Assembly: GCF_024362525.1 (NCBI RefSeq) | Contig: NZ_CP101458.1 | Coordinates: 496,001 to 560,000, forward strand | From: Natrononativus amylolyticus | GTDB taxonomy: Archaea > Halobacteriota > Halobacteria > Halobacteriales > Natrialbaceae | Reading direction: 5' to 3' | Length of the DNA: 64,000 nucleotides | Shown here: positions 1 through 64,000 of the stretch, piece by piece | Layout: every line of letters starts with the position of its first letter | Numbering within the stretch: position 1 is the first letter of the stretch | Position numbers and translations under genes: made by a program | Notes under the pieces: generated by a model | The model's input: only the letters and a program-made list of their open reading frames with translations | Database searches by the model: none | What the model was told of the DNA's origin: nothing

Positions 1-1
1 C

Positions 2-91
2 ACCGCGGTCGGTCTGGCACTCGTCACGTACGTCGCCGCCCGAGCGATCGAAGGCGACCCCCGGACCCGGGGCGACTCGAGCCGACGTTAG
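2..91 (+). CDS. C-terminal end of an unidentified membrane protein (partial)
   Basis: Only the last 29 codons are inside the window, ending in TAG at 89-91. The visible part begins with a hydrophobic stretch (TAVGLALVTYVAARAI) that reads as the end of a membrane helix, followed by a short charged tail (EGDPRTRGDSSRR). The stop overlaps the stop of the convergent small gene at 88-222 by a few bases. The family cannot be named from so little sequence. Confidence 0.5.
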   Translation, partial: TAVGLALVTYVAARAIEGDPRTRGDSSRR

Positions 92-222
92 GGGCCACCC
101 AGCACGAGGACGAAACCAGTGAGCGCCATCAGGACGACGATCCCAGCCAGTACGAGTCCGAACAGCTCCTTCTCGGAGAGCCGACGGTCGTCCGCCGGTT
201 CGTCGGGGCCACTCGAGGACAC
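88..222 (-). CDS. Small single-helix membrane protein (44 aa)
   Basis: The chosen GTG start at 222 gives 44 residues: an acidic N-terminus (about 1-20, PDEPADDRRLSEKE) and one hydrophobic helix (about 21-40) ending in LGGP. The start is supported by an AT-rich TATA-like element near 254-258, about 30 bp upstream, as expected for a leaderless haloarchaeal message. A longer frame extends upstream but its added residues are Arg-rich and look non-coding. Short tail-anchored proteins of this shape are common in haloarchaea. I do not recognise a function. Confidence 0.55.
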   Translation of the reverse strand: MSSSGPDEPADDRRLSEKELFGLVLAGIVVLMALTGFVLVLGGP

Positions 223-317
223 GGAAACTCTCGGAGTGCTACACCGCCGCCGGATAAATGCCTTCGCCACCCGACGCAGCGAACTCGCCGGGAACGCACA
301 CCAGCCGAGGTGTCGGC

Positions 318-470
318 TCAGTTGGCGAGGGGAACCGTCCGCGCCCGCCCGCCGTCGTCGAACTCGTCGTCGGGATACCGCGTCTCGCAGTTCAGACACT
401 GATACCCGCCGTCGATGTGTCCGTACAGACGCCCGCCGCAGTCAGCACACTGTCCGTGTGGATAGTACAT
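318..470 (-). CDS. Small zinc-ribbon protein (50 aa)
   Basis: Starting at ATG 470, the protein has two CxxC knuckles (C8-x2-C11 and C25-x2-C28) separated by a Gly-rich loop, a classic zinc ribbon. It ends in an acidic tail (YPDDEFDDGG). An AT-rich element at about 493-500 sits 25-30 bp upstream of this ATG and supports the start; the in-frame upstream extension looks non-coding. Probable small nucleic-acid- or protein-binding factor; partner unknown. Confidence 0.7.
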   Translation of the reverse strand: MYYPHGQCADCGGRLYGHIDGGYQCLNCETRYPDDEFDDGGRARTVPLAN

Positions 471-585
471 CTGAATGTGGAAAACGGCCCCGTTCGAATA
501 AGCCCTCCGCCACAACGGTACACGCATTAAGAACGTTCTGTAGATCGACCGACGGAGTTACCCCACGACCGCCCGAAGACTCGGT

Positions 586-1068
586 ATGGACGACCACACC
601 CGCGACCCTACCGTCGGCGCCCCCGACGGGGACCCGACGGGGTGGCTCGAGTCGGCGGGTCGCTGGGAGCACGGCACCTTACGCCGGGCGACGATCCACG
701 GCGTTCGGCTGTTCAACAGCGGCGCGTACCACGAGAGCCACGACTGCTTCGAGGACGAGTGGTACAACTACGGGCGGGGAACCTGCGAGAGCATGTTCCT
801 CCACGGGATGGTCCAGGTCGCAGCGGGCGCCTACAAGCGTATCGACTTCGAGAACGACGACGGAATGCGTTCGCTGTTTCGCACTGCTCTCCAGTACTTC
901 CACGGCGTGCCGCGGGACTTCTACGGCGTCGACGTCCTCGAGGTGCGAACGACGCTCACGAACGCCCTCGAGGAGCCCGAACGCATCGACGGCTGGCAGA
1001 TTCCCCTCGACGGACGGGTTCCGGCGGCTCGAGACGTCGATTTCGCGTACGCCGCCGGCCTCGAGTAA
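586..1068 (+). CDS. DUF309 family protein
   Basis: 160 residues. The region at residues 42-59 ([18 protein letters not shown]) matches the DUF309 signature in which a helix carries His/Glu residues (E-H-x2-E-x2-W type) that may bind a metal. A second conserved helix follows ([15 protein letters not shown]). DUF309 proteins are all-helical with no settled function. It stands alone between the zinc ribbon and the AstE-like hydrolase on the same strand. Confidence 0.85.
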
Positions 1069-1147
1069 CGGGCAAACGTCTTCGATCACGAACAGCTCTC
1101 GCGAGAGATCGAACGGCCTTTGAGGACGACGCGCCTAGTGTGAGCAA

Positions 1148-1945
1148 ATGAAAGTTGCCCAGCTCGGGTCGGGGACGCCCGAAATCGCGGTCGTCGCCGG
1201 CGTTCACGGCGACGAACCCTGCGGCGTTCGCGCCGTCGAGCGACTGCTCGACGAACGGCCGCCCGTCGAACGGCCGGTCAAACTCGTCGTCGCCAACGAG
1301 GCGGCCCTCGAGCGACAGGTCCGGTTCCTCGACGAGGATCTGAACCGCGCGTTCCCCGGCTCGCCGGAGGCGGACACCCACGAGGGACGTCTGGCCCACG
1401 AACTCGCCGCGGAGCTACGGAACTGTCTCTCCTTCTCGATGCACTCCACCCAGAGCCACGCGGAGCCGTTCGCCATCGTCAACGGCCTGTCGGAGACGGC
1501 AACGGAGCTGTGTCCGCAGCTACCGGTCAACGCGATCGTCGAAACCGGCCCGTTCGCGGAGGGGCGGCTGTTCACGCAGATCGAGACGATCGAGGTCGAG
1601 TGCGGCCTCCAGGGCTCGGATACGGCCGCCGAGAACGCGGATCGACTGACGCGGGCATTTCTGACCGCCGTCGGTGTGCTCCCCGGCGACACCGTCTCTC
1701 GAGACCTTCCGGTGTTCCGGCTCACCGACAGCATCCGAAAGCAGCGGGCCGACGAGTACGAGGTGTTCGTCGAGAACTTCCAGCGCGTCGAGGCCGGCGA
1801 CGCGTTCGCGGCCACCGACGGCGAACCCCAGGTCGCCGCGGAGCCGTTCTACCCCGTTCTCATGTCGCCGTACGGCTACAGCGACGTCTTCGGCTACACC
1901 GCGGAGAAACTCGAGGTGCTCACCTCGGGAACGATCGCCGACTAG
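1148..1945 (+). CDS. Succinylglutamate desuccinylase/aspartoacylase family zinc hydrolase
   Basis: 265 residues. The N-terminus has the zinc-site motif H20-x2-E23 (VAGVHGDEPCG), followed by the substrate-arginine motif DLNRAFPGS (about residues 62-70). A later SMHST motif (about 98-102) fits the third zinc ligand. These mark the M14-like AstE/AspA family, which removes acyl groups from N-acyl amino acids. The exact substrate is not evident. No arginine-succinyltransferase pathway genes lie nearby, so a generic deacylase is the safer call. Confidence 0.85.
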   Translation: MKVAQLGSGTPEIAVVAGVHGDEPCGVRAVERLLDERPPVERPVKLVVANEAALERQVRFLDEDLNRAFPGSPEADTHEGRLAHELAAELRNCLSFSMHSTQSHAEPFAIVNGLSETATELCPQLPVNAIVETGPFAEGRLFTQIETIEVECGLQGSDTAAENADRLTRAFLTAVGVLPGDTVSRDLPVFRLTDSIRKQRADEYEVFVENFQRVEAGDAFAATDGEPQVAAEPFYPVLMSPYGYSDVFGYTAEKLEVLTSGTIAD

Positions 1946-2018
1946 CCGCCGCTCCGGGATACGGGCACCGTTCACCGCGTCGCAGGATTCATACGCGGTC
2001 GCTGCCTTTGCTGGAGCA

Positions 2019-2510
2019 ATGATTCCACCGGAGCTAATCGTTGCAGTCCTCTCGGAGCCGTTTCCCAACGGGATCAGTCACTACGCGATCGGGGGCCTGC
2101 TCGTCGGCCTCGGCGTCGTCGTCATCTACCTCGGGACCGGCGTCGCCGCGGGCGCGAGCACGTTCCTCGAGTCGACGCTCTCGTACGGCTCGAAGCTCCC
2201 GCGGTTCCAGCGCTACGCCCCCTCCCGTGACTGGCGGGTCGTCTTCACGCTCGGGATCGTCGCGGGCGCCGCGGTCTACGCGATCGCCCTCGGCGAGGGC
2301 GTCTGGACGACCGACGTCCAGTGGTGGCGGCTGCTCCTCGGCGGCGTCCTCATCGGTGTCGGGACGCGTCTCGGGAAGGGCTGTACCTCGGGTCACGGCG
2401 TCTGCGGGGTCGGCTCGGCCTCGAGCGCGTCGTTCGTCGGCGTCATCACGTTCCTGCTGATCGCGATCGGAACCGCCCACCTCGTCCAGGCCGCGGGGGT
2501 GATGCCGTGA
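2019..2510 (+). CDS. YeeE/YedE family transporter, N-terminal half protein
   Basis: 163 residues from ATG 2019, with four or five hydrophobic segments. The motif GKGCTSGHGVCGVG (near residues 125-138) is the conserved cysteine-bearing loop of the Sulf_transp (DUF395, YeeE/YedE) family, members of which import thiosulfate. The next gene encodes the other half and overlaps by 4 bases (GTGA), so the two are translated together and probably assemble as one transporter in the membrane. Bacterial homologues are often a single longer chain. Confidence 0.85.
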   Translation: MIPPELIVAVLSEPFPNGISHYAIGGLLVGLGVVVIYLGTGVAAGASTFLESTLSYGSKLPRFQRYAPSRDWRVVFTLGIVAGAAVYAIALGEGVWTTDVQWWRLLLGGVLIGVGTRLGKGCTSGHGVCGVGSASSASFVGVITFLLIAIGTAHLVQAAGVMP

Positions 2511-2977
2511 GCGCAGACCACGAGCAACACCCGCTGTTCCTGCCGCTCGTCTTCGCCGGGGGGCTGATCTTCGGCTTCGGACTCGCGCTGAGCGAGATGG
2601 CAAAGCCGGAGGTCGTCCTCTCGTTCCTGCAGTTCGAGGACTTCGGGCTCCTGTTCGTGATGTTCGGCGCCGCCGCCGTCACCGGGCTCGTCTTCTTCAC
2701 CGCACCCCGGCTGCTGGGGCGGGCGCCGATGACCGGCGCAGTCTACCGCCGCCGGCTCAAGACCCTCGACAGGAACGTCGTCCTCGGGGGCGGGGTCTTC
2801 GGCGTCGGCTGGGGGCTGTCAGGGATCTGCCCCGGCGCGGCCTACGCCAGCCTCGGCATCGGCAACTACGCGATCCTCTGGGGGATCGCCGGGATGTTCG
2901 TCGGCGCGTACGTCCAGGGCTACTGGCGCTCCGCGGGAGCGGAGGCGGGCGCCTCGAGTCCGACCGGCGCCGACTGA
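2507..2977 (+). CDS. YeeE/YedE family transporter, C-terminal half protein
   Basis: 156 residues from GTG 2507, overlapping the stop of the preceding half-transporter. It contains the second conserved motif GLSGICPGAAYASLG (about residues 106-120) and several hydrophobic helices. The cysteine in GICPG is expected to take part in relaying thiosulfate or another sulfur compound through the pore, by analogy with YeeE. Together with the upstream gene this is a two-subunit sulfur transporter; the substrate is inferred. Confidence 0.85.
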   Translation: MSADHEQHPLFLPLVFAGGLIFGFGLALSEMAKPEVVLSFLQFEDFGLLFVMFGAAAVTGLVFFTAPRLLGRAPMTGAVYRRRLKTLDRNVVLGGGVFGVGWGLSGICPGAAYASLGIGNYAILWGIAGMFVGAYVQGYWRSAGAEAGASSPTGAD

Positions 2978-3020
2978 TCACACGCGTAACGACTATCGGT
3001 TTCGCCGCCCGTTCTGGGGT

Positions 3021-3617
3021 ATGCGCGCGATCGTCTTCGACCTCGACGGCACCCTCGTCCAGTTCGACCGACCGTACGACCGCCTGCTGGCCGACGCCGT
3101 CGAGTCGGCCGGGGGCGAGCCGACGGCGGAGCGACTCGAGGCGTACACCGACGCGTTCTACTCGCACTTCGGCGCCTGCGAGCCGGACCCCGTCCGATCC
3201 GCGTTCGCGGACGCCGTCCCCGGCGCGGACGCCGCCGCCCTCGCTGACGCCCTCCACCGGGCCGAACTCGCGGCCAGCCGACCCGCACCGAACGCGGCGG
3301 CCGACCTCGAGCGCCTCGCGGCCGACCACCGGATCGGCGTCCTGACCAACGGCGTGTCGTCGTGGCAGCGGGCGAAACTCGAGGCCGTCGGGCTCGAGCG
3401 GTACGCCGACGCCTTCGTCGCCTCCTACGACGCCGGCGCGCACAAACCGGCCCCCGAGCCGTTCGACCTGCTCGAGCGCCGACTGCCCGCCGCCGAGTAC
3501 GCGATGGTCGGCGACAGCGACGCCGACGTCGAGGGCGCGGTCGCCGCAGGCTGGCGCGCACACCGGTACGACGGCGGTGAGTTCGACGCACTTCCTGACG
3601 CGCTCGAGTGGCCGTGA
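3021..3617 (+). CDS. HAD superfamily hydrolase
   Basis: 198 residues. HAD motif I is DLDGT at residues 7-11 (Asp7 nucleophile, Asp9 acid/base). Motif II is LTNG (about 109-112), a lysine precedes PAPEPF (motif III), and motif IV is GDSDADVEGA (about 163-172). A helical cap lies between motifs I and II, as in phosphoglycolate-phosphatase-like subfamily I enzymes. It probably dephosphorylates a small metabolite; the substrate is not readable from sequence. Confidence 0.88.
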   Translation: MRAIVFDLDGTLVQFDRPYDRLLADAVESAGGEPTAERLEAYTDAFYSHFGACEPDPVRSAFADAVPGADAAALADALHRAELAASRPAPNAAADLERLAADHRIGVLTNGVSSWQRAKLEAVGLERYADAFVASYDAGAHKPAPEPFDLLERRLPAAEYAMVGDSDADVEGAVAAGWRAHRYDGGEFDALPDALEWP

Positions 3618-3669
3618 GCGCCCGTCTCGAGGTCAACTGTTATGGCGACCGCCTCCGATAGCTCGAGTC

Positions 3670-3867
3670 ATGGTGCGACTCGAGCCACCCTGTCTGCGAT
3701 CGAAACACGCCTCCCGCGGGGCGGCCCGCGGCGCGAAACTCGGCGGTAAAGTCGGCGGCCTCGGCGGTCCCGCGACGGGTGCGGTGGGAGCGGGCGTCGG
3801 CGCGGCGACCGGCTACCTCGCGGGAACCGCCCGCGACCGGGTCGAGACGGTGTTCAAACCCTGGTGA
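3670..3867 (+). CDS. Small glycine-rich protein (65 aa)
   Basis: The ATG at 3670 gives 65 residues with a glycine-zipper-like centre (GGKVGGLGGPATGAVGAGVG) flanked by basic ends, finishing VETVFKPW. Glycine-zipper segments often insert into or associate with membranes. It lies 52 bases after the HAD gene on the same strand. No family is recognised. Confidence 0.6.
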   Translation: MVRLEPPCLRSKHASRGAARGAKLGGKVGGLGGPATGAVGAGVGAATGYLAGTARDRVETVFKPW

Positions 3868-3939
3868 CCGCTCGCCTCCGCGTGGGGCTGTTAGCGGCGT
3901 TCACAAAGTGATAAATCCCTCCTCCGGCACCGTCCACGT

Positions 3940-4920
3940 ATGGACGCCTACGAGCTGATCACGCGAAACGCCGACGAGGTGGTGACCGACGAGGAAGTGC
4001 GCGAACTCGCCGCCGACCCCGACGGCAAACGCGCCTACGTCGGCTACGAGCCCTCCGGGGTGCTTCATCTGGGCCACCTGCTGACCGCGAACAAACTCAT
4101 CGACCTCCAGGACGCGGGGATGGAGGTCGTCGTCCTGCTGGCGGACGTCCACGCCTACCTCAACGGGAAGGGTACATTCGAGGAGATCCGAGAGACCGCA
4201 GAACGGATGCGCGCGCAGTTTCTCGCCTACGGCCTCGAGGAGGACAAAACGGAGTTCGTCTACGGCTCGACCTACCAGCTCGAGGAGGAGTACGTCCTCG
4301 ATCTGCACGCCCTCGAACTCGAGACCACCCTGAAGCGCGCCCAGCGCGCGATGGCCGAGATCCAGGGCGGCGAGACCGCGAAGGTGAGCCACGTCGTCTA
4401 CCCGCTGATGCAGGCCCTCGACATCGAGTATCTCGACCTCGATCTGGCCGTCGGCGGGATGGACCAGCGCAAGGTCCACATGCTCGCCCGCGAGGAGCTT
4501 CCCAGCATCGGCTACGAGAGCCGGCCGTGTCTGCACACCCCCATCGTCGCCGATCTGACGACCGGCGAGGGGAAGATGTCCTCGAGTGCGGGCGTCACCA
4601 TCTCGATGGAAGACTCGACCCAAGAGCTCGAGGAAAAGGTCAACTCGGCCTTCTGCCCGCCGACCCGGAACCCGGAGGGCGACCTCGAGAACCCCGTGCT
4701 CGAGCTGTTCGAGTACCACGTCTTCCCCCGCTTCGAGTCGATCACGGTCGAGCGCCCCGAGAAGTACGGCGGGGACCTCACCTACGAGTCCTACGAGACG
4801 CTGGCGGCGGACCTCGAGTCCGGCGAACTCCACCCCGCCGACGCGAAGGGGACGCTCGCGAGCTACCTCGACGAACTGATCGCCCCCGGCCGGGAGAAGC
4901 TGCGCGAACTTCGGGGCTGA
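3940..4920 (+). CDS. tyrS: Tyrosyl-tRNA synthetase
   Basis: 326 residues, the compact archaeal/eukaryal form without the bacterial S4 domain. The class I signatures are present: HLGH (about residues 43-46) and KMSSS (about 212-216). The tyrosine pocket is seen in VGYEPSG and in GGMDQRKVHMLARE. A TATA-like GATAAATC at 3909-3916 sits 25-30 bp upstream of ATG 3940, so the message is likely leaderless. It charges tRNA-Tyr in the cytoplasm. Confidence 0.96.
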   Translation: MDAYELITRNADEVVTDEEVRELAADPDGKRAYVGYEPSGVLHLGHLLTANKLIDLQDAGMEVVVLLADVHAYLNGKGTFEEIRETAERMRAQFLAYGLEEDKTEFVYGSTYQLEEEYVLDLHALELETTLKRAQRAMAEIQGGETAKVSHVVYPLMQALDIEYLDLDLAVGGMDQRKVHMLAREELPSIGYESRPCLHTPIVADLTTGEGKMSSSAGVTISMEDSTQELEEKVNSAFCPPTRNPEGDLENPVLELFEYHVFPRFESITVERPEKYGGDLTYESYETLAADLESGELHPADAKGTLASYLDELIAPGREKLRELRG

Positions 4921-4984
4921 CCGGCGACCCGCCGCGGCGTCGCCCGTCGCGGGCGTTATCAGTCCCCCGACCGAATCCACTCGC

Positions 4985-5548
4985 ATGAACCCGACGACAG
5001 CGGGGGTCTTTCGCGTGTATCCGGGTCGCCAGGAGGGAGAGTGGCTGTTTCTCGACGTCGATTCCGCGGACCCGACGTACGTGCCCGAGGCGCTGGCGTC
5101 CGACCTCGAGAGCGGAAACCGCGTCGAGGCGACCCTCGAGTGGGACGACGGCGCGCCGACGGGCCTCGAGTACGCGGTGGTCGAGGCCACCCGCTTTCGC
5201 TTCCGTCGCACCGACGAGCCGGTGTTCCAGGCCGCCCAGGGCTGCTTCGAGGAGGCCAGGCGAGCCGGCGAGGCGATGAACGCCCGCGTCACCTACAGCA
5301 CCGACAGCGATCCCAACGGCGTCGTCTACACCTTCGCCGACCAGGCCGGCCAGCGCGACCTCTTCGCGGAGTTTCGCGACGGCGGCAAGCCGCTCGAGCC
5401 GCTGCTCGCCCGCGCGGCCGACTCCGAGGCGGCCGAGCCGCCGTTCTCGGTGTGGGTGCTCGACCCCCAGGAGCCGTTCGTGCTCGTCTACATCGTACTC
5501 GACCCCGAGGGGGTGCTCGAGGAGACGATGGCTGACACCTACGAGTGA
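4985..5548 (+). CDS. Conserved haloarchaeal protein (DUF6663-like)
   Basis: 187 residues, acidic, with a beta-rich N-terminal half (GVFRVYPGRQEGEWLFLDV) and a helical middle (FQAAQGCFEEARRAGEAMN), ending VYIVLDPEGVLEETMADTYE. From memory it resembles a haloarchaeal family labelled DUF6663, but I cannot verify this. No catalytic motif stands out. It follows tyrS on the same strand after a 64-base gap with its own start, so it may be separately transcribed. Confidence 0.75.
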   Translation: MNPTTAGVFRVYPGRQEGEWLFLDVDSADPTYVPEALASDLESGNRVEATLEWDDGAPTGLEYAVVEATRFRFRRTDEPVFQAAQGCFEEARRAGEAMNARVTYSTDSDPNGVVYTFADQAGQRDLFAEFRDGGKPLEPLLARAADSEAAEPPFSVWVLDPQEPFVLVYIVLDPEGVLEETMADTYE

Positions 5549-5767
5549 TCGTTTCGGCCACCCCTCCGAACACACGCCGAAGTTCGTGGTCTGTACGGCC
5601 TGGCTACCGGTCGCAGCAGTCCCCCCGCTTCGGTGCCGTCGAGGTTCGGCGGACGGTACGAATATCCACAAAAGGTGGTGGATCGGCGGAGGTGTCTGGG
5701 AAAATTCTTGTGGCTCTCTTGTATCGGATGGAAAAATTCATTTGATCCCCTGACTTTGAGCGACGGT

Positions 5768-5947
5768 GTGAACGACTCGCCCGGTGGAAAATCGGTTGCC
5801 TGCCCCGCGTGCGGTACGGAGGCCCTCGCGATCGTTCCACGGGGCAGTACGATCGTCGAACGAGAGGAGAACGCCGACGGGAAAGTTCGAGTCGGTTGCC
5901 GATCCTGCGACAACCAGTTCGTCGCTCACTACCGAACTAACCGGTAA
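5768..5947 (+). CDS. Small zinc-binding protein (59 aa)
   Basis: From GTG 5768: an N-terminal C-P-A-C knuckle (C12, C15) and a C-terminal C-R-S-C knuckle (C44, C47) around a beta hairpin, ending FVAHYRTNR. This is a zinc-ribbon layout. The upstream region is unusually AT-rich for the window (5645-5765) and supplies TATA-like elements. The longer in-frame extension upstream lacks haloarchaeal composition and was not used. Function unknown. Confidence 0.65.
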   Translation: MNDSPGGKSVACPACGTEALAIVPRGSTIVEREENADGKVRVGCRSCDNQFVAHYRTNR

Positions 5948-6099
5948 CGAAGCGGTAGCGGCCGAGCCGTCCGGTAAATCTCGAGAACGTGAGTACGGAG
6001 TGTGAGAGGCGCCACTGAAATCGTGACACACCCGTTCGCGAATTCGTGCCCAGTGTACGTCGCGCCGGGAATCCGCGTGTGAGCGGTGTGTGGCTAGTG

Positions 6100-6582
6100 T
6101 CAGTCGCCCTCGTCGACCAGTTCCAGGACCTCCACGTAGTCGAGGGGGGTCGTGTGCTCGGCTCGGATGAGGTTCTCGTCGTTGATCTCGAGTGCGAGCT
6201 CGTCGAGCCGTTCGGCGATGGCGGTGATGTCCTCGTCCTCGGCGCCGACGGCCTTCAAGTGGAGATTCTCGTGGCCCGTCATCAGTTCGGTCACTTCGAC
6301 GACCTGCGGCAGCGCCATCGCCTCCTTCGCCACGGCGGAGCGCTCGCTGATGCGAGCCGTACAGCTGAAGTGGAAGTAGAGACGGAGACCCGCCCTCTCG
6401 TAGTCGGTGGTTGTCGTGTAGCCGGTGATGACGTTCGCCTCCTCCAGTCGGCGCATTCGATTGTGGATGGTGTTGTCGGAGACGCCGATCTCGTCGGCCA
6501 GTTCGATAGCCGTGTACCGAGCGTTTTCCTGAAGCAGAGTGAGTAATTGCCGGTCTACCTCGTCGAGTTGGTACGCCGTCAC
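6100..6582 (-). CDS. Lrp/AsnC family transcriptional regulator
   Basis: 160 residues from GTG 6582. The N-terminal winged HTH (LDEVDRQLLTLLQENAR, then ELADEIGVSDNTIHNRMRRL) is followed by a ligand-sensing RAM-type domain (about 65-150). Lrp/AsnC proteins form dimers to octamers and sense amino acids or other small effectors. A TATA-like TTAA element at 6663-6667 lies too far for this exact start, so a start slightly upstream is possible. The gene is divergent from birA (286 bases apart). Confidence 0.85.
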   Translation of the reverse strand: MTAYQLDEVDRQLLTLLQENARYTAIELADEIGVSDNTIHNRMRRLEEANVITGYTTTTDYERAGLRLYFHFSCTARISERSAVAKEAMALPQVVEVTELMTGHENLHLKAVGAEDEDITAIAERLDELALEINDENLIRAEHTTPLDYVEVLELVDEGD

Positions 6583-6868
6583 GGGTGGAGGTGATACTAC
6601 CGACCCCCTTGATTCTGTCGATAACCCACGTCCTGCAGCCCAATCCTTCGAAATGCCACACATTTAACGACAGTTTTGGAACTATCGAACCATCGGCGGA
6701 TCTGTTTGAGCAGTGGTGTGGGAGTGGTGTGGAAGATCGACGAGGGGTCTTCGACGGTACGGAGTCGATCAACGGGAGCGACAGTCGGGCAGTTCGGCTC
6801 GAGTCGACGCCTGCGATCGGCGCGCGAATGCCGGCCGATTGAAGTACGAGCGCCGCCCTCTCGAGAGC

Positions 6869-7816
6869 ATGAACGAGACGCGCCGGGCCGTCCTCGAGGC
6901 CCTGGCCGACGGCCCCGCGACCGGCCCCGAACTCGCCGAGAAACTCGGGGTCTCGAGGGCCGCCGTCTGGAAGCAGATCGAGGCGCTGCGCGAGGGCGGC
7001 TTCGAGATCCGCGGCGGCGCCGACGGCTACGAACTCGGCGAGATCACCGCCTACGGCGGGGACGCGATCGAGTTCGGCCTCGAGGCGCCGTTCTCGATCG
7101 AGTACCACGAGTCGATCGCGAGCACGAACGACCGGGCACGGGAACTCGCCGCCGCCGGCGAAGTCGACCGCGTCGTCGTCGCCGACGAGCAGGTCGGCGG
7201 CCGGGGGCGCCTCGATCGGGCCTGGCGGTCCCCGCCGGGGGGCGTCTGGCTGAGCGTCCTCTCCCGGCCGTCGATCCCGCCCGCGGACGCCCCCCTGTAC
7301 ACGCTTGCGGCCGCAGTCGCGACGGCGCGGGCGGCCAGGGAGGCCGGCGTCGACGCCGGCATCAAGTGGCCGAACGACGTGATCGTCCCGCTCGAGGGGA
7401 GCGACGGCGCGTACCGAAAACTCGCCGGGATTCTCACGGAGATGGAAGGCGAGACGGGCCGCGTGGCGTGGCTCGTCGTCGGGATCGGCGTCAACGCCAA
7501 CGTCGACGCCGGAACGCTCCCGGCGGGGTCGACGAGTGTCCGGGCGGAAGCCGGCGACGTCGACCGGCGGCTGTTCGTCCAGCGGCTCCTCGAGACGTTC
7601 GCCGAGCTCCGGGCCGACCTCGAGGCGGTCGCGCCGGCGTGGCGCGAGCTGGCGGTGACTGTCGGTCAGCGAGTTCGCGTCGACGTCGGCGGCGAGCGGG
7701 TCGTCGGCGACGCCGTCGGGATCACCGACTCGGGCGCGCTGGTCGTCGAGACGGCGGACGGACGGGAGCGTATCGCCGCGGGCGACTGCGAGCACCTGCG
7801 CCCCGCTCGAGGGTAG
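6869..7816 (+). CDS. birA: Biotin--[acetyl-CoA-carboxylase] ligase with repressor-type HTH
   Basis: 315 residues. The N-terminal winged helix (about 1-60; GPELAEKLGVSRAAVWKQIEAL) precedes the biotin ligase domain. The adenylate motif GGRGRLDRAWRSPPGG lies at about 110-125, IKWPNDV at about 166-172, and KLAGIL provides the catalytic lysine region. A C-terminal SH3-like domain follows. The enzyme makes biotinyl-AMP and modifies biotin carriers. The HTH suggests it also regulates transcription, as in E. coli BirA; that role is inferred. Confidence 0.93.
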   Translation: MNETRRAVLEALADGPATGPELAEKLGVSRAAVWKQIEALREGGFEIRGGADGYELGEITAYGGDAIEFGLEAPFSIEYHESIASTNDRARELAAAGEVDRVVVADEQVGGRGRLDRAWRSPPGGVWLSVLSRPSIPPADAPLYTLAAAVATARAAREAGVDAGIKWPNDVIVPLEGSDGAYRKLAGILTEMEGETGRVAWLVVGIGVNANVDAGTLPAGSTSVRAEAGDVDRRLFVQRLLETFAELRADLEAVAPAWRELAVTVGQRVRVDVGGERVVGDAVGITDSGALVVETADGRERIAAGDCEHLRPARG

Positions 7817-7858
7817 CTCGGCTCCGCCCGCGCCGTTACTCGGGTGCCGTCGACGCCG

Positions 7859-8341
7859 TTACTCTACGGCCGCGCGCGCGTCCTGCGGGATCTCGTCGGG
7901 CTCGTCGTCGTCGTCGCCGACTTTGACGGTGAGAACGGGGACGGGCGAGCCGCGAACGACTCGTTCGGCGACGCTACCGAGCAGCAGTCGGTCGATCCCC
8001 CCGCGCCCGTGGGTTCCCATCACGACGAGGTCACAGCGGTCGGCCGACGCCTGCTCGATGATGGTGCGACTCGGCGACCCCTCGAGAACCGCCGTCTCGA
8101 CGACGACGTCGGGCGGGGCGATTTCCTCGACCCGCCTGACGGCCGCCTCCCCCTCCTCGCGGAGCGCGTCGCTGATTCCGTCCCAGGTGGTTTCCATCGG
8201 AAGCCCCCCGTAGCTCGCAGCGTTGACGACGTAGACCGCGCGGATCGTCGCGTCGTGGACGCGCGCCAGCTCGATCGCGGTTTCGACGGCGCGTTCGCCC
8301 TCCGCAGATCCGTCCGTCGGAACGAGGATGCAGTCGTACAT
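7859..8341 (-). CDS. UspA-type universal stress protein
   Basis: 160 residues beginning MYDCILVPTDGSAEG. The ATP-binding signature GTHGRGGIDRLLLGSVAERV (about 113-132) is intact, so this is the nucleotide-binding subclass. The start at 8341 is preferred over an ATG at 8359 because the TATA box (TTATTATAT, 8369-8377) would lie too close to the latter. The C-terminus is short and acidic. Cytoplasmic, probably dimeric; target unknown. Confidence 0.9.
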   Translation of the reverse strand: MYDCILVPTDGSAEGERAVETAIELARVHDATIRAVYVVNAASYGGLPMETTWDGISDALREEGEAAVRRVEEIAPPDVVVETAVLEGSPSRTIIEQASADRCDLVVMGTHGRGGIDRLLLGSVAERVVRGSPVPVLTVKVGDDDDEPDEIPQDARAAVE

Positions 8342-8399
8342 CGTGGTATGTGATGGCATACGACTCCCGGATATAATAACTCTGTCGTAGAACTGGTTG

Positions 8400-9431
8400 T
8401 TAGCTGAGGCGTCCCGGCTCGAGGACGACCTCGCTGACGTCGTCGACGCCGGCCCGCCTGACGACCGCTCTGACCGGGTCTCGAGCGCCCGCGAGGTTGT
8501 CGGAGTCGCCGTCTACAACCTGAAACCGCGCCGGCCGGCCGACCGCGAGCGGGCCGTACTCGAGGCCGCCGAGTTCGGCGCCGTTGACCGTCGCCATCCG
8601 GAGGACCTCGCGGGCCGACACGTCCGTCAGCTTCGCGAGGAACTCCATCTCGCGGAACATCGACGGCGAGTTGAGCATGACGTTGTCGGTGCCCAGCGCG
8701 ACCGTCGTGCGCTCCGCGAGGTCGGCGACGGGGGGCAGACCGACGCCGGTGACGAGGTTCGACCGGGGGCAGACGACCACCGGCACCGACTCGCGCTCGA
8801 TGCGCTCGAGGTGGCCTGGCTCCGGGTGGACGACGTGGACGAGGAACGCGGGCTCGAGGTCGAGTGCGGGCGTCAGATCGCTCGGATCGGCCTCGCCGGC
8901 GTGAATCGCGAACGGTTTTCCCGCCTTCCGGGCGGCCGCCCGCTCCTCCTCGAAGGTCGCGTCGTTCGCGCCGCTGGCACCGAAGCCGTCGCCCGCTTCC
9001 ATCGCCGCCGTCGAACCGCGGGCGAACGCCAGCGCGTCGAGCGGGAGTCCGGCCGCGGCCTCCCGGAGCACCTCGACGCCCTCGACGCCGCCCTCTCGGA
9101 AGTCGAGACAGGCCGCGGTACCCCCGTCGATCATGTACCGCAGCGAGCGGCGGACGGCCGCGACCATCTCCTCGCGGGAGCTCCGCCGGAGCAGCCGGTG
9201 TTTCAGGCCATCCGGCGGCGCCACGAGCTCCTCGAGCGTGAGGCCGCCGCCGGCTTCCTTGGCGATCGAGTCGCCGACGTGCGTGTGTGCGTTGACGAAC
9301 GCCGGCAGGACGATGTCGGTGCTGTCGACTCGCTCCTCCTCGATGTGCGTGATTCGGCCGTCCTCGACGACGAGGCGCCCCTCGATCGGCTCGAGCTCCG
9401 GTCCTCGAAGAATCGTACCCGCGCGTTCCAT
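8400..9431 (-). CDS. Amidohydrolase family metal-dependent deaminase/hydrolase
   Basis: 343 residues from ATG 9431 (MERAGTILRG). The metal site is visible: NAHTHVGD (about 55-62), IHAGE (about 188-192), HVVHPE (about 210-215) and LGTDNVMLNSP (about 254-264). This pattern matches the chlorohydrolase/cytosine-deaminase branch (MTA/SAH deaminase-like). The substrate is likely a purine- or pyrimidine-type amine but is not determinable here. It lies 55 bases downstream of the HD-domain gene on the same strand and may be co-transcribed with it. Confidence 0.85.
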   Translation of the reverse strand: MERAGTILRGPELEPIEGRLVVEDGRITHIEEERVDSTDIVLPAFVNAHTHVGDSIAKEAGGGLTLEELVAPPDGLKHRLLRRSSREEMVAAVRRSLRYMIDGGTAACLDFREGGVEGVEVLREAAAGLPLDALAFARGSTAAMEAGDGFGASGANDATFEEERAAARKAGKPFAIHAGEADPSDLTPALDLEPAFLVHVVHPEPGHLERIERESVPVVVCPRSNLVTGVGLPPVADLAERTTVALGTDNVMLNSPSMFREMEFLAKLTDVSAREVLRMATVNGAELGGLEYGPLAVGRPARFQVVDGDSDNLAGARDPVRAVVRRAGVDDVSEVVLEPGRLS

Positions 9432-9486
9432 AACAGTCGATTTCGCGGTCAGGCCCTTCAACCGTTCGAGGTCGCGGCGCGCTCGC

Positions 9487-10713
9487 TCACTCGGCGAACT
9501 GGTCCAGAGTGGTGTACAGCCCGTCCCGGACTTCGCTGACGAGCGGGCCGTCGATGTCGAGTCCGAGGACGTCGAGAGCCGCGTGCCCGACCGACTCGCG
9601 GACGGCCGCGGGCGAGTAGACGCCGAGTCGCCACTGGGAGTACTGGGCGGCCCGCAGCGCGTCGACGAGCGGCGACTGGTGGCCGAGCCGGCGGATCTCG
9701 CCGTTGACCATCACGCGGGTCGTCGACTCCGTCATCGACGGCCGGCCGGGAACGTCGATGATCACCGCCTCCCGGTCGACGCCGGCTTCGTCCGCGATCT
9801 CGCGTTCGAACTCGCGGATCGACTCGTGATCGGCCTCGATGATCCCGCCGGGGACGTCGTCGATCTCCGCCCACACCGCGCGCTTGTAGAGGTCGCGGTG
9901 ATCGAGTCGCCGCGAGAACTCCGCGGTCGCGTCCGTCGAGCGGAGCGCGACGATCAGGTCGTGATCGTCCATCCGCTGGAGCGTCCGAGCGTCGGTCGCG
10001 CCCGACTCGAGCAACTGCTCGCCGGCCCGCCGGAGCATCGCCTTGCTGATCCGGGCGACGCTGTGGCTGTAGACGGTCGGGTTCATCAGCGCGCGGGCGA
10101 CCAGCAGGCTCTCTGCGGTCTGGACGTTCCCCTCACCGAGGACGAGTTCGCCGTCGACGAACGTCAGCTCCCGGACCAGCCGGCCGTGGTCGATGGTGCC
10201 GTAGGGGACGCCCGTGTGGTGGGCGTCCCGCACCAGGTAGTCCATCCGGTCGACGTCGAGTTCGCCGGAGACGAGCTGGCCGAACCGGCCCTCGCCGGCG
10301 ACGAGGTCGGCGACTGCAGCGGGCTCGAGGCCGTGCCCTCGGAGCACGTCGCCGACCTGTCCGGTCGAAAGCAGCTCGTGAACGTCGTCGTGGTACCGCC
10401 CCGTCTGTCGGTGGGTCAGCTCCTCTAAGTTGTGGCTGAACGGACCGTGGCCGACGTCGTGGAGCAGGGCGGCGGCCTGGACGCGCTCGGCCTCGAGGCC
10501 CTCGACGCCGAGTCCCTCGAGGGCCTCGCAGGCCAGGTGGTAGACGCCGAGGCTGTGCTCGAAGCGGGTGTGGTTCGCCGACGGGTACACGGTCGAGACG
10601 GTGCCGAGCTGTTTGATCCCGCGCAGTCGCTGGACCGCGGGCGTATCGAGCAGGTCCCGAGCGACGCCCTCGACCTCGATGTGGTCGTGGACGCTGTCCT
10701 TGATGATCTTCAT
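9487..10713 (-). CDS. HD-domain phosphohydrolase (dNTPase/SAMHD1-like)
   Basis: 408 residues from ATG 10713 ([14 protein letters not shown]). The HD motif set is present: [13 protein letters not shown] (about 50-62), [17 protein letters not shown] (about 85-101) and later [14 protein letters not shown] (about 156-169). This arrangement is typical of the YdhJ/SAMHD1-like branch that hydrolyses dNTPs or related nucleotides. The C-terminal third is acidic and poorly conserved. Function as a dNTP triphosphohydrolase is inferred from the family. Confidence 0.88.
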
Positions 10714-10762
10714 GCCGGGTTGTTGGCCGCTCTGGTACAAAAACCGTCGGACAGCCGACGGC

Positions 10763-10975
10763 TCAGGCGCTCTCGCCGTCCTCCAGGGCGTGCTCGAGGA
10801 ACTTCGGGACGGCCACCGCGTCGAGGACGGCGAGTCCGAGCACCAGGTACATCATGGTGCCCTCGAGGAAGAAGACGGCGACGAGCGCGAGGATCGCGGC
10901 CCCCGAGAGGCCGATGCCGTGGCGGACGAGCGGGTTTGCGAACGGGTGGTCCTGCGTTGAGTTGGCGGTACTCAT
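10763..10975 (-). CDS. Small two-helix membrane protein (70 aa)
   Basis: From ATG 10975: a polar N-terminus ([20 protein letters not shown]), two closely spaced hydrophobic helices (about 21-38 and 42-57) and an acidic C-terminus ([11 protein letters not shown]). It is divergent from purL with a 121-base shared upstream region. No family is recognised. Confidence 0.65.
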
Positions 10976-11040
10976 ACGCGAAAGCGCGAACCGGTTAGCC
11001 AAAAATGTTTTCCAAGGTGTACGTCACACTCACGATCAAA

Positions 11041-11054
11041 TACACGAACGTGTA
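11041..11054. promoter_or_regulatory. Inverted repeat upstream of purL
   Basis: TACACG-AA-CGTGTA is a perfect 6-bp inverted repeat with a 2-bp spacer, 43-56 bp before the purL ATG. It sits just upstream of the purL TATA-like element (CATTTACC, 11064-11071). A related half-site (GTGTACG) lies about 20 bp further up. The position suits a regulator of purL or of the divergent small membrane protein. The identity of the binding protein is unknown. Confidence 0.4.
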
Positions 11055-11096
11055 CATAGAAACCCATTTACCCCGCCGCTTTCAACAGCGATACGA

Positions 11097-13256
11097 ATGA
11101 GTCTTGCCGATTCGGACCGCGACCTCGTTGTCTCCGAACTCGGACGGGAGCCGACTCCGGCCGAGGCGGCGCTGTTCGAGAACCTCTGGAGCGAACACTG
11201 CGCCTACCGCTCCTCGAGACCGCTGCTGTCGGCTTTCGAGAGCGAGGGCGAGCAGGTCGTCATCGGACCGGGCGACGACGCGGCGGTCGTCGCGCTGCCG
11301 GACACCGAGACGGGCGAGCCCAGCGAGACCTACGTCACCCTGGGAATCGAGAGCCACAACCACCCTTCCTACGTCGACCCGTTCGACGGCGCGGCGACGG
11401 GGGTCGGCGGCATCGTCCGTGACACGCTCTCGATGGGCGCGTATCCCATCGCGCTGACGGACTCGCTGTACTTCGGCGAGTTCGACGACGAGCACTCGAA
11501 GTACCTCCTCGAGGGCGTCGTCGAGGGGATCAGCCACTACGGCAACTGTATCGGCGTCCCCACCGTCGGCGGCAGCGTCGACTTCCACCCCGACTACGAG
11601 GGGAATCCGTTAGTGAACGTCGCCTGCGTCGGGCTCACCGACGCGGGCCGGCTGGTCACCGCCGTCGCCCGGGAGCCGGGGAACCGGCTCGTGCTCGTCG
11701 GGAACGCGACGGGGCGGGACGGCCTCGGCGGCGCGAGCTTCGCCAGCGAGGACCTCGCGGAGGACGCCGAGACCGAGGACCGGCCCGCGGTTCAGGTCGG
11801 CGACCCCTACGCCGAGAAGCTCCTGATCGAGGCCAACGAGGTGCTCGTCGAGGAGAACCTCGTGGAATCGGCCCGCGACCTCGGTGCCGCCGGACTGGGC
11901 GGCGCCTCGAGCGAGATGGTCGCCAAGGGGGGCCTGGGCGCGCACATCGAACTCGAGCGGGTCCACCAGCGCGAGCCGAACATGTCGGCGCTCGAGATCC
12001 TGCTCGCCGAGAGCCAGGAGCGGATGTGCTACGAGGTGGCTCCCGAGAACGTCGACCGCGTGCGGGAGGTCGCCGAGCGATTCGACCTCGGCTGTTCGGT
12101 CATCGGCGACGTCACGGACGGCAACTACGTCTGTACGTTCGAGGGCGAGACGGTCGTCGACGTCGACGCCCACTTCCTCGGCGAGGGCGCGCCGATGAAC
12201 GACCTCCCGGCCGAGGAGCCCGTAGAGCCGGAGACCGACCTCCCTGACGTCGCCCTCGAGGAGGCGTTCGAGGCCGTCGTCGGCAGTCCGAACACCGCCT
12301 CGAAGCGGTGGGTCTACCGCCAGTACGACCACGAGGTCGGCGTCCGGACGAGCGTGGGGCCGGGCGACGACGCGGCGGTCGTCGCGGTGCGGGAGGCCGA
12401 AACCGGCCTCGCCGTCTCCGCCGGCGCCGCACCGAACTGGACGAGCGCCGCCCCCTACGACGGAGCGCGGGCCGTGGCCCTCGAGAACGCGACCAACCTC
12501 GCCGCGAAGGGGGCGACGCCGCTCGCAGCCGTCGACTGCCTGAACGGCGGCAACCCCGAGAAACCCGACGTTTACGGCGGGTTCACGGCGATCGTCGACG
12601 GCCTCGCGTCGATGTGTGCCGCGCTGTCGACGCCGGTCGTCGGCGGCAACGTCTCGCTGTACAACGACTCCGTGACGGGTCCGATTCCGCCGACGCCGAC
12701 GCTCGCGATGGTCGGCACCAAGGCGGGGTACGCCGCGCCGCCGCTCTCGCTTGCCGCCGACCCCGACGCCGAGGTCCTGCTCGTCGGCGACCGCGGTCTC
12801 GAGCGCGAGCGGTTCGCCCTCGGCGGCTCCGAACTGCTGGCCCGGTTCGGCGGGAGCGACCGGTTCCCCGCCCTCCCCGCCGAGCCGGCCGCGCTGATCG
12901 ACGCGCTGGCGACCGTCGCGACCGACGACGCCACGCTCGCGGTCCACGACGTCAGCCACGGCGGCCTCGCGGTCGCCCTCGCCGAGATGGTGCGTGAGGA
13001 CGTCGGTCTCGAGGCGTCGCTCCCCGCCGTCGATCCGATCGGCGCGCTGTTCGCCGAGGCCGTCGGCCGGGCCGTCGTCCAGACGACCGACCCGGCCGGC
13101 GTCCGCGAGGCGTTCGACGGCGTCGCGCCGGTGACGTCGCTCGGCCGGGCGACCGACGACGGCACGCTGACGATAGCCGTCGGCGAGAGCCGTCTCACCG
13201 CGACCGCCGGCGACATCCGCGACCGACGGGCGGTCCTCGAGCGCGAACTCGACTGA
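11097..13256 (+). CDS. purL: Phosphoribosylformylglycinamidine synthase subunit PurL
   Basis: 719 residues, the small-type PurL that works with separate PurS and PurQ. The start ATG 11097 has a TATA-like element 27 bp upstream. Signatures include [16 protein letters not shown] (about 31-46), GPGDDAA (about 57-63 and again in the second half), ESHNHPS (about 83-89), ATGVGGI and [10 protein letters not shown]. It converts FGAR to FGAM with ATP and glutamine-derived ammonia in purine synthesis. Its stop abuts the convergent sensor gene. Confidence 0.96.
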
Positions 13257-15233
13257 CTACACCCGCTCCAGGGTCGTCACGTCCCTGATCTCGATTCTCC
13301 TCTCGCCGCGGTCGCCGCGGCCGACGGTAACCGACCAGTCGTGAGCGTCGGCGATCGCGCGCACGAGCGCGATTCCGAGCCCCTGCTCGTAGGCGGTCGA
13401 GCGAACGTCGCCGTCCGACGCCTCGGCGACCGAACCCGCGCCGGCCGCGTCGTCGCGCAGGACGAACCCGCGCGCCCCCTCGTCCGACTCGGCGACGCCG
13501 AGCAGGCCGACCTGAACGGTGACGTCGGCCCTTTCGTTCGCCCGCGCCGCGGCGTCGTCGAACGCGGCCTCGAGCAGGTGGCCGAACCGGTCGGGGTCGG
13601 CCCGGAGTCGCGCACGTTCTTCGACGACGACCGTCGGCTCGTCGAGCCGGGAGCTCGTCGCCGCCGCGGTGACGGCGGCCTCGAGGTCGATGCGCGTGCG
13701 CGGCCCGACCGTCCGGGCGGTCCGGGCGAACTCGCGAACGTCGTCGACGAGGCGTTCGGCCCGGTCGAGGGTTTCGAGGACCGACCGATCGGCCATCGGA
13801 AACTCCCACTCCCGAGGTGTATCGTTCTCGAGCGCGTCGGCGACCGCGTCGAGCTCCCGCTGGAGGTCGGTCGACAGCACGTCCGCGACGGCCTCGAGGC
13901 GCTCGGTCTGGCGCTCGAGGCGAGCCGTTCGCTCGCCAAGGAGCCGCTCGCGGTCGGCCCGTTCGAGGGCTGCCTGCGTGTTCTCGACGAGCGTCGAGAC
14001 GAGTTCGACGTCGGTGTCGTCGAACGCCCCCGGCTCGAACGCCCCCGCCATCAACACGCCGTGGGTGCCGATCGGGGCGATGATCTCCGACCGAAGCGGC
14101 GTCTCCGGATTGTACAGCCCCTCTTCGTCCCGGAGGTCGTCGAACCGCTCGATCGATCCCGACTCGAAGACGTCCCAGACGAGCCCTTCGCCCATCGAGA
14201 ACTGAGGGAGTCCGCCGAACTCGTCGTGAGCGCTCGCGGTGCCGGCCACCGGCTCGAGGACGCCCCGTTCGTCCTCGAGCAGCCAGACGCCGCTGATCGG
14301 TAACTCGAGCAGCTCGCTGCCGGCGTGGACCGCGATCGCGCAGATCTCCTCGGGGTCGTCGGCCTGGAGCAGCCAGCGGGTGAGTTCGTGCAGCGAGGTG
14401 ACGACGCGCTCGTACTCCTTGCGGGCGGTGACGTCGCGGATGAGCGCGGCGACCGTGGCGCTGCCGCGTTCGATCGGAACGGCCCGAACTTCCCCGACGC
14501 GCCGGTCGCCGTCGGCGGTGGTGAACGGGATCTCGACGGTCCGCGAGGCGGCACCGCCGACGTCGACGGCGCTGATCGCCTCCCCGACGCGAACGGTTTC
14601 GGCGGGAGGGACGCCCGCCCGCTCGAGCAGCGCCTCGACGTGTTCGCCAACCAGGTCGTCGCGGTCGATCTCGAGGACGTCCTCGAGGGCTCGATTGACC
14701 GACGCGATCCGCGCGTGGCGGTCGAGGGTGACGACGCCGTCGTGGACGGACTCGACGACGGCGGCGTACCGCGCGAGCTCCGTCTCCCGGATCTTCCGGT
14801 CGGTGACGTCGCGCAGGGAGACCGAGAGCCCGCCGTCGGCGGGGAACGCCCGCGCTTCGAACCAGGTCTCGAGGGAGGTGTGATAGACCTCGAAGGAGAC
14901 CGGGATCTGCTCGTCCAGCGCGCGGTAGATGCCGTCTGCAACCTGGGTTTCGACCGTTTCGGGGAACTCGTCCCAGACGACGCGGCCGACGAGTTCGTCG
15001 CGCGAGCGCTCTAACAGCGCCTCCGCCCGCTCGTTGAGGTACGTAAACCGGAAGTCGGTGTCGAGCGCGAAGAATGGGTCGCCGGCGCGGTCGAGGATGG
15101 AGGCCGCGTCTACCACGTCTGGACCCCCTGGCACGGTCGCTGGCGTTCGATCGGCGTCCGCTCTCCCGTCGCGCTTCGGCCTCGCTCGAGTTGTGCTCTC
15201 TCCGCCACGGTGTGTTAGGCGAACCGTTCGCAA
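13257..15233 (-). CDS. PAS-PAS-GAF sensor protein with degenerate histidine-kinase domain
   Basis: 658 residues from TTG 15233; GTG 15134 (625 aa) is an alternative start. PAS 1 (about 45-150, ALDTDFRFTYLNERAEALL), PAS 2 (about 155-275) and a GAF domain (about 285-430, EICAIAVHAGSELLEL) precede a kinase-like C-terminus. At the H-box position the sequence is VLSTDLQRELD, with Thr where SHDLR-type kinases have the phosphorylated His. The N-box reads EAAFDDAA (Asp for Asn), and the G1 box is weak (DDAAGAG). It is therefore probably a non-catalytic signalling or decoy sensor. No response regulator is adjacent. Confidence 0.8.
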   Translation of the reverse strand: MRTVRLTHRGGESTTRARPKRDGRADADRTPATVPGGPDVVDAASILDRAGDPFFALDTDFRFTYLNERAEALLERSRDELVGRVVWDEFPETVETQVADGIYRALDEQIPVSFEVYHTSLETWFEARAFPADGGLSVSLRDVTDRKIRETELARYAAVVESVHDGVVTLDRHARIASVNRALEDVLEIDRDDLVGEHVEALLERAGVPPAETVRVGEAISAVDVGGAASRTVEIPFTTADGDRRVGEVRAVPIERGSATVAALIRDVTARKEYERVVTSLHELTRWLLQADDPEEICAIAVHAGSELLELPISGVWLLEDERGVLEPVAGTASAHDEFGGLPQFSMGEGLVWDVFESGSIERFDDLRDEEGLYNPETPLRSEIIAPIGTHGVLMAGAFEPGAFDDTDVELVSTLVENTQAALERADRERLLGERTARLERQTERLEAVADVLSTDLQRELDAVADALENDTPREWEFPMADRSVLETLDRAERLVDDVREFARTARTVGPRTRIDLEAAVTAAATSSRLDEPTVVVEERARLRADPDRFGHLLEAAFDDAAARANERADVTVQVGLLGVAESDEGARGFVLRDDAAGAGSVAEASDGDVRSTAYEQGLGIALVRAIADAHDWSVTVGRGDRGERRIEIRDVTTLERV

Positions 15234-15263
15234 ACGCGGTACTTCAGTGTCGTGGTCGGGCGA

Positions 15264-16241
15264 CTACAGCGAAACCTCCGTCCCGACCCCCGCCGACCGC
15301 GCCCGGTCGAACAGAAACGCCGCGGCCGCCGCGTCGAGAACCGCCGAGCCGACGCTCGAGAGCACCAGTATCTCCTCGTCCGACCGCCGGCCCGCCTCGC
15401 CCGAGAGCGCCGCGGCGAACGGGATCGGGTCGACGGCTTGCTCGCGGAGGTCCCCCGTCTCGAGGGCCTCCGACGGCACGTCGGCGAACACGCACGCCGC
15501 CCGCTCGACGGTCTCCGCGTCCAGTTCGCGCATCGCCGGCGTGTAGGCGCCGACGGCGATCACGAGCGTCCCCGGCTCGAGAGCGGCACCGGAAAAGACC
15601 GGCTCGGTGCTCGTCGTCGCCGTCACGACGACGGTCGCCTCCTCGAGCGCTGCCGTCGGGCTCGAGACGGCGGTGACGGGCGCCTCGAGCTCTGCGTCGA
15701 GCTCGCTCGCACAGCGCTCGCGGGAGTCGCTTGGCGAGTAGACGCGCACCGACTCGAGGGGCGTCGCGGCGGCGACCGCCCGCGTCTGCCAGCGCGCCTG
15801 CGTGCCGGCGCCGAACACGGCCAGCCTGACGGGGCCGGTGGCGGCGAGTTCGCGGGCGGCGAGTCCGCCGATACAGCCCGTGCGGGCGTTCGTGATCAGG
15901 GTGCCGGCGAGGTAGCCCACCGGCAGTCCGCAGTCGGCGTCGGTGAGCGCGATCTGGGCGTTGACCGTGGGGAGTCCCCGCGCCTCGTTCCCCTCGAACA
16001 CCGCGGCGAGTTTCGTCACCGCGTACGCTGCGCCGTGGACGTACGCCGGCATACAGAGCCCCGTCCCCAGGGGTCGCTCCGGGTCGCTCTCGTCCCGTCC
16101 GATGCCGACCGGATAGTGTGGGCGCTCGGGCCGTTCGACGGCCCCCTCGCCCTGCTTTTCGAAGGCCTCCGCGACGACCGAGAGGAGTTCCTCGAGGTCG
16201 AGAACCGACGCGACGTCGTCCTCCGAGAGTATGCGGACCAT
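15264..16241 (-). CDS. Ornithine cyclodeaminase/mu-crystallin family protein
   Basis: 325 residues from ATG 16241 (MVRILSEDDV). The Rossmann motif FGAGTQARWQ (about 140-149), a catalytic-type lysine in AVTKLAAV (about 74-81) and the conserved GLPTVNAQIALTD segment mark this NAD(P)-dependent family. It includes ornithine cyclodeaminases, archaeal alanine dehydrogenases and imino-acid reductases. Two FAD amino-acid/amine oxidases lie divergently next door, so a role in amino or imino acid turnover is plausible. The substrate is not defined. Confidence 0.88.
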   Translation of the reverse strand: MVRILSEDDVASVLDLEELLSVVAEAFEKQGEGAVERPERPHYPVGIGRDESDPERPLGTGLCMPAYVHGAAYAVTKLAAVFEGNEARGLPTVNAQIALTDADCGLPVGYLAGTLITNARTGCIGGLAARELAATGPVRLAVFGAGTQARWQTRAVAAATPLESVRVYSPSDSRERCASELDAELEAPVTAVSSPTAALEEATVVVTATTSTEPVFSGAALEPGTLVIAVGAYTPAMRELDAETVERAACVFADVPSEALETGDLREQAVDPIPFAAALSGEAGRRSDEEILVLSSVGSAVLDAAAAAFLFDRARSAGVGTEVSL

Positions 16242-16341
16242 GGTGGAGTATGGACGGACGGCCACTTCACTGTGAACCGCGAGCAGACGGTCCGGGCGTC
16301 CGGCGGGATCGTTTATCGTCGTCGCGGTCGATTCGAGAGGT

Positions 16342-17430
16342 ATGAACGTTGCAGTCGTCGGCGGCGGTATAATCGGCACCGCCCTCGCCGCCCGCCTGAG
16401 CGGGACCGACCGCGAGGTGACCCTCCTCGAGCGCGGCGATCTCGGCGCGGAAACCACCGCGGCCTCCGCGGGGATGGTGCTGTGGGCGACGACCCACCCC
16501 GCCGCGGTCGACCTCGCGCTGCGCGGCCTCGCCCGGGAGACGTACGACCCGCTGCTCGCAGACGGCACGCTCGAGGCGACCCGCCTGGGTACGCTGTATC
16601 TCGCCGAGAGCGAGGCGTACGCCGAACGCCTCGAGGAGGCCGCCGCCGCTCTCAAGGCACACGGCGTCGACGCGCGCTACCGGCGACCCGGCGACCTGGC
16701 CGAACTCGGCGTCGACCCCTCCGGGGTCGCGGGCGGGCTCCACACGGCCGACGACTACGGCTTCGAGCCGACCGCCCTCGTCGAGCACTTCGCCGACGCC
16801 GCCCGCGATCGCGGCGCGACGATCCGAACGGGAACCCCGGTCACCGACGTCGTCGTTTCGGGCGGCGCCGTCACCGGCGTCGAGACGGCCGACGGCGTCC
16901 TCGAGGCCGACCTCGTCGTCAACGCCGCGGGGCCGTGGGCGATCGAACTCAACGAGTTCGCCGGGGTTTCGCTCCCGCTGTGTCACACGCTGGGGCCGAT
17001 GCTCGAGGTCGAGACGCAGGCGGGGATCGAGACGCCGTTTACGATCCTCGAGTCGCGGCGGTACGTGAGACCCGTCGGCGACGGGCGGGCGTACGTCGGC
17101 GAGTTCCTGACCGAGTACGTCGCGGGCCAGCGCTACGGCCCGGGCGAGCGTCGGATCCCCGACTCGTTTCGCGCGGCCGCGAGGGGGATGGACGCCGTCG
17201 TCCCGGCGCTCGAGGGAGCGACGACCCGCGATGAGTGGATCGGCCTCCGGACGGTCACGCCCGACGGGCGGCCGCTGGTCGGCGAAACCGCGGTTCCGGG
17301 ATTCGCCGCCGCCTGCGGCCTCACCGGACTGGGGATCACGCTCGCTCCCGCGGTCGCGGACGTGTTCGTCGACTCCCTCGCCGGGCGAAACACCGACCTC
17401 GTCGCGGCCCTCGACCCGTCACGGTTCTGA
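16342..17430 (+). CDS. FAD-dependent oxidoreductase (DAO family)
   Basis: 362 residues. The N-terminus MNVAVVGGGIIGTALAARL is the FAD-binding GxGxxG fold. LVVNAAGPWAIEL (about 193-205) and GLTGLGITLAPAVA near the C-terminus are typical of the D-amino-acid oxidase/glycine oxidase/sarcosine oxidase family. It oxidises amines or amino acids with FAD; the substrate is unknown. It is 65 bases upstream of a second DAO gene and divergent from the OCD-family gene. Confidence 0.9.
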   Translation: MNVAVVGGGIIGTALAARLSGTDREVTLLERGDLGAETTAASAGMVLWATTHPAAVDLALRGLARETYDPLLADGTLEATRLGTLYLAESEAYAERLEEAAAALKAHGVDARYRRPGDLAELGVDPSGVAGGLHTADDYGFEPTALVEHFADAARDRGATIRTGTPVTDVVVSGGAVTGVETADGVLEADLVVNAAGPWAIELNEFAGVSLPLCHTLGPMLEVETQAGIETPFTILESRRYVRPVGDGRAYVGEFLTEYVAGQRYGPGERRIPDSFRAAARGMDAVVPALEGATTRDEWIGLRTVTPDGRPLVGETAVPGFAAACGLTGLGITLAPAVADVFVDSLAGRNTDLVAALDPSRF

Positions 17431-17495
17431 CCCCACCCCACAGCCCCTTCCCGGTCGCGCGAACGCTTATTCCCCCGGCTATCGACCTGGGACGT

Positions 17496-18644
17496 ATGAC
17501 CGTTGTCGTCGTCGGGGGCGGGATCGTCGGCTGTGCGAGCGCGTACGAACTCGCCTCGCGAGGTGTGGACGTGGTCGTCTGCGAGAAGGGGTCGATCGGC
17601 GCCGGCAGCACCGAACGGGCCGCGGGCGGCATCCGGGGACAGTTCTCGACGCCGGTGAACGTCGAGCTCTCGGCGGCGAGCATGCGCGTCTGGGACGCCT
17701 TCGAGGAGCGGTTCGGCGCCGACATCGACTACCGGCGCAACGGCTACCTGTTTCTCGCTCGAGAGCCCGACACGGCGGCCGCCTTCGAGGCCAACGTCGC
17801 GATGCAGCGAGAGCGCGGCGTGCCGAGCGAACTGCTCGAGCCCGAGGCCGCACTCGAGCACTGTCCCGGCATCCTGTCCGAGAAGTTCGCCGCGGCGACC
17901 TACTCGCCGACCGACGGCTTCGCGGACCCCCACTCGGCGCTGACGGCCTACGCCCAGGCCGCACAGGAGGCCGGTGCTGAAATCCGGACGAAAACCGCGG
18001 TGACGGCCGTTCGCCGGGAGGGCGGCCGAGCCGTCGGCGTGGAGACCGACGACGGCTCGCTCGAGGCCGACTACCTGGTGAATGCGGCCGGGCCGTGGGC
18101 CGGTCGCGTGAGCGAGATGGCCGGCGTCTCGCTCCCCATCGCCCCCAAGCGCCGCCAGATGGTCGTCGTCGATCCCGAGGAGCCGGTGCCCGAATCCGAT
18201 CCGCTGACGATCGACCTCGACACGGGCTCGTACTTCCGACCCGAGCGCGACGGCGAGGCGCTGGTCGGCGGCCACTTCCACGACGCCGACCCCGACCGCG
18301 ACCCGGACGGCTACGACCGGAACATCGACTTCGACTGGGCGGCCGACGCCCTCGAGGCCGCAGCCGACTGGACGACCTACTTCGGTCCAGAGTCGGGCAT
18401 CAAGCAGGGCTGGGCGGGACTCTACGCGGTGACGCCGGATCACCACGCGATCGTAGAGGAGACGGTGCCGGGGTTGATCACCGCCGCCGGCTTCTCCGGT
18501 CACGGCTTCCAGCACGCGCCCGCGACCGCCCGGATCGTCAGCGAGTTGATCCTCGAGGGCGAGGCGTCGCTCGTGGATATCGGGGCGCTCTCGAGCGAGC
18601 GGTTCGACGCGGGCGAGGAGCACGCCGAGAGAAACGTGGTCTAA
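17496..18644 (+). CDS. FAD-dependent oxidoreductase (DAO family, sarcosine-oxidase-like)
   Basis: 382 residues. MTVVVVGGGIVGCASAYELA is the FAD fold, then GSTERAAGGIRGQFS, VNAAGPWAG (about 195-203), and near the C-terminus GWAGLYAVTPDHHAIV and GFSGHGFQHAPATA, matching sarcosine/dimethylglycine oxidase-type beta subunits. A TATA-like CTTATTC (17466-17472) lies 25-30 bp upstream of ATG 17496, so it has its own leaderless promoter despite following the other DAO gene closely. Confidence 0.9.
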   Translation: MTVVVVGGGIVGCASAYELASRGVDVVVCEKGSIGAGSTERAAGGIRGQFSTPVNVELSAASMRVWDAFEERFGADIDYRRNGYLFLAREPDTAAAFEANVAMQRERGVPSELLEPEAALEHCPGILSEKFAAATYSPTDGFADPHSALTAYAQAAQEAGAEIRTKTAVTAVRREGGRAVGVETDDGSLEADYLVNAAGPWAGRVSEMAGVSLPIAPKRRQMVVVDPEEPVPESDPLTIDLDTGSYFRPERDGEALVGGHFHDADPDRDPDGYDRNIDFDWAADALEAAADWTTYFGPESGIKQGWAGLYAVTPDHHAIVEETVPGLITAAGFSGHGFQHAPATARIVSELILEGEASLVDIGALSSERFDAGEEHAERNVV

Positions 18645-18728
18645 CGGCCGTCGGACAGTCGCCGGGGCAACTCGAGTTACCACCGACGGTACGAACAACA
18701 GGGCGGCCGTGAGTAGTTCACGGCTCGC

Positions 18729-20156
18729 TCAACAGTCGTCCGGGACGGTGCCGTCCTCGCCGTCGTCTTCGTCGCCATCCTGGCCGTCCTGGCTGTCTTC
18801 CTCGTCGTCTTCGTCGCCATCCTGGCCGTCTTCCTCGTCGTCTCCATCGCTGTCCTGGCCGTCTTCGTCACCGTCTTGGCCGTCATCCTCGTCTTCAGTC
18901 GTGGCCCGAAGTGCGAGTAACGAGTCTGAAGCGACGTACAGCGTTTCGTCGCTCACGGCGATGTTGTCCCCGCTCACGTACGACGGGAAGTGGTCGCCCA
19001 TCTCGAGCGTCCACTCGACGGTTCCGTCGTAGAGATCGAACGCGACTATCGTGTTCTCGAACTCGTCGAACTGGTCGTCTAAGGAGAAGAGGACGGTGTC
19101 GCCGACGATCGTCGGTGATCCGCCAGGATAGGCACCTAAATCGTCGGAGCGCCACGTCCACAGCGTCTCGCCCGCCTCGAAATCGTACGCGGTGAGATCG
19201 TGCCGCCAGGCGGTAACGAGGACGTCCTCTCCGAGCGCGAGCCCGCTCATGTTCGCCGGCGAACCGAGACCCTCACCGGTCAGGGGATCGCGCAGGAAGA
19301 CGCTCTCCTCGTACGGTATCCGAACCCCGACTGCGTTCTCGTTCGCGACGATCGGTCCGGCGAGATCGGCCAGCATCATTTGATCCCGTACGACCTCACC
19401 CGTCCCGGCTTCGATCGCGACGAGGTAATCGTCCCACTTGAAGCGAGCACCGGCGTACACGAGCCCGTTCGCGGCCGCGACCGAGATGTTCGCGAGATCG
19501 ACGGCATAATCCTCACTGGTCGGTTTGTGGTGGACGTCGACGGTGTCGCGCGCCCACCGAACTGAGCCGTCGTCGACCTCGAGGGCGTACAGCGAGCCGT
19601 CGACGACGACGAACACCGCACCGTAGGCGACCGTCGGGGTCGTCACCGACTCCTCGGGCTCGAACGTCGTTTCCCACCGGAGGGAGCCGTCCAGATCGAA
19701 CGCCCTGACCTCGGACCCGCCGACGAAAACGGTATCGTACGCCACCGTCGGCGTCCCGCCGAGATCGACAATCTCGTCAGTGCGCCAGCGCTCGTCACCG
19801 GTTTCAGCCTCGAGAGCGTGGAGGAAACCGCCGTCGTCACTGTCTGTCCTGGCGTAGACGGTGCCGTCCGAGATGGCGATGCTCACGTTTTCGTCGAACG
19901 TCCAGTCGATCTCGAGCGTATCCGCATCGAACTCGTACTCGGAATCGACGGCGTGTGTATTACCGGCGTCGGCGCGATAGGAGGCCCAGTCCTCCGTCGC
20001 GTCCGCTTCGGGCAGTAGGTCCGGTAGCTCGTCGGGTAGCTCGGACTCGGAGCCGCCGTCACCGGTGACGGCTCCGCTCGCGGTAAGCAACCCACCTGCA
20101 ACGAACGCCGCGCCAGCACTCTTCTTCAGGAAATCGCGTCTGTTGTCGTCAGACAT
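18729..20156 (-). CDS. Tat-exported PQQ-type beta-propeller protein with acidic tail
   Basis: 475 residues. The N-terminus has the twin-arginine motif RRDFLKK (6-12) and a hydrophobic stretch, so it is exported folded. Residues about 60-415 consist of repeated blades with the PQQ-like pattern (e.g. GTPTVAYDTVFVGG, LYALEVDDGSVRWA). The last 50 or so residues are an Asp/Glu/Gln/Gly repeat ending in a lone cysteine (TVPDDC), encoded by imperfect 15-18 bp DNA repeats at about 18730-18900. No PQQ-dehydrogenase catalytic residues are obvious; a binding or scaffold role is likelier. Confidence 0.87.
   Translation of the reverse strand: MSDDNRRDFLKKSAGAAFVAGGLLTASGAVTGDGGSESELPDELPDLLPEADATEDWASYRADAGNTHAVDSEYEFDADTLEIDWTFDENVSIAISDGTVYARTDSDDGGFLHALEAETGDERWRTDEIVDLGGTPTVAYDTVFVGGSEVRAFDLDGSLRWETTFEPEESVTTPTVAYGAVFVVVDGSLYALEVDDGSVRWARDTVDVHHKPTSEDYAVDLANISVAAANGLVYAGARFKWDDYLVAIEAGTGEVVRDQMMLADLAGPIVANENAVGVRIPYEESVFLRDPLTGEGLGSPANMSGLALGEDVLVTAWRHDLTAYDFEAGETLWTWRSDDLGAYPGGSPTIVGDTVLFSLDDQFDEFENTIVAFDLYDGTVEWTLEMGDHFPSYVSGDNIAVSDETLYVASDSLLALRATTEDEDDGQDGDEDGQDSDGDDEEDGQDGDEDDEEDSQDGQDGDEDDGEDGTVPDDC
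18735..18895. repeat. Short tandem repeats encoding the acidic tail
   Basis: Imperfect units built on CGTCGCCATCCTGGCCGT and CTTCCTCGTCGT recur through this stretch. They encode the Asp/Glu/Gln/Gly tail of the beta-propeller protein. Such DNA changes length easily by slippage. Confidence 0.7.
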
Positions 20157-20347
20157 GCAGTTCGCGGTACCGGGAATTACAGTATACTTATTAGGTACAT
20201 ATCATGGATACGAAATCACGTGAACGTGCCAAAAACCGGTTACGTTCATGTTTAGTCATTTTGATGGACCATCTTGATAGTTTATTACATTTCATCGAGG
20301 ATCGCTGCAACTGACACGGAGCCCGTCACACTCGTCCGTACGTCCGC

Positions 20348-20579
20348 TCAGAACCCGTCCCGGAGGAACACGTCCGTCTCCGGGAACAGCGCCTCGAGCG
20401 TCTCGGCGACGTCGACGAGTCGAACCATCGGCCCGTCCTCGAGTTCGCAGTCGATCTCGTCGGGGTCGTCGGCGAGGTCGAGCAGCCCGCGTCGGGGGTG
20501 TCGTGAACGCGAACGCGAAGCTCGTGTACTCGTAGAAGACGTCCCGCAGACCGTCGGGAATGGGACGATAGTCGACCAT
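20348..20579 (-). pseudogene. Remnant of an Eis-like GNAT acetyltransferase
   Basis: ATG 20579 opens a frame reading MVDYRPIPDGLRDVFYEYTS, the usual N-terminus of haloarchaeal Eis-type acetyltransferases. After about 29 codons coding sense moves to another frame. That frame reads GLLDLADDPDEIDCELEDG and ends ALFPETDVFLRDGF at 20348, resembling the C-terminal SCP2-like domain of the same proteins. The whole acetyltransferase core (over 300 residues) is missing. This is an internal deletion plus frameshift. Family recognition is from memory. Confidence 0.65.
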
Positions 20580-20640
20580 ACCGGGGAGTCACTCGTCGCC
20601 TCAAAAATCGTTCGTGACCCGGGTTGGCACACCTCGTGGG

Positions 20641-21798
20641 TTAGCCGTGATCCGAAATGAACGTCTCGATCCGCGCCAGCGCCTCTCGCAAATCCTCGAG
20701 TCCCGTCGCGTACGACACCCGGAGGTGGCCCTCGCCGCCGGCGCCGAAGACGTCGCCGGGGACGACCGCGACGCCTTGCTCGCGCAGCAGTTCCTCGGCG
20801 AACGCCTCGCTGGTCCACCCGTCGGGAACTTCCGGGAAGACGTAGAAGGCGCCCTGCGCCTCGAAACAGGCCATGCCGATCTCCCGAAACCGCGCGAGGA
20901 CGAACCGCCGTCGCCGGCCGTACTGGTCGACCATCTCCCTGACGTCGGGTTCGCACGATTCGAGCGCCTCGAGCGCCGCGTGCTGGGCGGTCGTCGGGGC
21001 CGAGAGCATGGTGTACTGGTGAATGCGGTTCATCGCACCGATGGCGTCGGTCGGCCCCATGGCGTAGCCCAGCCGGAGCCCCGTCATCGCGTGGGATTTC
21101 GAGAAGCCGTTGACGACGATCGTTCGATCGGCCATCCCCTCGAGTGCGGCGATCGAGGCGTGTTCTCCCTCGTAGGTCAACTCGGCGTAGATCTCGTCGG
21201 CGAGCACGAGCAGGTCGTGCTCGCGGGCGAACTCGGCGATCGGCTCGAGATCCGACCGCTCCATCACGGCCCCGGTGGGGTTGTTGGGGTAACAGAGGAC
21301 GAGCAGCTCGGCGTCGGCCGCGCCGGCTCCCTCGAGGGCGGCGACGGTGAGGCGGAACTCCTCGGCCTCCCGCGTCGGTACCGGGAGCACCTCCCCGCCG
21401 GCGAAGCGCACCCCCGGCTCGTAGGAGATGTAGGCGGGCTGGGCGACGGCGACCGTGTCGCCGGGGTCGACGAACGCTCGAAAAGCGAGGTCGACGGCCT
21501 CGCTCGCGCCCGCGGTGACGAGGATTTGCTCGCCGGGACCGTACTCCAGCGCGAAGCGGTCGGCGACGTATCTCGAAATCGCCTCACGAAGCTGGCGCAT
21601 CCCCCGATTGGCGGTGTAGGAGGTCCGCCCCCGTTCCAGGGAGTGGATCGCGGCGTCGCGGGCGGCCCACGGCGTCGAGAAGTCGGGTTCGCCCACGCCC
21701 AGCGAGATCACGTCGTCTCGCTCCTCGGCGATCTCGAAGAACCGGCGGATGCCGGACGGGCCGACCGCTCGTACTCGCCGGGCGGGCTCGAACGTCAT
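20641..21798 (-). CDS. PLP-dependent aminotransferase, class I/II
   Basis: 385 residues. Fold-type I motifs are GVGEPDFSTP (about 34-43), YPNNPTGAVM (about 170-179), LADEIYAELTYEG and the PLP lysine in NGFSKSHAMTGLRLGY (about 229-244). It probably transfers amino groups from aromatic, branched or aspartate-type amino acids to 2-oxoglutarate. Its start overlaps the stop of the upstream AsnC regulator by 4 bases, so the two are co-translated and the regulator likely controls this operon. Confidence 0.93.
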   Translation of the reverse strand: MTFEPARRVRAVGPSGIRRFFEIAEERDDVISLGVGEPDFSTPWAARDAAIHSLERGRTSYTANRGMRQLREAISRYVADRFALEYGPGEQILVTAGASEAVDLAFRAFVDPGDTVAVAQPAYISYEPGVRFAGGEVLPVPTREAEEFRLTVAALEGAGAADAELLVLCYPNNPTGAVMERSDLEPIAEFAREHDLLVLADEIYAELTYEGEHASIAALEGMADRTIVVNGFSKSHAMTGLRLGYAMGPTDAIGAMNRIHQYTMLSAPTTAQHAALEALESCEPDVREMVDQYGRRRRFVLARFREIGMACFEAQGAFYVFPEVPDGWTSEAFAEELLREQGVAVVPGDVFGAGGEGHLRVSYATGLEDLREALARIETFISDHG

Positions 21799-22280
21799 GG
21801 GGAGTACGCGAGCCGATCGTCGTCCTCGCCGTCACCGAGTTCGATCCCGTTCTCCTTGTAGGCGGTCATCACGTAGTGGGTGACCGTCTGGGTGATCTCG
21901 GGCACCGGCGCGACCTTCTCGCTGATGAACTGGGAGACCTCTCGCATCGAGTCGCCCTCGACTTCCATGTCGAAGTCGTAGTCGCCGCTGACCAGCCGCA
22001 GCGCGGTCACCTGCGGGAACCGACTCAGCCGCTCTGCGATGTCGTCGTAGCTCGTCTCCCGGTCTAAGGTGACGTTGAGTTCGACCTCCGCGCGCACCCG
22101 CTCCTCGGCGAGGCGGTCCCAGTCGACGACCGCCTGGTAGCCGCAGATCACGCCGCTCGCCTCGAGTTCCTCGATCGTCGCCTCGACTTTCCGTTCCTCG
22201 AGGGCTGTCAGTCGAGCGAGATCCGCCGTGGAGTAGCGCGCGTTCTCACGAAGCAACTCGAGCACCTCGCGTTGACTCAT
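21795..22280 (-). CDS. Lrp/AsnC family transcriptional regulator
   Basis: 161 residues: winged HTH at about 1-55 (VLELLRENARYSTADLARL) and RAM-type effector domain at about 70-145 (FPQVTALRLVSGDYDFDMEV). First gene of a two-gene operon with the aminotransferase, overlapping it by 4 bases. That arrangement suggests it senses the amino acid handled by the enzyme and regulates the operon; this is inferred from context. The end is acidic (GDGEDDDRLAYSP). Confidence 0.9.
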   Translation of the reverse strand: MSQREVLELLRENARYSTADLARLTALEERKVEATIEELEASGVICGYQAVVDWDRLAEERVRAEVELNVTLDRETSYDDIAERLSRFPQVTALRLVSGDYDFDMEVEGDSMREVSQFISEKVAPVPEITQTVTHYVMTAYKENGIELGDGEDDDRLAYSP

Positions 22281-22394
22281 ACTACCTCCTGTGCGAGCGC
22301 GAGCAAAAGGATTGTTACGGGTGCAACACTGACGATCCCGCGATGGGGACGATCGCGGTCGCGGTCGTCGACCCGCGGTCGTGTGCGGCGGACG

Positions 22395-22970
22395 TCAGTA
22401 GTTCTTGAACAGCAGCGCCCGGACGTCGTCTTTCGTCTGGACGTGCTCGACGCTCCCGTCCGGCAGGGTCACGCTGTAGCGGTAGTCCGCCGAGTCGGAC
22501 TCCTCCCACTTGTCGTCGTGGGTGTCGAGCAGGTTCATCATCCGGTTCAGCATGTCGTCGTCGTCCGCCGCCCCGCTCGAGGCGTCCTCGCTCTCGGGAC
22601 CCTCCGTCGCCGAGTCCCCCTCGTCTTCCTCCTCCGACCCGTCGCTCGCGTCCTCGGCTCGCCCCTCGTCGGGCTCGTCCGCGTCGGGGGCGGTCTCCTC
22701 GTCCGGTTCGGTCACAGAATCCCCCTCGACCGGTTCCGATTCGGTGTAGGAGACCTCCTCGAGGTCGGACGACTCCTCGGCGAGTTCCGCGGCGGTGGTA
22801 AACGAGACGTCGCGGTCGACGTCCAGGTCGCCGTCGAGGTTGTCGATGAGAAACTGGACCGCGTCCTGATCGCGGACGTGGCCGTACTTTCCGACGACCT
22901 GTTCGGAGAGTTCCGCGCGAAGCCGCTGGATGAACGCGTGCTGTTCGTCCGTAATCTCGAGGGTTTGCAT
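22395..22970 (-). CDS. Haloarchaeal protein with acidic low-complexity linker
   Basis: 191 residues. A compact N-terminal helical region (1-50, LRAELSEQVVGKYGHVRDQDAVQFLIDNL) is joined to a C-terminal region (about 138-191, MLNRMMNLLDTHDDKWEE, ending VRALLFKNY) by some 80 residues of Asp/Glu/Ser linker. The N-terminal part resembles a short dimerisation or ribbon-helix fold. No catalytic signature. Function unknown. Confidence 0.75.
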   Translation of the reverse strand: MQTLEITDEQHAFIQRLRAELSEQVVGKYGHVRDQDAVQFLIDNLDGDLDVDRDVSFTTAAELAEESSDLEEVSYTESEPVEGDSVTEPDEETAPDADEPDEGRAEDASDGSEEEDEGDSATEGPESEDASSGAADDDDMLNRMMNLLDTHDDKWEESDSADYRYSVTLPDGSVEHVQTKDDVRALLFKNY

Positions 22971-23025
22971 ACCCCACGCTCTCGCGGGGAGTACATAAGC
23001 GTTGGATCCGCAGTCTCGGAACTGA

Positions 23026-23132
23026 TACTGTCGGATAGACGTCAGTGAGAAGCGGGCGCGAACCGGCGGCCGTCTCCGGTGGTGACGGCCGCACTCGAGC
23101 GACCGGTCTTCGAATAGTGCTGTCCGACAGTA
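23026..23132. promoter_or_regulatory. Distant inverted repeat between divergent genes
   Basis: TACTGTCGGA (23026-23035) and its exact reverse complement TCCGACAGTA (23123-23132) lie in the 224-base gap between the acidic-linker protein and the thioredoxin-like gene. The second copy is itself palindromic (CTGTC-C-GACAG). Possible paired operator; no regulator is identified. Confidence 0.3.
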
Positions 23133-23194
23133 CGAGAACGCGGGCCGCTACCGCCACCCGGACGCTTAAGCACGAACGGACGGAACCGACCAGT

Positions 23195-23758
23195 ATGGTC
23201 CTGCGAGAATCCGAGAGCGAACTCGAGGCCGGCGACCCGGCGCCCGACTTCGAACTCGAGGGGACGGACGGGGAGACCTACAGCCTCGAGTCGTTCGCCG
23301 ACCGCGAGGCGCTGCTGGTCGTGTTCACCTGCAACCACTGTCCGTACGCCGAGGCGAAGTTCGACCTGCTGAACGAGTTGAGCGCGGAGTACGACGAGGT
23401 CGCCGTCGTCGGCATCAACCCAAACGACGCCGAGGAGTACCCCGACGACTCCTTCGAGAAGATGCGGGAGTACGTCTCCGAGGGCCGGATCGACTACGAC
23501 GCCTACCTCCGCGACCGCTCCCAGGCGGTCGCCGCGGCCTACGGCGCGGAGTGTACGCCTGACCCGTTCCTGTTTGCGAACGACGACGGGACGTTCCGAC
23601 TCGTCTACCAGGGTCGCCTCGACGACGCGCCGAATCCCGACGACGAGCCCTCCCGGTTCCACGTCCGCGAGGCGATCGAGAGCGTTCTGGCGGGAGAGGA
23701 GGTCGACCTCGAGTGGCAGCCCTCTCGAGGCTGTTCGATCAAGTGGGCGGACGACTGA
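23195..23758 (+). CDS. Thioredoxin-fold protein (AhpC/TSA-like)
   Basis: 187 residues. DPAPDFELEGTDG (about 14-26) starts the fold and FTCNHCPYAEAKFDLL carries the redox pair Cys46/Cys49. ECTPDPFLF supplies the cis-Pro loop. This CxHC-PYA subgroup is common in haloarchaea and cyanobacteria and is annotated as a thioredoxin-family protein. A CTTAAG element about 27 bp upstream of ATG 23195 supports leaderless expression. Confidence 0.88.
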   Translation: MVLRESESELEAGDPAPDFELEGTDGETYSLESFADREALLVVFTCNHCPYAEAKFDLLNELSAEYDEVAVVGINPNDAEEYPDDSFEKMREYVSEGRIDYDAYLRDRSQAVAAAYGAECTPDPFLFANDDGTFRLVYQGRLDDAPNPDDEPSRFHVREAIESVLAGEEVDLEWQPSRGCSIKWADD

Positions 23759-23907
23759 GACGGCCTGCGCTAACGGCAGACAGCAGACCGTGCGCTCACC
23801 GCGCGGCTACTGCTGACTGCCACTTGACCGCACACCACCACCAGCTCTTATTCGTGACGGCGAGACGGTTCGGTCGATGGCTCGAGTCCGCGATTCCGGT
23901 TCCCCAA

Positions 23908-25008
23908 TCACTGCACGCTGCGGCGGTACTGGATCGGCCACTCGAGCGGTGCGTCTTCCCCTTTCAGCGCGTCTGCCGCGTGCAGTCCGAAGTAGGGGTC
24001 CCGAAGGAACTCCCGACCGACGAGCACCAGGTCGGCCCGCTCGTTTCGCACGAGGGCGTCGGCCTGCTCGGGCTGGGTGATGCCGCCGACGGCGCCGACG
24101 GCGACGTCTACCCGCTCGCGGATCTCCTGGGCGAGGGGCACCTGGTTGTTCGGCCCCGGCCGGGCCTGCTGAGCGGGGTGGAGGCCGCCGGAACTGACGT
24201 CGGTCAGGTCCGCGCCGAGGTCGGCGAGATCCCTCGAGAGCCGCACCGACCCCTCGAGGGTCCACGACTCCGCGAAGCCGTCGACGCCCTCGAGCCAGTC
24301 GGTGCCCGAGATGCGGACGAACACCGGAAGGTCGTCGGGCCAGACCTCGCGGACGGCGGCCGTGACCTCGCGCACCAGCCGGGTGCGGTTCTCGAAACTA
24401 CCGCCGTAATCGTCCTCTCGCCGGTTCGTGACGGGTGAGAGGAACTCGTGGAGCAGGTAGCCGTGGGCCGCGTGAACCTCTGCGATTTCGAACCCTGCCT
24501 CGAGCGAGCGCTCGGCGGCCGTCCGGAACGCCTCGACGACGTCCGCGACGTCGGTTTCGTCCACCTCCCGCATCGCCGGCGGTTCGCCCTCGAAGGGGTA
24601 GGCCTCCGGCGAGGGCGAGAGCGTCTCCCAGCCGCCCTCGTCCGGGGAGAGCGGCTCGTTGCCCTCCCAGGGTCTGGTCTTGCTGGCCTTGTGGCCCGCG
24701 TGAGCGAGCTGGATCGCCGGCACGGCGCCCTGCTCGCGGATAAAGTCGGTGATCGGCTCGAGCGCCGTGGCCTGCTCGTCGGTCCAGATTCCCAGGTCGT
24801 ACGGGGAGATCCGGCCGCGGGCCTCGACGGCCGTCGCCTCGGTCATCACGATGCCGGCGCCGCCGACGGCGCGGCTGCCGAGGTGGACGCGGTGCCACTC
24901 CGTCGGGAGGCCGTCGGGGTCACAGGAGTACTGGCACATCGGCGAGACGGCGATGCGGTTCGGACTCTCGCAGTCACGGAGTGCGAGCGACGAGAACAGG
25001 TGGGTCAT
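23908..25008 (-). CDS. NADH:flavin oxidoreductase (Old Yellow Enzyme, YqjM-like)
   Basis: 366 residues from ATG 25008. FMN/active-site motifs are NRIAVSPMCQYS (about 17-28), QLAHAGHKASKTRPWEG (about 99-115), HAAHGYLLHEFLSP (about 180-193) and GGITQPEQADAL. The Cys in the PMCQYS motif is the hallmark of the YqjM (class III) subfamily. It reduces activated C=C bonds with NAD(P)H. No neighbouring pathway genes indicate the natural substrate. Confidence 0.93.
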   Translation of the reverse strand: MTHLFSSLALRDCESPNRIAVSPMCQYSCDPDGLPTEWHRVHLGSRAVGGAGIVMTEATAVEARGRISPYDLGIWTDEQATALEPITDFIREQGAVPAIQLAHAGHKASKTRPWEGNEPLSPDEGGWETLSPSPEAYPFEGEPPAMREVDETDVADVVEAFRTAAERSLEAGFEIAEVHAAHGYLLHEFLSPVTNRREDDYGGSFENRTRLVREVTAAVREVWPDDLPVFVRISGTDWLEGVDGFAESWTLEGSVRLSRDLADLGADLTDVSSGGLHPAQQARPGPNNQVPLAQEIRERVDVAVGAVGGITQPEQADALVRNERADLVLVGREFLRDPYFGLHAADALKGEDAPLEWPIQYRRSVQ

Positions 25009-25156
25009 CGCTCGAGTATCGGAACCGCCGATCAAAAACCGCCTCGGACGGCGACGCCCTTGCCGGGGTCGGCGGCGATCTCGGCGCCACTGACCGGGGC
25101 GACGGCCGTCGGACGCCGGTCGCCGCCGCTTTAGCCCCCGCCGACGAACGGCGAGT

Positions 25157-25963
25157 ATGACACCGATCGGCCCGTTCGGCGACCCGCCTACCGTGATCGG
25201 CATGGTCCACCTCCCGCCGCTGCCCGGCTCGCCCGGCTTCGAGGGCGACCGGGACGCGATCCGAACCCGCGCGCTCGAGGACGCGGTCACCCTCGAGGCC
25301 GGCGGCGTCGACGGGGTGATCCTCGAGAACTTCGGCGATTCGCCCTTCTACCCCGAGGACGTTCCGAAACACGTCGTCGCCGACATGGCCGCCCTGGCGA
25401 CGGCCGTCCGGTCGGCGGTCGACGTTCCCGTGGGGATCAACGTGTTGCGAAACGACGCGGCGGCCGCGCTCTCGGTGGCCGGCGCGGCCGACGCCGACGT
25501 CGTCCGGGTCAACGTCCACGTCGGCGCCGCGGCGACCGACCAGGGGGTACTCGAGGGCCGCGCCCACGAGACGGTTCGCCTGCGCGAGCGGATCGCCCCC
25601 GACGTCGCGATCCTGGCCGACGTCCACGTCAAACACGCGACGCCGGTCGGCGAGGCGGACATCGAGCGGACCGCCCTCGAGACCGCGGAGCGCGGTCGAG
25701 CCGACGGCGTCGTCGTCTCGGGGAGCGGGACGGGGTCGGAGACGGCGCTCGCGGACGTCGAGCGGGTTTCGAACGCGCTCGCGGACCTCGAGACGCCGGT
25801 GTTCGCCGGCAGCGGGGTCACGGCGGAGACGGTCGGCGACGTGCTCGCAGCCGGCGCGGACGGCGCCATCGTCGGGACCGCGCTCAAGGAGGGCGCCGAG
25901 ACGACGAACCCGGTCTCGCTCGAGGCCGTTCGGGAGGTCGTCGACGCGGCGACGAACCGGTGA
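25157..25963 (+). CDS. BtpA/SgcQ family protein
   Basis: 268 residues with a TIM-barrel pattern. IGMVHLPPLPGSPG (about 14-27), NFGDSPFYPEDVPKHV (about 57-72), GINVLRNDA (about 94-102) and GSGVTAETVGDVL identify the BtpA family. It is named after a cyanobacterial photosystem I factor but is widespread in non-photosynthetic archaea. Its role here is unknown; family neighbours suggest nucleoside or sugar-phosphate metabolism. Confidence 0.9.
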   Translation: MTPIGPFGDPPTVIGMVHLPPLPGSPGFEGDRDAIRTRALEDAVTLEAGGVDGVILENFGDSPFYPEDVPKHVVADMAALATAVRSAVDVPVGINVLRNDAAAALSVAGAADADVVRVNVHVGAAATDQGVLEGRAHETVRLRERIAPDVAILADVHVKHATPVGEADIERTALETAERGRADGVVVSGSGTGSETALADVERVSNALADLETPVFAGSGVTAETVGDVLAAGADGAIVGTALKEGAETTNPVSLEAVREVVDAATNR

Positions 25964-26027
25964 GCGTGCCGGTTCACTTTCGCTCCGTCCCCGACGGCTA
26001 TCCGCCCGGAGCGCCTGCGGACGGTCG

Positions 26028-26447
26028 ATGAGAGTCGACGTTCTCGAAACGCCGGTCGACATCGACGGGTCGCGACTCGAGGCCGCACCCGGAACCGTTC
26101 GCGAACAGCTGGACGAGTACGCCCGCGGCGAGCGGCGCGCGTTCGATCTGGACGTCTCTTACCCCGACTCGTTCACCGGCCGCGTGATGGCGGCGATGGC
26201 GGCGATCCCCTACGGCGAGACCCGGACCTACGGCGACCTCGCGGCGGATCTCGAGACCGCGCCCGTGGCCGTGGGATCGGCGTGCGGTCGGAATCCGGTT
26301 CCCGTGATCGTGCCGTGTCACCGGGTCGTCGGCGCGGACTCGCTCGGGGGATTTTCGGCGGGCGGCGACGATCCGCTCGGGTTCAAGCGGCGGTTGCTCG
26401 ACCACGAGGAGCGCGTGCTGGGCGGCGCGCGAACCGGGACGCGGTGA
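26028..26447 (+). CDS. Methylated-DNA--protein-cysteine methyltransferase
   Basis: 139 residues. The active-site motif PCHRV (96-100, acceptor Cys97) and the helix-turn-helix (PYGETRTYGDLAADL, about 61-75) are both present. It removes alkyl groups from O6-alkylguanine by suicidal transfer to the cysteine. The N-terminal non-catalytic domain is short, as in several archaeal Ogt-type proteins. Confidence 0.93.
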   Translation: MRVDVLETPVDIDGSRLEAAPGTVREQLDEYARGERRAFDLDVSYPDSFTGRVMAAMAAIPYGETRTYGDLAADLETAPVAVGSACGRNPVPVIVPCHRVVGADSLGGFSAGGDDPLGFKRRLLDHEERVLGGARTGTR

Positions 26448-26514
26448 GCCGACCCGCGGCGACGGGAGTCGAGCGGCGACCGCCGCCGCTTTCGGTCGCG
26501 CTCCGGGCGGTGGT

Positions 26515-26952
26515 TCACCCGGACTCGAGGATCGACAGCGTCGAGATCCGGGCGTTTTCCTTGATGTGGACCCCGCCATCGGCGACCGAGAGCGGCATCA
26601 GCGGGAGGTGTGAGGTCACGCGCAGCGACGGGTGCGAACAGCCGCGGGCGAGCAGTTCGTTTCGCGGCTGGACGAACAGCGGCTCCTCGCTGGTGAGAAA
26701 CTCGTTGTACTGACAGACGTAGCGCCCGCCCTCGAGGTTCCACCACTCGTACTCGTCCTCGGGGTCGCGCGGTTCCGTCGCCACGGGTTCGAGGTCGGCG
26801 TCCTCGAGTTCGTCGCCGCCGAAGTCGAGGCGCCCCGGCTCGGCGATCCGGTAGATCGCGCTCACCGTCAGGTCGACGCCCTCCTCGTGGACCTGCGCGG
26901 GTTCGTACACCAGATTGTCGACGCGCTCTGAGAGTGGGGTGTCAGCAACCAT
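26515..26952 (-). CDS. dCTP deaminase/dUTPase-fold protein
   Basis: 145 residues from ATG 26952. The C-terminal half contains LFVQPRNELLARGCSHPSLR and the nearby beta strands typical of the trimeric dUTPase/Dcd fold. Haloarchaeal homologues are often annotated as dUTP nucleotidohydrolase. The canonical glutamate/serine active-site pattern is only partly visible, so activity is uncertain. An AT-rich element (GACAAAAAACG) lies about 28 bp upstream. Convergent with the MGMT gene. Confidence 0.7.
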   Translation of the reverse strand: MVADTPLSERVDNLVYEPAQVHEEGVDLTVSAIYRIAEPGRLDFGGDELEDADLEPVATEPRDPEDEYEWWNLEGGRYVCQYNEFLTSEEPLFVQPRNELLARGCSHPSLRVTSHLPLMPLSVADGGVHIKENARISTLSILESG

Positions 26953-27064
26953 CTCGGGTTCGAAGACGTCGGCCGGCGACAAAAAACGTATCACTCGGAA
27001 AGAGCCTCTCGAGGCGGTCGCGGCGTTGCACAACGGTGATTGTCCTCGGCGAGAAACGCCGCCT

Positions 27065-28327
27065 ATGGACGTTAATCAGGGGCGCCTTCGGTCGGATCTC
27101 GAGGCGAACGCAACGTTCGGCGCGATCGGAGCGCCGAACGGCCGCGGTCGAACCGTACTCGCGGGAACGGACGCGAACCGAGAGGCGCGCGACGCCCTCG
27201 TCGAGCGACTCGAGGCGGCCGGCCTCGAGGTCGAGATCGACGCGGTCGGCAACGTCACGGGGACGTGGATTCCGGACGACGTCGATCCGGACGCCGCGCC
27301 CGTCGTCTCGGGGAGCCACCTGGACTCGGTTCCCGAGGGCGGCATCTTCGACGGCCCGCTCGGCGTCTACGGCGCGCTCGAGGCCGTCCGAGCGATCCAG
27401 GAGTCGGACGTCGAACCGGACCGCCCGCTCGCGGTCGTCTGTTTCACCGAGGAGGAGGGGACCCGCTTCAGCGGCGGTCTGCTGGGCTCGTCCGTCGCAA
27501 CCGGCCGTCGCCCCGTCGAGGAGGCGCTGGCGCTGACCGACGACGAGGGGACGACCCTCGAGGCGGCGCTGTCAGAGATCGGCTACCGGGGCACCGGCCG
27601 CCTCGACGCGAGCGCCTGGGACGCGTTCGTCGAACTCCACGTCGAGCAGGACTCCCGCCTCGAGGAAACCGAGGTGCCCGTCGGCGTCGTGACGACGATC
27701 ACGGGCATCGCCCACGCGACCGCCCGGTTCGTCGGCGAAACGGACCACGCGGGGACGACCGCGATGGGCGACCGGACGGACGCGCTGGCCGCGGCCAGCG
27801 AGTTCGTGCTGGCGCTCGAGCGCGCCGGCCGGGAGTACGCCCTCGCTGATTCCGGCACCGCGGTCGCGACCGTCGGGAAGTGCGTCGTCACGCCGAACGC
27901 GACGAACGTCGTCCCCGGCGAGGTCGAACTCGGCGTCGACGTCCGAGACGTCGACTACGAGACGATGACCGCCCTCCTCGAGGGTGCCGAGCGCACGCTC
28001 GAGCGGATCCGGGAGGACCGCGGCGTCGTGACGTCGATGGCTCGCGAACTCGACGTCGAGCCGGCGCCGATGAGCGGGCGCTGTCGGGACGCCCTCCACG
28101 CGGGCGCGGAGACGGCCGACGTCGACGCGCTCTCGATGCACTCCGGGGCGGCCCACGATGCGATGAACGTCTCGCGGGTGACCGACGCCGGAATGCTGTT
28201 CGCCCCCTCGCGGGAGGGGCTTTCTCACACCCCCAGAGAGTGGACCGAGTGGGAGGACTGTGCGGTCGCCGTCCGGACGCTGGCGGAGGCGCTCGCGCGG
28301 CTCTCGACGAGCGGCGACGGGACGTAA
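27065..28327 (+). CDS. Zinc-dependent N-carbamoylase/allantoate amidohydrolase (M20 family)
   Basis: 420 residues. The di-metal ligands follow the M20 pattern: SGSHLDSVPEGG (His/Asp, about 79-90), CFTEEEGTRF (Glu-Glu, about 124-133), ELHVEQ (about 187-192) and a C-terminal MHSGAAHDA (about 358-366). This HLDSV...EEEGTRF...ELHVEQ set separates N-carbamoyl-amino-acid hydrolases and allantoate amidohydrolases from peptidases. It releases ammonia and CO2 from an N-carbamoyl group. The substrate is not known. Confidence 0.92.
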   Translation: MDVNQGRLRSDLEANATFGAIGAPNGRGRTVLAGTDANREARDALVERLEAAGLEVEIDAVGNVTGTWIPDDVDPDAAPVVSGSHLDSVPEGGIFDGPLGVYGALEAVRAIQESDVEPDRPLAVVCFTEEEGTRFSGGLLGSSVATGRRPVEEALALTDDEGTTLEAALSEIGYRGTGRLDASAWDAFVELHVEQDSRLEETEVPVGVVTTITGIAHATARFVGETDHAGTTAMGDRTDALAAASEFVLALERAGREYALADSGTAVATVGKCVVTPNATNVVPGEVELGVDVRDVDYETMTALLEGAERTLERIREDRGVVTSMARELDVEPAPMSGRCRDALHAGAETADVDALSMHSGAAHDAMNVSRVTDAGMLFAPSREGLSHTPREWTEWEDCAVAVRTLAEALARLSTSGDGT

Positions 28328-28456
28328 CGCGGTGTGCGGGGCCGGTCGAGAGCGTGGGGACGGGACGCCGTCACGGCAACTGCCGGGAGCGGGCGACAGG
28401 CGGCCGTCGCGCTCGAGCCGGCAGCTTTTACAGCGCGGTCGGCGAACCCGCCCTCG

Positions 28457-29224
28457 ATGACCGACGACGCCGACCGGAAGCGCGCGAGCGCCGACTCCTT
28501 CGGCGCGGCGACCGACGCCTACCGCCGGAGCGACGTCCATCGTAGGGGCGAGGACCTCGAGCGGCTGGCTCGCTGGTGTCGGGGCGCGGACGTCGCACTC
28601 GACGTCGCGACCGGCGCGGGCCACACCGCGGGCGCGATCGCCGCCGCGGGAGTGCCGACGGTCGTGGCGACCGACGCCTCGCCGGAGATGGTCGCAACGG
28701 CGGTGGACTCGTTCGAGGGCGTTCGCGGCGCGGTCGCCGACGCCGAGCGGCTCCCGTTCTCGGGGGGCGCCTTCGACGCCGTGGTGTGTCGAATCGCGGC
28801 CCACCACTTCCCGAACCCCGAACGCTTCGTCGCCGAGACCGCACGCGTGCTTCGATCGGGTGGAACGTTCGCACTCGAGGACAACGTCGCGCCCGCGGAG
28901 CCGGAGCTGGCGGCGTTCGTCAACCGCGTCGAGCGACTGCGCGATCCGACCCACGTCGAGGCCCACCCGACGAGCCGGTGGCGCGAGTGGCTCGAGCGCC
29001 ACGGCTTCGCCGTCGAGGCGGTCGACCACCTCCACAAACCGCTCGCGTTCGACGACTGGGCGGCCGCGCAGTCGCTCGCGGGCGAGCGGCGACGGCGGGT
29101 CGAGCGGCTGTTGCTCGAGGCGCCTCCCGAGGCGACGGAGACGTTCCGAATTCGCGTCGAGGACGGCGCCGTCCGCTCGTTCGCCCCCAGGAAGGCCCTG
29201 ATCCGGGCGACGCGGCGCGAGTGA
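28457..29224 (+). CDS. SAM-dependent methyltransferase (class I)
   Basis: 255 residues. SAM-binding motif I is ALDVATGAGHTAGAIA (about 50-65), motif II is ATDASPEMV, then AERLPFSGGAFDAVVCRIAAHHF. This matches UbiE/Methyltransf_11-type enzymes acting on small molecules. It precedes another methyltransferase (59-base gap, same strand). Confidence 0.9.
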   Translation: MTDDADRKRASADSFGAATDAYRRSDVHRRGEDLERLARWCRGADVALDVATGAGHTAGAIAAAGVPTVVATDASPEMVATAVDSFEGVRGAVADAERLPFSGGAFDAVVCRIAAHHFPNPERFVAETARVLRSGGTFALEDNVAPAEPELAAFVNRVERLRDPTHVEAHPTSRWREWLERHGFAVEAVDHLHKPLAFDDWAAAQSLAGERRRRVERLLLEAPPEATETFRIRVEDGAVRSFAPRKALIRATRRE

Positions 29225-29283
29225 GGGCCGGCTCCGGCGACCGCGACCCGGACTACTATGTCTCGAGGCGCGTACTGTCGACC

Positions 29284-29949
29284 ATGTCGGTACTGACGGA
29301 CGAGATCGGTCGATTCGTACGCGCGGCCGGGCCGGAGCCCGACGAGACGCTGCGCGAGATGGACGCCTACGCCGAGGAGCAGGGGTTCCCCCACGTCGGC
29401 CCGGAGGTCGGCGGCTTCCTCCGCCTGCTCGCGCGGATGACCGACGCCGAGCGGATCTTCGAGTTCGGCTCGGGCTACGGCTACTCCGCCTACTGGTTCG
29501 CCGGTGCCCTCCCGGTCGACGGCGAGATCGTCCTCACGGAGGTCGACGAGGACGAACTCGAGATGGCCCGGGGGTACATGGCCGAGGGCGGCTACGACGA
29601 TATCGCACGGTACGAACTCGGGGACGCGATGGAGACGGTAGGGCGCTACGACGGCCCGTTCGACGTCGTCCTGATCGACCACCAGAAACACCGCTACCGG
29701 GACGCACTCGAGGTCGTCAAACCGAAGATACCCGTCGGCGGGGCCATCGTCGCGGATAACGCGATACGGGCAGGTATCATTCAGTTCGAGAAGTTACTCG
29801 AGATCGCCGAAGGTGGAGAGCCTGAAGATGTAAACGAGCACACGCGGGGAGTTGCGGACTACCTCGAGGCCGTTCGCGCAGACTCCGACTTCGAGACGGT
29901 GGTGCTACCGCTCGGGGAGGGAATCGCGGTGAGCTACCGGATCGGCTGA
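29284..29949 (+). CDS. O-methyltransferase, family 3 (catechol/caffeoyl-CoA type)
   Basis: 221 residues. IFEFGSGYGYSAYWFAGAL (about 59-77) binds SAM, the acidic LTEVDEDELEMARGYM follows, and FDVVLIDHQKHRY (about 126-138) matches the metal-binding aspartate region of the family. It is usually Mg-dependent and methylates hydroxyls. The acceptor is unknown. Confidence 0.9.
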   Translation: MSVLTDEIGRFVRAAGPEPDETLREMDAYAEEQGFPHVGPEVGGFLRLLARMTDAERIFEFGSGYGYSAYWFAGALPVDGEIVLTEVDEDELEMARGYMAEGGYDDIARYELGDAMETVGRYDGPFDVVLIDHQKHRYRDALEVVKPKIPVGGAIVADNAIRAGIIQFEKLLEIAEGGEPEDVNEHTRGVADYLEAVRADSDFETVVLPLGEGIAVSYRIG

Positions 29950-29985
29950 GAGAACCGCGACGGCCGAAATCGCTGCGGGGACCGT

Positions 29986-30447
29986 TCAGAGTTCGAGATC
30001 TTGCTCGAGGACCTGCTCTTCGGGCGCCTCGGCGGTCGAACTGGCGGCGTACTCGCGAACGCCGAGAAAGGTCGTCGCCGCACACGCACTCAGAAGGAAC
30101 GTCCACGTCAGGCCCGTGAGGCCGGTGTGAACGGCGCCGCTGGCGACGGGAGCAGCAGACGAAACCGTCTCGAGCCCGACGACGTGGACGACCGCGATCA
30201 CGAGAAACGGAATCCAGAGTCCCAGCGAGAGTACCGCTAGTCGCTTCCGCGAAACGTTCTGTGCGTACTGGGCCAGACCGTACACGCCCGCGACGGCAAA
30301 CGTCGCAGCCGCAACGCTCTCGAAACCGGCACTGATGGACGTGTTCGCTACGCCCGCGACGGCAAAGAGCGCGAGCGAGGCTGCGAGCAGGAATCGATCT
30401 GACCGCGTGATGGTCGAAATCACGTCGTGCACTGCTGTTGATGGCAC
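29986..30447 (-). CDS. Four-helix membrane protein
   Basis: 153 residues from GTG 30447, with about four hydrophobic segments (FLLAASLALFAVAGVA; SVAAATFAVAGVYGLA; LAVLSLGLWIPFLVIAVVHVVG; GLTWTFLLSACAATTFLG) and an acidic C-terminus. The GTG is favoured because a TATA-like AAGTATTTG at about 30466-30474 lies 25 bp upstream. The next upstream gene encodes a similar-sized membrane protein in the same orientation. Unknown family. Confidence 0.65.
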   Translation of the reverse strand: MPSTAVHDVISTITRSDRFLLAASLALFAVAGVANTSISAGFESVAAATFAVAGVYGLAQYAQNVSRKRLAVLSLGLWIPFLVIAVVHVVGLETVSSAAPVASGAVHTGLTGLTWTFLLSACAATTFLGVREYAASSTAEAPEEQVLEQDLEL

Positions 30448-30531
30448 GTTCACACGAGTGCACAAATACTTGTTGGGAGATCAGCGTTCTATCGGGCGAT
30501 TTCCGTGCCATTCGATCGCACGTACCGTTGG

Positions 30532-30972
30532 TCACTCTCGCAAAACGCGTTCCTCCGGTGACGGTCCGCCGGGGTGGATTCCGTAGCTGGCGAGTCCGTA
30601 CAGCACCGTGATCGCGATCGCACAGAGAACCAGCGCGCCGGCGACTGCCTCGAGCGTCGTAGCGAGCATCGGTCCGGCGACGGCATCGCCGACCGCCGTT
30701 GCCGACTCGGTTGCGGGCGCCGTTACCAGCGCGTAGGGGATGAACGCCGCGACCGCGAGCAGCCACCATCGCTTCGTGGCCAATTGGAGGGAGTCGAGAC
30801 TTCGCTCTCCGGCCTGGCTCGCGACCCCGGCGAGTCCCGCAGCCATCAGGAGGATCGCGGGTGCCGTTCGAAGGGAGAACGCAAATCCGTCATTAACTGC
30901 CACCCCGGCGGCGACGACCGCGACGAAAACGACGAGCGTCGGGGGTGATACTCGAGCGAGCGTTCGATTCAT
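30532..30972 (-). CDS. Four-helix membrane protein
   Basis: 146 residues from ATG 30972 (MNRTLARVSPPTLVVFVAVV), with about four hydrophobic segments and a C-terminus ending GGPSPEERVLRE. It resembles the downstream gene (29986-30447) in size, helix layout and acidic C-terminus, so the pair may be distant paralogues. No function can be assigned. Confidence 0.65.
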   Translation of the reverse strand: MNRTLARVSPPTLVVFVAVVAAGVAVNDGFAFSLRTAPAILLMAAGLAGVASQAGERSLDSLQLATKRWWLLAVAAFIPYALVTAPATESATAVGDAVAGPMLATTLEAVAGALVLCAIAITVLYGLASYGIHPGGPSPEERVLRE

Positions 30973-31218
30973 CGATGAAGCGGGATAGGCCGTAACCGTA
31001 CAAAGCTCTCGCGACTTGCGCTCGGCCGTCGGAAAGGAATGCTTCGGTTGGCCGGTCCCGCCGAACAACAAAGGACGTATTACCGGCTACGACAAGACGA
31101 ACTTGAGAAGGATGCGGAACGCGACCGAGCGAGTTTCGACCTGGTGCCGACCGACCGTCCGCCGGACGAGCGGAGCTACGACCAGCACACCCCGTTACGG
31201 ACGGCGCCGGGAGGCACC

Positions 31219-31626
31219 ATGCTAGCGACCCTCTGGAAGCGCTACGTCGCGAAGCGTCCTGACCGGTACCAGGCGTACGTCGCCTTTCCGTCGGGTCGAG
31301 AGGGACCATCCGCCGGCAGCGTTCACGACCGTATCGACGAACTGGAGCGCGTCTTCGAGGGCAAACTCGACGTGTACGCGCGCGTCTCGAGTCTGGCGGT
31401 CGTCACCGACCGCGTTCCGTCGGAGCAGTTCGACGTGGCGGCGTTCGAAAGCGCACTCGACCGAATCGAAGGCTGTTACGCCGACACCCACTCGCTCGCA
31501 CGTCTCGAAAAGTGGCGCACGACCGACGGTCGCCTCGTCAAATCCTACGTCGTCGTCCCGGTAAAGCCGCTCTTTCCACGCGACGAAACGGACCGACCGG
31601 ACCGGGTCCGGCCGGCCGCCGACTGA
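31219..31626 (+). CDS. Conserved small protein, function unknown
   Basis: 135 residues from ATG 31219 (MLATLWKRYVAKRPDRYQAYV). The body is mixed alpha/beta with a helical segment (VHDRIDELERVFEGKLDVYA) and a basic tail. The frame remains open upstream to about 31039 but that portion looks less like coding sequence. No motif is recognised. Convergent with the MscS-helix gene (11-base gap). Confidence 0.6.
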   Translation: MLATLWKRYVAKRPDRYQAYVAFPSGREGPSAGSVHDRIDELERVFEGKLDVYARVSSLAVVTDRVPSEQFDVAAFESALDRIEGCYADTHSLARLEKWRTTDGRLVKSYVVVPVKPLFPRDETDRPDRVRPAAD

Positions 31627-31637
31627 GCGAGGGTCGA

Positions 31638-32432
31638 TCAGTCGTCGTCGTCGCCTGGACCCGGCTCGGACCCCGGCTCGCGTCCGCCGCGCCGGTCGCC
31701 GCCTCTGCTCTCGGGCCGTCCTTCCTCCTCGCTCGGCGTGACCGCCGCCGTTCGCCCCATCCAGCGGTCGATGTTGTCAGCGACGTAGTCCTTGCCGCCC
31801 CAGCCGAAGGCGACGCCGGCGCCGATGGCCACGGCGGCGGCCAGTCCCCACGCGAGCGCTTGCGCGAAGACGTACAGAATGCCGACGTCGATTCCCATCG
31901 TATCCAGACCGATGACGAGCGCGGTGAAGTAGAGGAACACCCTGGCGCCGTTTGCGAACCACTGCGTGTACGCCGTCTGCGTCGCCGCTCGCGTCCGTTC
32001 GATGATGTCACCGATGAAGTCGGCGACGACGAACCCGAGCACGATGACGAGCAGGCCCGCGATGAACGCCGGCAGGTAGGAAACTGCCGTCGAGATCCAC
32101 TCAGAGAGCATCGGGATCGCCAGCGCGTTCGCCGCCGCGAGAATGGCGAGCGCGTAGACGAACCACTTCGCGAGTTTACCGAACGCGCTCGAGACGGCGC
32201 GTTCTGTCCCGCCGAGAATCCGCCCCAGCGGCGTCTCGAGAACCATCCGGTCGAGTTCGACGCCGTCGGCGATCCGCCGAACGGCGCGGCCGGCGAGCCG
32301 GCCGATGATCCACCCGATGAGGAGGATGACCAGCGCGCCGACCAACCGCGGGAGGAACACGATCAGCTCCGCGACGGGGTCTTGCAACCACTCTGGAACC
32401 TGTACTTGCTGAAGAGGATACTGTCGTATCAT
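31638..32432 (-). CDS. Mechanosensitive-channel-like membrane protein (conserved TM helix family)
   Basis: 264 residues from ATG 32432. It has about five hydrophobic helices, including VGALVILLIGWIIGRLAGRAVRRI (about 34-57), the pore-like helix seen in the conserved-TM-helix family near MscS, and LPAFIAGLLVIVLGFVVADFIG. The MscS beta domain is absent and the C-terminus is a disordered acidic/Gly-rich tail. It may form a small channel or a regulatory subunit; gating is not inferable. Confidence 0.8.
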   Translation of the reverse strand: MIRQYPLQQVQVPEWLQDPVAELIVFLPRLVGALVILLIGWIIGRLAGRAVRRIADGVELDRMVLETPLGRILGGTERAVSSAFGKLAKWFVYALAILAAANALAIPMLSEWISTAVSYLPAFIAGLLVIVLGFVVADFIGDIIERTRAATQTAYTQWFANGARVFLYFTALVIGLDTMGIDVGILYVFAQALAWGLAAAVAIGAGVAFGWGGKDYVADNIDRWMGRTAAVTPSEEEGRPESRGGDRRGGREPGSEPGPGDDDD

Positions 32433-33017
32433 ACGACTCACTCGTGGGCGGTCGCCGGCCTTCGTAATGCTGTGGCTATCAAAGTATAAGAAATTTAATT
32501 ATTATCGGTCCGGGATCGGCCCGTCGTTGAACTCTCTATTACGGAGAATTGCAGGATCGTCAAACCCTATCCGATCGGTCTGTGTGTTCGCTGACAGACT
32601 GTCTCGAGCGGTGATCCGGTTCGGCCGAGAGCACGGTTCCGGTGGGCGATAAAAGATCCTCGTCCTAGAAGTGTCAGGTCGGTATCGTACGTGTTGACGG
32701 CTCGAACTCTCGACTTCCCCGGACGGTCGGTTCACCCCTCCGTCAACCGGACCGTTCGTCGCAGCGACTCGTTTCGTCGGCACCGCGGCGTGACCGTCCC
32801 CGAAACAGGCGCGAGACGGCCGAACGAGCGGTCGTCGCGGGAGGACACGTCGGCTTCGCCGACGAATCGCTGGCGCCGGATCACACCTTCTGTTCCCGCC
32901 TGTCGGACGCACCCAACGAGTGCGTCCCGGCCCGAATTCGTGCCTGCAGGTAATGAGCGATTGCTCGAACGGGCACCGCCGTTCCAGTCGTTCGGTCTCG
33001 CCGGGGCGTTCGTCGGC
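32433..33017. other. 585-base gap with two hairpins, no supported gene
   Basis: The left end (32480-32510) is AT-rich and probably holds the promoter of the membrane-protein gene at 31638. Two perfect hairpins lie 40 bases apart: CGTCGGC-TTC-GCCGACG (32848-32864) and GGACGCAC-7 nt-GTGCGTCC (32905-32927), downstream of the minus-strand creatininase gene. Neither has a clear T-tract. Open frames here have poor composition and no recognisable domains. Confidence 0.45.
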
Positions 33018-33812
33018 CTACCGGCCGCTTCCCGGCTGCGGATCGACGTGTGGGGTCGGCATCAGCGCCTCGAAGGGCTGGTCGTCGAGCCACTCGAGCA
33101 GCGCCACCAGCTGGTCGGTCGCGGCCTCGAACAGCCGCTCGCCGATCTCGGGGGTCGCGTCGGTCTGGTCGCCGAGGACGCCGTTGTCCGTGTTCTCGAT
33201 CGCGTCGTAGCGCACCCGCGCGCCGTGGACGGTCATCACGTCCGCGTGGAACTCCGTCAGTCCCCCGTCGCGGGCGTCCTCGAGACGGTCCTCCCGAACC
33301 AGTTCGCGGGCGATGTGCATGATCATCGACGTCTCCTTCGGGCCGCCGTGGGGGCCGGGCGTCTCGAAGCTCTCGGCGATCAGTTCGGGGATCGACTCGT
33401 CCCACATCCACTCGCAGGCGAAGGCCGTTTCGTCGTCACACAGCCGTCGACCGACCTCGCGGAGGTGGACGATGTTGCCGCCGTGGGCGTTGACGTAGAC
33501 GATCCGGTCGATGCCGTGGTAGGTGAGGTTCCGCGAGAAGTTCTCGACGTAGTCGCGAAACACCGGCGGATCGACCCACATGGTGCCGTGGAACTGTCGG
33601 TGGTGGGGGCTCACGCCGATCGTCACCGGCGGCGTACAGAGGTAGCCGGTTCGCTCGGCGGCCTCGCGGGCCAGCGCGGTCGCGATCAGGTAGTCGGTTC
33701 CCTCGGGGAGGTGTGGGCCGTGCTGTTCGGTCGATCCCAAGGGGACGACGGCCACCGACTCCTCGGCCACGTACGCCGAGAGGTCGGGCCACGTCTGGTG
33801 GGGAAGGTACAT
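33018..33812 (-). CDS. Creatininase/FAPy-deformylase family amidohydrolase
   Basis: 264 residues from ATG 33812. The metal-site motifs of the creatininase family are clear: PLGSTEQHGPHLPEGTD (about 25-41), HHRQFHGT (about 69-76), VNAHGGN (about 106-112) and EWMWDE. Archaeal members include the formamide hydrolase ArfB of riboflavin/F420 synthesis, but many others are uncharacterised; which applies here is unclear. Divergent from nikR with a 155-base intergenic region. Confidence 0.88.
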   Translation of the reverse strand: MYLPHQTWPDLSAYVAEESVAVVPLGSTEQHGPHLPEGTDYLIATALAREAAERTGYLCTPPVTIGVSPHHRQFHGTMWVDPPVFRDYVENFSRNLTYHGIDRIVYVNAHGGNIVHLREVGRRLCDDETAFACEWMWDESIPELIAESFETPGPHGGPKETSMIMHIARELVREDRLEDARDGGLTEFHADVMTVHGARVRYDAIENTDNGVLGDQTDATPEIGERLFEAATDQLVALLEWLDDQPFEALMPTPHVDPQPGSGR

Positions 33813-33967
33813 GAGTACTCTCTCCGCGTGTGGGTGCAAAGACGCTGCGGATCTCGGTCACGCCGAGACCGCTGCAATCGCCAGCTGGCGCTCGCTCGCG
33901 GCGGTCTCGACCATCGGGAGGGCGGCTGATGATAAGCCTTAATAGTCGAACCGGCCCGAGTTATTAT

Positions 33968-34396
33968 ATGGCCGTCGTAAGCGTCTCCATGCCGGACGAA
34001 CTCCTCGAGCGACTCGACCAGTTCGCAGACGACCACGGGTACACGGGTCGCAGCGAGGTCGTCCGGGAGGCCTCGAGGAACCTGCTCGGCGAGTTCGAGG
34101 ACACCCGCCTCGAGGACCGCGAGCTGATGGGAATCGTCACCGTGTTGTTCGACTACGAGACGACCAGCGTCGAAGAGCGCATGATCCGCCTGCGCCACGA
34201 ACACGAAGGGCTGGTTGCCTCGAACTTCCACAGCCACGTCGGTGACCACTACTGCATGGAGCTGTTCGTCCTCGAGGGTGCCCTCGAGGATATTTCGACG
34301 TTCGTCGGCAAGGTGCGGGCGACCCAGGACGTGCTGACCGTCGACTACTCGGTGACGCCGGTCGATAGCTTCGACCCGCTCAGCCAGCACGAGTAA
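33968..34396 (+). CDS. nikR: NikR-type nickel-responsive regulator
   Basis: 142 residues. The ribbon-helix-helix N-terminus ([20 protein letters not shown], with [12 protein letters not shown]) is followed by an ACT-like domain. The metal ligands [12 protein letters not shown] (about 76-87) match the His/His/Cys nickel site of NikR, with an additional His in RHEHEG upstream. It likely represses nickel uptake when Ni(II) is abundant. No nickel transporter or hydrogenase/urease genes lie nearby. An AT-rich CTTAATA element at about 33938-33944 is the probable TATA box. Confidence 0.88.
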
Positions 34397-34551
34397 CCGC
34401 GGTCAGCGGTCGGTACGGTCTGCTGTACCGAACTCCCGGCACACTTGCGAACCCCCCTGCGCGTGCGCCGGAACCGACGTACGGCAGTCCGGAACCGGGC
34501 GGCGAGCGCGTACCTTTACTATTTTGCAGTCGAAAGCCTACGTGTGAGACG

Positions 34552-34929
34552 ATGCCATACAGGAAGGTAAACTACGAGGAGGTCGACCAGGTCTCGAGTG
34601 CGATGCACTTTCTCTCGGACCCGCTCGAGACCGAGCAGGTCGGCGTGACGATCGCCCGCTGTGATCCGGCGTGGAACAGCCAGCCCCACGACCACGCGGA
34701 CAACGACCACGAGGAGATCTACGTGCTGATCGAGGGGGCGGCGACGGTCGTCATCGACGACGAGCCGGTCGCGATGGAAGCCGGAGACGCGGTGTGGATC
34801 TCGCCGGAGTCGACCCGCCAGATCAGAAACGGCGACGAGGAGAGCGCGTTCGTCCTCGTCAGCGCCCCCAGTATCGCCGACTCGAGCGGCGACAACGGCG
34901 AGTGGCTGCTCAACGGCTTCGCCGGCTAG
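34552..34929 (+). CDS. Cupin-domain protein
   Basis: 125 residues with a single beta-barrel cupin. Motif 1 is PHDHADNDHEEIYVLIEG (about 45-62), with His/His/Glu metal ligands, and motif 2 is MEAGDAVWISPESTRQI (about 76-92). It probably binds a divalent metal and a small ligand; whether enzymatic or sensory is unknown. Confidence 0.87.
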   Translation: MPYRKVNYEEVDQVSSAMHFLSDPLETEQVGVTIARCDPAWNSQPHDHADNDHEEIYVLIEGAATVVIDDEPVAMEAGDAVWISPESTRQIRNGDEESAFVLVSAPSIADSSGDNGEWLLNGFAG

Positions 34930-34981
34930 CGCCCTCGAAAACGCGGGCAACTCCCTCTCCGAACGCGACCGCCGACTCACG

Positions 34982-35437
34982 ATGTACTCGAAACACCACG
35001 CCGCCGTCTCGCTCGTCGTCGGACTCGCCCTCGTCGCCGTACTGGCGCCGGTGACCGTCGGCGGGGTGGGCGTTCCGTCAGCGGCGCTCGTCCTCTATGC
35101 TGTCGCCGTCGGCGTGTTCATCGATCTCGATCACTTCGTCATCGCGCGGGCGACGACCGGCGACTGGCGGGCGCTGCGGTTCTGTCTGCGCCGTCCCGTC
35201 GCCGCCTTCACCGACCAGGATCTGATCTTCGACAGCGGCGACGTCGGCGCTCTCTCGCGGCTGTTGAGTCACCTGCTGCTCTCCGGGCTGTTCGTCGTCG
35301 CCCTCGCCGTCGCGAGCGTCCCGCTCGCGGTGCTCACCGGCGTCGTCCTCTACGTCCACGTCGTCACCGACGTCTGGTGGGACCTGGACCGCTACCACCG
35401 CGGGGACGCGGTCGCCGTCGGCAGCCGGCGGGACTGA
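34982..35437 (+). CDS. Membrane protein with metal-hydrolase-like DxDH motif
   Basis: 151 residues with four hydrophobic helices. The motif FIDLDHF (about 40-46) and a distal HVVTDVWWD resemble the Asp/His motifs of YdjM/YfhO-type membrane-bound metal-dependent hydrolases. It follows the cupin gene on the same strand (52 bases). Family placement is tentative. Confidence 0.65.
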   Translation: MYSKHHAAVSLVVGLALVAVLAPVTVGGVGVPSAALVLYAVAVGVFIDLDHFVIARATTGDWRALRFCLRRPVAAFTDQDLIFDSGDVGALSRLLSHLLLSGLFVVALAVASVPLAVLTGVVLYVHVVTDVWWDLDRYHRGDAVAVGSRRD

Positions 35438-35438
35438 C

Positions 35439-35909
35439 TCAGAGCGGGTCCCCGCGGACGAACAGCCCGTCGGCGTCCGTCTCCCGGCGCCGGGCGTAGC
35501 TGTCGTGGTACTCCATCAACTGGAGCAGCGTCCCCGTCGGGTTCCCCTCGCCGGGTGCGACGAACGCCTCGATCCAGTCGTCGTGCTCGTGGTACTCGAC
35601 GACGCGAAACCCCGCCGACTCGAGCCGGTCGACTAGCGGATCGATCGCGGCGACCTCGAGGGTGACGTGGTGGGGGCCGGGACCGTAGCGCTCGAGGAAC
35701 CCCGTGAGAAAGGAGTCGGTGCCGGGAACGGGCTCGAGCAGTTCGAACCGGGAGGCGTCCCCGAGCCGGTAGGTGGCCCAGGTGAACGTCTCGTCGGTGG
35801 TCTCCTCGTGGACTTTCTCCGCGCCGAGTGCGAGCAACAGCCCCTCGGCGTCGTCGATCGACTCGACGGCGATTCCGACGTGGTCGATACGGGTGTCGGG
35901 TGCGTCCAT
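35439..35909 (-). CDS. VOC-family protein (methylmalonyl-CoA epimerase-like)
   Basis: 156 residues from ATG 35909. It starts RIDHVGIAVESIDDAEGLL and has GPGPHHVTLEV (about 92-102), giving the His ligands of vicinal-oxygen-chelate enzymes; TGTLLQLMEYHDSY carries the C-terminal Glu ligand. Its layout is closest to methylmalonyl-CoA epimerase. The mutase genes are not in the window, so the substrate stays open. Confidence 0.78.
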   Translation of the reverse strand: MDAPDTRIDHVGIAVESIDDAEGLLLALGAEKVHEETTDETFTWATYRLGDASRFELLEPVPGTDSFLTGFLERYGPGPHHVTLEVAAIDPLVDRLESAGFRVVEYHEHDDWIEAFVAPGEGNPTGTLLQLMEYHDSYARRRETDADGLFVRGDPL

Positions 35910-36003
35910 AGCGGCCGTGAGGGACGCCAGCCGCGTAATTCCTCGGGTACTCAGCCCCGCCGCGACGACCAAGCTATTTGCCCCCGCGGAGACATCCCCG
36001 AGT

Positions 36004-36405
36004 ATGACGTCCACCGAAGGCGACCCGGACGAGACGCGGCTGGCCGGCCCCTACTGCGAGACGCTCGGCATCGACCTGCTCGCGGTCGGCGACGGCACCG
36101 CCCGGACGGCACTCGAGATCACCGCGGACCTGTGTAACTTCCACGGCACGCCCCACGGCGGCGCGATCTACTCGCTGGCGGACGCCGCGTTCGCCGCCGC
36201 CTCGAACTCCCACGGGGAGGCGGCCTTCGCCCTCGAGACCAACATTTCCTACCTCGAGGCCGTCGACGTCGGCACGACGCTGACGGCGACCGCAGAGGAG
36301 ACGCACGTGGGCGGGCGAACCGCGGAGTACGAGGTCGTCGTCGAAAGCGAGGGAGGCGATCGGATCGCGACGTTTCGTGGACGGGTGTACCGACCGGACG
36401 CGTAA
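36004..36405 (+). CDS. PaaI-type hotdog thioesterase
   Basis: 133 residues. The hotdog signature NFHGTPHGGAIYSLADAAF (about 44-62) contains the conserved HGG and Asp of the PaaI/4HBT family. It likely hydrolyses aryl- or acyl-CoA esters, removing dead-end CoA thioesters. A second PaaI-type gene lies at 58727-59110, near the paa operon. Divergent from the VOC gene. Confidence 0.85.
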   Translation: MTSTEGDPDETRLAGPYCETLGIDLLAVGDGTARTALEITADLCNFHGTPHGGAIYSLADAAFAAASNSHGEAAFALETNISYLEAVDVGTTLTATAEETHVGGRTAEYEVVVESEGGDRIATFRGRVYRPDA

Positions 36406-36505
36406 CGATGGAATGCCATCATCGCTCGATTTGAGTGGCTGGATCGGCGTGTCCCGCGCGGGTGGCCGGTGGCCCGACCGACTGTCTCGCCTCCGTCGTC
36501 GTGAC

Positions 36506-37834
36506 CTATTCGGTTCGCTCGACCATGACGTACTCCACCTCGATGTCGACATCAGTCCCTGTCACGGCCTCGATCCGCTGCTTTAGGCGATCGACGACTC
36601 TCGGGGGATCGTCGTCGGGATCGATAGCGATCCTAACGACGACGCGATCGGTCTCCAGCGGCGGAACGATGCCGGACCGCGAGACAGTTATGTCACGCAG
36701 TTCGAGTTGTGCGTCAGCAAGTTCGAGTTCGTCGCCGACCTCCTGTCTGATCTCCTCTTCGACGTTCGTGGCGACGTAGGAGTCGTAGGTCACCCCGCCG
36801 AGGAACACTGATGTCAGGGTGATGGTAAGTGCGAGCGCAGCCACCTGTTTGACGAACGCGCCGCGCGCCTCTCCGATCTGGAACCACTGTTCCGGGCGAT
36901 ACCCCTCGAACCACAGCGCAACGAGCGACGAGAGGTTAATCGAGAGGACGTTCACTGTTACCAAGACGCCCGCGCCGATTGCGAGCCGAGGGATGCCGAA
37001 GGCGATACCGAGCCCGACGGCGGCTGCCGGCGGGATGAGCGCGACCGCGATCATGACACCCACCAGCGCAGTCGAGACGCCTGTAATGAGACTCAGCATA
37101 CCAGCGACCCCGGCGCCGAGCGCGATAGCGAGCACGAGGAAGTTCGGCGACGCGCGCTCGTTGATCTCGCTCAACTCGAGGATGTCGAGTCCGGGCGGGA
37201 CGAGAAACAGGTGCCTGACGAGCAGCGCGAACACCGCCGCGCTGCCGATCGCAACCACGATACCGAGTACTTGAAGCTTCATGCCCCGGTGGAACAGAGT
37301 CCGGTCGTTTAGCACGGTCCCGACGCTGGCAGCCATCGTCGGACCGATAAGCGGCGCGATGACCATCGATCCGACGACCGTGGCGGGTGAGTCAAGAAGC
37401 ATCCCCGCCGTCGCGATGACTGCGCTGAGGAGCGTCAGGACGACGTATGTCGGCGTCGACGTGACCAGGTCGTTCGCCCGGGTCTGAATCTCCTCGCGGG
37501 CGATACGCTCCTCGCCGGTGATGCCTCTGTGTTCGACGTCGTCTTCCTCGTCGTCGGTTCCATCTGAGTACTCCTCTAAGAGCTCATCGAACTCCTCGGA
37601 GACCACTGCCTCGACGTCGAGGACGATGGTGTAGGTGCTGTCGTCGATGCCGATCGACCGAAGTTCATCTAACACCGACTCGACGGCCGATGTCGGGAGC
37701 GGGAACTGGACGATGTGGTCGTGCTCTTCGTGGGCTGTCTCTTCAACGACGCTGTACCCCACCCCCTTTTCCTCGAGCATCTCCAAGACTGCCTCTCGTT
37801 TCCCGTCTGGAATCAGGACCTGTACGAGTCGCAC
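36506..37834 (-). CDS. DUF389/TIGR00341 family membrane protein
   Basis: 442 residues from GTG 37834, chosen because family members start VRLVQVLIPDGKRE; ATG 37876 would add 14 residues. A soluble ACT-like N-terminus (1-90) and an acidic linker precede eight or so membrane helices, including the hallmark SPATVVGSMVIAPLIGPTMA (about 165-184) and GVMIAVALIPPAAAVGLGIAFG. A soluble C-terminal domain follows. Function unknown. A truncated Nudix gene lies directly upstream in the same orientation. Confidence 0.87.
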   Translation of the reverse strand: MRLVQVLIPDGKREAVLEMLEEKGVGYSVVEETAHEEHDHIVQFPLPTSAVESVLDELRSIGIDDSTYTIVLDVEAVVSEEFDELLEEYSDGTDDEEDDVEHRGITGEERIAREEIQTRANDLVTSTPTYVVLTLLSAVIATAGMLLDSPATVVGSMVIAPLIGPTMAASVGTVLNDRTLFHRGMKLQVLGIVVAIGSAAVFALLVRHLFLVPPGLDILELSEINERASPNFLVLAIALGAGVAGMLSLITGVSTALVGVMIAVALIPPAAAVGLGIAFGIPRLAIGAGVLVTVNVLSINLSSLVALWFEGYRPEQWFQIGEARGAFVKQVAALALTITLTSVFLGGVTYDSYVATNVEEEIRQEVGDELELADAQLELRDITVSRSGIVPPLETDRVVVRIAIDPDDDPPRVVDRLKQRIEAVTGTDVDIEVEYVMVERTE

Positions 37835-37907
37835 GTCTTTCAGTACAAAGAGGCAACCCAAGTAGATGTAGCCCATGCCGGGGGGTCTGACGGCTAAATC
37901 CCATCGA

Positions 37908-38075
37908 TGTTGCTTCGATTGGATCATCATTACCAGACGCTTGTTCTACCTTCCCGCCCGGGAACGCCAGCATTCCGGCTGCATGCTCTTCATCCTCTGC
38001 CCGTTCTATGAGAAGGTATTCCCCATCTCGAACGATGACACCGTCAACGTTCACAACGTACGCGTACTCATCCAT
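37908..38075 (-). pseudogene. Truncated Nudix hydrolase with intact promoter
   Basis: ATG 38075 starts MDEYAYVVNVDGVIVRDG and continues through MLAFPGGKVEQ to PIEAT, exactly the segment before a Nudix box. Just where REVREE-type residues should follow, the homology stops (about 37907) and the frame runs into unrelated codons, so the catalytic box is lost. A strong TATA box (TTTATATA on the minus strand, 38095-38103) sits about 25 bp upstream of the ATG. Confidence 0.7.
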
Positions 38076-38111
38076 AGCTATTCTCCCCCTTATTCTGTAT
38101 ATAAACAATGT

Positions 38112-38195
38112 TCATAACGCCGAAAACGAGCGAGTTGGCGTGACCGATACGCACGTTGTATCAACTAGTTCTATAAACTCCTCGAAATCTGTCAT
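38112..38195 (-). other. Possible 27-codon remnant ORF
   Basis: ATG 38195 opens a short minus-strand frame (MTDFEEFIELVDTTC...) ending TGA at 38112, in an AT-rich spacer (38076-38311) between the truncated Nudix gene and paaK. The N-terminus looks protein-like, but it is too short to identify. It could be a gene fragment left by the same rearrangement. Confidence 0.25.
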
Positions 38196-38311
38196 GATTC
38201 TTTGACCCCGCGAGCAAGCCTATTGCGAATAGAAAGTTCGATTTTCTAAATATACGAGGAAAACGGTTCTCAATCGAAAAATAACCCGGAGTTAAACCGA
38301 CTGGAACGCAC

Positions 38312-39598
38312 TCAGCGGTGGTCGAACACGCGCGTTACCTTTCCGACCTCCGTGCGCTCGATTTCGCCGAAGGGGAGCACCTCGAGTTCGTCGACGGTGA
38401 CGTCGAGGACGTCGTTGAGCCGGCGCTCGATCCGGTCGCGCAGTTCCTCGACGTCGCCGTCGAACTCCTCGTGGTGCTCGACGGTGATCTCCATCGTGTC
38501 GAGGCTGCCCTCGCGGTAGAGGTCGATCCGGTAGTGGGGAGCGACCTCCTCGATGTCGACCATCACCTCCTCGATGCTGCTGGCGTAGACGTTGACCCCG
38601 CGGACGATCAGCAGGTCGTCGACGCGGCCGCGGATGTTGTCCATCCGGACCATCGTTCGGCCACAGTCACACTCCTCGTAACGCAGGCTCGTCACGTCGC
38701 CGGTGCGGTACCTGAGGACCGGCAGGGCCTCCTTCGTGAGCGAGGTGAGCACGAGTTCGCCTCGCTCGCCCGCCTCGAGGGGCTCGCCGGTTTCGGGGTC
38801 GACGATCTCGGGGAGGAAGTGGTCCTCCCAGACGTGCAGGCCGTCCTGGGCCTCGGCGCACTCGACTGAGACGCCGGGGCCGATCAGTTCGGAGAGGCCG
38901 TAGATGTCGATCGCGGTGACGTCGAGCGCCGCCTCGATCTCCTCGCGCATCGGGTCGGTGAACGGCTCGGCGCCGATCACGACCGTCGAGAGCGGGAGGT
39001 CGCGGACGTCGACGCCCGCCGCTTCGGCGCGTTCCGCGAGGTAGAGGCAGTACGAGGGGGTACAGCCCATCGCGTCGCTCTCCAGGTCCTCGAGCATCTC
39101 GATCTGGCGGGCGGTGTTGCCGCCGCCGGTCGGGATCACGGTCGCGCCGAGTTCCTCGACGCCGTCGTGGAAGCCGAGACCTCCGGTGAACAGCCCGTAG
39201 CCGTAGGCGTTCTGGAACGTCTGGCCGGGCTCGACGCCAGCGGCGTACAGCGAGCGGGCCATCACCTCCGACCAGACGCCGAGGTCGTTCTCGGTGTAGG
39301 CGACGATTTTGGGCTTCCCCGTCGTTCCGGAGGAGGCGTGAATCCGTCTCACCTCGTCGTCGGGAACGGCGAACAGCCCGTTCGGGTACTGGTCGCGGAA
39401 GTCCTCCTTGGTGGTGAACGGGAGCGTCGAGACGTCGTCGACGCTCTCGACGTCCGCCGGCGACACCCCCGCCTCGTCCATCGCCTCGCGGTAGAAGTCG
39501 ACGTTCTCGTAGGCCCGCTCGACGGTCTCGCGGAGTCGGTCCCCCTGGAGCGATCGAAGCGACCCCCGATCCGCGGCCTCTGTGTCAGTGTACGTCAT
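38312..39598 (-). CDS. paaK: Phenylacetate--CoA ligase
   Basis: 428 residues from ATG 39598, with an AT-rich TATA element (39625-39637) at the expected distance. It contains the AMP-binding loop HASSGTTGKPKIVAYTEND (about 88-106), YGYGLFTGGLGFH, YGLSELIGPGVSVEC (about 232-246) and RGRVDDLLIVRGVNVY. It activates phenylacetate to phenylacetyl-CoA, the substrate of the PaaABC epoxidase encoded at 60.2-62.4 kb, though the two loci are 20 kb apart. Confidence 0.92.
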   Translation of the reverse strand: MTYTDTEAADRGSLRSLQGDRLRETVERAYENVDFYREAMDEAGVSPADVESVDDVSTLPFTTKEDFRDQYPNGLFAVPDDEVRRIHASSGTTGKPKIVAYTENDLGVWSEVMARSLYAAGVEPGQTFQNAYGYGLFTGGLGFHDGVEELGATVIPTGGGNTARQIEMLEDLESDAMGCTPSYCLYLAERAEAAGVDVRDLPLSTVVIGAEPFTDPMREEIEAALDVTAIDIYGLSELIGPGVSVECAEAQDGLHVWEDHFLPEIVDPETGEPLEAGERGELVLTSLTKEALPVLRYRTGDVTSLRYEECDCGRTMVRMDNIRGRVDDLLIVRGVNVYASSIEEVMVDIEEVAPHYRIDLYREGSLDTMEITVEHHEEFDGDVEELRDRIERRLNDVLDVTVDELEVLPFGEIERTEVGKVTRVFDHR

Positions 39599-39677
39599 TC
39601 CCACGTGAGTCAGTGCCGCCGGTCATAAAAAATCATACGGGTATCGGTAGCCGACGCCCCGCCGGTGGGTGCGAGCC

Positions 39678-40949
39678 CTACGAAAAATCGCCCAGCGAGG
39701 ACTGCCCACACGACTGATTGGCTCTCTCCGACGCTGACGGCTCCTCGCCCGTCTTCGACGACCCGCTCGAGGACTCCCCCACACCGCCCGCCGACTCCCA
39801 GCCCTCGAGGCTCGCCTGCTCGGCGGCGACGAACTCGAGGTTCGCCACCCGGACCCCGAGTTTTCTGACCGGGACGTCCTCGAACTCGGCGAACAGCTCC
39901 CGGGCGATCCGGGCGACGAGGTCGGGATCGTCGACGGGCCCCGGCAGCGAGCGCTCGCGGGTGTTGACGTCGAACGGCGGCGTCACCGCCTTCACGCCGA
40001 CGGTCCGGTACAGGGCGCCCTCGCGGGTGGCCCGCTCGGCGACGGCGGCCGCCAGCGTCTCGATCCGGTCGTACTTCGGTTCCGGCTCCTCGACTGCCTC
40101 GGCGAACGCCGACTCCCGCGAGAAGCTCTTGGGCAGCCCCTTCGGCTCGACTCGGCGGTCGTCGTCGCCGCGGGCGCGGTCGTACAGTTCTCGTCCCCGC
40201 TCGCCGAAGCGCCCCTCCAGAGTGCGCGGGTCGGCCGCCGCGACGTCGGCGGCGGTCTCGAGGCCCATCGCCCGGAGCTCTCGAGCGGTGACGGGGCCGA
40301 CGCCGTGGAGCAACTCGACAGAAAGCGGAGCTAAAAACTCCCGGACGGAGCCCGGTTCGACGACGGTGAGGCCGTCGGGCTTCTCGAAGTCGCTCGCGAT
40401 CTTCGCGGCGCTCATCGTCGGCGCGACGCCGACGCTGACGGTGACGCCGACCTCCCGCTGGATGCGGTTTTTGACGTGGCGGGCGAAGCCGTCGGCGACC
40501 GCCCAGGCCGTGCGCTCGGTGACGTCGAGGTAGGCCTCGTCGATGCTCACCTCGCGGACGACGTCGGCGCAGTCGTGGAGGATCTCCCGGACCTCCGCGG
40601 CGACCGACTGGTAGTACTCCATGTCGACGGGGCGGTAGTGGCCGCTCTCCTCGAGTGCGATCTCGGGGTCGGTTTCGGCGTCGACCCGCCGGGGCAGGCG
40701 CTCGAGCGCCGCGGAGATCGCCTGGGCGCTCTCGACGCCGAACGTTCGGGCCTCGTAGCTCGCCGTGGCGACCGCGCCGGCGGTTTCGCCGGGTTCGTAC
40801 CCCATCCCGACGACGACGGGTTCGCCCTCGAGTTCGGGCTCGCGCAGCCGCTCGCAGGAGGCGTAGAAGCAGTCGGCGTCGACGTGGAGGACGATGCGGT
40901 CTTCGCCCTCGCGGTCGTCGACGCCCGGAAGCCGTGGTCCGTCCTGCAT
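39678..40949 (-). CDS. dinB: DNA polymerase IV (Y-family)
   Basis: 423 residues from ATG 40949. Catalytic carboxylates lie in VLHVDADCFYASCE (about 22-35) and VSIDEAYLDVT (about 133-143). The helix-hairpin-helix (LLHGVGPVTARELRAMGL) and little-finger domain follow. A disordered Ser/Glu/Gly tail ends QSSLGDFS, which fits a PCNA-interacting QxxLxxF peptide. It performs translesion synthesis. Confidence 0.94.
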   Translation of the reverse strand: MQDGPRLPGVDDREGEDRIVLHVDADCFYASCERLREPELEGEPVVVGMGYEPGETAGAVATASYEARTFGVESAQAISAALERLPRRVDAETDPEIALEESGHYRPVDMEYYQSVAAEVREILHDCADVVREVSIDEAYLDVTERTAWAVADGFARHVKNRIQREVGVTVSVGVAPTMSAAKIASDFEKPDGLTVVEPGSVREFLAPLSVELLHGVGPVTARELRAMGLETAADVAAADPRTLEGRFGERGRELYDRARGDDDRRVEPKGLPKSFSRESAFAEAVEEPEPKYDRIETLAAAVAERATREGALYRTVGVKAVTPPFDVNTRERSLPGPVDDPDLVARIARELFAEFEDVPVRKLGVRVANLEFVAAEQASLEGWESAGGVGESSSGSSKTGEEPSASERANQSCGQSSLGDFS

Positions 40950-41068
40950 CGTCGTGTTCTTACGCGAGAGTACGGCCGCGACGACGTGAACGTTGTGCCC
41001 TCGCGGTAGGTAAAATCCCCCTTTGAACTTGCTGAAGACACTTATCGGTACGCGGTCTCGATACGGGT

Positions 41069-42340
41069 ATGAACAGACGAACGTTCGTCGCGGCGGCCGG
41101 GGTCGGCCTGACCGCGGCAACCGCCGACTGTCTGAGCAGCGCCGATCCGTCGGGCGGCTCCGGCCCGTCCGACGACGGCGACGACGCCGACGAGGAGCCG
41201 GCCGACCCCACCTACACCGTTTCCCTCGAGGGCGGGTCCCTCGAGGACGTCGGCGAGTTCGCCAGCCTCGCGGTCGAACTGGTCGATCCGTACGTCGAAC
41301 CCGACTCGCCGGCTGCGCTCGAGGCGACGCTGTCGAACACGACCGGCGCGACGGTTGCCGTTTCCTCGGGGGCACCGTGGCCGTTCGGCGTCGTCTGGGC
41401 CGACCGGACCGACGACGACGGTCTGGATCGGGAACGGTCGATCACGCTCTGGACCGACGCCTACGAGGAGAGCGGTCACGTCGGCACCGACGGCAAGCGC
41501 GTCGAGGGCGTCAACGACATCGGCCTCCTCGAGGAACTCGAGGGTGGCGAGTCGATCACCGAGACGTTCGAGATTCACGAGGAGACGCCGAATCTCGAGG
41601 CCGGAACCTACGAGGCCTCGCTCACCTGCGGAATCGAACCCGCGGACGGAGGTGACCACGAGGGGCTCGAGGTCGACCTCGCACTTGCGGTCGAGGAGGG
41701 CGCGGGCGAACCGGCCGACGGAAACGGGGACGAAGACGAGGACGTCGTCCCCGAGGACCCGCGAGTCGACGAGCCGCCGTACGAGATCGAGGTGCCCGAA
41801 CAGCCGGAACGGGGCGAGGAGGACGACTGGAACGATCACTACCTGGGTGAGCACATGCCCGCGGAGCCCTCCCTCGAGTTCGAGACGCTCTCGGGAGTTC
41901 GCCTCGCCGAACCCGCGATCTCGGTGCGCGAGGAGGCGGACGGCAGGTACGCGGTTCACCGCATCGAGAGCGCGGCCGACCGCGACGCCAGCCTCGACCT
42001 CGAGGGGGTCGACGAGGAGGTTCGGGACCGCCTCGAGGCCATCGACTTCGACCGGCACCTGCTCGTCGTCGTCGAGTCCGGCTTCGGCTCCGGCTCGGTT
42101 CACCACCGCTGGAAGCGAGTCGAGGCGGTCGACGACGGCGTCCACCTCCACGGCTACGACACGCGGCCGCACGTGGTGACGAGCGATTACCGGGCTCACC
42201 GGTCGGCGCTTCTCGTCGAACGGCCTGCTGACGATGACGACGACTCCCTCGCGCGCGTGAGTCTCACAATTAATGCAGAGACGCGAGTCCACGTCAACTC
42301 GACAGAGGGCGCGGTGACGGGCGACGCTGGGGGCGAGTAA
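41069..42340 (+). CDS. Tat-secreted acidic protein with a non-canonical lipobox position
   Basis: 423 residues. MNRRTFVAAAGVGLTAATADC is a twin-arginine signal, but the expected LAGC-type lipobox reads TADC, so lipid attachment is doubtful. The rest is strongly acidic: a beta-rich domain (about 47-215; LEATLSNTTGATVAVSSG), an acidic linker and a second beta-rich domain (about 270-400). Ends GAVTGDAGGE. Homologues with clear function are not recognised. Confidence 0.78.
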   Translation: MNRRTFVAAAGVGLTAATADCLSSADPSGGSGPSDDGDDADEEPADPTYTVSLEGGSLEDVGEFASLAVELVDPYVEPDSPAALEATLSNTTGATVAVSSGAPWPFGVVWADRTDDDGLDRERSITLWTDAYEESGHVGTDGKRVEGVNDIGLLEELEGGESITETFEIHEETPNLEAGTYEASLTCGIEPADGGDHEGLEVDLALAVEEGAGEPADGNGDEDEDVVPEDPRVDEPPYEIEVPEQPERGEEDDWNDHYLGEHMPAEPSLEFETLSGVRLAEPAISVREEADGRYAVHRIESAADRDASLDLEGVDEEVRDRLEAIDFDRHLLVVVESGFGSGSVHHRWKRVEAVDDGVHLHGYDTRPHVVTSDYRAHRSALLVERPADDDDDSLARVSLTINAETRVHVNSTEGAVTGDAGGE

Positions 42341-42397
42341 CACACCTTTCCTGCCGGGAGGGCCGCGTTTTAGGCGGTCCTCTTCGAAACGGCGCGT

Positions 42398-44059
42398 ATG
42401 GACTACGACCTCGACCGGTTCACCTCGAGACGCTCGACCGTCCGCGCGAGTCGCGGGATGGTCGCGACCAGCCAGCCCCTCGCGGCGCAGGCGGGGCTGT
42501 CGATCCTGCAAGACGGCGGCAACGCCTTCGACGCCGCGGTCGCGACGGCCGCGGCGCTCAACGTCGTCGAACCCACCTCGACGGGACTCGGCGGCGACGT
42601 GTTCGCCCTCTACCGCACCGCCGACGGCGAGGTCGGCGCGATGCGCTCCTGTGGGGGTGCGCCCGCCGACGCGAGCATCGAGAACGTGAAAGACTCGATC
42701 CGCGAGAAAGAGGACCTGTCGGCGTGGTACCCCGAGGCCCGCGGCTACGCCGTCGACGAGGCGACGAGCCAGGACGCCCTCGAGATGCCGTTTCTGGGAC
42801 CGCACGCCGTCACCGTTCCCGGGACGGCTCGCGGCTGGGAGGCGACCGTCGAGGAACTCGGTCGGAAGGAGTTGGCGGAGGTGCTCGAGCCGGCGATCCA
42901 CTACGCGACCGAAGGCTACCCCGTCTCGGAGGTGATCTCGTACTACTGGCAGGGTGCGAAACGGCTGTTCACGGACGAGCACGCCCGCGAGGCGTACCTG
43001 TTCGACGGCGAGAGTCCGGCTCCCGGCGACGTGGCGACCCTTCCCAAACTCGGCGAGTCGATGCAAAAGATCGCCGAGGAGGGCGCGGACGTCGTCTACG
43101 AGGGGGAGATCGCAGAACAGATCGCCGGGGAGATCCAGGAGCAGGGCGGCTTCATGACCGTCGACGACCTCGCGGCGTTCGAGCCGGAGTTCCCCGAGCC
43201 GGTGAGCACGACGTACAACGGCGCGGAGATCTTCGAACTGCCGCCGAACAATCAGGGGCTGATCGCCCTCGAGGCGCTGAACATCGCCGAGGAGATCGGT
43301 GCGGGCGACCACGAGTACGACTCGCCCGAGCGGGTCCACGCCTTCGCGGAGGCGATGAAGCTCGCGTTCGTCGACGGCCACCACTACATCACCGATCCCG
43401 AGTACGAGGCGGTGCCGCCGCTGGCCTCGAAGGCCTACGCGAAAGAGCGCGCCGAGGCGATCGGCGACTCGCCGATTCAGGACCCCGAGGTCGGCGTTCC
43501 CACGAAGGCCGCCGAGGACGCCGACACCGTCCTCCTGACGGTCGGCGACGAGGAGGGGAATCTGGTGTCGTACATCAACTCCCGGTTCGCCGGCTTCGGC
43601 AGCGGCCTGGTGGCGGGCGACACCGGCATCGCCCTCCAGAACCGCGGGGCGTCGTTCTCGCTCGACCCCGACCATCCGAACAGCCTCGAGCCGGGCAAGC
43701 GCCCGTTCCACACCCTCGTCCCCGCCGTCGCGAAGTTCGACGAGGACGACTGGGCCGCCTTCGGCGTGATGGGCGGCTACATGCAGCCCCAGGGCCACGT
43801 CCAGCTGCTCTCGAACCTGGTGGACTACGGGATGGGCGAACAGGAGGCTCTCGACGCACCCCGCTGGCGCTACCGCGAGGAGGGCACGCTCGGCGTCGAG
43901 GAGCGCCTGCCGAACCAGACGGGACTCGTCAGGAAGGGCCACGACGTCCGCGTGCTGGTGCCGTCGCTGTTCGGCGGCGCACAGCTGGTTCGCCGGCAGG
44001 GTGAGACGCTGTCGGGTGCGACCGAGCCCCGGAAGGACGGCGACGTCGTCGGCTACTGA
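42398..44059 (+). CDS. ggt: Gamma-glutamyltransferase family protein
   Basis: 553 residues. DGGNAFDAAVATAAALNVVEP (from about 43), GLGGDVFALY and FLGPHAVTVPGTARGW are typical of the GGT large subunit. Autocleavage is expected before Thr377 (ADTVLLTVGDEEGNLVSYINS). GPFHT-like KRPFHTLVPA and GVMGGYMQPQGHVQ are in the small subunit. No signal peptide is visible, as for other archaeal GGT/acylase-like members, so glutathione-type or cephalosporin-acylase-like substrates are both possible. Confidence 0.9.
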   Translation: MDYDLDRFTSRRSTVRASRGMVATSQPLAAQAGLSILQDGGNAFDAAVATAAALNVVEPTSTGLGGDVFALYRTADGEVGAMRSCGGAPADASIENVKDSIREKEDLSAWYPEARGYAVDEATSQDALEMPFLGPHAVTVPGTARGWEATVEELGRKELAEVLEPAIHYATEGYPVSEVISYYWQGAKRLFTDEHAREAYLFDGESPAPGDVATLPKLGESMQKIAEEGADVVYEGEIAEQIAGEIQEQGGFMTVDDLAAFEPEFPEPVSTTYNGAEIFELPPNNQGLIALEALNIAEEIGAGDHEYDSPERVHAFAEAMKLAFVDGHHYITDPEYEAVPPLASKAYAKERAEAIGDSPIQDPEVGVPTKAAEDADTVLLTVGDEEGNLVSYINSRFAGFGSGLVAGDTGIALQNRGASFSLDPDHPNSLEPGKRPFHTLVPAVAKFDEDDWAAFGVMGGYMQPQGHVQLLSNLVDYGMGEQEALDAPRWRYREEGTLGVEERLPNQTGLVRKGHDVRVLVPSLFGGAQLVRRQGETLSGATEPRKDGDVVGY

Positions 44060-44300
44060 CACCCGCAGCGAGCCCGATCCGACGACCGGTCGCTCGAGTG
44101 CGGTCGTCGCCGACGGCGGCTGCCGGCTTACCGCCGACAGTTCACCGACTCCCCGCCGACGGCACGACTTCGAAGGCAACCCCGCGAGACTCGTCGAGAA
44201 ACGCGGCGTCAGGTCGTGTTCCGGCCGCCCGACGACGTTCCGCCCCTCTCGAGGTGAAACCGTGCGGCGGTTTTTTACCGGTCGCTCTCCGAACACCCCT

Positions 44301-47300
44301 ATGAAACCGGCTCCCACCGATTCATCCCCGCTGCGGGTGCTGACGGCGGGCTCGACGTGGGTGCACGCAGCGACGACGGGTCTCGAGGGCGAGGACGTCA
44401 CCGTCGAACGGCGGATCACGACGGACACGGCCTCGCTCGAGGGTGGGTCGATCCTCGAGCGCGTCGAGCGCCGCAACACGATCGACTGCGTCCTGACCGA
44501 CGACCTCGAGGCGGTGTCGGCGCTGAGCGACCGCCACCTCGTGATTTTTGCCGCCGATCGAGGGGAAGAACACGTCCTCGAGGAGGCCCTCGAGAGGGGG
44601 GCACGGGAGGTCGTCACTCGCGCGGACTGCGAGCGCACACGGGTCCTTCGAAACCGCCTGGAGCGGGCCGTCCGCTGTTTCACGGCGCGTCGGGAGACCG
44701 CCGACAGGGAAACGTGGTACCGAACGCTGCTCGAGCACTCGTCGACCGTTATCCAGGTTCTCGACACGCACTGTCGACGGACGTACGTGAGCCCCGCCGT
44801 CGAGCGGATCGCCGGCTACGAGGTGTCCGAACTGATCGGGCAGCCGGCGACCGACGTCGTCCACGCCGAGGACCGGGAGACGTTTCGGTCCGCGTTCGAG
44901 CGCGTCCGAGAGGCGCCCGAAACGACGGAGAGCTGTGTGTTCCGGTCGCGTCACGCGGACGAACGCTGGCGAATTCACGAGGCCACGTTCACCAACCGGC
45001 TCTCCGATCCCACCGTCGACGGAATCGTCGTCTCGATCCGCGACGTGACGGCGTACGACCGCATCGAACGCGAACTGAACGAGGCGTTCGAGCGAGTCAC
45101 CGACGCCTTCATTGCACTCGACAGCGACTGGCGCTTCTCGTACGTCAACGAGCGCGCAGCGGAGCTACTCGGCTACGAGGAGTCAGAACTGCTCGACCGG
45201 GAGTTCTTCGAGGTGTTCCCGGAGACGACGGACACCCCGTTCGTCGAGGCGGCGACCGCTGCGGTGGAGCGCCAGGAGCCGCGAACGATCGAGGATTACT
45301 ACGACCAGCGCGACCTCTGGCTCGAGGCCCGAATCTACCCTTCGGCGTCGGGGCTCTCCGTCTACTTCAAGGACGTCTCAGAGCGCGTCGAGCGGACCGA
45401 ACGCCTCGAGACGCTGGTCGGAAACGTGCCCACGATACTGTTCAGCCTCGACAGCGACGGCCAGTTCGTTCTCTCCGAAGGCCGGGGGCTCGAGCAGCTC
45501 GACCTCGAGACCGGCGAGGTGGTCGGCGAGTCCATCTTCGACGTCTTCGGCGACAACCCGAACGTCGTCGACGACGCGAGGCGGGCGCTCGCCGGCCAGG
45601 CGGTCCACTCGACGCGCCGGGTCGGTACCCGCGAGTTCGAGACCTGGTACCGACCCATCACTCGAGACGGCGACGTCGACCGGGTGATCGGCGTCTCCGT
45701 CGACGTTACCGATCGCGTCCAGTACGAACAGACGCTGAACGCGCTCCACGAGGCGACGCGCCACCTGCTGACGGTCGACTCGAAGCAGACGGCCTGCGAG
45801 TACATCGTCGACGTCTCCGCGGAGGTTCTCGACCTCACGGGGGTCGTAGTCTACCGGTTCAACGACCGGGAAAACGAGCTCCTCCCCGCAGCGTATTCGG
45901 CCGACGTCCCCGACCGCATCGGGATGCCGCCGCGGTTTCGTCCGAACGAGAGCATCGCCTGGAACGCCTTCGTCGAGGAGACGCCGGCGCTCTTCGACGA
46001 CGTCAGGGAGTCCGAACACGTGTACAATCCCGACACCCGTATTCGAAGCGGACTGTACGTCCCGCTCGGCGAACACGGGGTGCTCGTCGCCGTCTCCGAG
46101 CGGCCCGACCTGTACGACGAGCGGATGTTCGAACTGGCACAGCTGTTCGGCGCGACCGCCGAAACCGCACTCGACAGGATCGGCCGGAGTCAGCGGCTTC
46201 ACGAGCGGGAACGGGAGCTCAAACAGCAGAACGACCGCCTCGAGCGCGTCCACCGCGCCGATCGGCTCAGACAGGAGATCGAGGCGCTGTTGCTGCAGGC
46301 GGACTCCCGCAGCGAGATCGAACGCGGCGTCTGCGAGCGCCTCTGTGACCTCGAGGCGTGTGCGTTCGTCTGGATCGGCGAGCCCGATCCCGGCGGAAAC
46401 CAGGTGCTCCCGCGGGCGTCCGCCGGCGCCGGCGGCGATTACCTCGACGCCGTGTCGGTGACGATCGTCGACGACGCGGCCGCCGAACCCGCCGGCCGGA
46501 CGGCCCGGACGAGCCAGCCGACGGGCGAGCCGAACATCGCCAGCTCGATCCGGGAGGGGCAGTGGCGCGGTGACGCCCTCTCGAGGGACCTCCAGTCGAC
46601 CTATGCGGTTCCGCTCGCCCACGACGGCTTTCTCTACGGTGTCCTCGCCGTCTACGCGAACCGGCGCCACGGCTTCGACGGCGAGTTCCAGTCGACGCTC
46701 ACGGAGCTCGGGGAGACGATCGCGTACACGATCCAGGCCGTCCAGCGAAAGAACACGCTTCTGGGCGACGACCTCACCGAGATCGAACTGCAGGTCGACG
46801 ACGACTCCGCGCTGTCGGCGCTGGCGACGCACCTCGAGACGGCGATCACCCTCGAGGGGATCATCCCGCGGGGCGACGACGCGGCGGTCGTCTTCGCGAG
46901 CGTCGACGACTCGCTCGAGGAGAGTGATCTCGCCGCGTTCGACGCCGCCGAGACGATCATCATCAGCGCAGGGGAGGGGCGAACGGTCGTCCAGCTCTCG
47001 CTGTCCCGTCCGTTTCTCGGGTCGATCGTCGACTCCCACGGCGGCGCCCTCCGGGAGTTCGTCGTCGATCCAAGCGGCGCTCGAGCGGTGATCGACGTCC
47101 CCCGCGTCGTCGAGATACGCGAACTGCTCGCTGCGATCACGCGACGAGGGTTGTCGGTGTCGCTCCTCGCGAAACGCGACCGTTCTCGGTCCACAGTGAG
47201 CGTCGGTGAGACTGCTCTCGGCCGGCAGACGGCGCTCCTCGACGACCTCACGGATCGCCAGCGCGAGGTCGTCCAGACCGCCTATCACGGCGGGTTCTTC

Positions 47301-47432
47301 GAGTGGCCGCGCCTGACGACGGGCGAAGAGCTCGCGTCGTCGCTCGGCATCTCACCGCCCGCGTTCCACAACCACATCCGCGCCGTCGAGCGGAAGCTCT
47401 TCGACTCCCTGTTCGACCGCGACCAGGGTTAA
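44301..47432 (+). CDS. PAS/GAF multidomain regulator with HTH_10 (bacterio-opsin activator type)
   Basis: 1043 residues. After a receiver-like N-terminus (1-135) come three PAS domains (from about 139, 260 and 367), a GAF domain (from about 477, CEYIVDVSAEVLDLTG) and a BAT-type GAF domain (from about 658, ALLLQADSRSEIERGVCERL). The HTH_10 is at the C-terminus (about 975-1043; LTDRQREVVQTAYHGGFFEWPR, then ELASSLGISPPAFHNHIRAVE). It probably senses redox, light or ligand and binds DNA directly. A HalOD1 gene follows within 80 bases. Confidence 0.88.
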   Translation: MKPAPTDSSPLRVLTAGSTWVHAATTGLEGEDVTVERRITTDTASLEGGSILERVERRNTIDCVLTDDLEAVSALSDRHLVIFAADRGEEHVLEEALERGAREVVTRADCERTRVLRNRLERAVRCFTARRETADRETWYRTLLEHSSTVIQVLDTHCRRTYVSPAVERIAGYEVSELIGQPATDVVHAEDRETFRSAFERVREAPETTESCVFRSRHADERWRIHEATFTNRLSDPTVDGIVVSIRDVTAYDRIERELNEAFERVTDAFIALDSDWRFSYVNERAAELLGYEESELLDREFFEVFPETTDTPFVEAATAAVERQEPRTIEDYYDQRDLWLEARIYPSASGLSVYFKDVSERVERTERLETLVGNVPTILFSLDSDGQFVLSEGRGLEQLDLETGEVVGESIFDVFGDNPNVVDDARRALAGQAVHSTRRVGTREFETWYRPITRDGDVDRVIGVSVDVTDRVQYEQTLNALHEATRHLLTVDSKQTACEYIVDVSAEVLDLTGVVVYRFNDRENELLPAAYSADVPDRIGMPPRFRPNESIAWNAFVEETPALFDDVRESEHVYNPDTRIRSGLYVPLGEHGVLVAVSERPDLYDERMFELAQLFGATAETALDRIGRSQRLHERERELKQQNDRLERVHRADRLRQEIEALLLQADSRSEIERGVCERLCDLEACAFVWIGEPDPGGNQVLPRASAGAGGDYLDAVSVTIVDDAAAEPAGRTARTSQPTGEPNIASSIREGQWRGDALSRDLQSTYAVPLAHDGFLYGVLAVYANRRHGFDGEFQSTLTELGETIAYTIQAVQRKNTLLGDDLTEIELQVDDDSALSALATHLETAITLEGIIPRGDDAAVVFASVDDSLEESDLAAFDAAETIIISAGEGRTVVQLSLSRPFLGSIVDSHGGALREFVVDPSGARAVIDVPRVVEIRELLAAITRRGLSVSLLAKRDRSRSTVSVGETALGRQTALLDDLTDRQREVVQTAYHGGFFEWPRLTTGEELASSLGISPPAFHNHIRAVERKLFDSLFDRDQG

Positions 47433-47472
47433 CTGATTAACTCCCTCGTCGCCGACTCATTACACAGTTAAC
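47428..47472. promoter_or_regulatory. GTTAAC boxes upstream of the HalOD1 gene
   Basis: GTTAACTG (47428-47435) and its reverse complement CAGTTAAC (47465-47472) form an inverted pair, with another ATTAAC in between (47436-47441). They lie just upstream of the TATA-like element (TTTAG, 47482-47486) of the next gene and overlap the stop of the HTH_10 regulator. Possible operator or weak terminator. Confidence 0.35.
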
Positions 47473-47507
47473 GGCCAGGCTCTTTAGCTCCCTTCGAGAA
47501 GACGGTC

Positions 47508-47843
47508 ATGTCTTCCCGGCACGCAGGGGGGTCCGCACCAATGACCAACACGAGATCATCCGTTTCACAGACGGCCGGTACGCAGTACGCGGTACAGTAC
47601 GACCGACTCGACGACGAACCGCTCAGCGTCGCGATCGCCGACGCGGTCGCGGCGTTCGACGGAACCGACGTCACCGAACTCGAGCCGCTACATTACGCGA
47701 TCAACGCCGACGCGCTCGAGCGGCTGTTCGAACCGCGCGCGGACGGGCTCCGGGCGAACGGCTCGGTCACGTTCGAGTACAGCGAGTACCTGATTACCGT
47801 CACGGCGGCCGGCGAGATCACCGTCGAGGCCGTCGACCAGTAA
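47508..47843 (+). CDS. HalOD1 output-domain protein
   Basis: 111 residues from ATG 47508 (TATA 24 bp upstream); ATG 47541 would give 100. The HalOD1 pattern is clear: EPLSVAIADAVAAFDGTDVTELEPLHYAINADALERLF, then VTFEYSEYLITVTAAGEITV. These small haloarchaeal domains act as signalling outputs and often sit near PAS/GAF regulators, as here. Confidence 0.85.
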   Translation: MSSRHAGGSAPMTNTRSSVSQTAGTQYAVQYDRLDDEPLSVAIADAVAAFDGTDVTELEPLHYAINADALERLFEPRADGLRANGSVTFEYSEYLITVTAAGEITVEAVDQ

Positions 47844-47961
47844 CGGCCGTCCCCGTTTTTCGGCCCGCCGTCGGATGTGCGAGTGACATATAAAGACATT
47901 ATATTGTTGGTACCCTTCGTACGGAACGGTTATATACTACCGCTCGATACCATGTGTCACT

Positions 47962-48078
47962 ATGTCAGACGATACCACTCGAACGATGAAATCGGTCAGC
48001 CACACCCCACCAGCCGGCGACTCCGTCACGAACGTCTGGGCTCGAGGACGTCAACCGGAACCGTCGGACGACGACTGA
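47962..48078 (+). CDS. Small acidic-tailed protein (38 aa)
   Basis: ATG 47962 opens MSDDTTRTMKSVSHTPPAGD, ending VWARGRQPEPSDDD before TGA at 48076. A strong TATA element (GGTTATATAC, 47928-47937) lies 25-33 bp upstream, the usual leaderless spacing, and a second AT-rich box lies further up. Composition is disordered. No family is known. Confidence 0.5.
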   Translation: MSDDTTRTMKSVSHTPPAGDSVTNVWARGRQPEPSDDD

Positions 48079-48258
48079 CGGGCGACTCCACCCCCCGTGT
48101 CAACGATCCTATTGATATTTAGTCATCGAATCTGAACTGTCTCCCGGGAGGGGGCCAGACACCCAACCACTGCATCCAACCGTCATCGCCCGCTCCCTTG
48201 TGCTACCGTCCGGGTCGAACCATAGCACTCGACTCCGGTAGGCTTCTTTCGGTCGCTG

Positions 48259-48390
48259 CGTGCCGCTCGAGTCCGCTGACGTCGACGCTCTCGTTTCGAA
48301 GTCGTCTCCGTCCTCTCATTGCGGTCGGAGGGATTCGAACCACGCTCGCAGGGAAGCTGCTCCCTGGTTCAAATCCTCCTCGTTCATTTT
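48259..48390. repeat. Distal attachment-like repeat: tRNA-Trp 3' end copy plus 46-bp block (orientation A)
   Basis: On the minus strand the sequence GGTTCGAATCCCTCCGACCGCA matches the last 22 nt of tRNA-Trp with two mismatches. A block at 48331-48376 is bounded by inverted T-loop cores GGATTCGAACC and GGTTCAAATCC. The flanks (CTCGTTTCGAAGTCGTCTCC on the left, TCCTCGTTCA on the right) match the second copy at 55405-55540 in the same orientation. The left flank is a broken copy of the start of the zinc-ribbon gene at 55211-55459. Confidence 0.65.
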
Positions 48391-49052
48391 CAGGTCGGGA
48401 GGTGATTTTACGTCGGCTGAGTGGATAGTCGGACACGGCTCTCACTGTGGGGAGCCGCGGTCCGCGGGGGCGAGAGTTCCACGGCTGGCACCCGCACTGG
48501 ACCGTCGGCGTTGCAGGCTGTTTTGCCCATGCTGGTATGAACGAGCGCTGTCGCAGCACGGTGTGAGTGAACGTACTGTCGGCGGTGACAGACTTGCGTT
48601 CGAGACAGTCACGGCTGGCAATAGCGGCGAGCATACCCCGAGCAGTCGTGGTGAAAGAGTCGCCGCAGCTGTGCGTCGCCGAGCGGGGCTTTATAGCCCG
48701 AATGGGTGTTGTGAATCATGCTTCCGTACCGTGTTTACGGGAGCGTTTCGCGGGTCGGTGGTACCAGTACCGGCCTACGATTTCAGGAACTCGAGAGCGT
48801 CAGGCTCCCTGGTATCCGTCGCCACACTGTAGAAACCCCTGTCGCGTATACGATTCCATCGTTCGTAGCTCTACAGACACCTGTATGGGTCAAGAGTGAC
48901 CGTTCCGCAGTGACGATCACCGCGATGTGGGAACCAGTGACCAATGGGACGACCGCGGGTTTCGTGGATGACGCAGGGTGACGAGCGCATCCTCGAGACC
49001 CTGGCCTATGCCGTTCTTAACCATCCCGCAAGCAAATATAAATTGGATACAG
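48391..49052. other. 662-base region without a supported gene
   Basis: Between the distal att-like repeat and the pilin genes. Several short frames are open, but none has convincing composition, promoter or domain. The last 40 bases are AT-rich and form the 3' flank of the pilin gene. It may consist of decayed element sequence. Confidence 0.4.
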
Positions 49053-49490
49053 TTATGCTGTGCTCAGGTCGTGATCCAGTTCGAATGACTGGATGATCGT
49101 TGACTCACCATCATAGACACCTATGATATCGATTTGGTGACCGGCATCACAATCAGTGGCGCCCTCACCTACTGTACCACTATCACCGACTCCAGGATCT
49201 GATGCAGCATCTAAGCCGCTCAGTGTCGCATCACAGTCAGTAGACGCGACTTCAACTGCATCAAGCCGCTGGGCACTCGAAACTTGAATGTGGACATCAT
49301 CTCCATCATCCACCCCCTGAGAGACGCTGAAACTTGCCTGGGGTGGCTGACTCGTTGATCCAATATCTAACACGAACGCTGCAATCACAGCCGCCAGAAT
49401 CACGGTGATGGCGACCATGAGTATTACTCCGATAACGGGACTCACAGCCCGTTCTTCCTCGTTGCCGATCAGCTTCTTTGCGAAATTCAT
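49053..49490 (-). CDS. Type IV pilin (archaeal PilA-like)
   Basis: 145 residues. MNFAKKLIGNEEERAVSPVI is a class III signal with a PibD-type site before the conserved hydrophobic domain (VSPVIGVILMVAITVILAA). The mature part is acidic, with paired cysteines (STDCDATLSG, ATDCDAG), and ends IIGVYDGESTIIQSFELDHD. It would assemble into surface pili or an adhesion filament. It is a close paralogue of the next gene (23-base gap, same strand). No pilus assembly ATPase or membrane platform is in the window. Confidence 0.9.
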   Translation of the reverse strand: MNFAKKLIGNEEERAVSPVIGVILMVAITVILAAVIAAFVLDIGSTSQPPQASFSVSQGVDDGDDVHIQVSSAQRLDAVEVASTDCDATLSGLDAASDPGVGDSGTVGEGATDCDAGHQIDIIGVYDGESTIIQSFELDHDLSTA

Positions 49491-49513
49491 TGTTTTAAGT
49501 ACACTTTTTTGTT

Positions 49514-49942
49514 TTAAAGGTCGTGGTCAAGATCAAATGATTGGATAATCGTCGACTCTCCATCGTAAACACCGATAATATCTATCTCGTCGCCTTCCGT
49601 ACAGCTGCCGCTTAGCTGTTCATTATCACCAACACCTGGGTCTTCTCCAACATCTAAATCCGTGCCCGAGAAACCAGGATCGCTACAATCAGTAGATGCA
49701 ACTTCAACTCCGTCAAGTCGCTCAGCACTCGAAATTTGAACGTGAACGGGGTCACCGTCATCAGTGCCCTGAGACACACTAAAACTTGCCTGAGGTGGTT
49801 GACTCGTCGTTCCGATATCCATCACGAACGCTGCGATCACAGCCGCCAGAATCACAGTAATGGCGACCATGAGAATTACTCCGATAACGGGACTCACAGC
49901 CCGTTCCTCCTTGTTGCCGATCAGCTTCGTTGCGAAGTTCAT
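49514..49942 (-). CDS. Type IV pilin (archaeal PilA-like), tandem paralogue
   Basis: 142 residues from ATG 49942. The signal and hydrophobic domain are nearly identical to the neighbour's (MNFATKLIGNKEERAVSPVI), and the C-terminus is shared (IIGVYDGESTIIQSFDLDHD). The middle differs, including the Cys-containing loops (STDCSDPGFSG, SGSCTEGDE). The pair arose by tandem duplication with divergence of the exposed part. Expected to be processed by the prepilin peptidase and incorporated in a type IV pilus. Confidence 0.9.
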   Translation of the reverse strand: MNFATKLIGNKEERAVSPVIGVILMVAITVILAAVIAAFVMDIGTTSQPPQASFSVSQGTDDGDPVHVQISSAERLDGVEVASTDCSDPGFSGTDLDVGEDPGVGDNEQLSGSCTEGDEIDIIGVYDGESTIIQSFDLDHDL

Positions 49943-50289
49943 TGTTGTCTGTTGTTCTTGCGCCGTGCGAATGATGAGAATCCTTATCAGGGTCCTCGAT
50001 GAACCCCGAACCGACGGGAGGGGGGATGTGCACCCAGTCCCACACCGTCGCTTCTCGAGTCGTCCGCTGGCGTTACCCCTTCCAGTGAAACCACCGGTAA
50101 TAAACACACCAGTTAGTACTGAAATTTTGAGATCCTACTTACATTAAACGTTTTCAGACGTGATAATCAGTTACCAGTAGAAATCGCACAAGGTGTTCTT
50201 GGATAGTTCATACCCGTAGAATATCGGCGATTTGCTGCCATCGGCAATTTTCACCGAAGGATTATACCCTCGAGTGTCAACCCACACCC
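49943..50289. other. 347-base divergent intergenic region
   Basis: Separates the pilin pair (minus) from the HTH protein (plus). The right end has a clear TATA box (GGATTATACC, 50260-50269) for the plus gene. The centre is AT-rich (50090-50180) and probably holds the pilin promoter. No gene is seen. Confidence 0.5.
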
Positions 50290-51117
50290 ATGCCCGAAAA
50301 CGCGGTGGTCCTCGACGAGCGCGACCTCGCGCGCACCTACAACGGCAGCCTATGCGGACCCGTGGACGGCCGTCCTCGCCTACCAGGCGGTGATGAAATA
50401 CGCGAGCGAACACCCGGAGAAGGGCTCGAGTGCGATCTCCTCTGCACTCGAGATTCCCCGCGGTCGCGTTCGGGGGTGGCTCGAGGGCTGAAGCCCGACC
50501 CGGCGAACGCGATCGACGCCCGCGAGCTGGGCTGGCTCGACGCGACGTCCCTCGACCCGGAATTTGTCGCACTGAACACGCTCGTTGCAAACGTCTTTTC
50601 CGGCGGACCGATCGACACGGAGCGGTTCCAACCGATGTTTTCGCTGAACCACCGCCAGCACCGCTCGCACGTGATCGACGCACTCGAGGCGACCGGGCTC
50701 GAGTACGAGTATTACAACGAGGACACCGACGACCGCGCGACCGAAGTCCGGCCGACGATTCACGGCACCGTTCTGGGCCGAACGCTCGCCGTCCTGGGCG
50801 CACCGATCGGTCCGAAGGCCGACCTCGACGACCTCACGTTACCGTGGTATCTCGACGACGCGCCGTACGAAACCCGCGAGATGTTCGCGCTCGCGTACCT
50901 GGCGAACCGGGCGGTTCATCACCGAGAGAAGGACACCCTGACGGTTCGGGAGGTACGCTCGAAGGCATATCGTGACGAACTGGCCGCGTTTCTCGAGGAC
51001 GTCGCGAAAGAGCCCGTCACTTCCGGCGAGCAGTCCATCACGGTTTCCGCTGATGCAGCTCGCTCGCTTGGAGTAAAACCGCGGTACGAAGGTGAGCGCG
51101 TGGCGTCTCGAGAGTAA
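50290..51117 (+). CDS. HTH-type protein with two compensating frameshifts
   Basis: The ATG frame runs 275 residues, but codons about 21-66 are junk-like (Arg/Pro-rich). In the +1 frame from 50351 to 50488 the DNA instead reads YADPWTAVLAYQAVMKYASE... and SSALEIPRGRVRGWLEG, a typical haloarchaeal HTH segment. Sense returns to the ATG frame at KPDPANAIDARELGWLD. The remainder (residues 67-275) is conserved-looking, including NHRQHRSHVIDALEATGLEYEYYNE. Either an HTH knocked out by paired indels or a sequence error. TATA 26 bp upstream of the ATG. Confidence 0.7.
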   Translation: MPENAVVLDERDLARTYNGSLCGPVDGRPRLPGGDEIRERTPGEGLECDLLCTRDSPRSRSGVARGLKPDPANAIDARELGWLDATSLDPEFVALNTLVANVFSGGPIDTERFQPMFSLNHRQHRSHVIDALEATGLEYEYYNEDTDDRATEVRPTIHGTVLGRTLAVLGAPIGPKADLDDLTLPWYLDDAPYETREMFALAYLANRAVHHREKDTLTVREVRSKAYRDELAAFLEDVAKEPVTSGEQSITVSADAARSLGVKPRYEGERVASRE

Positions 51118-51137
51118 TCACTCATTCCGTACAGACT

Positions 51138-51194
51138 CCGTTGTTTACATTCACAGAGTGTGATCGGTTGTAGCAGTTCTGCTGAATACACAGC
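51138..51194 (-). repeat. Dispersed repeat, copy 1 (minus orientation)
   Basis: Read on the minus strand it begins GCTGTGTATTCAGCAG and ends near AAACAACGG, similar to the copies at 52135, 53156 and 54449. Adjacent sequence (GCGCGAATGT) is also shared with the 53156 copy. It sits in the gap between the HTH protein and DUF2270 gene. Confidence 0.5.
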
Positions 51195-51259
51195 GCGAAT
51201 GTGACACGAGGGTCAGCCCGATTTGCGAAGGTAGTGATCGTTCAATACAGAGAACGGAT

Positions 51260-51979
51260 TTATCGGTCTGTCTCTTTCCAGTCGTCCGGGTCCCCTTCAC
51301 GGAATTCACCCTTGGCATGGCGCTCGCGGGGCCAGAAGGCGACGCCCAGCAGCACGACGTAGAACACACCCACAACGGCAGCCACCGCAATCCCGGGGAT
51401 ACGGGCGATTCCAGCGGTTGTCAGCCAGTCTTGGCGCGGCGCGAACGCTGTAATCCTGAAGACCCACGCGAGCAATAGGACACCGAGCAGCGCAAGGTAC
51501 ACACGCCGGAGCCGGTTTACGAGTGCTTCGTATAATGAAACTTTCAGCGTCGGCCTGCGATAGTCCTGGCTCAGTTCCACTCGCCAGTCGTGGCTTTCAG
51601 TGCCCTGGGACGGATCGAGGGCGTTTGCGAACAGGTTCTCTTGGATGACTCGAGCACGAGAGCGAAAGACATCGTAGTCCCGGTACCGCCGTGCTTCTAT
51701 GCCCAGAAAGATGGTGACGACAACGATCCCGATCAGCAAGATATAATGTGGGTTATCGGTACTCGAAAACGCCCACGTCAAGATTGCTGCCATCAGCGTC
51801 ACCGCCCACGTCGTCGTCTCGTCGAGGCGCTGGCGCCACGTCCCCACTCGGTCTATCTCTCCGCGATAGGCGTGGGCCATCACCGAACCGAGTCCCGTAC
51901 TGTCGTCAACCATTTCGCGGCCGATCTCCCGTTGGTCTGGTGCTGTTGGGTCGAACTCGTCGCTACTCGAGTCGGTCAT
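51260..51979 (-). CDS. DUF2270 family membrane protein
   Basis: 239 residues. HAYRGEIDRVGTWRQRLDETTTWAV (from about 36) and FLGIEARRYRDYDVFRSRARV (about 90-110) are family hallmarks, around two pairs of membrane helices (about 60-95 and 165-225). DUF2270 proteins are predicted integral membrane proteins of unknown function, frequent in haloarchaea. Here it is isolated between two copies of a dispersed repeat, on the strand opposite to its neighbours. Confidence 0.88.
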   Translation of the reverse strand: MTDSSSDEFDPTAPDQREIGREMVDDSTGLGSVMAHAYRGEIDRVGTWRQRLDETTTWAVTLMAAILTWAFSSTDNPHYILLIGIVVVTIFLGIEARRYRDYDVFRSRARVIQENLFANALDPSQGTESHDWRVELSQDYRRPTLKVSLYEALVNRLRRVYLALLGVLLLAWVFRITAFAPRQDWLTTAGIARIPGIAVAAVVGVFYVVLLGVAFWPRERHAKGEFREGDPDDWKETDR

Positions 51980-52134
51980 AGAGGAGAGACATCTCCTCGC
52001 TCCATAAGCAGGTATGGTGACAGCGTAATCTGGGTGTCATGTGCTGGCGAACATCGAACAGTACGCACGCACAATGATCGGCTGATTCAACGTAATCAGA
52101 CCGAAACAAACGAAAGTGACCGTGCTAAATAGAT

Positions 52135-52186
52135 GCTCTGTATGTAGCAGGCGGCTTCTGTCAATTCTCAAGGGTGTCAACAGACC
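52135..52186 (+). repeat. Dispersed repeat, copy 2 (plus orientation)
   Basis: Starts GCTCTGTATGTAGCAGG and ends GGGTGTCAACAGACC. Clearly related to the 54449 copy across its length and lies between the DUF2270 gene and the small gene at 52263. Confidence 0.55.
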
Positions 52187-52262
52187 TAATTTCTAGGTTT
52201 CACCTTCTGGCGCGTCGGGTTTATTACGCGATTCCGGAACGTCTCGCCTGGGTTTCACACCT

Positions 52263-52454
52263 ATGGCAACATTGTGGAATTTCGGAAGACCGAACAGTAG
52301 CAGTACCGGAGAGGACGAAATCGACCTGATCGGCGTTTTCGCGTCGATGATTCTGCCCATTACGGGGTCGCTGATGTTCGAGGTGTTCAGCCTCGAGATC
52401 AACGTCTTCGGAGGGTACAACCTGACCGACGCGATCTGGACAGTCGGCGAATAG
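52263..52454 (+). CDS. Small membrane-anchored protein (63 aa)
   Basis: MATLWNFGRPNSSSTGEDEI followed by one hydrophobic segment (DLIGVFASMILPITGSLMFEVF) and a polar end (NLTDAIWTVGE). The codon composition is less GC-biased than in core genes, in keeping with the island. No family is recognised. Confidence 0.5.
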   Translation: MATLWNFGRPNSSSTGEDEIDLIGVFASMILPITGSLMFEVFSLEINVFGGYNLTDAIWTVGE

Positions 52455-52789
52455 CCATCACAGACATATTTTAGCGTCAGTCGCTGACGGTACCGTTCAT
52501 CTTAATATTGGACTTGCTGTGCTCCAGACTACCGGGGCGCTATGGCGTATGTGCGGAATCCTGCACACCACCATCGCACGTACCATTTGGACCTGTCAGA
52601 GGCACGCTCCCCCGGTACTACCCCAACCCCATCCGATCGTCGGCTGTTCTAACAGTCGTTGGTAGTACGGTTTCTTTATTCAGAGTTCGGTGTGAAACTC
52701 GCGGTCAGTCCAGGCGAGGCTGAGTAGATCAGAGTCATTCACTCACTATCTCACACCAAGTATAACCGCCTACGGGGCGTCTATGGATT
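52455..52789. other. 335-base gap, no supported gene
   Basis: An open plus frame ends at 52723 (…EFGVKLAVSPGEAE) but lacks a convincing start; it may be the tail of a decayed gene. The right end carries the TATA element (AGTATAACC, 52759-52767) of the HalOD1 gene. Confidence 0.35.
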
Positions 52790-53065
52790 GTGATAGATCA
52801 TAACACAAGCTCGGAGTCAGTCCAGAGCCAATACGATTGGTCAAATGTAGCACCAAGCATGGTCATCATCGATGCTCTTGCTTCTCTGGAAGACGTGAAA
52901 CCAGTCGATCTTCCGTCAGTACTGGACGACCCACTGTATGATTTTATCGATCCAGAAGCACTTGATGTGCTTGTTACTGATAAGGGGGCGATTTCTATTT
53001 CCTTCACCATTGCCGATTACGATATTCAAATTGACGGAGACGAGTTGCGAATCCACTACAAGTGA
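52790..53065 (+). CDS. HalOD1 output-domain protein (island copy)
   Basis: 91 residues from GTG 52790, which is 25-30 bp downstream of a TATA box and so likely leaderless. The HalOD1 core is APSMVIIDALASLEDVKPVD, then LPSVLDDPLYDFIDPEAL and AISISFTIADYDIQIDGDEL. Lower GC than the copy at 47508. It probably acts as a signalling output module; partner unknown. Confidence 0.8.
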   Translation: MIDHNTSSESVQSQYDWSNVAPSMVIIDALASLEDVKPVDLPSVLDDPLYDFIDPEALDVLVTDKGAISISFTIADYDIQIDGDELRIHYK

Positions 53066-53155
53066 GGTATCTGGTGAAACCCTGCAGTAAGTTTGCATCT
53101 GCACGTAACGATTCGACCGATCCAGTTTCAAGCCCATGTCTGAATAAAAAATCGT

Positions 53156-53214
53156 GGGCTTTGTTGAAAGCCTCAAACGGTGACCGGTTTTTGGAATCGT
53201 GCTGAATAGAGAGC
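53156..53214 (-). repeat. Dispersed repeat, copy 3 (minus orientation)
   Basis: On the minus strand it begins GCTCTCTATTCAGCACGATT and ends GGCTTTCAACAAAGCCC; the last part is itself a hairpin (GGCTTT-GTT-GAAAGCC on the plus strand). It matches copies 2 and 4 in inverted orientation and lies between the HalOD1 and DUF7344-like genes. Confidence 0.55.
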
Positions 53215-53300
53215 GCGAATGTAGCACAGACTGAGGAGCGATCAACACGGAAGGTCGAACGCTCAGTACAGGTGGACGGCGTAACGAATCGGGTACGTCC

Positions 53301-53510
53301 TTATCCATCCGGTCGTTCTTCTTTCCACTTCTCGTCAAATTGTGGCCCCTTTTTCACGAGGTCGCTGTTCCTGTCCCAGATTATCACTCCTTGGTCTTTG
53401 AGTTCTAACAGCGGGATGTGGCGCAACCGAAGACGGAGTTTCGCCACGTCTTCGTCGGCAGAAGGTGGGTCATTACCGGACGTGTCTGTGGGTTGGGTGC
53501 TCTCAACCAT
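53301..53510 (-). CDS. DUF7344-like fragment or small protein (69 aa)
   Basis: Residues about 25-60 (LRLRLRHIPLLELKDQGVII, then WDRNSDLVKKGPQFDE) resemble the C-terminal part of the haloarchaeal DUF7344 winged-helix domain. The N-terminal helix-turn-helix expected before it is missing or replaced by a disordered stretch (MVESTQPTDTSGNDPPSADED). It may be a truncated regulator or a genuine half-domain protein. Family name is from memory. Confidence 0.5.
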   Translation of the reverse strand: MVESTQPTDTSGNDPPSADEDVAKLRLRLRHIPLLELKDQGVIIWDRNSDLVKKGPQFDEKWKEERPDG

Positions 53511-53654
53511 CGACTGTCTGAGGCGGCGAACACGGATTAACCCCCAGCATTTTCACTGAATTCCTGTGTTTGATTAATTGAGAGACAGCATAGATCGTAC
53601 ACTCACCGCTTCCTCTATCAGAATTCCCATATGAGTGGGAGTCCATCTGTCGCT

Positions 53655-54326
53655 ATGGCGACGATCGTCGAGTTTAGTATCCCGGTTGAGGAATTCGCGC
53701 TCACCGAGACCCTCGAGCGTCTGCCGGAGATGGTGTTCCGGATCGACCGTGTTGTCGCACACGATACGGATCATCTGATGCCGTTCGTCTGGGCCTCACG
53801 GGGCGATTTTGATGTCTTGACGAGGGTACTCGAAGACGACTCGACCGTCACGAGTATCGATCACCTCACGACGATCAACGAGGAGCGTCTCTACCGGATG
53901 GAATGGACCGACAAGGCCCACATTCTGGGGTATATGGTGATCGAACACGGGGCGACCGTCCAGCGGGCGACGGCACACGACGACCAATGGGATTTGCGTG
54001 TCCTGTTCCCCGAACAGAGCGAGATTTCGGCAACAGCCCAGTACGCCAGGGATAATGGCTACCGGCTTGATGTGACGCGCGTCTATGATGTCAGTAATAT
54101 CCAAAAAGTGTGGTTCGATCTGACTGAAGATCAGCATGAAGCGCTTGTTGCGGCGGTTGAACACGGGTACTTCAACATCCCTCGTGATATCGCCCAAGAA
54201 GACCTCTCCGAACACCTCGGTATTTCTCATCAAGCGACGTCAGAGCGGCTTCGGCGAGCGTTCAAGGGACTCGCCGAGAACGTTGTTCACTCAACCGCCG
54301 ATGAGTACGCGTCCGGTGAGAAGTGA
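53655..54326 (+). CDS. HTH_10 (bacterio-opsin activator type) regulator
   Basis: 223 residues from ATG 53655, favoured because a CCATATGA element lies 25 bp upstream and family members begin MATIVEFSIP. The N-terminal ligand/regulatory domain (1-150) is followed by the HTH_10 (about 160-215; LTEDQHEALVAAVEHGYFNI, then EDLSEHLGISHQATSERLRR). A stand-alone transcription factor in the island with no obvious divergent target; it may control island genes. Confidence 0.88.
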   Translation: MATIVEFSIPVEEFALTETLERLPEMVFRIDRVVAHDTDHLMPFVWASRGDFDVLTRVLEDDSTVTSIDHLTTINEERLYRMEWTDKAHILGYMVIEHGATVQRATAHDDQWDLRVLFPEQSEISATAQYARDNGYRLDVTRVYDVSNIQKVWFDLTEDQHEALVAAVEHGYFNIPRDIAQEDLSEHLGISHQATSERLRRAFKGLAENVVHSTADEYASGEK

Positions 54327-54448
54327 ACTCGCGTGAGTCGTCTGTACACTGTCTCACGTTGTTCTCAGATGCGCAGTTTGCAGGTTCTCTTTCGGGTATC
54401 TCAGCGTTGGAAGAGTGAGATAACGCCAACCGTTGTTCTGTACTCATC

Positions 54449-54500
54449 CTCTGTATTTAGCAGGTGATTCCTCTCAGTCACAGAGGGTTTCAACAAGGCC
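54449..54500 (+). repeat. Dispersed repeat, copy 4 (plus orientation)
   Basis: Starts CCTCTGTATTTAGCAGG and ends GGGTTTCAACAAGGCC. Closest to copy 2 (52135). It lies directly downstream of the integrase fragment's stop, at the border between the regulator and integrase operon. Confidence 0.55.
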
Positions 54501-54511
54501 AAATCGTGCTA

Positions 54512-54862
54512 TTATCTACTGCTAATATTCGTTTCGACGATGAAGGCTGAATTAGAGCCAGTCGACTTTCTCCGCTTCTCGAGCCTGCACACGCTCCGAA
54601 CGCTTCCCAGGTAGTGGCGTTGAAACGTCTCGTAATCGTCCCACCCGCCCCACTGCATCAGCACTGACGGGAGCACTTCGGCCTCGAGCGCCAGGTGCCC
54701 CCATGTCCGGCGGAGATCGTGCGGCCCAACGTACAGCCACCGATCGTCGGTATCGTCCTCAGCGAGTTCCGCAGCTGCACTCCCGACCCACCGCCGAACC
54801 GTCCGCGGTGTGCCCTCGAGGACGCGATCGCCGTCACCGGGCGTGGGCGTGGACTGACTCAC
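54512..54862 (-). pseudogene. C-terminal half of a tyrosine recombinase/integrase
   Basis: 116 residues from GTG 54862. GPHDLRRTWGHLALE supplies the HxxR motif, VLMQWGGWDDYETF follows, and FQRHYLGS carries the nucleophilic tyrosine. The N-terminal SAM-like core-binding domain and the first catalytic arginine region are absent, so the protein is about one third of a full integrase. It overlaps the upstream small gene by 4 bases. Probably the disabled integrase of the island; it might still bind DNA or act with a partner. Confidence 0.75.
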
Positions 54863-54996
54863 GCCGACTCACCACCCGAGACGACCTCGAGCGCCCGACG
54901 ATCCTCCTCGTCGTCGGCCTGCGTTGCCGGGTGGGCGATGGGCGTCCGACTCGGAACGTGGTACAGCTGACTCGCGCGGACGAACTCGCGCGTCAT
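54859..54996 (-). CDS. Small island protein (45 aa), integrase-operon member
   Basis: MTREFVRASQLYHVPSRTPI, ending RRALEVVSGGESA; disordered and acidic in its second half. ATG 54996 overlaps the preceding gene's TGA (ATGA), and its own TGA overlaps the integrase GTG. The overlap chain on the minus strand supports it as a real coding unit. Unknown family. Confidence 0.6.
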   Translation of the reverse strand: MTREFVRASQLYHVPSRTPIAHPATQADDEEDRRALEVVSGGESA

Positions 54997-55214
54997 CGGT
55001 CCACCTCCCGGTCAATTTCAGGTCGTAGGAGCCTCCGTTTCCCTACCCATTCTTCCGGCAAGGAGTTACCGTAAGCGACGGATTGATTCGTGTGAGCACC
55101 GTTCGCACGTATCGTCCCGGAGTAGGTCTCCGTCGCAAAGACTACCCCCGGGACACTCTTTCCACGAACCGACGAAGTAAAACGGCCGGTAATGACCGTA
55201 ACGCGACTACTCAT
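54993..55214 (-). CDS. Small island protein (73 aa), integrase-operon member
   Basis: ATG 55214 (MSSRVTVITGRFTSSVRGKS) overlaps the zinc-ribbon gene's stop by 4 bases, and its TGA overlaps the next ATG. The protein is basic with a beta-like start and ends LLRPEIDREVDR. No known motif; the coupling to integrase suggests an accessory or excisionase-like role, which is only inferred. Confidence 0.55.
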   Translation of the reverse strand: MSSRVTVITGRFTSSVRGKSVPGVVFATETYSGTIRANGAHTNQSVAYGNSLPEEWVGKRRLLRPEIDREVDR

Positions 55215-55459
55215 CGGTCCGCCTCACCCCCATCGGTGAGCATGGGCGTAGCCCGATACGTCCCCGTCCGCCGCAATCGTCGCGGACAGTCCCGCCAGTG
55301 ACCGGCTTCGGAAATGCCGTCGGTCAGTCGCGTGCAGCGACTGTTGCAGATCGAACAGCGGAACTCCCGCGACGTCCTGGGACGTGGGCGCGAGCGGATG
55401 CGCCGCTCGAGTTTGGTGAGGTCGACCCTCTCGTTTCGAGGAGTCGTCTCCGTACTAAT
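55211..55459 (-). CDS. Zinc-ribbon protein starting at ATT, first gene of the integrase operon
   Basis: The frame reads (ATT)-STETTPRNERVDLTKLE, then CSICNSRC (CxxC) and GHWRDCP, and ends DGGEADR with TGA at 55211-55213 overlapping the next ATG. There is no in-frame ATG, GTG or TTG before the zinc motif. ATT at 55457-55459 sits exactly where an ATG-AGT-ACG start would be expected. Either a rare start codon is used or the start has been lost. The 5' end lies within the repeat at 55405-55540. Confidence 0.5.
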   Translation of the reverse strand: MSTETTPRNERVDLTKLERRIRSRPRPRTSREFRCSICNSRCTRLTDGISEAGHWRDCPRRLRRTGTYRATPMLTDGGEADR

Positions 55460-55540
55460 ACGGGATAATTGCAGTCGGAAGGGATTTGAACCAGGGAGCA
55501 GCTTCGCTGCGACCGTGCTTCAATCCTCCTCGTTCAGTAC
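55405..55540. repeat. Proximal attachment-like repeat: tRNA-Trp 3' end copy plus 45-bp block (orientation B)
   Basis: On the minus strand, GGTTCAAATCCCTTCCGACTGCA resembles the tRNA-Trp 3' end. The inner block (55482-55526) matches the reverse complement of the block at 48331-48376 with three substitutions and one missing base. The flanking sequences on both sides match the 48259-48390 copy in direct orientation. Only about 45 bp separates it from the real tRNA-Trp. Confidence 0.65.
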
Positions 55541-55572
55541 TCACCGCTCACGAGATCGTTCGCGGTGAGGAA

Positions 55573-55747
55573 TGGGGTCGGAGGGATTTGAACCCCCGAT
55601 CGACTGATATCTCCGGTGCGCCTCGGAACTCCAGAGGGTCATCACACGGACACTGATCAGGTGCCCGATCAGTATATCAGTCTGGAGTGTCGTCCCGGGC
55701 GCGGTGCCTCTGGAGTCAGTCGCCATGCCTGGCTTGGCCACGACCCC
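55573..55747 (-). tRNA. tRNA-Trp (CCA) with 101-nt intron
   Basis: Exon 1 (55747-55710) starts GGGGTCG, has D-stem GCCA/TGGC and anticodon stem ACTGA with loop CTCCAG (anticodon CCA). Exon 2 (55608-55573) has A38, TCAGT closing the anticodon stem, then variable CGATC, T-arm GGGGG-TTCAAAT-CCCTC and acceptor CGACCCC plus discriminator A. All stems pair. The intron interrupts after position 37, the classic archaeal site. CCA is not encoded. The gene's 3' end is the insertion point of the island. Confidence 0.95.
55609..55709 (-). ncRNA. tRNA-Trp intron with box C/D guide RNA features
   Basis: 101 nt removed by the bulge-helix-bulge endonuclease. It contains a C-box-like GTGATGA and CTGA D-box-like motifs (two closely spaced, in GACTGATATACTGATC). 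In Haloferax and relatives the tRNA-Trp intron is known to guide 2'-O-methylation of positions 34 and 39 of its own pre-tRNA; the same role is inferred here. Confidence 0.75.
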
Positions 55748-55787
55748 TCGTCACTCCGTTGGTCGATCCCGCCTAAAGTGGTTTCGA

Positions 55788-56687
55788 TTACAGCCAGGGT
55801 GCGCGTCCCTCGGTCGTCGTCGTGTCGTCGCCTGGGTACGCATCGTCACCGTGCCCGGAGTCGGCGTCCCCCTCGAGTGGCTCCTCGAGGTCGTCGAAGT
55901 CGTCGTGGCCGCCGTCGGTGAGCGTCCCGTCGCTCGCGCCGGCTTCGTTCGCGGTCGGCCCGGTGGCGCTCGGATCGAACGCGAACAGCGCGGCGACGAC
56001 GAGCACGGCGAGGGGCGCCTGCCCGAACGCCATCCCCATGATCGACAGCGGGAGGATCCCGAGGGCGACGGCGCTGCCGAAGCGGAACCGGTCGAGGTCC
56101 ATGTACTCGCGCAGGTACGGCCCGCCGAGGGCGACGCCGAGGGCGAAGGCGACGCCAACCACCGCGGCGAGGGTCGCGTTCGCGACCAGCGCCGGGTCGT
56201 CCATCACGACGAACTCCGCGCCGGAGGGGTCGAGGCTGGCGATCAGGCCGAGTCCGATGATGATGCCCGGACTCGGCAGGTACTCACCGACGGTCGCGCT
56301 AGCGGTTTTCGCCGCGATGGCGAGGATCACCAGTGCAGCGAAGCGCTCGAAGATGACGGTGTCGATGACGCTGCCGATCGCGGGCGCGAGCGCGGCCTGT
56401 AGCGCCGCAAACGCGATCAGCGGGAGTCCGACGAGGAGGACGACGCCGACCTGCTGGCGCGGCGTTCCCTGCATCTCCGCGAGGATGACCGCGAGGGTCG
56501 CACTCCCGCCGAAGATCAGGATGCCGACCTGGATCGCGCTCATCGGATCGGCGAGTCCGCCGGCGAGGATCAGCGCGACGAAGATGCCGTCGATGAGCGG
56601 CAGCCCCATGACGAGCGCCAGCAGCTTCGTGTCGCCGCCGACCAGCCGCTCGAGGCGGAGGGCAATCGGGTGTTGTGACGTGCTCAT
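55788..56687 (-). CDS. DUF5794-type polytopic membrane protein
   Basis: 299 residues: MSTSQHPIALRLERLVGGDT, then seven or eight hydrophobic segments (about 22-240) including LLALVMGLPLIDGIFVALIL and SVIDTVIFERFAALVILAIA, and a disordered acidic C-terminus (about 245-299). From memory it corresponds to the haloarchaeal DUF5794 family. Function unknown. It lies just beyond tRNA-Trp and marks return to core sequence. Confidence 0.82.
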   Translation of the reverse strand: MSTSQHPIALRLERLVGGDTKLLALVMGLPLIDGIFVALILAGGLADPMSAIQVGILIFGGSATLAVILAEMQGTPRQQVGVVLLVGLPLIAFAALQAALAPAIGSVIDTVIFERFAALVILAIAAKTASATVGEYLPSPGIIIGLGLIASLDPSGAEFVVMDDPALVANATLAAVVGVAFALGVALGGPYLREYMDLDRFRFGSAVALGILPLSIMGMAFGQAPLAVLVVAALFAFDPSATGPTANEAGASDGTLTDGGHDDFDDLEEPLEGDADSGHGDDAYPGDDTTTTEGRAPWL

Positions 56688-57148
56688 CGATTACGGTCGA
56701 TGGCCGTGACCCGTGGCCGAGGGGTGATGAGAGTCGCGGTCGCGGACGGTCTGGCGGGTAGCGAGCCAGTCCATCGGCCGTCGAATCCCTCGTGCTGTGA
56801 GTGGCACTGTAAAGCCGAGTTTCCCGAGTACAAACGCGGCGACGGAGTCGAAGCTCGTCCGGCCAGCGGTACGGGTTTCGGCAGTACTCACAGCGTACAT
56901 ACTCCATCGGAGTACCGCGCGAGCAATAAACGTTGTGTGGGATACGGGCGCATGGGCCGAAAGATCGTCGGTGAACGGGCGAATTTGGTGAGAATCGTAC
57001 GGAATATTTGGGTAGACGATGTCGTGTTATGGACTCCCACGACCCGGACGATAGATACTGACGGTTCGCGTCGAACGGACGGGTGAGCCGCGCTCTCGAG
57101 CGAGAGCCGTCTCGCAACGCTTTTGGGCCGCGGTTCCGGACAGTTTAC
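56688..57148. other. 461-base divergent region upstream of guaB
   Basis: On the minus strand two short frames overlap: ATG 56907 (MEYVRCEYCRNPYRW, a zinc-knuckle-like start) and ATG 56900 (69 codons ending TAA just before the DUF5794 ATG). An AT-rich AATAAA at 56925-56930 could serve as promoter. Neither frame alone looks complete, so a small frameshifted gene is possible. On the right, TATA-like CTTTTGGG precedes guaB. Confidence 0.3.
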
Positions 57149-58651
57149 ATGGCGAACGACGTTTCCGAGCACGAGCGCTATTCTGCGAAGTTACAGGTTC
57201 CGGAGGCACTGACGTTCGACGACGTGCTTCTCCGCCCCAAAGAGAGCCGAGTCGAGCCGGACGAGGCGGATCTGACCTCGGGGGTATCCCGATCCGTCGA
57301 GGTCTCGGTTCCGATCCTCTCGGCGGCGATGGACACCGTCACCGAGAGCGAGATGGCGATCGCGATGGCTCGCCACGGCGGCATGGGGGTCATTCACCGA
57401 AACCTGAACATCGACCAGATGGTCGAGGAGATCTCGCGGGTGAAACGCGCCGACGAGCTCATCATCCCGTTCGACGACGTCGTCACGGCCGACCCCGAGA
57501 TGTCGGTGACGGAGGTCGACGAGATGATGGTCCGCGAGGGTGTCGGCGGCGCCCCCGTCGTCAACACCAACGGCGAGGTGCTGGGGATCATCTCGAGTAC
57601 GGACATTCGCCCGCACCTCGAGGTGGGCGAGGACGACCCCGTCACCGAGGCGATGACCGACGAAGTCATCACCGCACCCGAGGACGTCAACGCCCGCGAG
57701 GCGTTCGATCTGATGTACGAGCACAAGATCGAGCGCGTTCCCGTGGTCGACGACGAGAACCTGCTCGTCGGGCTCGTGACGATGCAGGGGATCCTCCAGC
57801 GCCGGGAGTACAAACACGCCGCACGCGACGAGCGCGGTCAGCTCCGCTGTGGCGTCGCCGTCGGCCCCTTCGAGACCGACCGAGCGGTCGCCGCCGACGA
57901 GGCCGGCGCGGACGTGCTCTTCATCGACTGCGCCCACGCCCACAACCTGAACGTCATCGACGGCGCTCGAGAGATCAAAGACAGCGTCGAGGCGGACGTC
58001 GTCGTCGGCAACGTCGGCACCCGGGAGGCGGCCGAGGACCTGGTCGACTTCGCCGACGGGATCAAGGTCGGAATCGGCCCCGGCTCGATCTGTACGACCC
58101 GGGTCGTTAGCGGGGCGGGGATGCCCCAGATCACGGCCGTCGCCCAGGTCGCGGACGTCGCCCGCGCCCACGACATTCCCGTGATCGCCGACGGCGGCGT
58201 CCGCTACTCCGGCGACGCGATCAAAGCGATCGCCGCCGGCGCGGACGCGGTGATGCTCGGCTCGTACTTCGCCGGCACCGACGAGGCGCCCGGCCGGGTC
58301 GTGACGATGAACGGCAAGCGGTACAAACAGTACCGCGGCATGGGCTCCGTCGGCGCGATGAAGTCCGGCGACGGCGACCGCTACCTCAAGGACGACCCCG
58401 AGGACGACGAGGAGTACGTTCCAGAGGGCGTCGAGGCGGCGACCCCCTACAAGGGGACGCTGCAGTCCGAACTCCACCAGCTCGCCGGCGGCATGCAGTC
58501 GGGCATGGGTTACGTCGGCGCGGAGACGATCCCCGAGTTCAAGGAGCGAAGCGAGTTCGTCCGCGTCTCCTCCGCGGGTCAGGCCGAGGGACACGCCCAC
58601 GACGTCGTCATCACCGACGAGGCACCGAACTACTCGCCCGCCGGCGAGTGA
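57149..58651 (+). CDS. guaB: Inosine-5'-monophosphate dehydrogenase
   Basis: 500 residues from ATG 57149. [12 protein letters not shown] (about 22-33), two CBS domains (about 105-225; [20 protein letters not shown] and [15 protein letters not shown]), the catalytic loop [13 protein letters not shown] (about 310-322) with the active-site Cys, and the [14 protein letters not shown] segment and flap ([15 protein letters not shown]) are intact. It oxidises IMP to XMP with NAD+, the committed step to GMP. Confidence 0.96.
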
Positions 58652-58726
58652 GCGGTCGTCTCTGCTCACCGTCGAACCGCGCGCCGTTCCGCACCGATTA
58701 AGGTCGTGTGCGGTGCAGACGACCGC

Positions 58727-59110
58727 ATGGACATCGAATCCTTTTTCGAGGAGATGCCGTTCGCCGACCTGCTCGGCGTCGAGATCACCGAGGCCGACGA
58801 CGGTCACGCCGAGGGGCGCCTCGAGATGCGCGAGGAACTCTCCTGGAACGCCGACCGGGTGATGGCCCACGGCGGCGTCACGTTCACGCTCGCGGACACC
58901 GTCGGCGGCGCGGCGCTCGTCTCGCTGGTCGACCAGCCGGTGCCGACGATCGACATGCGGATCGATTACCTCTCGGCGGGCACCGGCGACCTGTCCGCCG
59001 AGGCCGACGTGGTGCGCGCCGGCGGCGACGTCGGCGTCGTCGACGTCGACGTGTACGCCGAGGACGATACGCTCATCGCGAACGCTCGAGGCGTCTACAA
59101 AACGGGATAA
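58727..59110 (+). CDS. PaaI-type hotdog thioesterase
   Basis: 127 residues. WNADRVMAHGGVTFTLADTV (about 39-58) is the hotdog active-site segment with the N…HGG…D pattern; it resembles PaaI more closely than the copy at 36004. A TATA-like GATTAAGG lies about 27 bp upstream. PaaI relieves CoA trapping by hydrolysing hydroxyphenylacetyl-CoA. The paa operon lies 540 bases away but on the opposite strand, so the link is contextual. Confidence 0.85.
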   Translation: MDIESFFEEMPFADLLGVEITEADDGHAEGRLEMREELSWNADRVMAHGGVTFTLADTVGGAALVSLVDQPVPTIDMRIDYLSAGTGDLSAEADVVRAGGDVGVVDVDVYAEDDTLIANARGVYKTG

Positions 59111-59119
59111 CCGACCGGT

Positions 59120-59608
59120 TCACTCGGCCGACTGCGAGTCGTTTGCGTCGTCGGCCTCCTCGGCCTCCGGCAGGTCGTCGTCGGGCGCTGTCCCCTCTCC
59201 CTCAGGGGCTTCGACCTCGATGTCGTCGTCGAAAATGCGGATGCGGACGTACTGCGTGTCGCGGGTGATCGACGCCTGCTCGACGAGGTCGTCTCCGTGG
59301 TCGCCCCCGAACCGGGTGACCCGGAGCTGCTGGTCGATGCCGTCGAGGTGGGGCGCGCTCACCCGCTCGTTCGGGACGACGGTGTACGCCCCGTCGTACG
59401 TCTCCCGCTGGGCTTCGGGGTCGTACGCCTCGAGGTGAACGTTGTAGTGGTTGTCGCCCTCGTTGGTGAGTTCGACGGGAACCGGGGTGGCGAGTCCGCG
59501 CCCGCTGAACGGGTTCTGGAAGAGACTCTCGGAGTCGTCGTCCAGACAGCCCGCGAGGCCGGCGGCGCCGAGCGTGCCGACGGCGCCGAGTAGTGTACGA
59601 CGGTTCAC
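59120..59608 (-). CDS. Tat-dependent lipoprotein
   Basis: 162 residues. MNRRTLLGAVGTLGAAGLAGC contains the RR motif and a canonical haloarchaeal lipobox (LAGC, Cys21), so it is exported folded and lipid-anchored. The body has beta-strand features (PVELTNEGDNHYNVHLEAYD) and the C-terminal 40 residues are acidic and disordered. Unknown function, 40 bases downstream of the paa operon's last gene on the same strand. Confidence 0.85.
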   Translation of the reverse strand: MNRRTLLGAVGTLGAAGLAGCLDDDSESLFQNPFSGRGLATPVPVELTNEGDNHYNVHLEAYDPEAQRETYDGAYTVVPNERVSAPHLDGIDQQLRVTRFGGDHGDDLVEQASITRDTQYVRIRIFDDDIEVEAPEGEGTAPDDDLPEAEEADDANDSQSAE

Positions 59609-59648
59609 GTTCGACCGTCGGGGCCGAACGACCGTAGGCGTTACCGTT

Positions 59649-59819
59649 TCACTCGAACTTCTCGAAGGGCTGTTGACACTCGTGACAGAAGTGCATCGAG
59701 CGACAGAGCGACGGCCCCTTCGGGTGCTCGCGCTCGGTCTCCGTCGAGCCGCAGTACGGACACTCGGCGCCGCTGTCCTCGCCGGACGTGTCGACGCTGG
59801 GATCGAGGTTTCGTCGCAT
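59649..59819 (-). CDS. PaaD zinc-ribbon domain encoded separately
   Basis: 56 residues from ATG 59819. ECPYCGSTETEREHPKGPSL followed by CHECQQPFEKFE is the C-terminal Zn-binding part found fused to the MIP18/DUF59 domain in bacterial PaaD. The ATG is 2 bases after the stop of the DUF59 gene, so the two are produced together and probably form the complete PaaD. PaaD is thought to help mature the iron centres of the epoxidase. Confidence 0.82.
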   Translation of the reverse strand: MRRNLDPSVDTSGEDSGAECPYCGSTETEREHPKGPSLCRSMHFCHECQQPFEKFE

Positions 59820-59821
59820 GG

Positions 59822-60274
59822 TCAGACGCTGAGCCCGAACTCCCGCAGGTCGTCCTTGCCCTGTTCGGTGACCATCTCGAGGGACCACTCGGGGCTCCAG
59901 ACCAGGTCGACCTCGGCCGAGTCGACGCCCTCCGGGGAGGCCGCGGCCTCGCGGACGTCGTCGGTGAGCATCTTTCGGGCCGGACAGCCGGTGTAGGTCA
60001 GCGTCATGATCACCGTCGCGTGGATTCCGTCGTCGCTCCGACTCAACTCGACGCCGTAGATCAGCCCGAGGTCGACGATCGAGACCGGCATCTCGGGGTC
60101 CTCGACGGCGTAGAGTGCGTCCCATACCTCGGCCTCGAGACCCCTCGCCCCCTCGCCGGTCGCGGGCAGCGCCTCGACGTCCTCGCCCTCGACGTACCGG
60201 GTGTACGCACACGGCGTCTGCTCGGCGTCGAAGTCGATCTCGACGTCGTGTCGGTCGGCGTGATTACTGCCCAT
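59822..60274 (-). CDS. paaD: Phenylacetyl-CoA epoxidase maturation factor PaaD (MIP18/DUF59 part)
   Basis: 150 residues. The DUF59 core (VWDALYAVEDPEMPVSIVDL, then YTGCPARKMLTDDV, with the conserved Cys) spans about 47-120. The C-terminal segment (VWSPEWSLEMVTEQGKDDLR) is typical of PaaD, whose Zn domain is here the next ORF. It overlaps the end of paaC (60264-60274). Role: Fe-S or di-iron cluster delivery to the oxygenase. Confidence 0.88.
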   Translation of the reverse strand: MGSNHADRHDVEIDFDAEQTPCAYTRYVEGEDVEALPATGEGARGLEAEVWDALYAVEDPEMPVSIVDLGLIYGVELSRSDDGIHATVIMTLTYTGCPARKMLTDDVREAAASPEGVDSAEVDLVWSPEWSLEMVTEQGKDDLREFGLSV

Positions 60275-61151
60275 AGTCGTCGGGGTCCTCCATGATGCGA
60301 TCCGCCTTCGTGCGCCCGAGTTCGCGGTAGGTGTGGGTGAACTCGTCGTAGAGGTCGTACCACTCCTCGACGTGGCTGCCGTCGCGTCCGCGCGCCTCGG
60401 GAAGGTCGTCCTCTGTCACCTCGTGACGCTCCGATACGGGCGTCTCGAGTCCCAGCGACTCGAGGAACGGCACGACCGTCTCGAGCCACTCCTCGCCCAT
60501 CTCCTCGAGCGAACGGGTGCGGATGCCGAGGTCGTCGATTCGGGACTCGACCTCGGCCGCCCGCGACTCGTCGTCCCGCGGGGCGCACGGCTCGAACAGC
60601 GTGAGCGCGTGCGGGAACAGCCGATCGACGGCCGCCTGCACCCGCTCGCGGCCGTCGTCGGTTTCGGTCAGCCGCTCGAGCCAGCTCGTGGCGTGCTCGC
60701 GGTGGTAGTTCTCCTCGCCCTGAACCTTGCCGACGCGGTCACGGATTCGGTCGTAGCTCGAGTCCTCGAGCGCCTCGAGCCGGAGGTGTTCGGCCTCGTC
60801 GTAGAGGTACGACCGCAGGATCGGGTCGGCCCAGTCGCCGCTCTCGAAGGGGAGTTCGACGAGCGAGGAGTGGCGGAACGTCGCCGGATCGCGCTCCCAG
60901 AGCAGTTCGGACTCCTCGTAGCCGAAGTCCTCGAGGAGGTCGTACCACAGCCGGGCGTGACCCAGCTCGTCCTGGGCGATGTTCGAGAGCGCAAGGTCTG
61001 ACTCGAGGGTCGGCGAGCGGACCTGCCACTCGGTGTAGCGCTCGGCGAGGACGAACTCGTCGTCGGCAAGCCGGTAGAGCAGCGTCTCGACGGCTTCTCG
61101 CTCCTCTTCGGAAAGATCCGCGGGATCGGCCAGAGAGTCGACGGCCGCCAT
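60264..61151 (-). CDS. paaC: Phenylacetyl-CoA epoxidase subunit PaaC
   Basis: 295 residues, ferritin-like. NIAQDELGHARLWYDLLEDF (about 58-77) and KVQGEENYHREHATSWLERL (about 141-160) are the paired helices. PaaC is the structural partner of PaaA in the PaaABC(D)E complex that converts phenylacetyl-CoA to ring-1,2-epoxyphenylacetyl-CoA. The start overlaps the end of paaB (shared TGATG). The reductase PaaE is not in this window. Confidence 0.93.
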   Translation of the reverse strand: MAAVDSLADPADLSEEEREAVETLLYRLADDEFVLAERYTEWQVRSPTLESDLALSNIAQDELGHARLWYDLLEDFGYEESELLWERDPATFRHSSLVELPFESGDWADPILRSYLYDEAEHLRLEALEDSSYDRIRDRVGKVQGEENYHREHATSWLERLTETDDGRERVQAAVDRLFPHALTLFEPCAPRDDESRAAEVESRIDDLGIRTRSLEEMGEEWLETVVPFLESLGLETPVSERHEVTEDDLPEARGRDGSHVEEWYDLYDEFTHTYRELGRTKADRIMEDPDDYGQ

Positions 61152-61489
61152 CAGTCGTCACCCCGCGCAGTCACGTCCTCGCGCTCCTTGTCGGCGGTCT
61201 CCTGTTCGCGCTGAGATTCGGCGACCTCCTCGGCGAAGCTCTCGTCGACGCGGTTGTACGTCATCGCCCAGCGGTAGGACTTGTCGGTGGTGCCGCCGAA
61301 GTTGGTGTCCTCGGCGTCGACCTCCGCGACTTCGGGCTGAGGGACGACCCAGAGGCTGTTGGTCGGCTTGCGCCGGCCGTGCTGGATCTCCGCAAACAGC
61401 TTCGCCATCTCGGCGTCCGGCGCGTGGACGTTGCCGCAGTGGGTGTGGTAGCCGCCCGGTTTCTCTTGCCTGAAGACTTCCCAGATCAT
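61151..61489 (-). CDS. paaB: Phenylacetyl-CoA epoxidase subunit PaaB
   Basis: 112 residues. MIWEVFRQEKPGGYHTHCGN and NSLWVVPQPEVAEVD match PaaB, the small bridging subunit of the epoxidase complex. The C-terminus has an extra charged tail (SQREQETADKEREDVTARGD), an acidic/polar addition common in haloarchaea. It sits between paaA and paaC with no gaps. Confidence 0.93.
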   Translation of the reverse strand: MIWEVFRQEKPGGYHTHCGNVHAPDAEMAKLFAEIQHGRRKPTNSLWVVPQPEVAEVDAEDTNFGGTTDKSYRWAMTYNRVDESFAEEVAESQREQETADKEREDVTARGDD

Positions 61490-61491
61490 GA

Positions 61492-62436
61492 TCAGTCAGC
61501 CGCCTGTGGGGCACTCCCGCCCATCGCAGTTCGTTCGTTTTCGTCCATCACGTCACGAACCCACTCGACTGCCTCCTGGGTGTCGTGGCGCTTGCCGATC
61601 TGTTCGTGGCTCCCCTCGTAGTCGTTCTTCGCGACGGTGAAGAACTCGTCCCAGTCGAGGTCGTCCTCGCGGACCTTGTACGTGCCGTCGTCTCGCTTCT
61701 CGATCCGGGGCTCGTCGGGAATCTCGAGGCCGTACTTCTCCGCTTTGGGAATGTAGGCGTTGAGGAAGGCGTTTCGGAGTTCGTCGTTGGTGTTGAGCTT
61801 CAGGCCGACCTCCGCCGCGAAGTCGTGGTGGGTCGACTTGTCGTCGGTGGGGCCGAAGAACTGGATGATGCGGGGCCACCACTCGTCGAAGGCCTCCTGG
61901 AGCATCTCCTGTTCGTTCTTCGAGCCCGTCGCCAGCTCCCGGAGGATGTCCTCGCCGTGTTTGACGTGGAACCCTTCCTCGAAACACACTTTGTCCATCG
62001 CGTGGGCGTAGGGCTCCCAGGACGAGCGCTTGAGCGTCGCCTGGCGGCGCATCGCCGCGCCGTCGACGAAGAAGCCGATCATCGGCGTCTCCGTCCACTT
62101 CTTCATAGGGTAGTGAAAACAGTTGAGGAACTTGCCCTCCCCGTTGGCGAGCTCCTCTAACATCTCGTCGCGCGTCTTGATCCCCAGGGACTCGGCTGCC
62201 CGGTAGAGCAGCTGTCCGTGGCCGATCTCGTCCTGCACCTTCGCGCTAAACGCGAGTTTGCGGTCGAGCGACGGCGCCTGCCGGATGAACGGGCGCTCGA
62301 GATACGCGCCCATGATCTCCGAGTTTGCGTGGAACTGGATCATCCGCGTCGCCGCCTTGCGGTACTCCTCGGGCATGTCGTCCTTCGGACTGAACGCCCG
62401 CGGCTCCGCCCGCTGTTTGACTGTCTCGAGGTCCAT
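61492..62436 (-). CDS. paaA: Phenylacetyl-CoA epoxidase catalytic subunit PaaA
   Basis: 314 residues from ATG 62436. The di-iron carboxylate ligands are in QFHANSEIMGAYLERP (about 33-48), KVQDEIGHGQLLYRAAESLG (ExxH, about 66-85), and KVCFEEGFHVKHGEDIL (about 146-162). It inserts oxygen into the aromatic ring of phenylacetyl-CoA. It is the first gene of the operon paaA-paaB-paaC-paaD-zinc domain and is divergent from an HTH_10 regulator. Confidence 0.95.
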   Translation of the reverse strand: MDLETVKQRAEPRAFSPKDDMPEEYRKAATRMIQFHANSEIMGAYLERPFIRQAPSLDRKLAFSAKVQDEIGHGQLLYRAAESLGIKTRDEMLEELANGEGKFLNCFHYPMKKWTETPMIGFFVDGAAMRRQATLKRSSWEPYAHAMDKVCFEEGFHVKHGEDILRELATGSKNEQEMLQEAFDEWWPRIIQFFGPTDDKSTHHDFAAEVGLKLNTNDELRNAFLNAYIPKAEKYGLEIPDEPRIEKRDDGTYKVREDDLDWDEFFTVAKNDYEGSHEQIGKRHDTQEAVEWVRDVMDENERTAMGGSAPQAAD

Positions 62437-62473
62437 GATCGTTGATTGGGGTTCGACGAGTGTACCTGTTGGC

Positions 62474-62487
62474 CCGCCTATAGGCGG
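62474..62487. promoter_or_regulatory. Palindrome over the paaA promoter
   Basis: CCGCCTATAGGCGG is a perfect 14-bp palindrome. Its central CCTATAG is the best TATA-like element for paaA on the minus strand, while the plus-strand TATA (TTATAAAC, 62491-62498) of the divergent regulator lies immediately beside it. A protein bound here would block paaA and could also affect the regulator gene. Confidence 0.5.
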
Positions 62488-62518
62488 CATTTATAAACTA
62501 TTCCGTCGTACCTCGAGC

Positions 62519-63157
62519 ATGATCGAGGAGTGTCTCGTCGTCGAGTTCGCCGTTACCGGCGACGACTGCCCGCTGGCGGTCGCGACGCGACGAACCGGCT
62601 CGCTGGTCGACGCACAGCCCCCGCAGCGGCGAACCGACGGGAACGCGCTCCTGCGGTTCAGCGCGCCCGCGGGGACGGGCCTTCGGGAGGCCCTCGATGC
62701 GGACGACCGAATCCGGTACCTGCACGCCTCGCACACGGACGGGCGGACCAACTACCGGTGTCTCTCGCGCCACCCCTGCGTCGTCCACGCGCTGGTCGAC
62801 GTCGGGTTCCTCGTCGACACCATCCAGTACCGGCGCGGGCGGGAGCGCTACACGGGGGCGGTCGTCGGCTACGACGTCCTCGAGGGCGTCCTCGAGGCCG
62901 CCGGCGAGACCGTCGGCGTCACCCTCGAGCGGGTCTACCCGCTCGGCGGCGAGGACGAGGAGGCCGTCGCCCAGCGGTGGGATCTGACCCCCGCCCAGGA
63001 GGCGGCGATCCGGACGGCCTACGAGCGCGGGTACTTTTCGGTGCCGAAGGAGGCGACCGCGGCGGAGGTCGCTGCCGACCTCGGGATCGGCAAATCGGCG
63101 TTTCTCGAGCGTCTCCGTCGGGGACAGGCGGCCATCTTCCGCCAGCTGTTCGGCTAG
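62519..63157 (+). CDS. HTH_10 (bacterio-opsin activator type) regulator, likely controlling paa
   Basis: 212 residues: a ligand-binding-like N-terminal domain (1-145) and the HTH_10 at about 153-212 (LTPAQEAAIRTAYERGYFSV, then AEVAADLGIGKSAFLERLRR). TATA 25 bp upstream of ATG 62519. It is divergent from paaA with an 82-base shared promoter region holding a palindrome, so control of the paa operon is the natural inference. Confidence 0.9.
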   Translation: MIEECLVVEFAVTGDDCPLAVATRRTGSLVDAQPPQRRTDGNALLRFSAPAGTGLREALDADDRIRYLHASHTDGRTNYRCLSRHPCVVHALVDVGFLVDTIQYRRGRERYTGAVVGYDVLEGVLEAAGETVGVTLERVYPLGGEDEEAVAQRWDLTPAQEAAIRTAYERGYFSVPKEATAAEVAADLGIGKSAFLERLRRGQAAIFRQLFG

Positions 63158-63160
63158 CCG

Positions 63161-64000
63161 TCAGGGCTCCGGCGTCGGCGGCGACTCGACGTCGTGGAGC
63201 AGCGAGTCGCCCGTCGCGTGATCGAACAGGCGGAGCTTCGACTCCGCGAAGGTGATCGCGATCCGTTCGTCCGTCGCGGGTTCGACGTCGGCGTCGACGC
63301 GGGCGATGAAGTCGTCGGCGATGTCGAGGTAGAGGTAGTTGTCGCTGCCGACCGGCTCGACGACCTCGACGACCGCCTCGATGCCGTCGTCGCCCGCCTC
63401 GGCCGGGTAGACGTCCTCCGGGCGGATGCCGAGCGTGAGCTCCTGGCCGTTCTCGACCTCGAGGCTCGCGCCGTAGTCGGGGCTCAGCGGGTAGCGCAAC
63501 CGGTCGTCGTCGGTGAGGACGAGGCCGTCGCCGCTCGCACGGGGGGTGACGTCGACGAAGTTCATGCTGGGCGAGCCGATGAAGCCGCCGACGAACCGGT
63601 TCGCCGGCCGGTCGTAGACGTCCTTCGGCGCGCCCGTCTGCTGGAGTTCGCCGTCCTCTAGGATCACGATCGCATCGCCCATCGTCATCGCCTCCTCCTG
63701 GTCGTGGGTGACGTAGACGGCGGTGATGCCGAGCTCGTCCTGGAGGCGCTGGATCTCCGCGCGCATCGTCGTCCGGAGCTTCGCGTCGAGGTTCGACAGC
63801 GGCTCGTCGAACAGGAACAGCTTGGGCTCGCGAACGATGGCTCGACCGAGCGCGACGCGCTGTTTCTGCCCGCCGGAGAGCTCGTCGGGTTTCTTCTCGA
63901 GGAGGTCCTCGATGTCCATCATCTCGGCGGCCCACTGCACCTTCTCCTGTCGTTCGGCTTTCGAGAGATCGGTGCTCATCCGCAGGCCGAACGCCATGTT
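63161..64000 (-). CDS. ABC transporter ATPase, sugar-type (MalK/UgpC-like), partial
   Basis: The C-terminal 279 residues are present; the Walker A region lies beyond the window's right edge. Visible motifs are the signature LSGGQKQRVALGRAI (about 40-54 of the visible part), Walker B KLFLFDEPLSNLDAKL, the switch VYVTHDQEEAMTMGD, and C-terminal TOBE/OB domains (about 160-270; LTLGIRPEDVYPAE). This two-domain layout is that of carbohydrate-import ATPases. Adjacent permeases would be off the window. Confidence 0.93.
   Translation of the reverse strand, partial: NMAFGLRMSTDLSKAERQEKVQWAAEMMDIEDLLEKKPDELSGGQKQRVALGRAIVREPKLFLFDEPLSNLDAKLRTTMRAEIQRLQDELGITAVYVTHDQEEAMTMGDAIVILEDGELQQTGAPKDVYDRPANRFVGGFIGSPSMNFVDVTPRASGDGLVLTDDDRLRYPLSPDYGASLEVENGQELTLGIRPEDVYPAEAGDDGIEAVVEVVEPVGSDNYLYLDIADDFIARVDADVEPATDERIAITFAESKLRLFDHATGDSLLHDVESPPTPEP

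Follow-up and report, generated by a model that had tools for sequence, protein, structure and literature searches.

Results

A chain of overlapping ORFs ending in a truncated recombinase

The window analysed here is a stretch of 64 kb (G000:C1:496001-560000), and two paralogous elements, E8 at a tRNA-Tyr (locus L008) and E9 at a tRNA-Arg, lie on the same contig. The four overlapping minus-strand open reading frames (ORFs) of the original prediction are all present as placed (Table 1), and the claimed overlaps were borne out as well (ATGA at 55211-55214, ATGA at 54993-54996 and GTGA at 54859-54862). The frame of the first, zinc-ribbon-like ORF exists and is open over 103 codons, but no ATG, GTG or TTG lies ahead of its conserved domain: the codon drawn as its start at 55459 is ATT, and a frame scan placed the sole in-frame start candidates near the 3' end. 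The zinc-ribbon family is present in 25 of the 125 family genomes. The protein hit no Pfam family above cut-off and had no match among plasmids, and the phage collection gave a weak match to Humcor2 alone (E 0.02). When aligned to gp25 of the Natrinema virus SNJ2 (NC_074646), it did not rise above shuffle level, and the two genes are equivalent by position only.

The second ORF, which had been taken for a gene of 73 aa, probably is not one. It has no convincing homologue in the 125 family genomes, as matches at E ≤ 0.01 occurred in three, namely at its own locus and at two marginal ones (E 0.007 and 0.009). Its composition is deviant, with a third-position GC of 0.57 compared to 0.72-0.80 in the other three ORFs, and 4.2% of its mononucleotide shuffles remain open. 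Neither this ORF nor the variable spot that it fills matched E8 or E9 by blastn or in alignments. In the variable spot of E8 (L008 6854-7012, minus), the opposite strand could encode a 52-aa zinc-finger-like protein, of which no counterpart was recognised in the variable spot of the window. The 45-aa gene, judging by its matches, is real and widespread: it was found in 73 of the 125 family genomes, agrees at 91% with the E8 copy and, in two comparisons, at 57% and at 61% (E 2e-9) with SNJ2 gp24, and the E8 copy of the protein matches phrog_9008 with E 1.1e-9. A sigma-70 and terminator scan of the window is of little information value, the host being archaeal.

The last ORF, of 116 aa, matches the 3' part of PF00589 (Phage_integrase) with E 0.0017 and 18.6 bits (curated cut-off 27.1). 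As no solved structure matched the recombinase query P0005 at E 0.01, residues were assigned from a family alignment with 28 relatives (tblastn matches in loci L022-L049, with matched stretches of 194-201 aa). In this alignment R52, K81, H145, R148, W171 and Y181 are invariant, and the C-terminal tail is conserved. The fragment retains the equivalents of H145, R148, W171 and Y181, including the predicted HxxR and Tyr (H48-D-L-R51 and Y84 of the 116-aa ORF), and is without R52 and K81, each present in 28 of 28 relatives. We take the latter two to be catalytic from the general tyrosine recombinase motif (R..K..HxxR..Y). Alignment with the paralogues further revealed a one-base deletion right after the Tyr, which puts the last ~30 residues out of frame and alters S186 and E193 (28/28 in relatives) as well as L200 (27/28), so that the family-specific tail is lost. 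Among the 74 surviving recombinase codons, 14 differ from E8 silently and 5 by replacement. This predominance of silent changes indicates that selection was at work during much of the divergence, be it ahead of the deletion or following it. The first residues of the fragment may derive from the start of the Rep-like gene: both proteins begin with SQ behind the initiation codon, and TGAGTCAG and a CCACGCCC stretch are shared, but the remainder differs. Scans of the genome contig collection with the 116-aa form (P0002) and with P0005, and of the viral contig collection with P0002, returned no confirmed relative.

The locus lacks an internal stretch of its paralogues

The recombinase fragment and the zinc-ribbon gene each have two close relatives elsewhere on the contig, the fragment having one distant relative in addition. 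In both E8 and E9, the zinc-ribbon and recombinase genes are not adjacent but several kilobases apart. In E8, the undeleted order starts with the zinc-ribbon gene, the variable spot and the 45-aa gene, continues with the 40-aa ORF, the Rep-like gene and two further ORFs, and ends with the 200-aa recombinase gene, which is complete and includes the first half. Three collinear blastn blocks connect the window with E8, covering the zinc-ribbon gene (L008 6577-6800), the 45-aa gene (7119-7283) and the recombinase gene (11441-11721). They are spaced by 192 and 19 nt in the window, compared to 318 and 4157 nt in E8. The window accordingly is without ~4.16 kb of E8, from the stop codon of the 45-aa gene to about codon 107 of the recombinase gene. 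This gap takes out the 40-aa CxxC ORF, the 539-aa DUF7845 gene and two ORFs longer than 200 aa, and with them approximately the first 106 recombinase codons. By comparison with the paralogues we regard the deletion as established, and the ancestral state at the window locus is deduced from E8 and E9.

The deletion reading of the original prediction is thus supported by two paralogues on the same chromosome; the attribute "recent" is not, as the blocks are 5-17% diverged and further lesions have accumulated. Nor does the argument hold that the preserved overlaps speak for recency or function. The GTGA at the stop of the 45-aa gene also occurs in E8 (L008 7274-7277), where it starts the 40-aa ORF and likewise joins the 45-aa gene to the next ORF. 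The overlap therefore predates the deletion, which lies downstream of it. No single paralogue is uniformly closest to the window. For the recombinase block this is E9, with 95.3% identity over 213 bp, E8 reaching 88.6% over 281 bp. For the zinc-ribbon block (85.3% to E8, 82.8% to E9) and the 45-aa block (92.1% and 86.6%), E8 is the nearer one. Over the part common to both, the recombinase agrees with that of E8 at 92-93%, the 45-aa gene at 91% and the zinc-ribbon gene at 84%.

Table 1 Features of the locus (positions in the window unless a contig is named)
Feature	Position	Strand	Remarks
E8 provirus	G000:C1:2291357-2311271		L008 from 6358 into L150; tRNA-Tyr, ~20 kb
Far tRNA-Trp-3'-end-like repeat	48320..48341	-	20/22 bases; followed by a copy of the zinc-ribbon ORF 5' region
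Pilin-like ORF	49514-50107		between att-like repeats; labelled by reading the sequence
275-aa ORF, SNJ2 gp09 homologue	50290..51117	+	41.7% over gp09 residues 49-258, E 3.4e-40
DUF2270 protein	51260-51979		between att-like repeats
91-aa ORF	52790-53065		between att-like repeats
Bat-type regulator	53631-54326		between att-like repeats
116-aa ORF, 3' part of 200-aa tyrosine recombinase gene	54512..54862	-	in frame from ~codon 107 to just past the Tyr, then out of frame
Deletion junction	54834..54852	-	19 nt outside both blastn blocks
45-aa gene	54859..54996	-	homologue of SNJ2 gp24 N-terminus (phrog_9008)
73-aa ORF	54993..55214	-	fills variable spot between zinc-ribbon and 45-aa genes
Zinc-ribbon-like (CxxC) gene remnant	55211..55459	-	first viral-operon gene; 83.6% over 73 aa to E8 copy
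Near tRNA-3'-end-like att-type repeat	55470..55492	-	80 nt below tRNA-Trp 3' end
tRNA-Trp (anticodon CCA)	55573..55747	-	intron of about 101 nt; Rfam RF00005, 46.2 bits, E 2.5e-7; ARAGORN with introns

Att-like repeats next to a tRNA-Trp gene

Directly upstream of the chain lies a tRNA-Trp gene, which an initial tRNA scan had missed, presumably owing to its intron. Its 3' end is presumed to be the attachment site. With this tRNA and the imperfect repeats of its 3' end (Table 1), the locus has the features of attachment at a tRNA 3' end. Both are embedded in a longer direct repeat, whose copies at 55402-55536 and 48262-48386 take in the 5' region of the zinc-ribbon ORF and align with a score of 102, compared to a mean of 16.9 and a maximum of 25 in 200 mononucleotide shuffles. 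Between the att-like repeats lies the SNJ2 gp09 homologue, which likely is a further relic piece and points in the direction expected from E8 when the zinc-ribbon gene is taken as reference. The Bat-type, 91-aa, DUF2270 and pilin-like genes, likewise within 48320-55594, may be cargo or host genes. In tblastn searches of the 64-kb window at E 1e-4, no match to SNJ2 gp01 or gp12-gp19, the E8 Rep-like protein or the NTPase was obtained. The lack of Rep, NTPase, structural genes and SNJ2-type integrase in the window indicates a relic rather than a complete provirus.

The tRNA-Trp is found near a 299-aa gene in relatives as well. We compared the best 30 of 121 genomes for this gene (L088 ends before the tRNA). 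A pleolipovirus-type gene (E 1e-4) occurs in the flank of 10 of these 30 best-matching loci, the window included and one by a weak integrase match only. Among 17 relatives, the homologues near the tRNA-Trp of window ORFs of at least 90 aa (34.0-55.6 kb) are scattered; the longer loci of these relatives were picked partly for pleolipovirus-type matches and are no measure of frequency. At the tRNA-Arg, the terminal 20 nt of the tRNA stand in three identical copies within ~260 bp ahead of the zinc-ribbon gene (L009 ~11210-11475, minus). They resemble scars of repeated integration, and the pattern at the tRNA-Trp of the window is similar. A search of the literature available to us for pleolipovirus proviruses together with tRNA-Trp gave no paper; a Halobaculum pleolipovirus-like provirus at a tryptophan tRNA is mentioned in a supplementary legend of PMC10599561.

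E8 resembles a complete SNJ2-type provirus

E8 is flanked by the tRNA-Tyr and, ~19.9 kb away, a 23/25-nt copy of the tRNA-Tyr 3' end, which is adjoined by a homologue of the SNJ2 integrase IntSNJ2 (63.6%). Its interior encodes homologues of SNJ2 gp09, gp12, gp14, gp15, gp17 (the NTPase), gp18, gp19 and gp24. The SNJ2 spike gp13 gave no match in E8 at E 1e-4; the gp14 homologue is separated from that of gp12 by ~2.2 kb. The 539-aa protein of E8 belongs to DUF7845 (Rep-Arvir type, E 5.6e-99) and matches 21 records of the phage collection; of the 20 listed, all but Haloferax phage LSV-48N, hence 19, are pleolipoviruses by name or taxonomy. For the 393-aa NTPase, 20 records matched. Having a Rep-Arvir/DUF7845 protein, an NTPase, an SNJ2-type integrase and att repeats, E8 is apparently a complete SNJ2-type (betapleolipovirus-like) provirus that carries both this integrase and a separate intact 200-aa recombinase. 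In its ends and gene set it thus differs from the window, which retains the SNJ2-type operon start, the gp09 and gp24 homologues and the att-like repeats. The layout of E8 also shows that the recombinase from which the window fragment derives is a second, internal one, located between the Rep-like gene and gp18/NTPase. According to a passage in PMC5867852, the stretch from the NTPase to a long reverse ORF is less conserved in betapleolipoviruses. The 200-aa recombinase matched two records of the phage collection at E 1e-3, neither of them SNJ2.

The elements share with SNJ2 the attachment to a tRNA 3' end, a small CxxC gene near att, a gp24-type small gene and a compact overlapping operon leading to a Rep-Arvir gene, the last as described in parts of PMC13107129. 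The same parts describe a compact orf26-orf19 operon and report that, once SNJ2 is circularised, orf1 to orf19 form a single compact co-transcribed unit with a start site within int. In many pleolipoproviruses, attP lies between int and a CxxC gene, as stated in a section of PMC7911831. The tight operon of the original prediction corresponds to this compact SNJ2 operon, an equivalence based on the order of the genes and on the homologues of gp24 and gp19.

Relatives of the 200-aa recombinase

The original prediction held that an N-terminal domain and the first Arg had been lost. The Arg is gone; the parent, however, had no separate N-terminal domain to lose. The complete E8 recombinase is 200 aa long and matches PF00589 with residues 20-182, which identifies it as a protein of the catalytic domain only, and the portion missing from the fragment corresponds to the first half of this domain, including Arg52 and Lys81. 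The stop-to-stop frames of the 28 relatives span 195-278 codons (26 of 28 at most 251), compared to 349 aa in IntSNJ2, and most relatives thus have little space for such a domain. We conclude that the fragment derives from a haloarchaeal group of ~200-aa PF00589-only tyrosine recombinases, the parent being placed in none of the named families in the portion of PMC8371274 available to us, where the tyrosine recombinase active-site motif is partly covered. A distant integrase-like match also lies at G000:C1:347926-348150 (L004, L010), within an open frame of 639 codons (relatives ~600-960), and perhaps belongs to the integrase-plus-BAT family mentioned in the same portion.

Three of the four closest recombinase copies are broken, each in its own way: next to the window copy, the E9 copy has an in-frame TGA with divergence soon after, and the nearest outside homologue, in G104 and about 3 kb from a tRNA-Trp, is split over two frames and has a TGA; the E8 copy is intact. 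In Haloferax phage LSV-48N (PP151251.1, 16065-18680), a 35% relative of the 200-aa recombinase and a gene related to that for DUF7845 are ~600 bp apart. The two genes are also near each other in E8, where, unlike in LSV-48N, they are on the same strand.

The recombinase starts at residue 100 or later in 9 of 124 matches, the window copy included. Apart from the window and G104 copies, seven such matches were inspected along with one starting at residue 73, each in 3.6-4.0 kb. In G085 and G114 the N-terminal half persists in another frame, and the G117 recombinase has an internal deletion. For the pieces in G014, G018, G040 and G050, the inspected stretches showed no N-terminal half of their own; in G050 a separate complete recombinase copy adjoins the piece. 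Used as a query, the 116-aa form found matches in 62 of 125 genomes. Among the matches listed, none besides its own locus covers residues 1-7 or 115-116; four reach residues 108-114, three of them through a stop.

Discussion

Taken together, our findings very strongly favour a decayed SNJ2-type (betapleolipovirus-like) provirus, of which one end survives at the tRNA-Trp 3' end; it would have been disabled by deletions, and its recombinase fragment would have no enzymatic role. In all likelihood the half integrase is a genetic fossil of the ordinary kind and not a functioning mini-enzyme, its presumable lack of function following from the missing residues, the frameshift and the lost start. In the course of events that we propose, a provirus would have inserted site-specifically at the tRNA-Trp, possibly more than once given the several att-like copies. 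One or more tandem insertions and later deletions may have left the att-like repeats with the gp09 homologue between them, and a large deletion would have joined the start of the viral operon to the end of the recombinase gene. As the SNJ2 promoter is on the other side of att, integration would have cut the small genes from the operon promoter, and the disabled provirus would now be drifting. Several points weigh against this reading: the ancestral state is deduced from paralogues, the blocks differ in their closest paralogue, pieces of the C-terminal half recur elsewhere, the surviving recombinase codons changed mostly silently, a viral origin did not emerge for the other genes between 48.3 and 54.5 kb, and the zinc-ribbon gene is equated with gp25 by position only.

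The recombinase half might instead have arrived separately, by a second insertion or by recombination with another element, and not by deletion within one provirus. The 19 junction nucleotides outside both blocks, the att-like copies suggestive of multiple insertions and the differing nearest paralogues of the recombinase part (E9) and of the zinc-ribbon and 45-aa parts (E8) would suit such an origin. However, the blocks keep the order and strand of a single element from which an internal part is missing, and in E8 as well as E9 the recombinase gene follows further downstream, after the zinc-ribbon and 45-aa genes, which makes separate arrival unlikely. Nothing was seen in favour of an assembly or sequencing error, be it at the junction or at the one-base deletion. 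Such an artefact has the slightest chance of all the readings considered, as several independent lesions (the lacking start codon, the deletion and the frameshift) suit decay better than a single error and the genome consists of 3 contigs at 98.6% completeness.

We also consider it very improbable that the fragment is a functional mini-recombinase or DNA-binding derivative, as had been proposed, made from the operon and binding att to block excision or re-infection at the tRNA-Trp. In its favour are an ORF that opens with an overlapping GTG, the retained HxxR and Tyr, and the mostly silent changes of the surviving codons. Other genomes, too, have C-terminal-only pieces, which counts against a relic and gives a small chance that such pieces are retained. 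However, the active-site Arg and Lys are absent and the conserved tail is frameshifted. The parent in E8 is internal, with a separate SNJ2-type integrase at the att end, the chain opens with an ORF that has no usual start codon, and no other match listed shares both ends of the 116-aa form. Just as remote is the prospect that the C-terminal piece is still made, binds the old tRNA-Trp att and acts as a dominant block to re-integration of related viruses; if true, the recurrent C-terminal-only pieces in haloarchaea would reflect domestication instead of decay.

The relic reading of the window has consequences for how such loci are interpreted. A neat chain of overlapping starts and stops is weak evidence of function, because viral replication operons are built in this way and a deletion can spare an overlap while fusing the operon to a broken gene. 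One genome thereby gains a tRNA-Trp relic and two further SNJ2-like elements, one of them apparently complete. The findings also point to a small recombinase without N-terminal domain inside SNJ2-like proviruses, broken in most of its closest copies.
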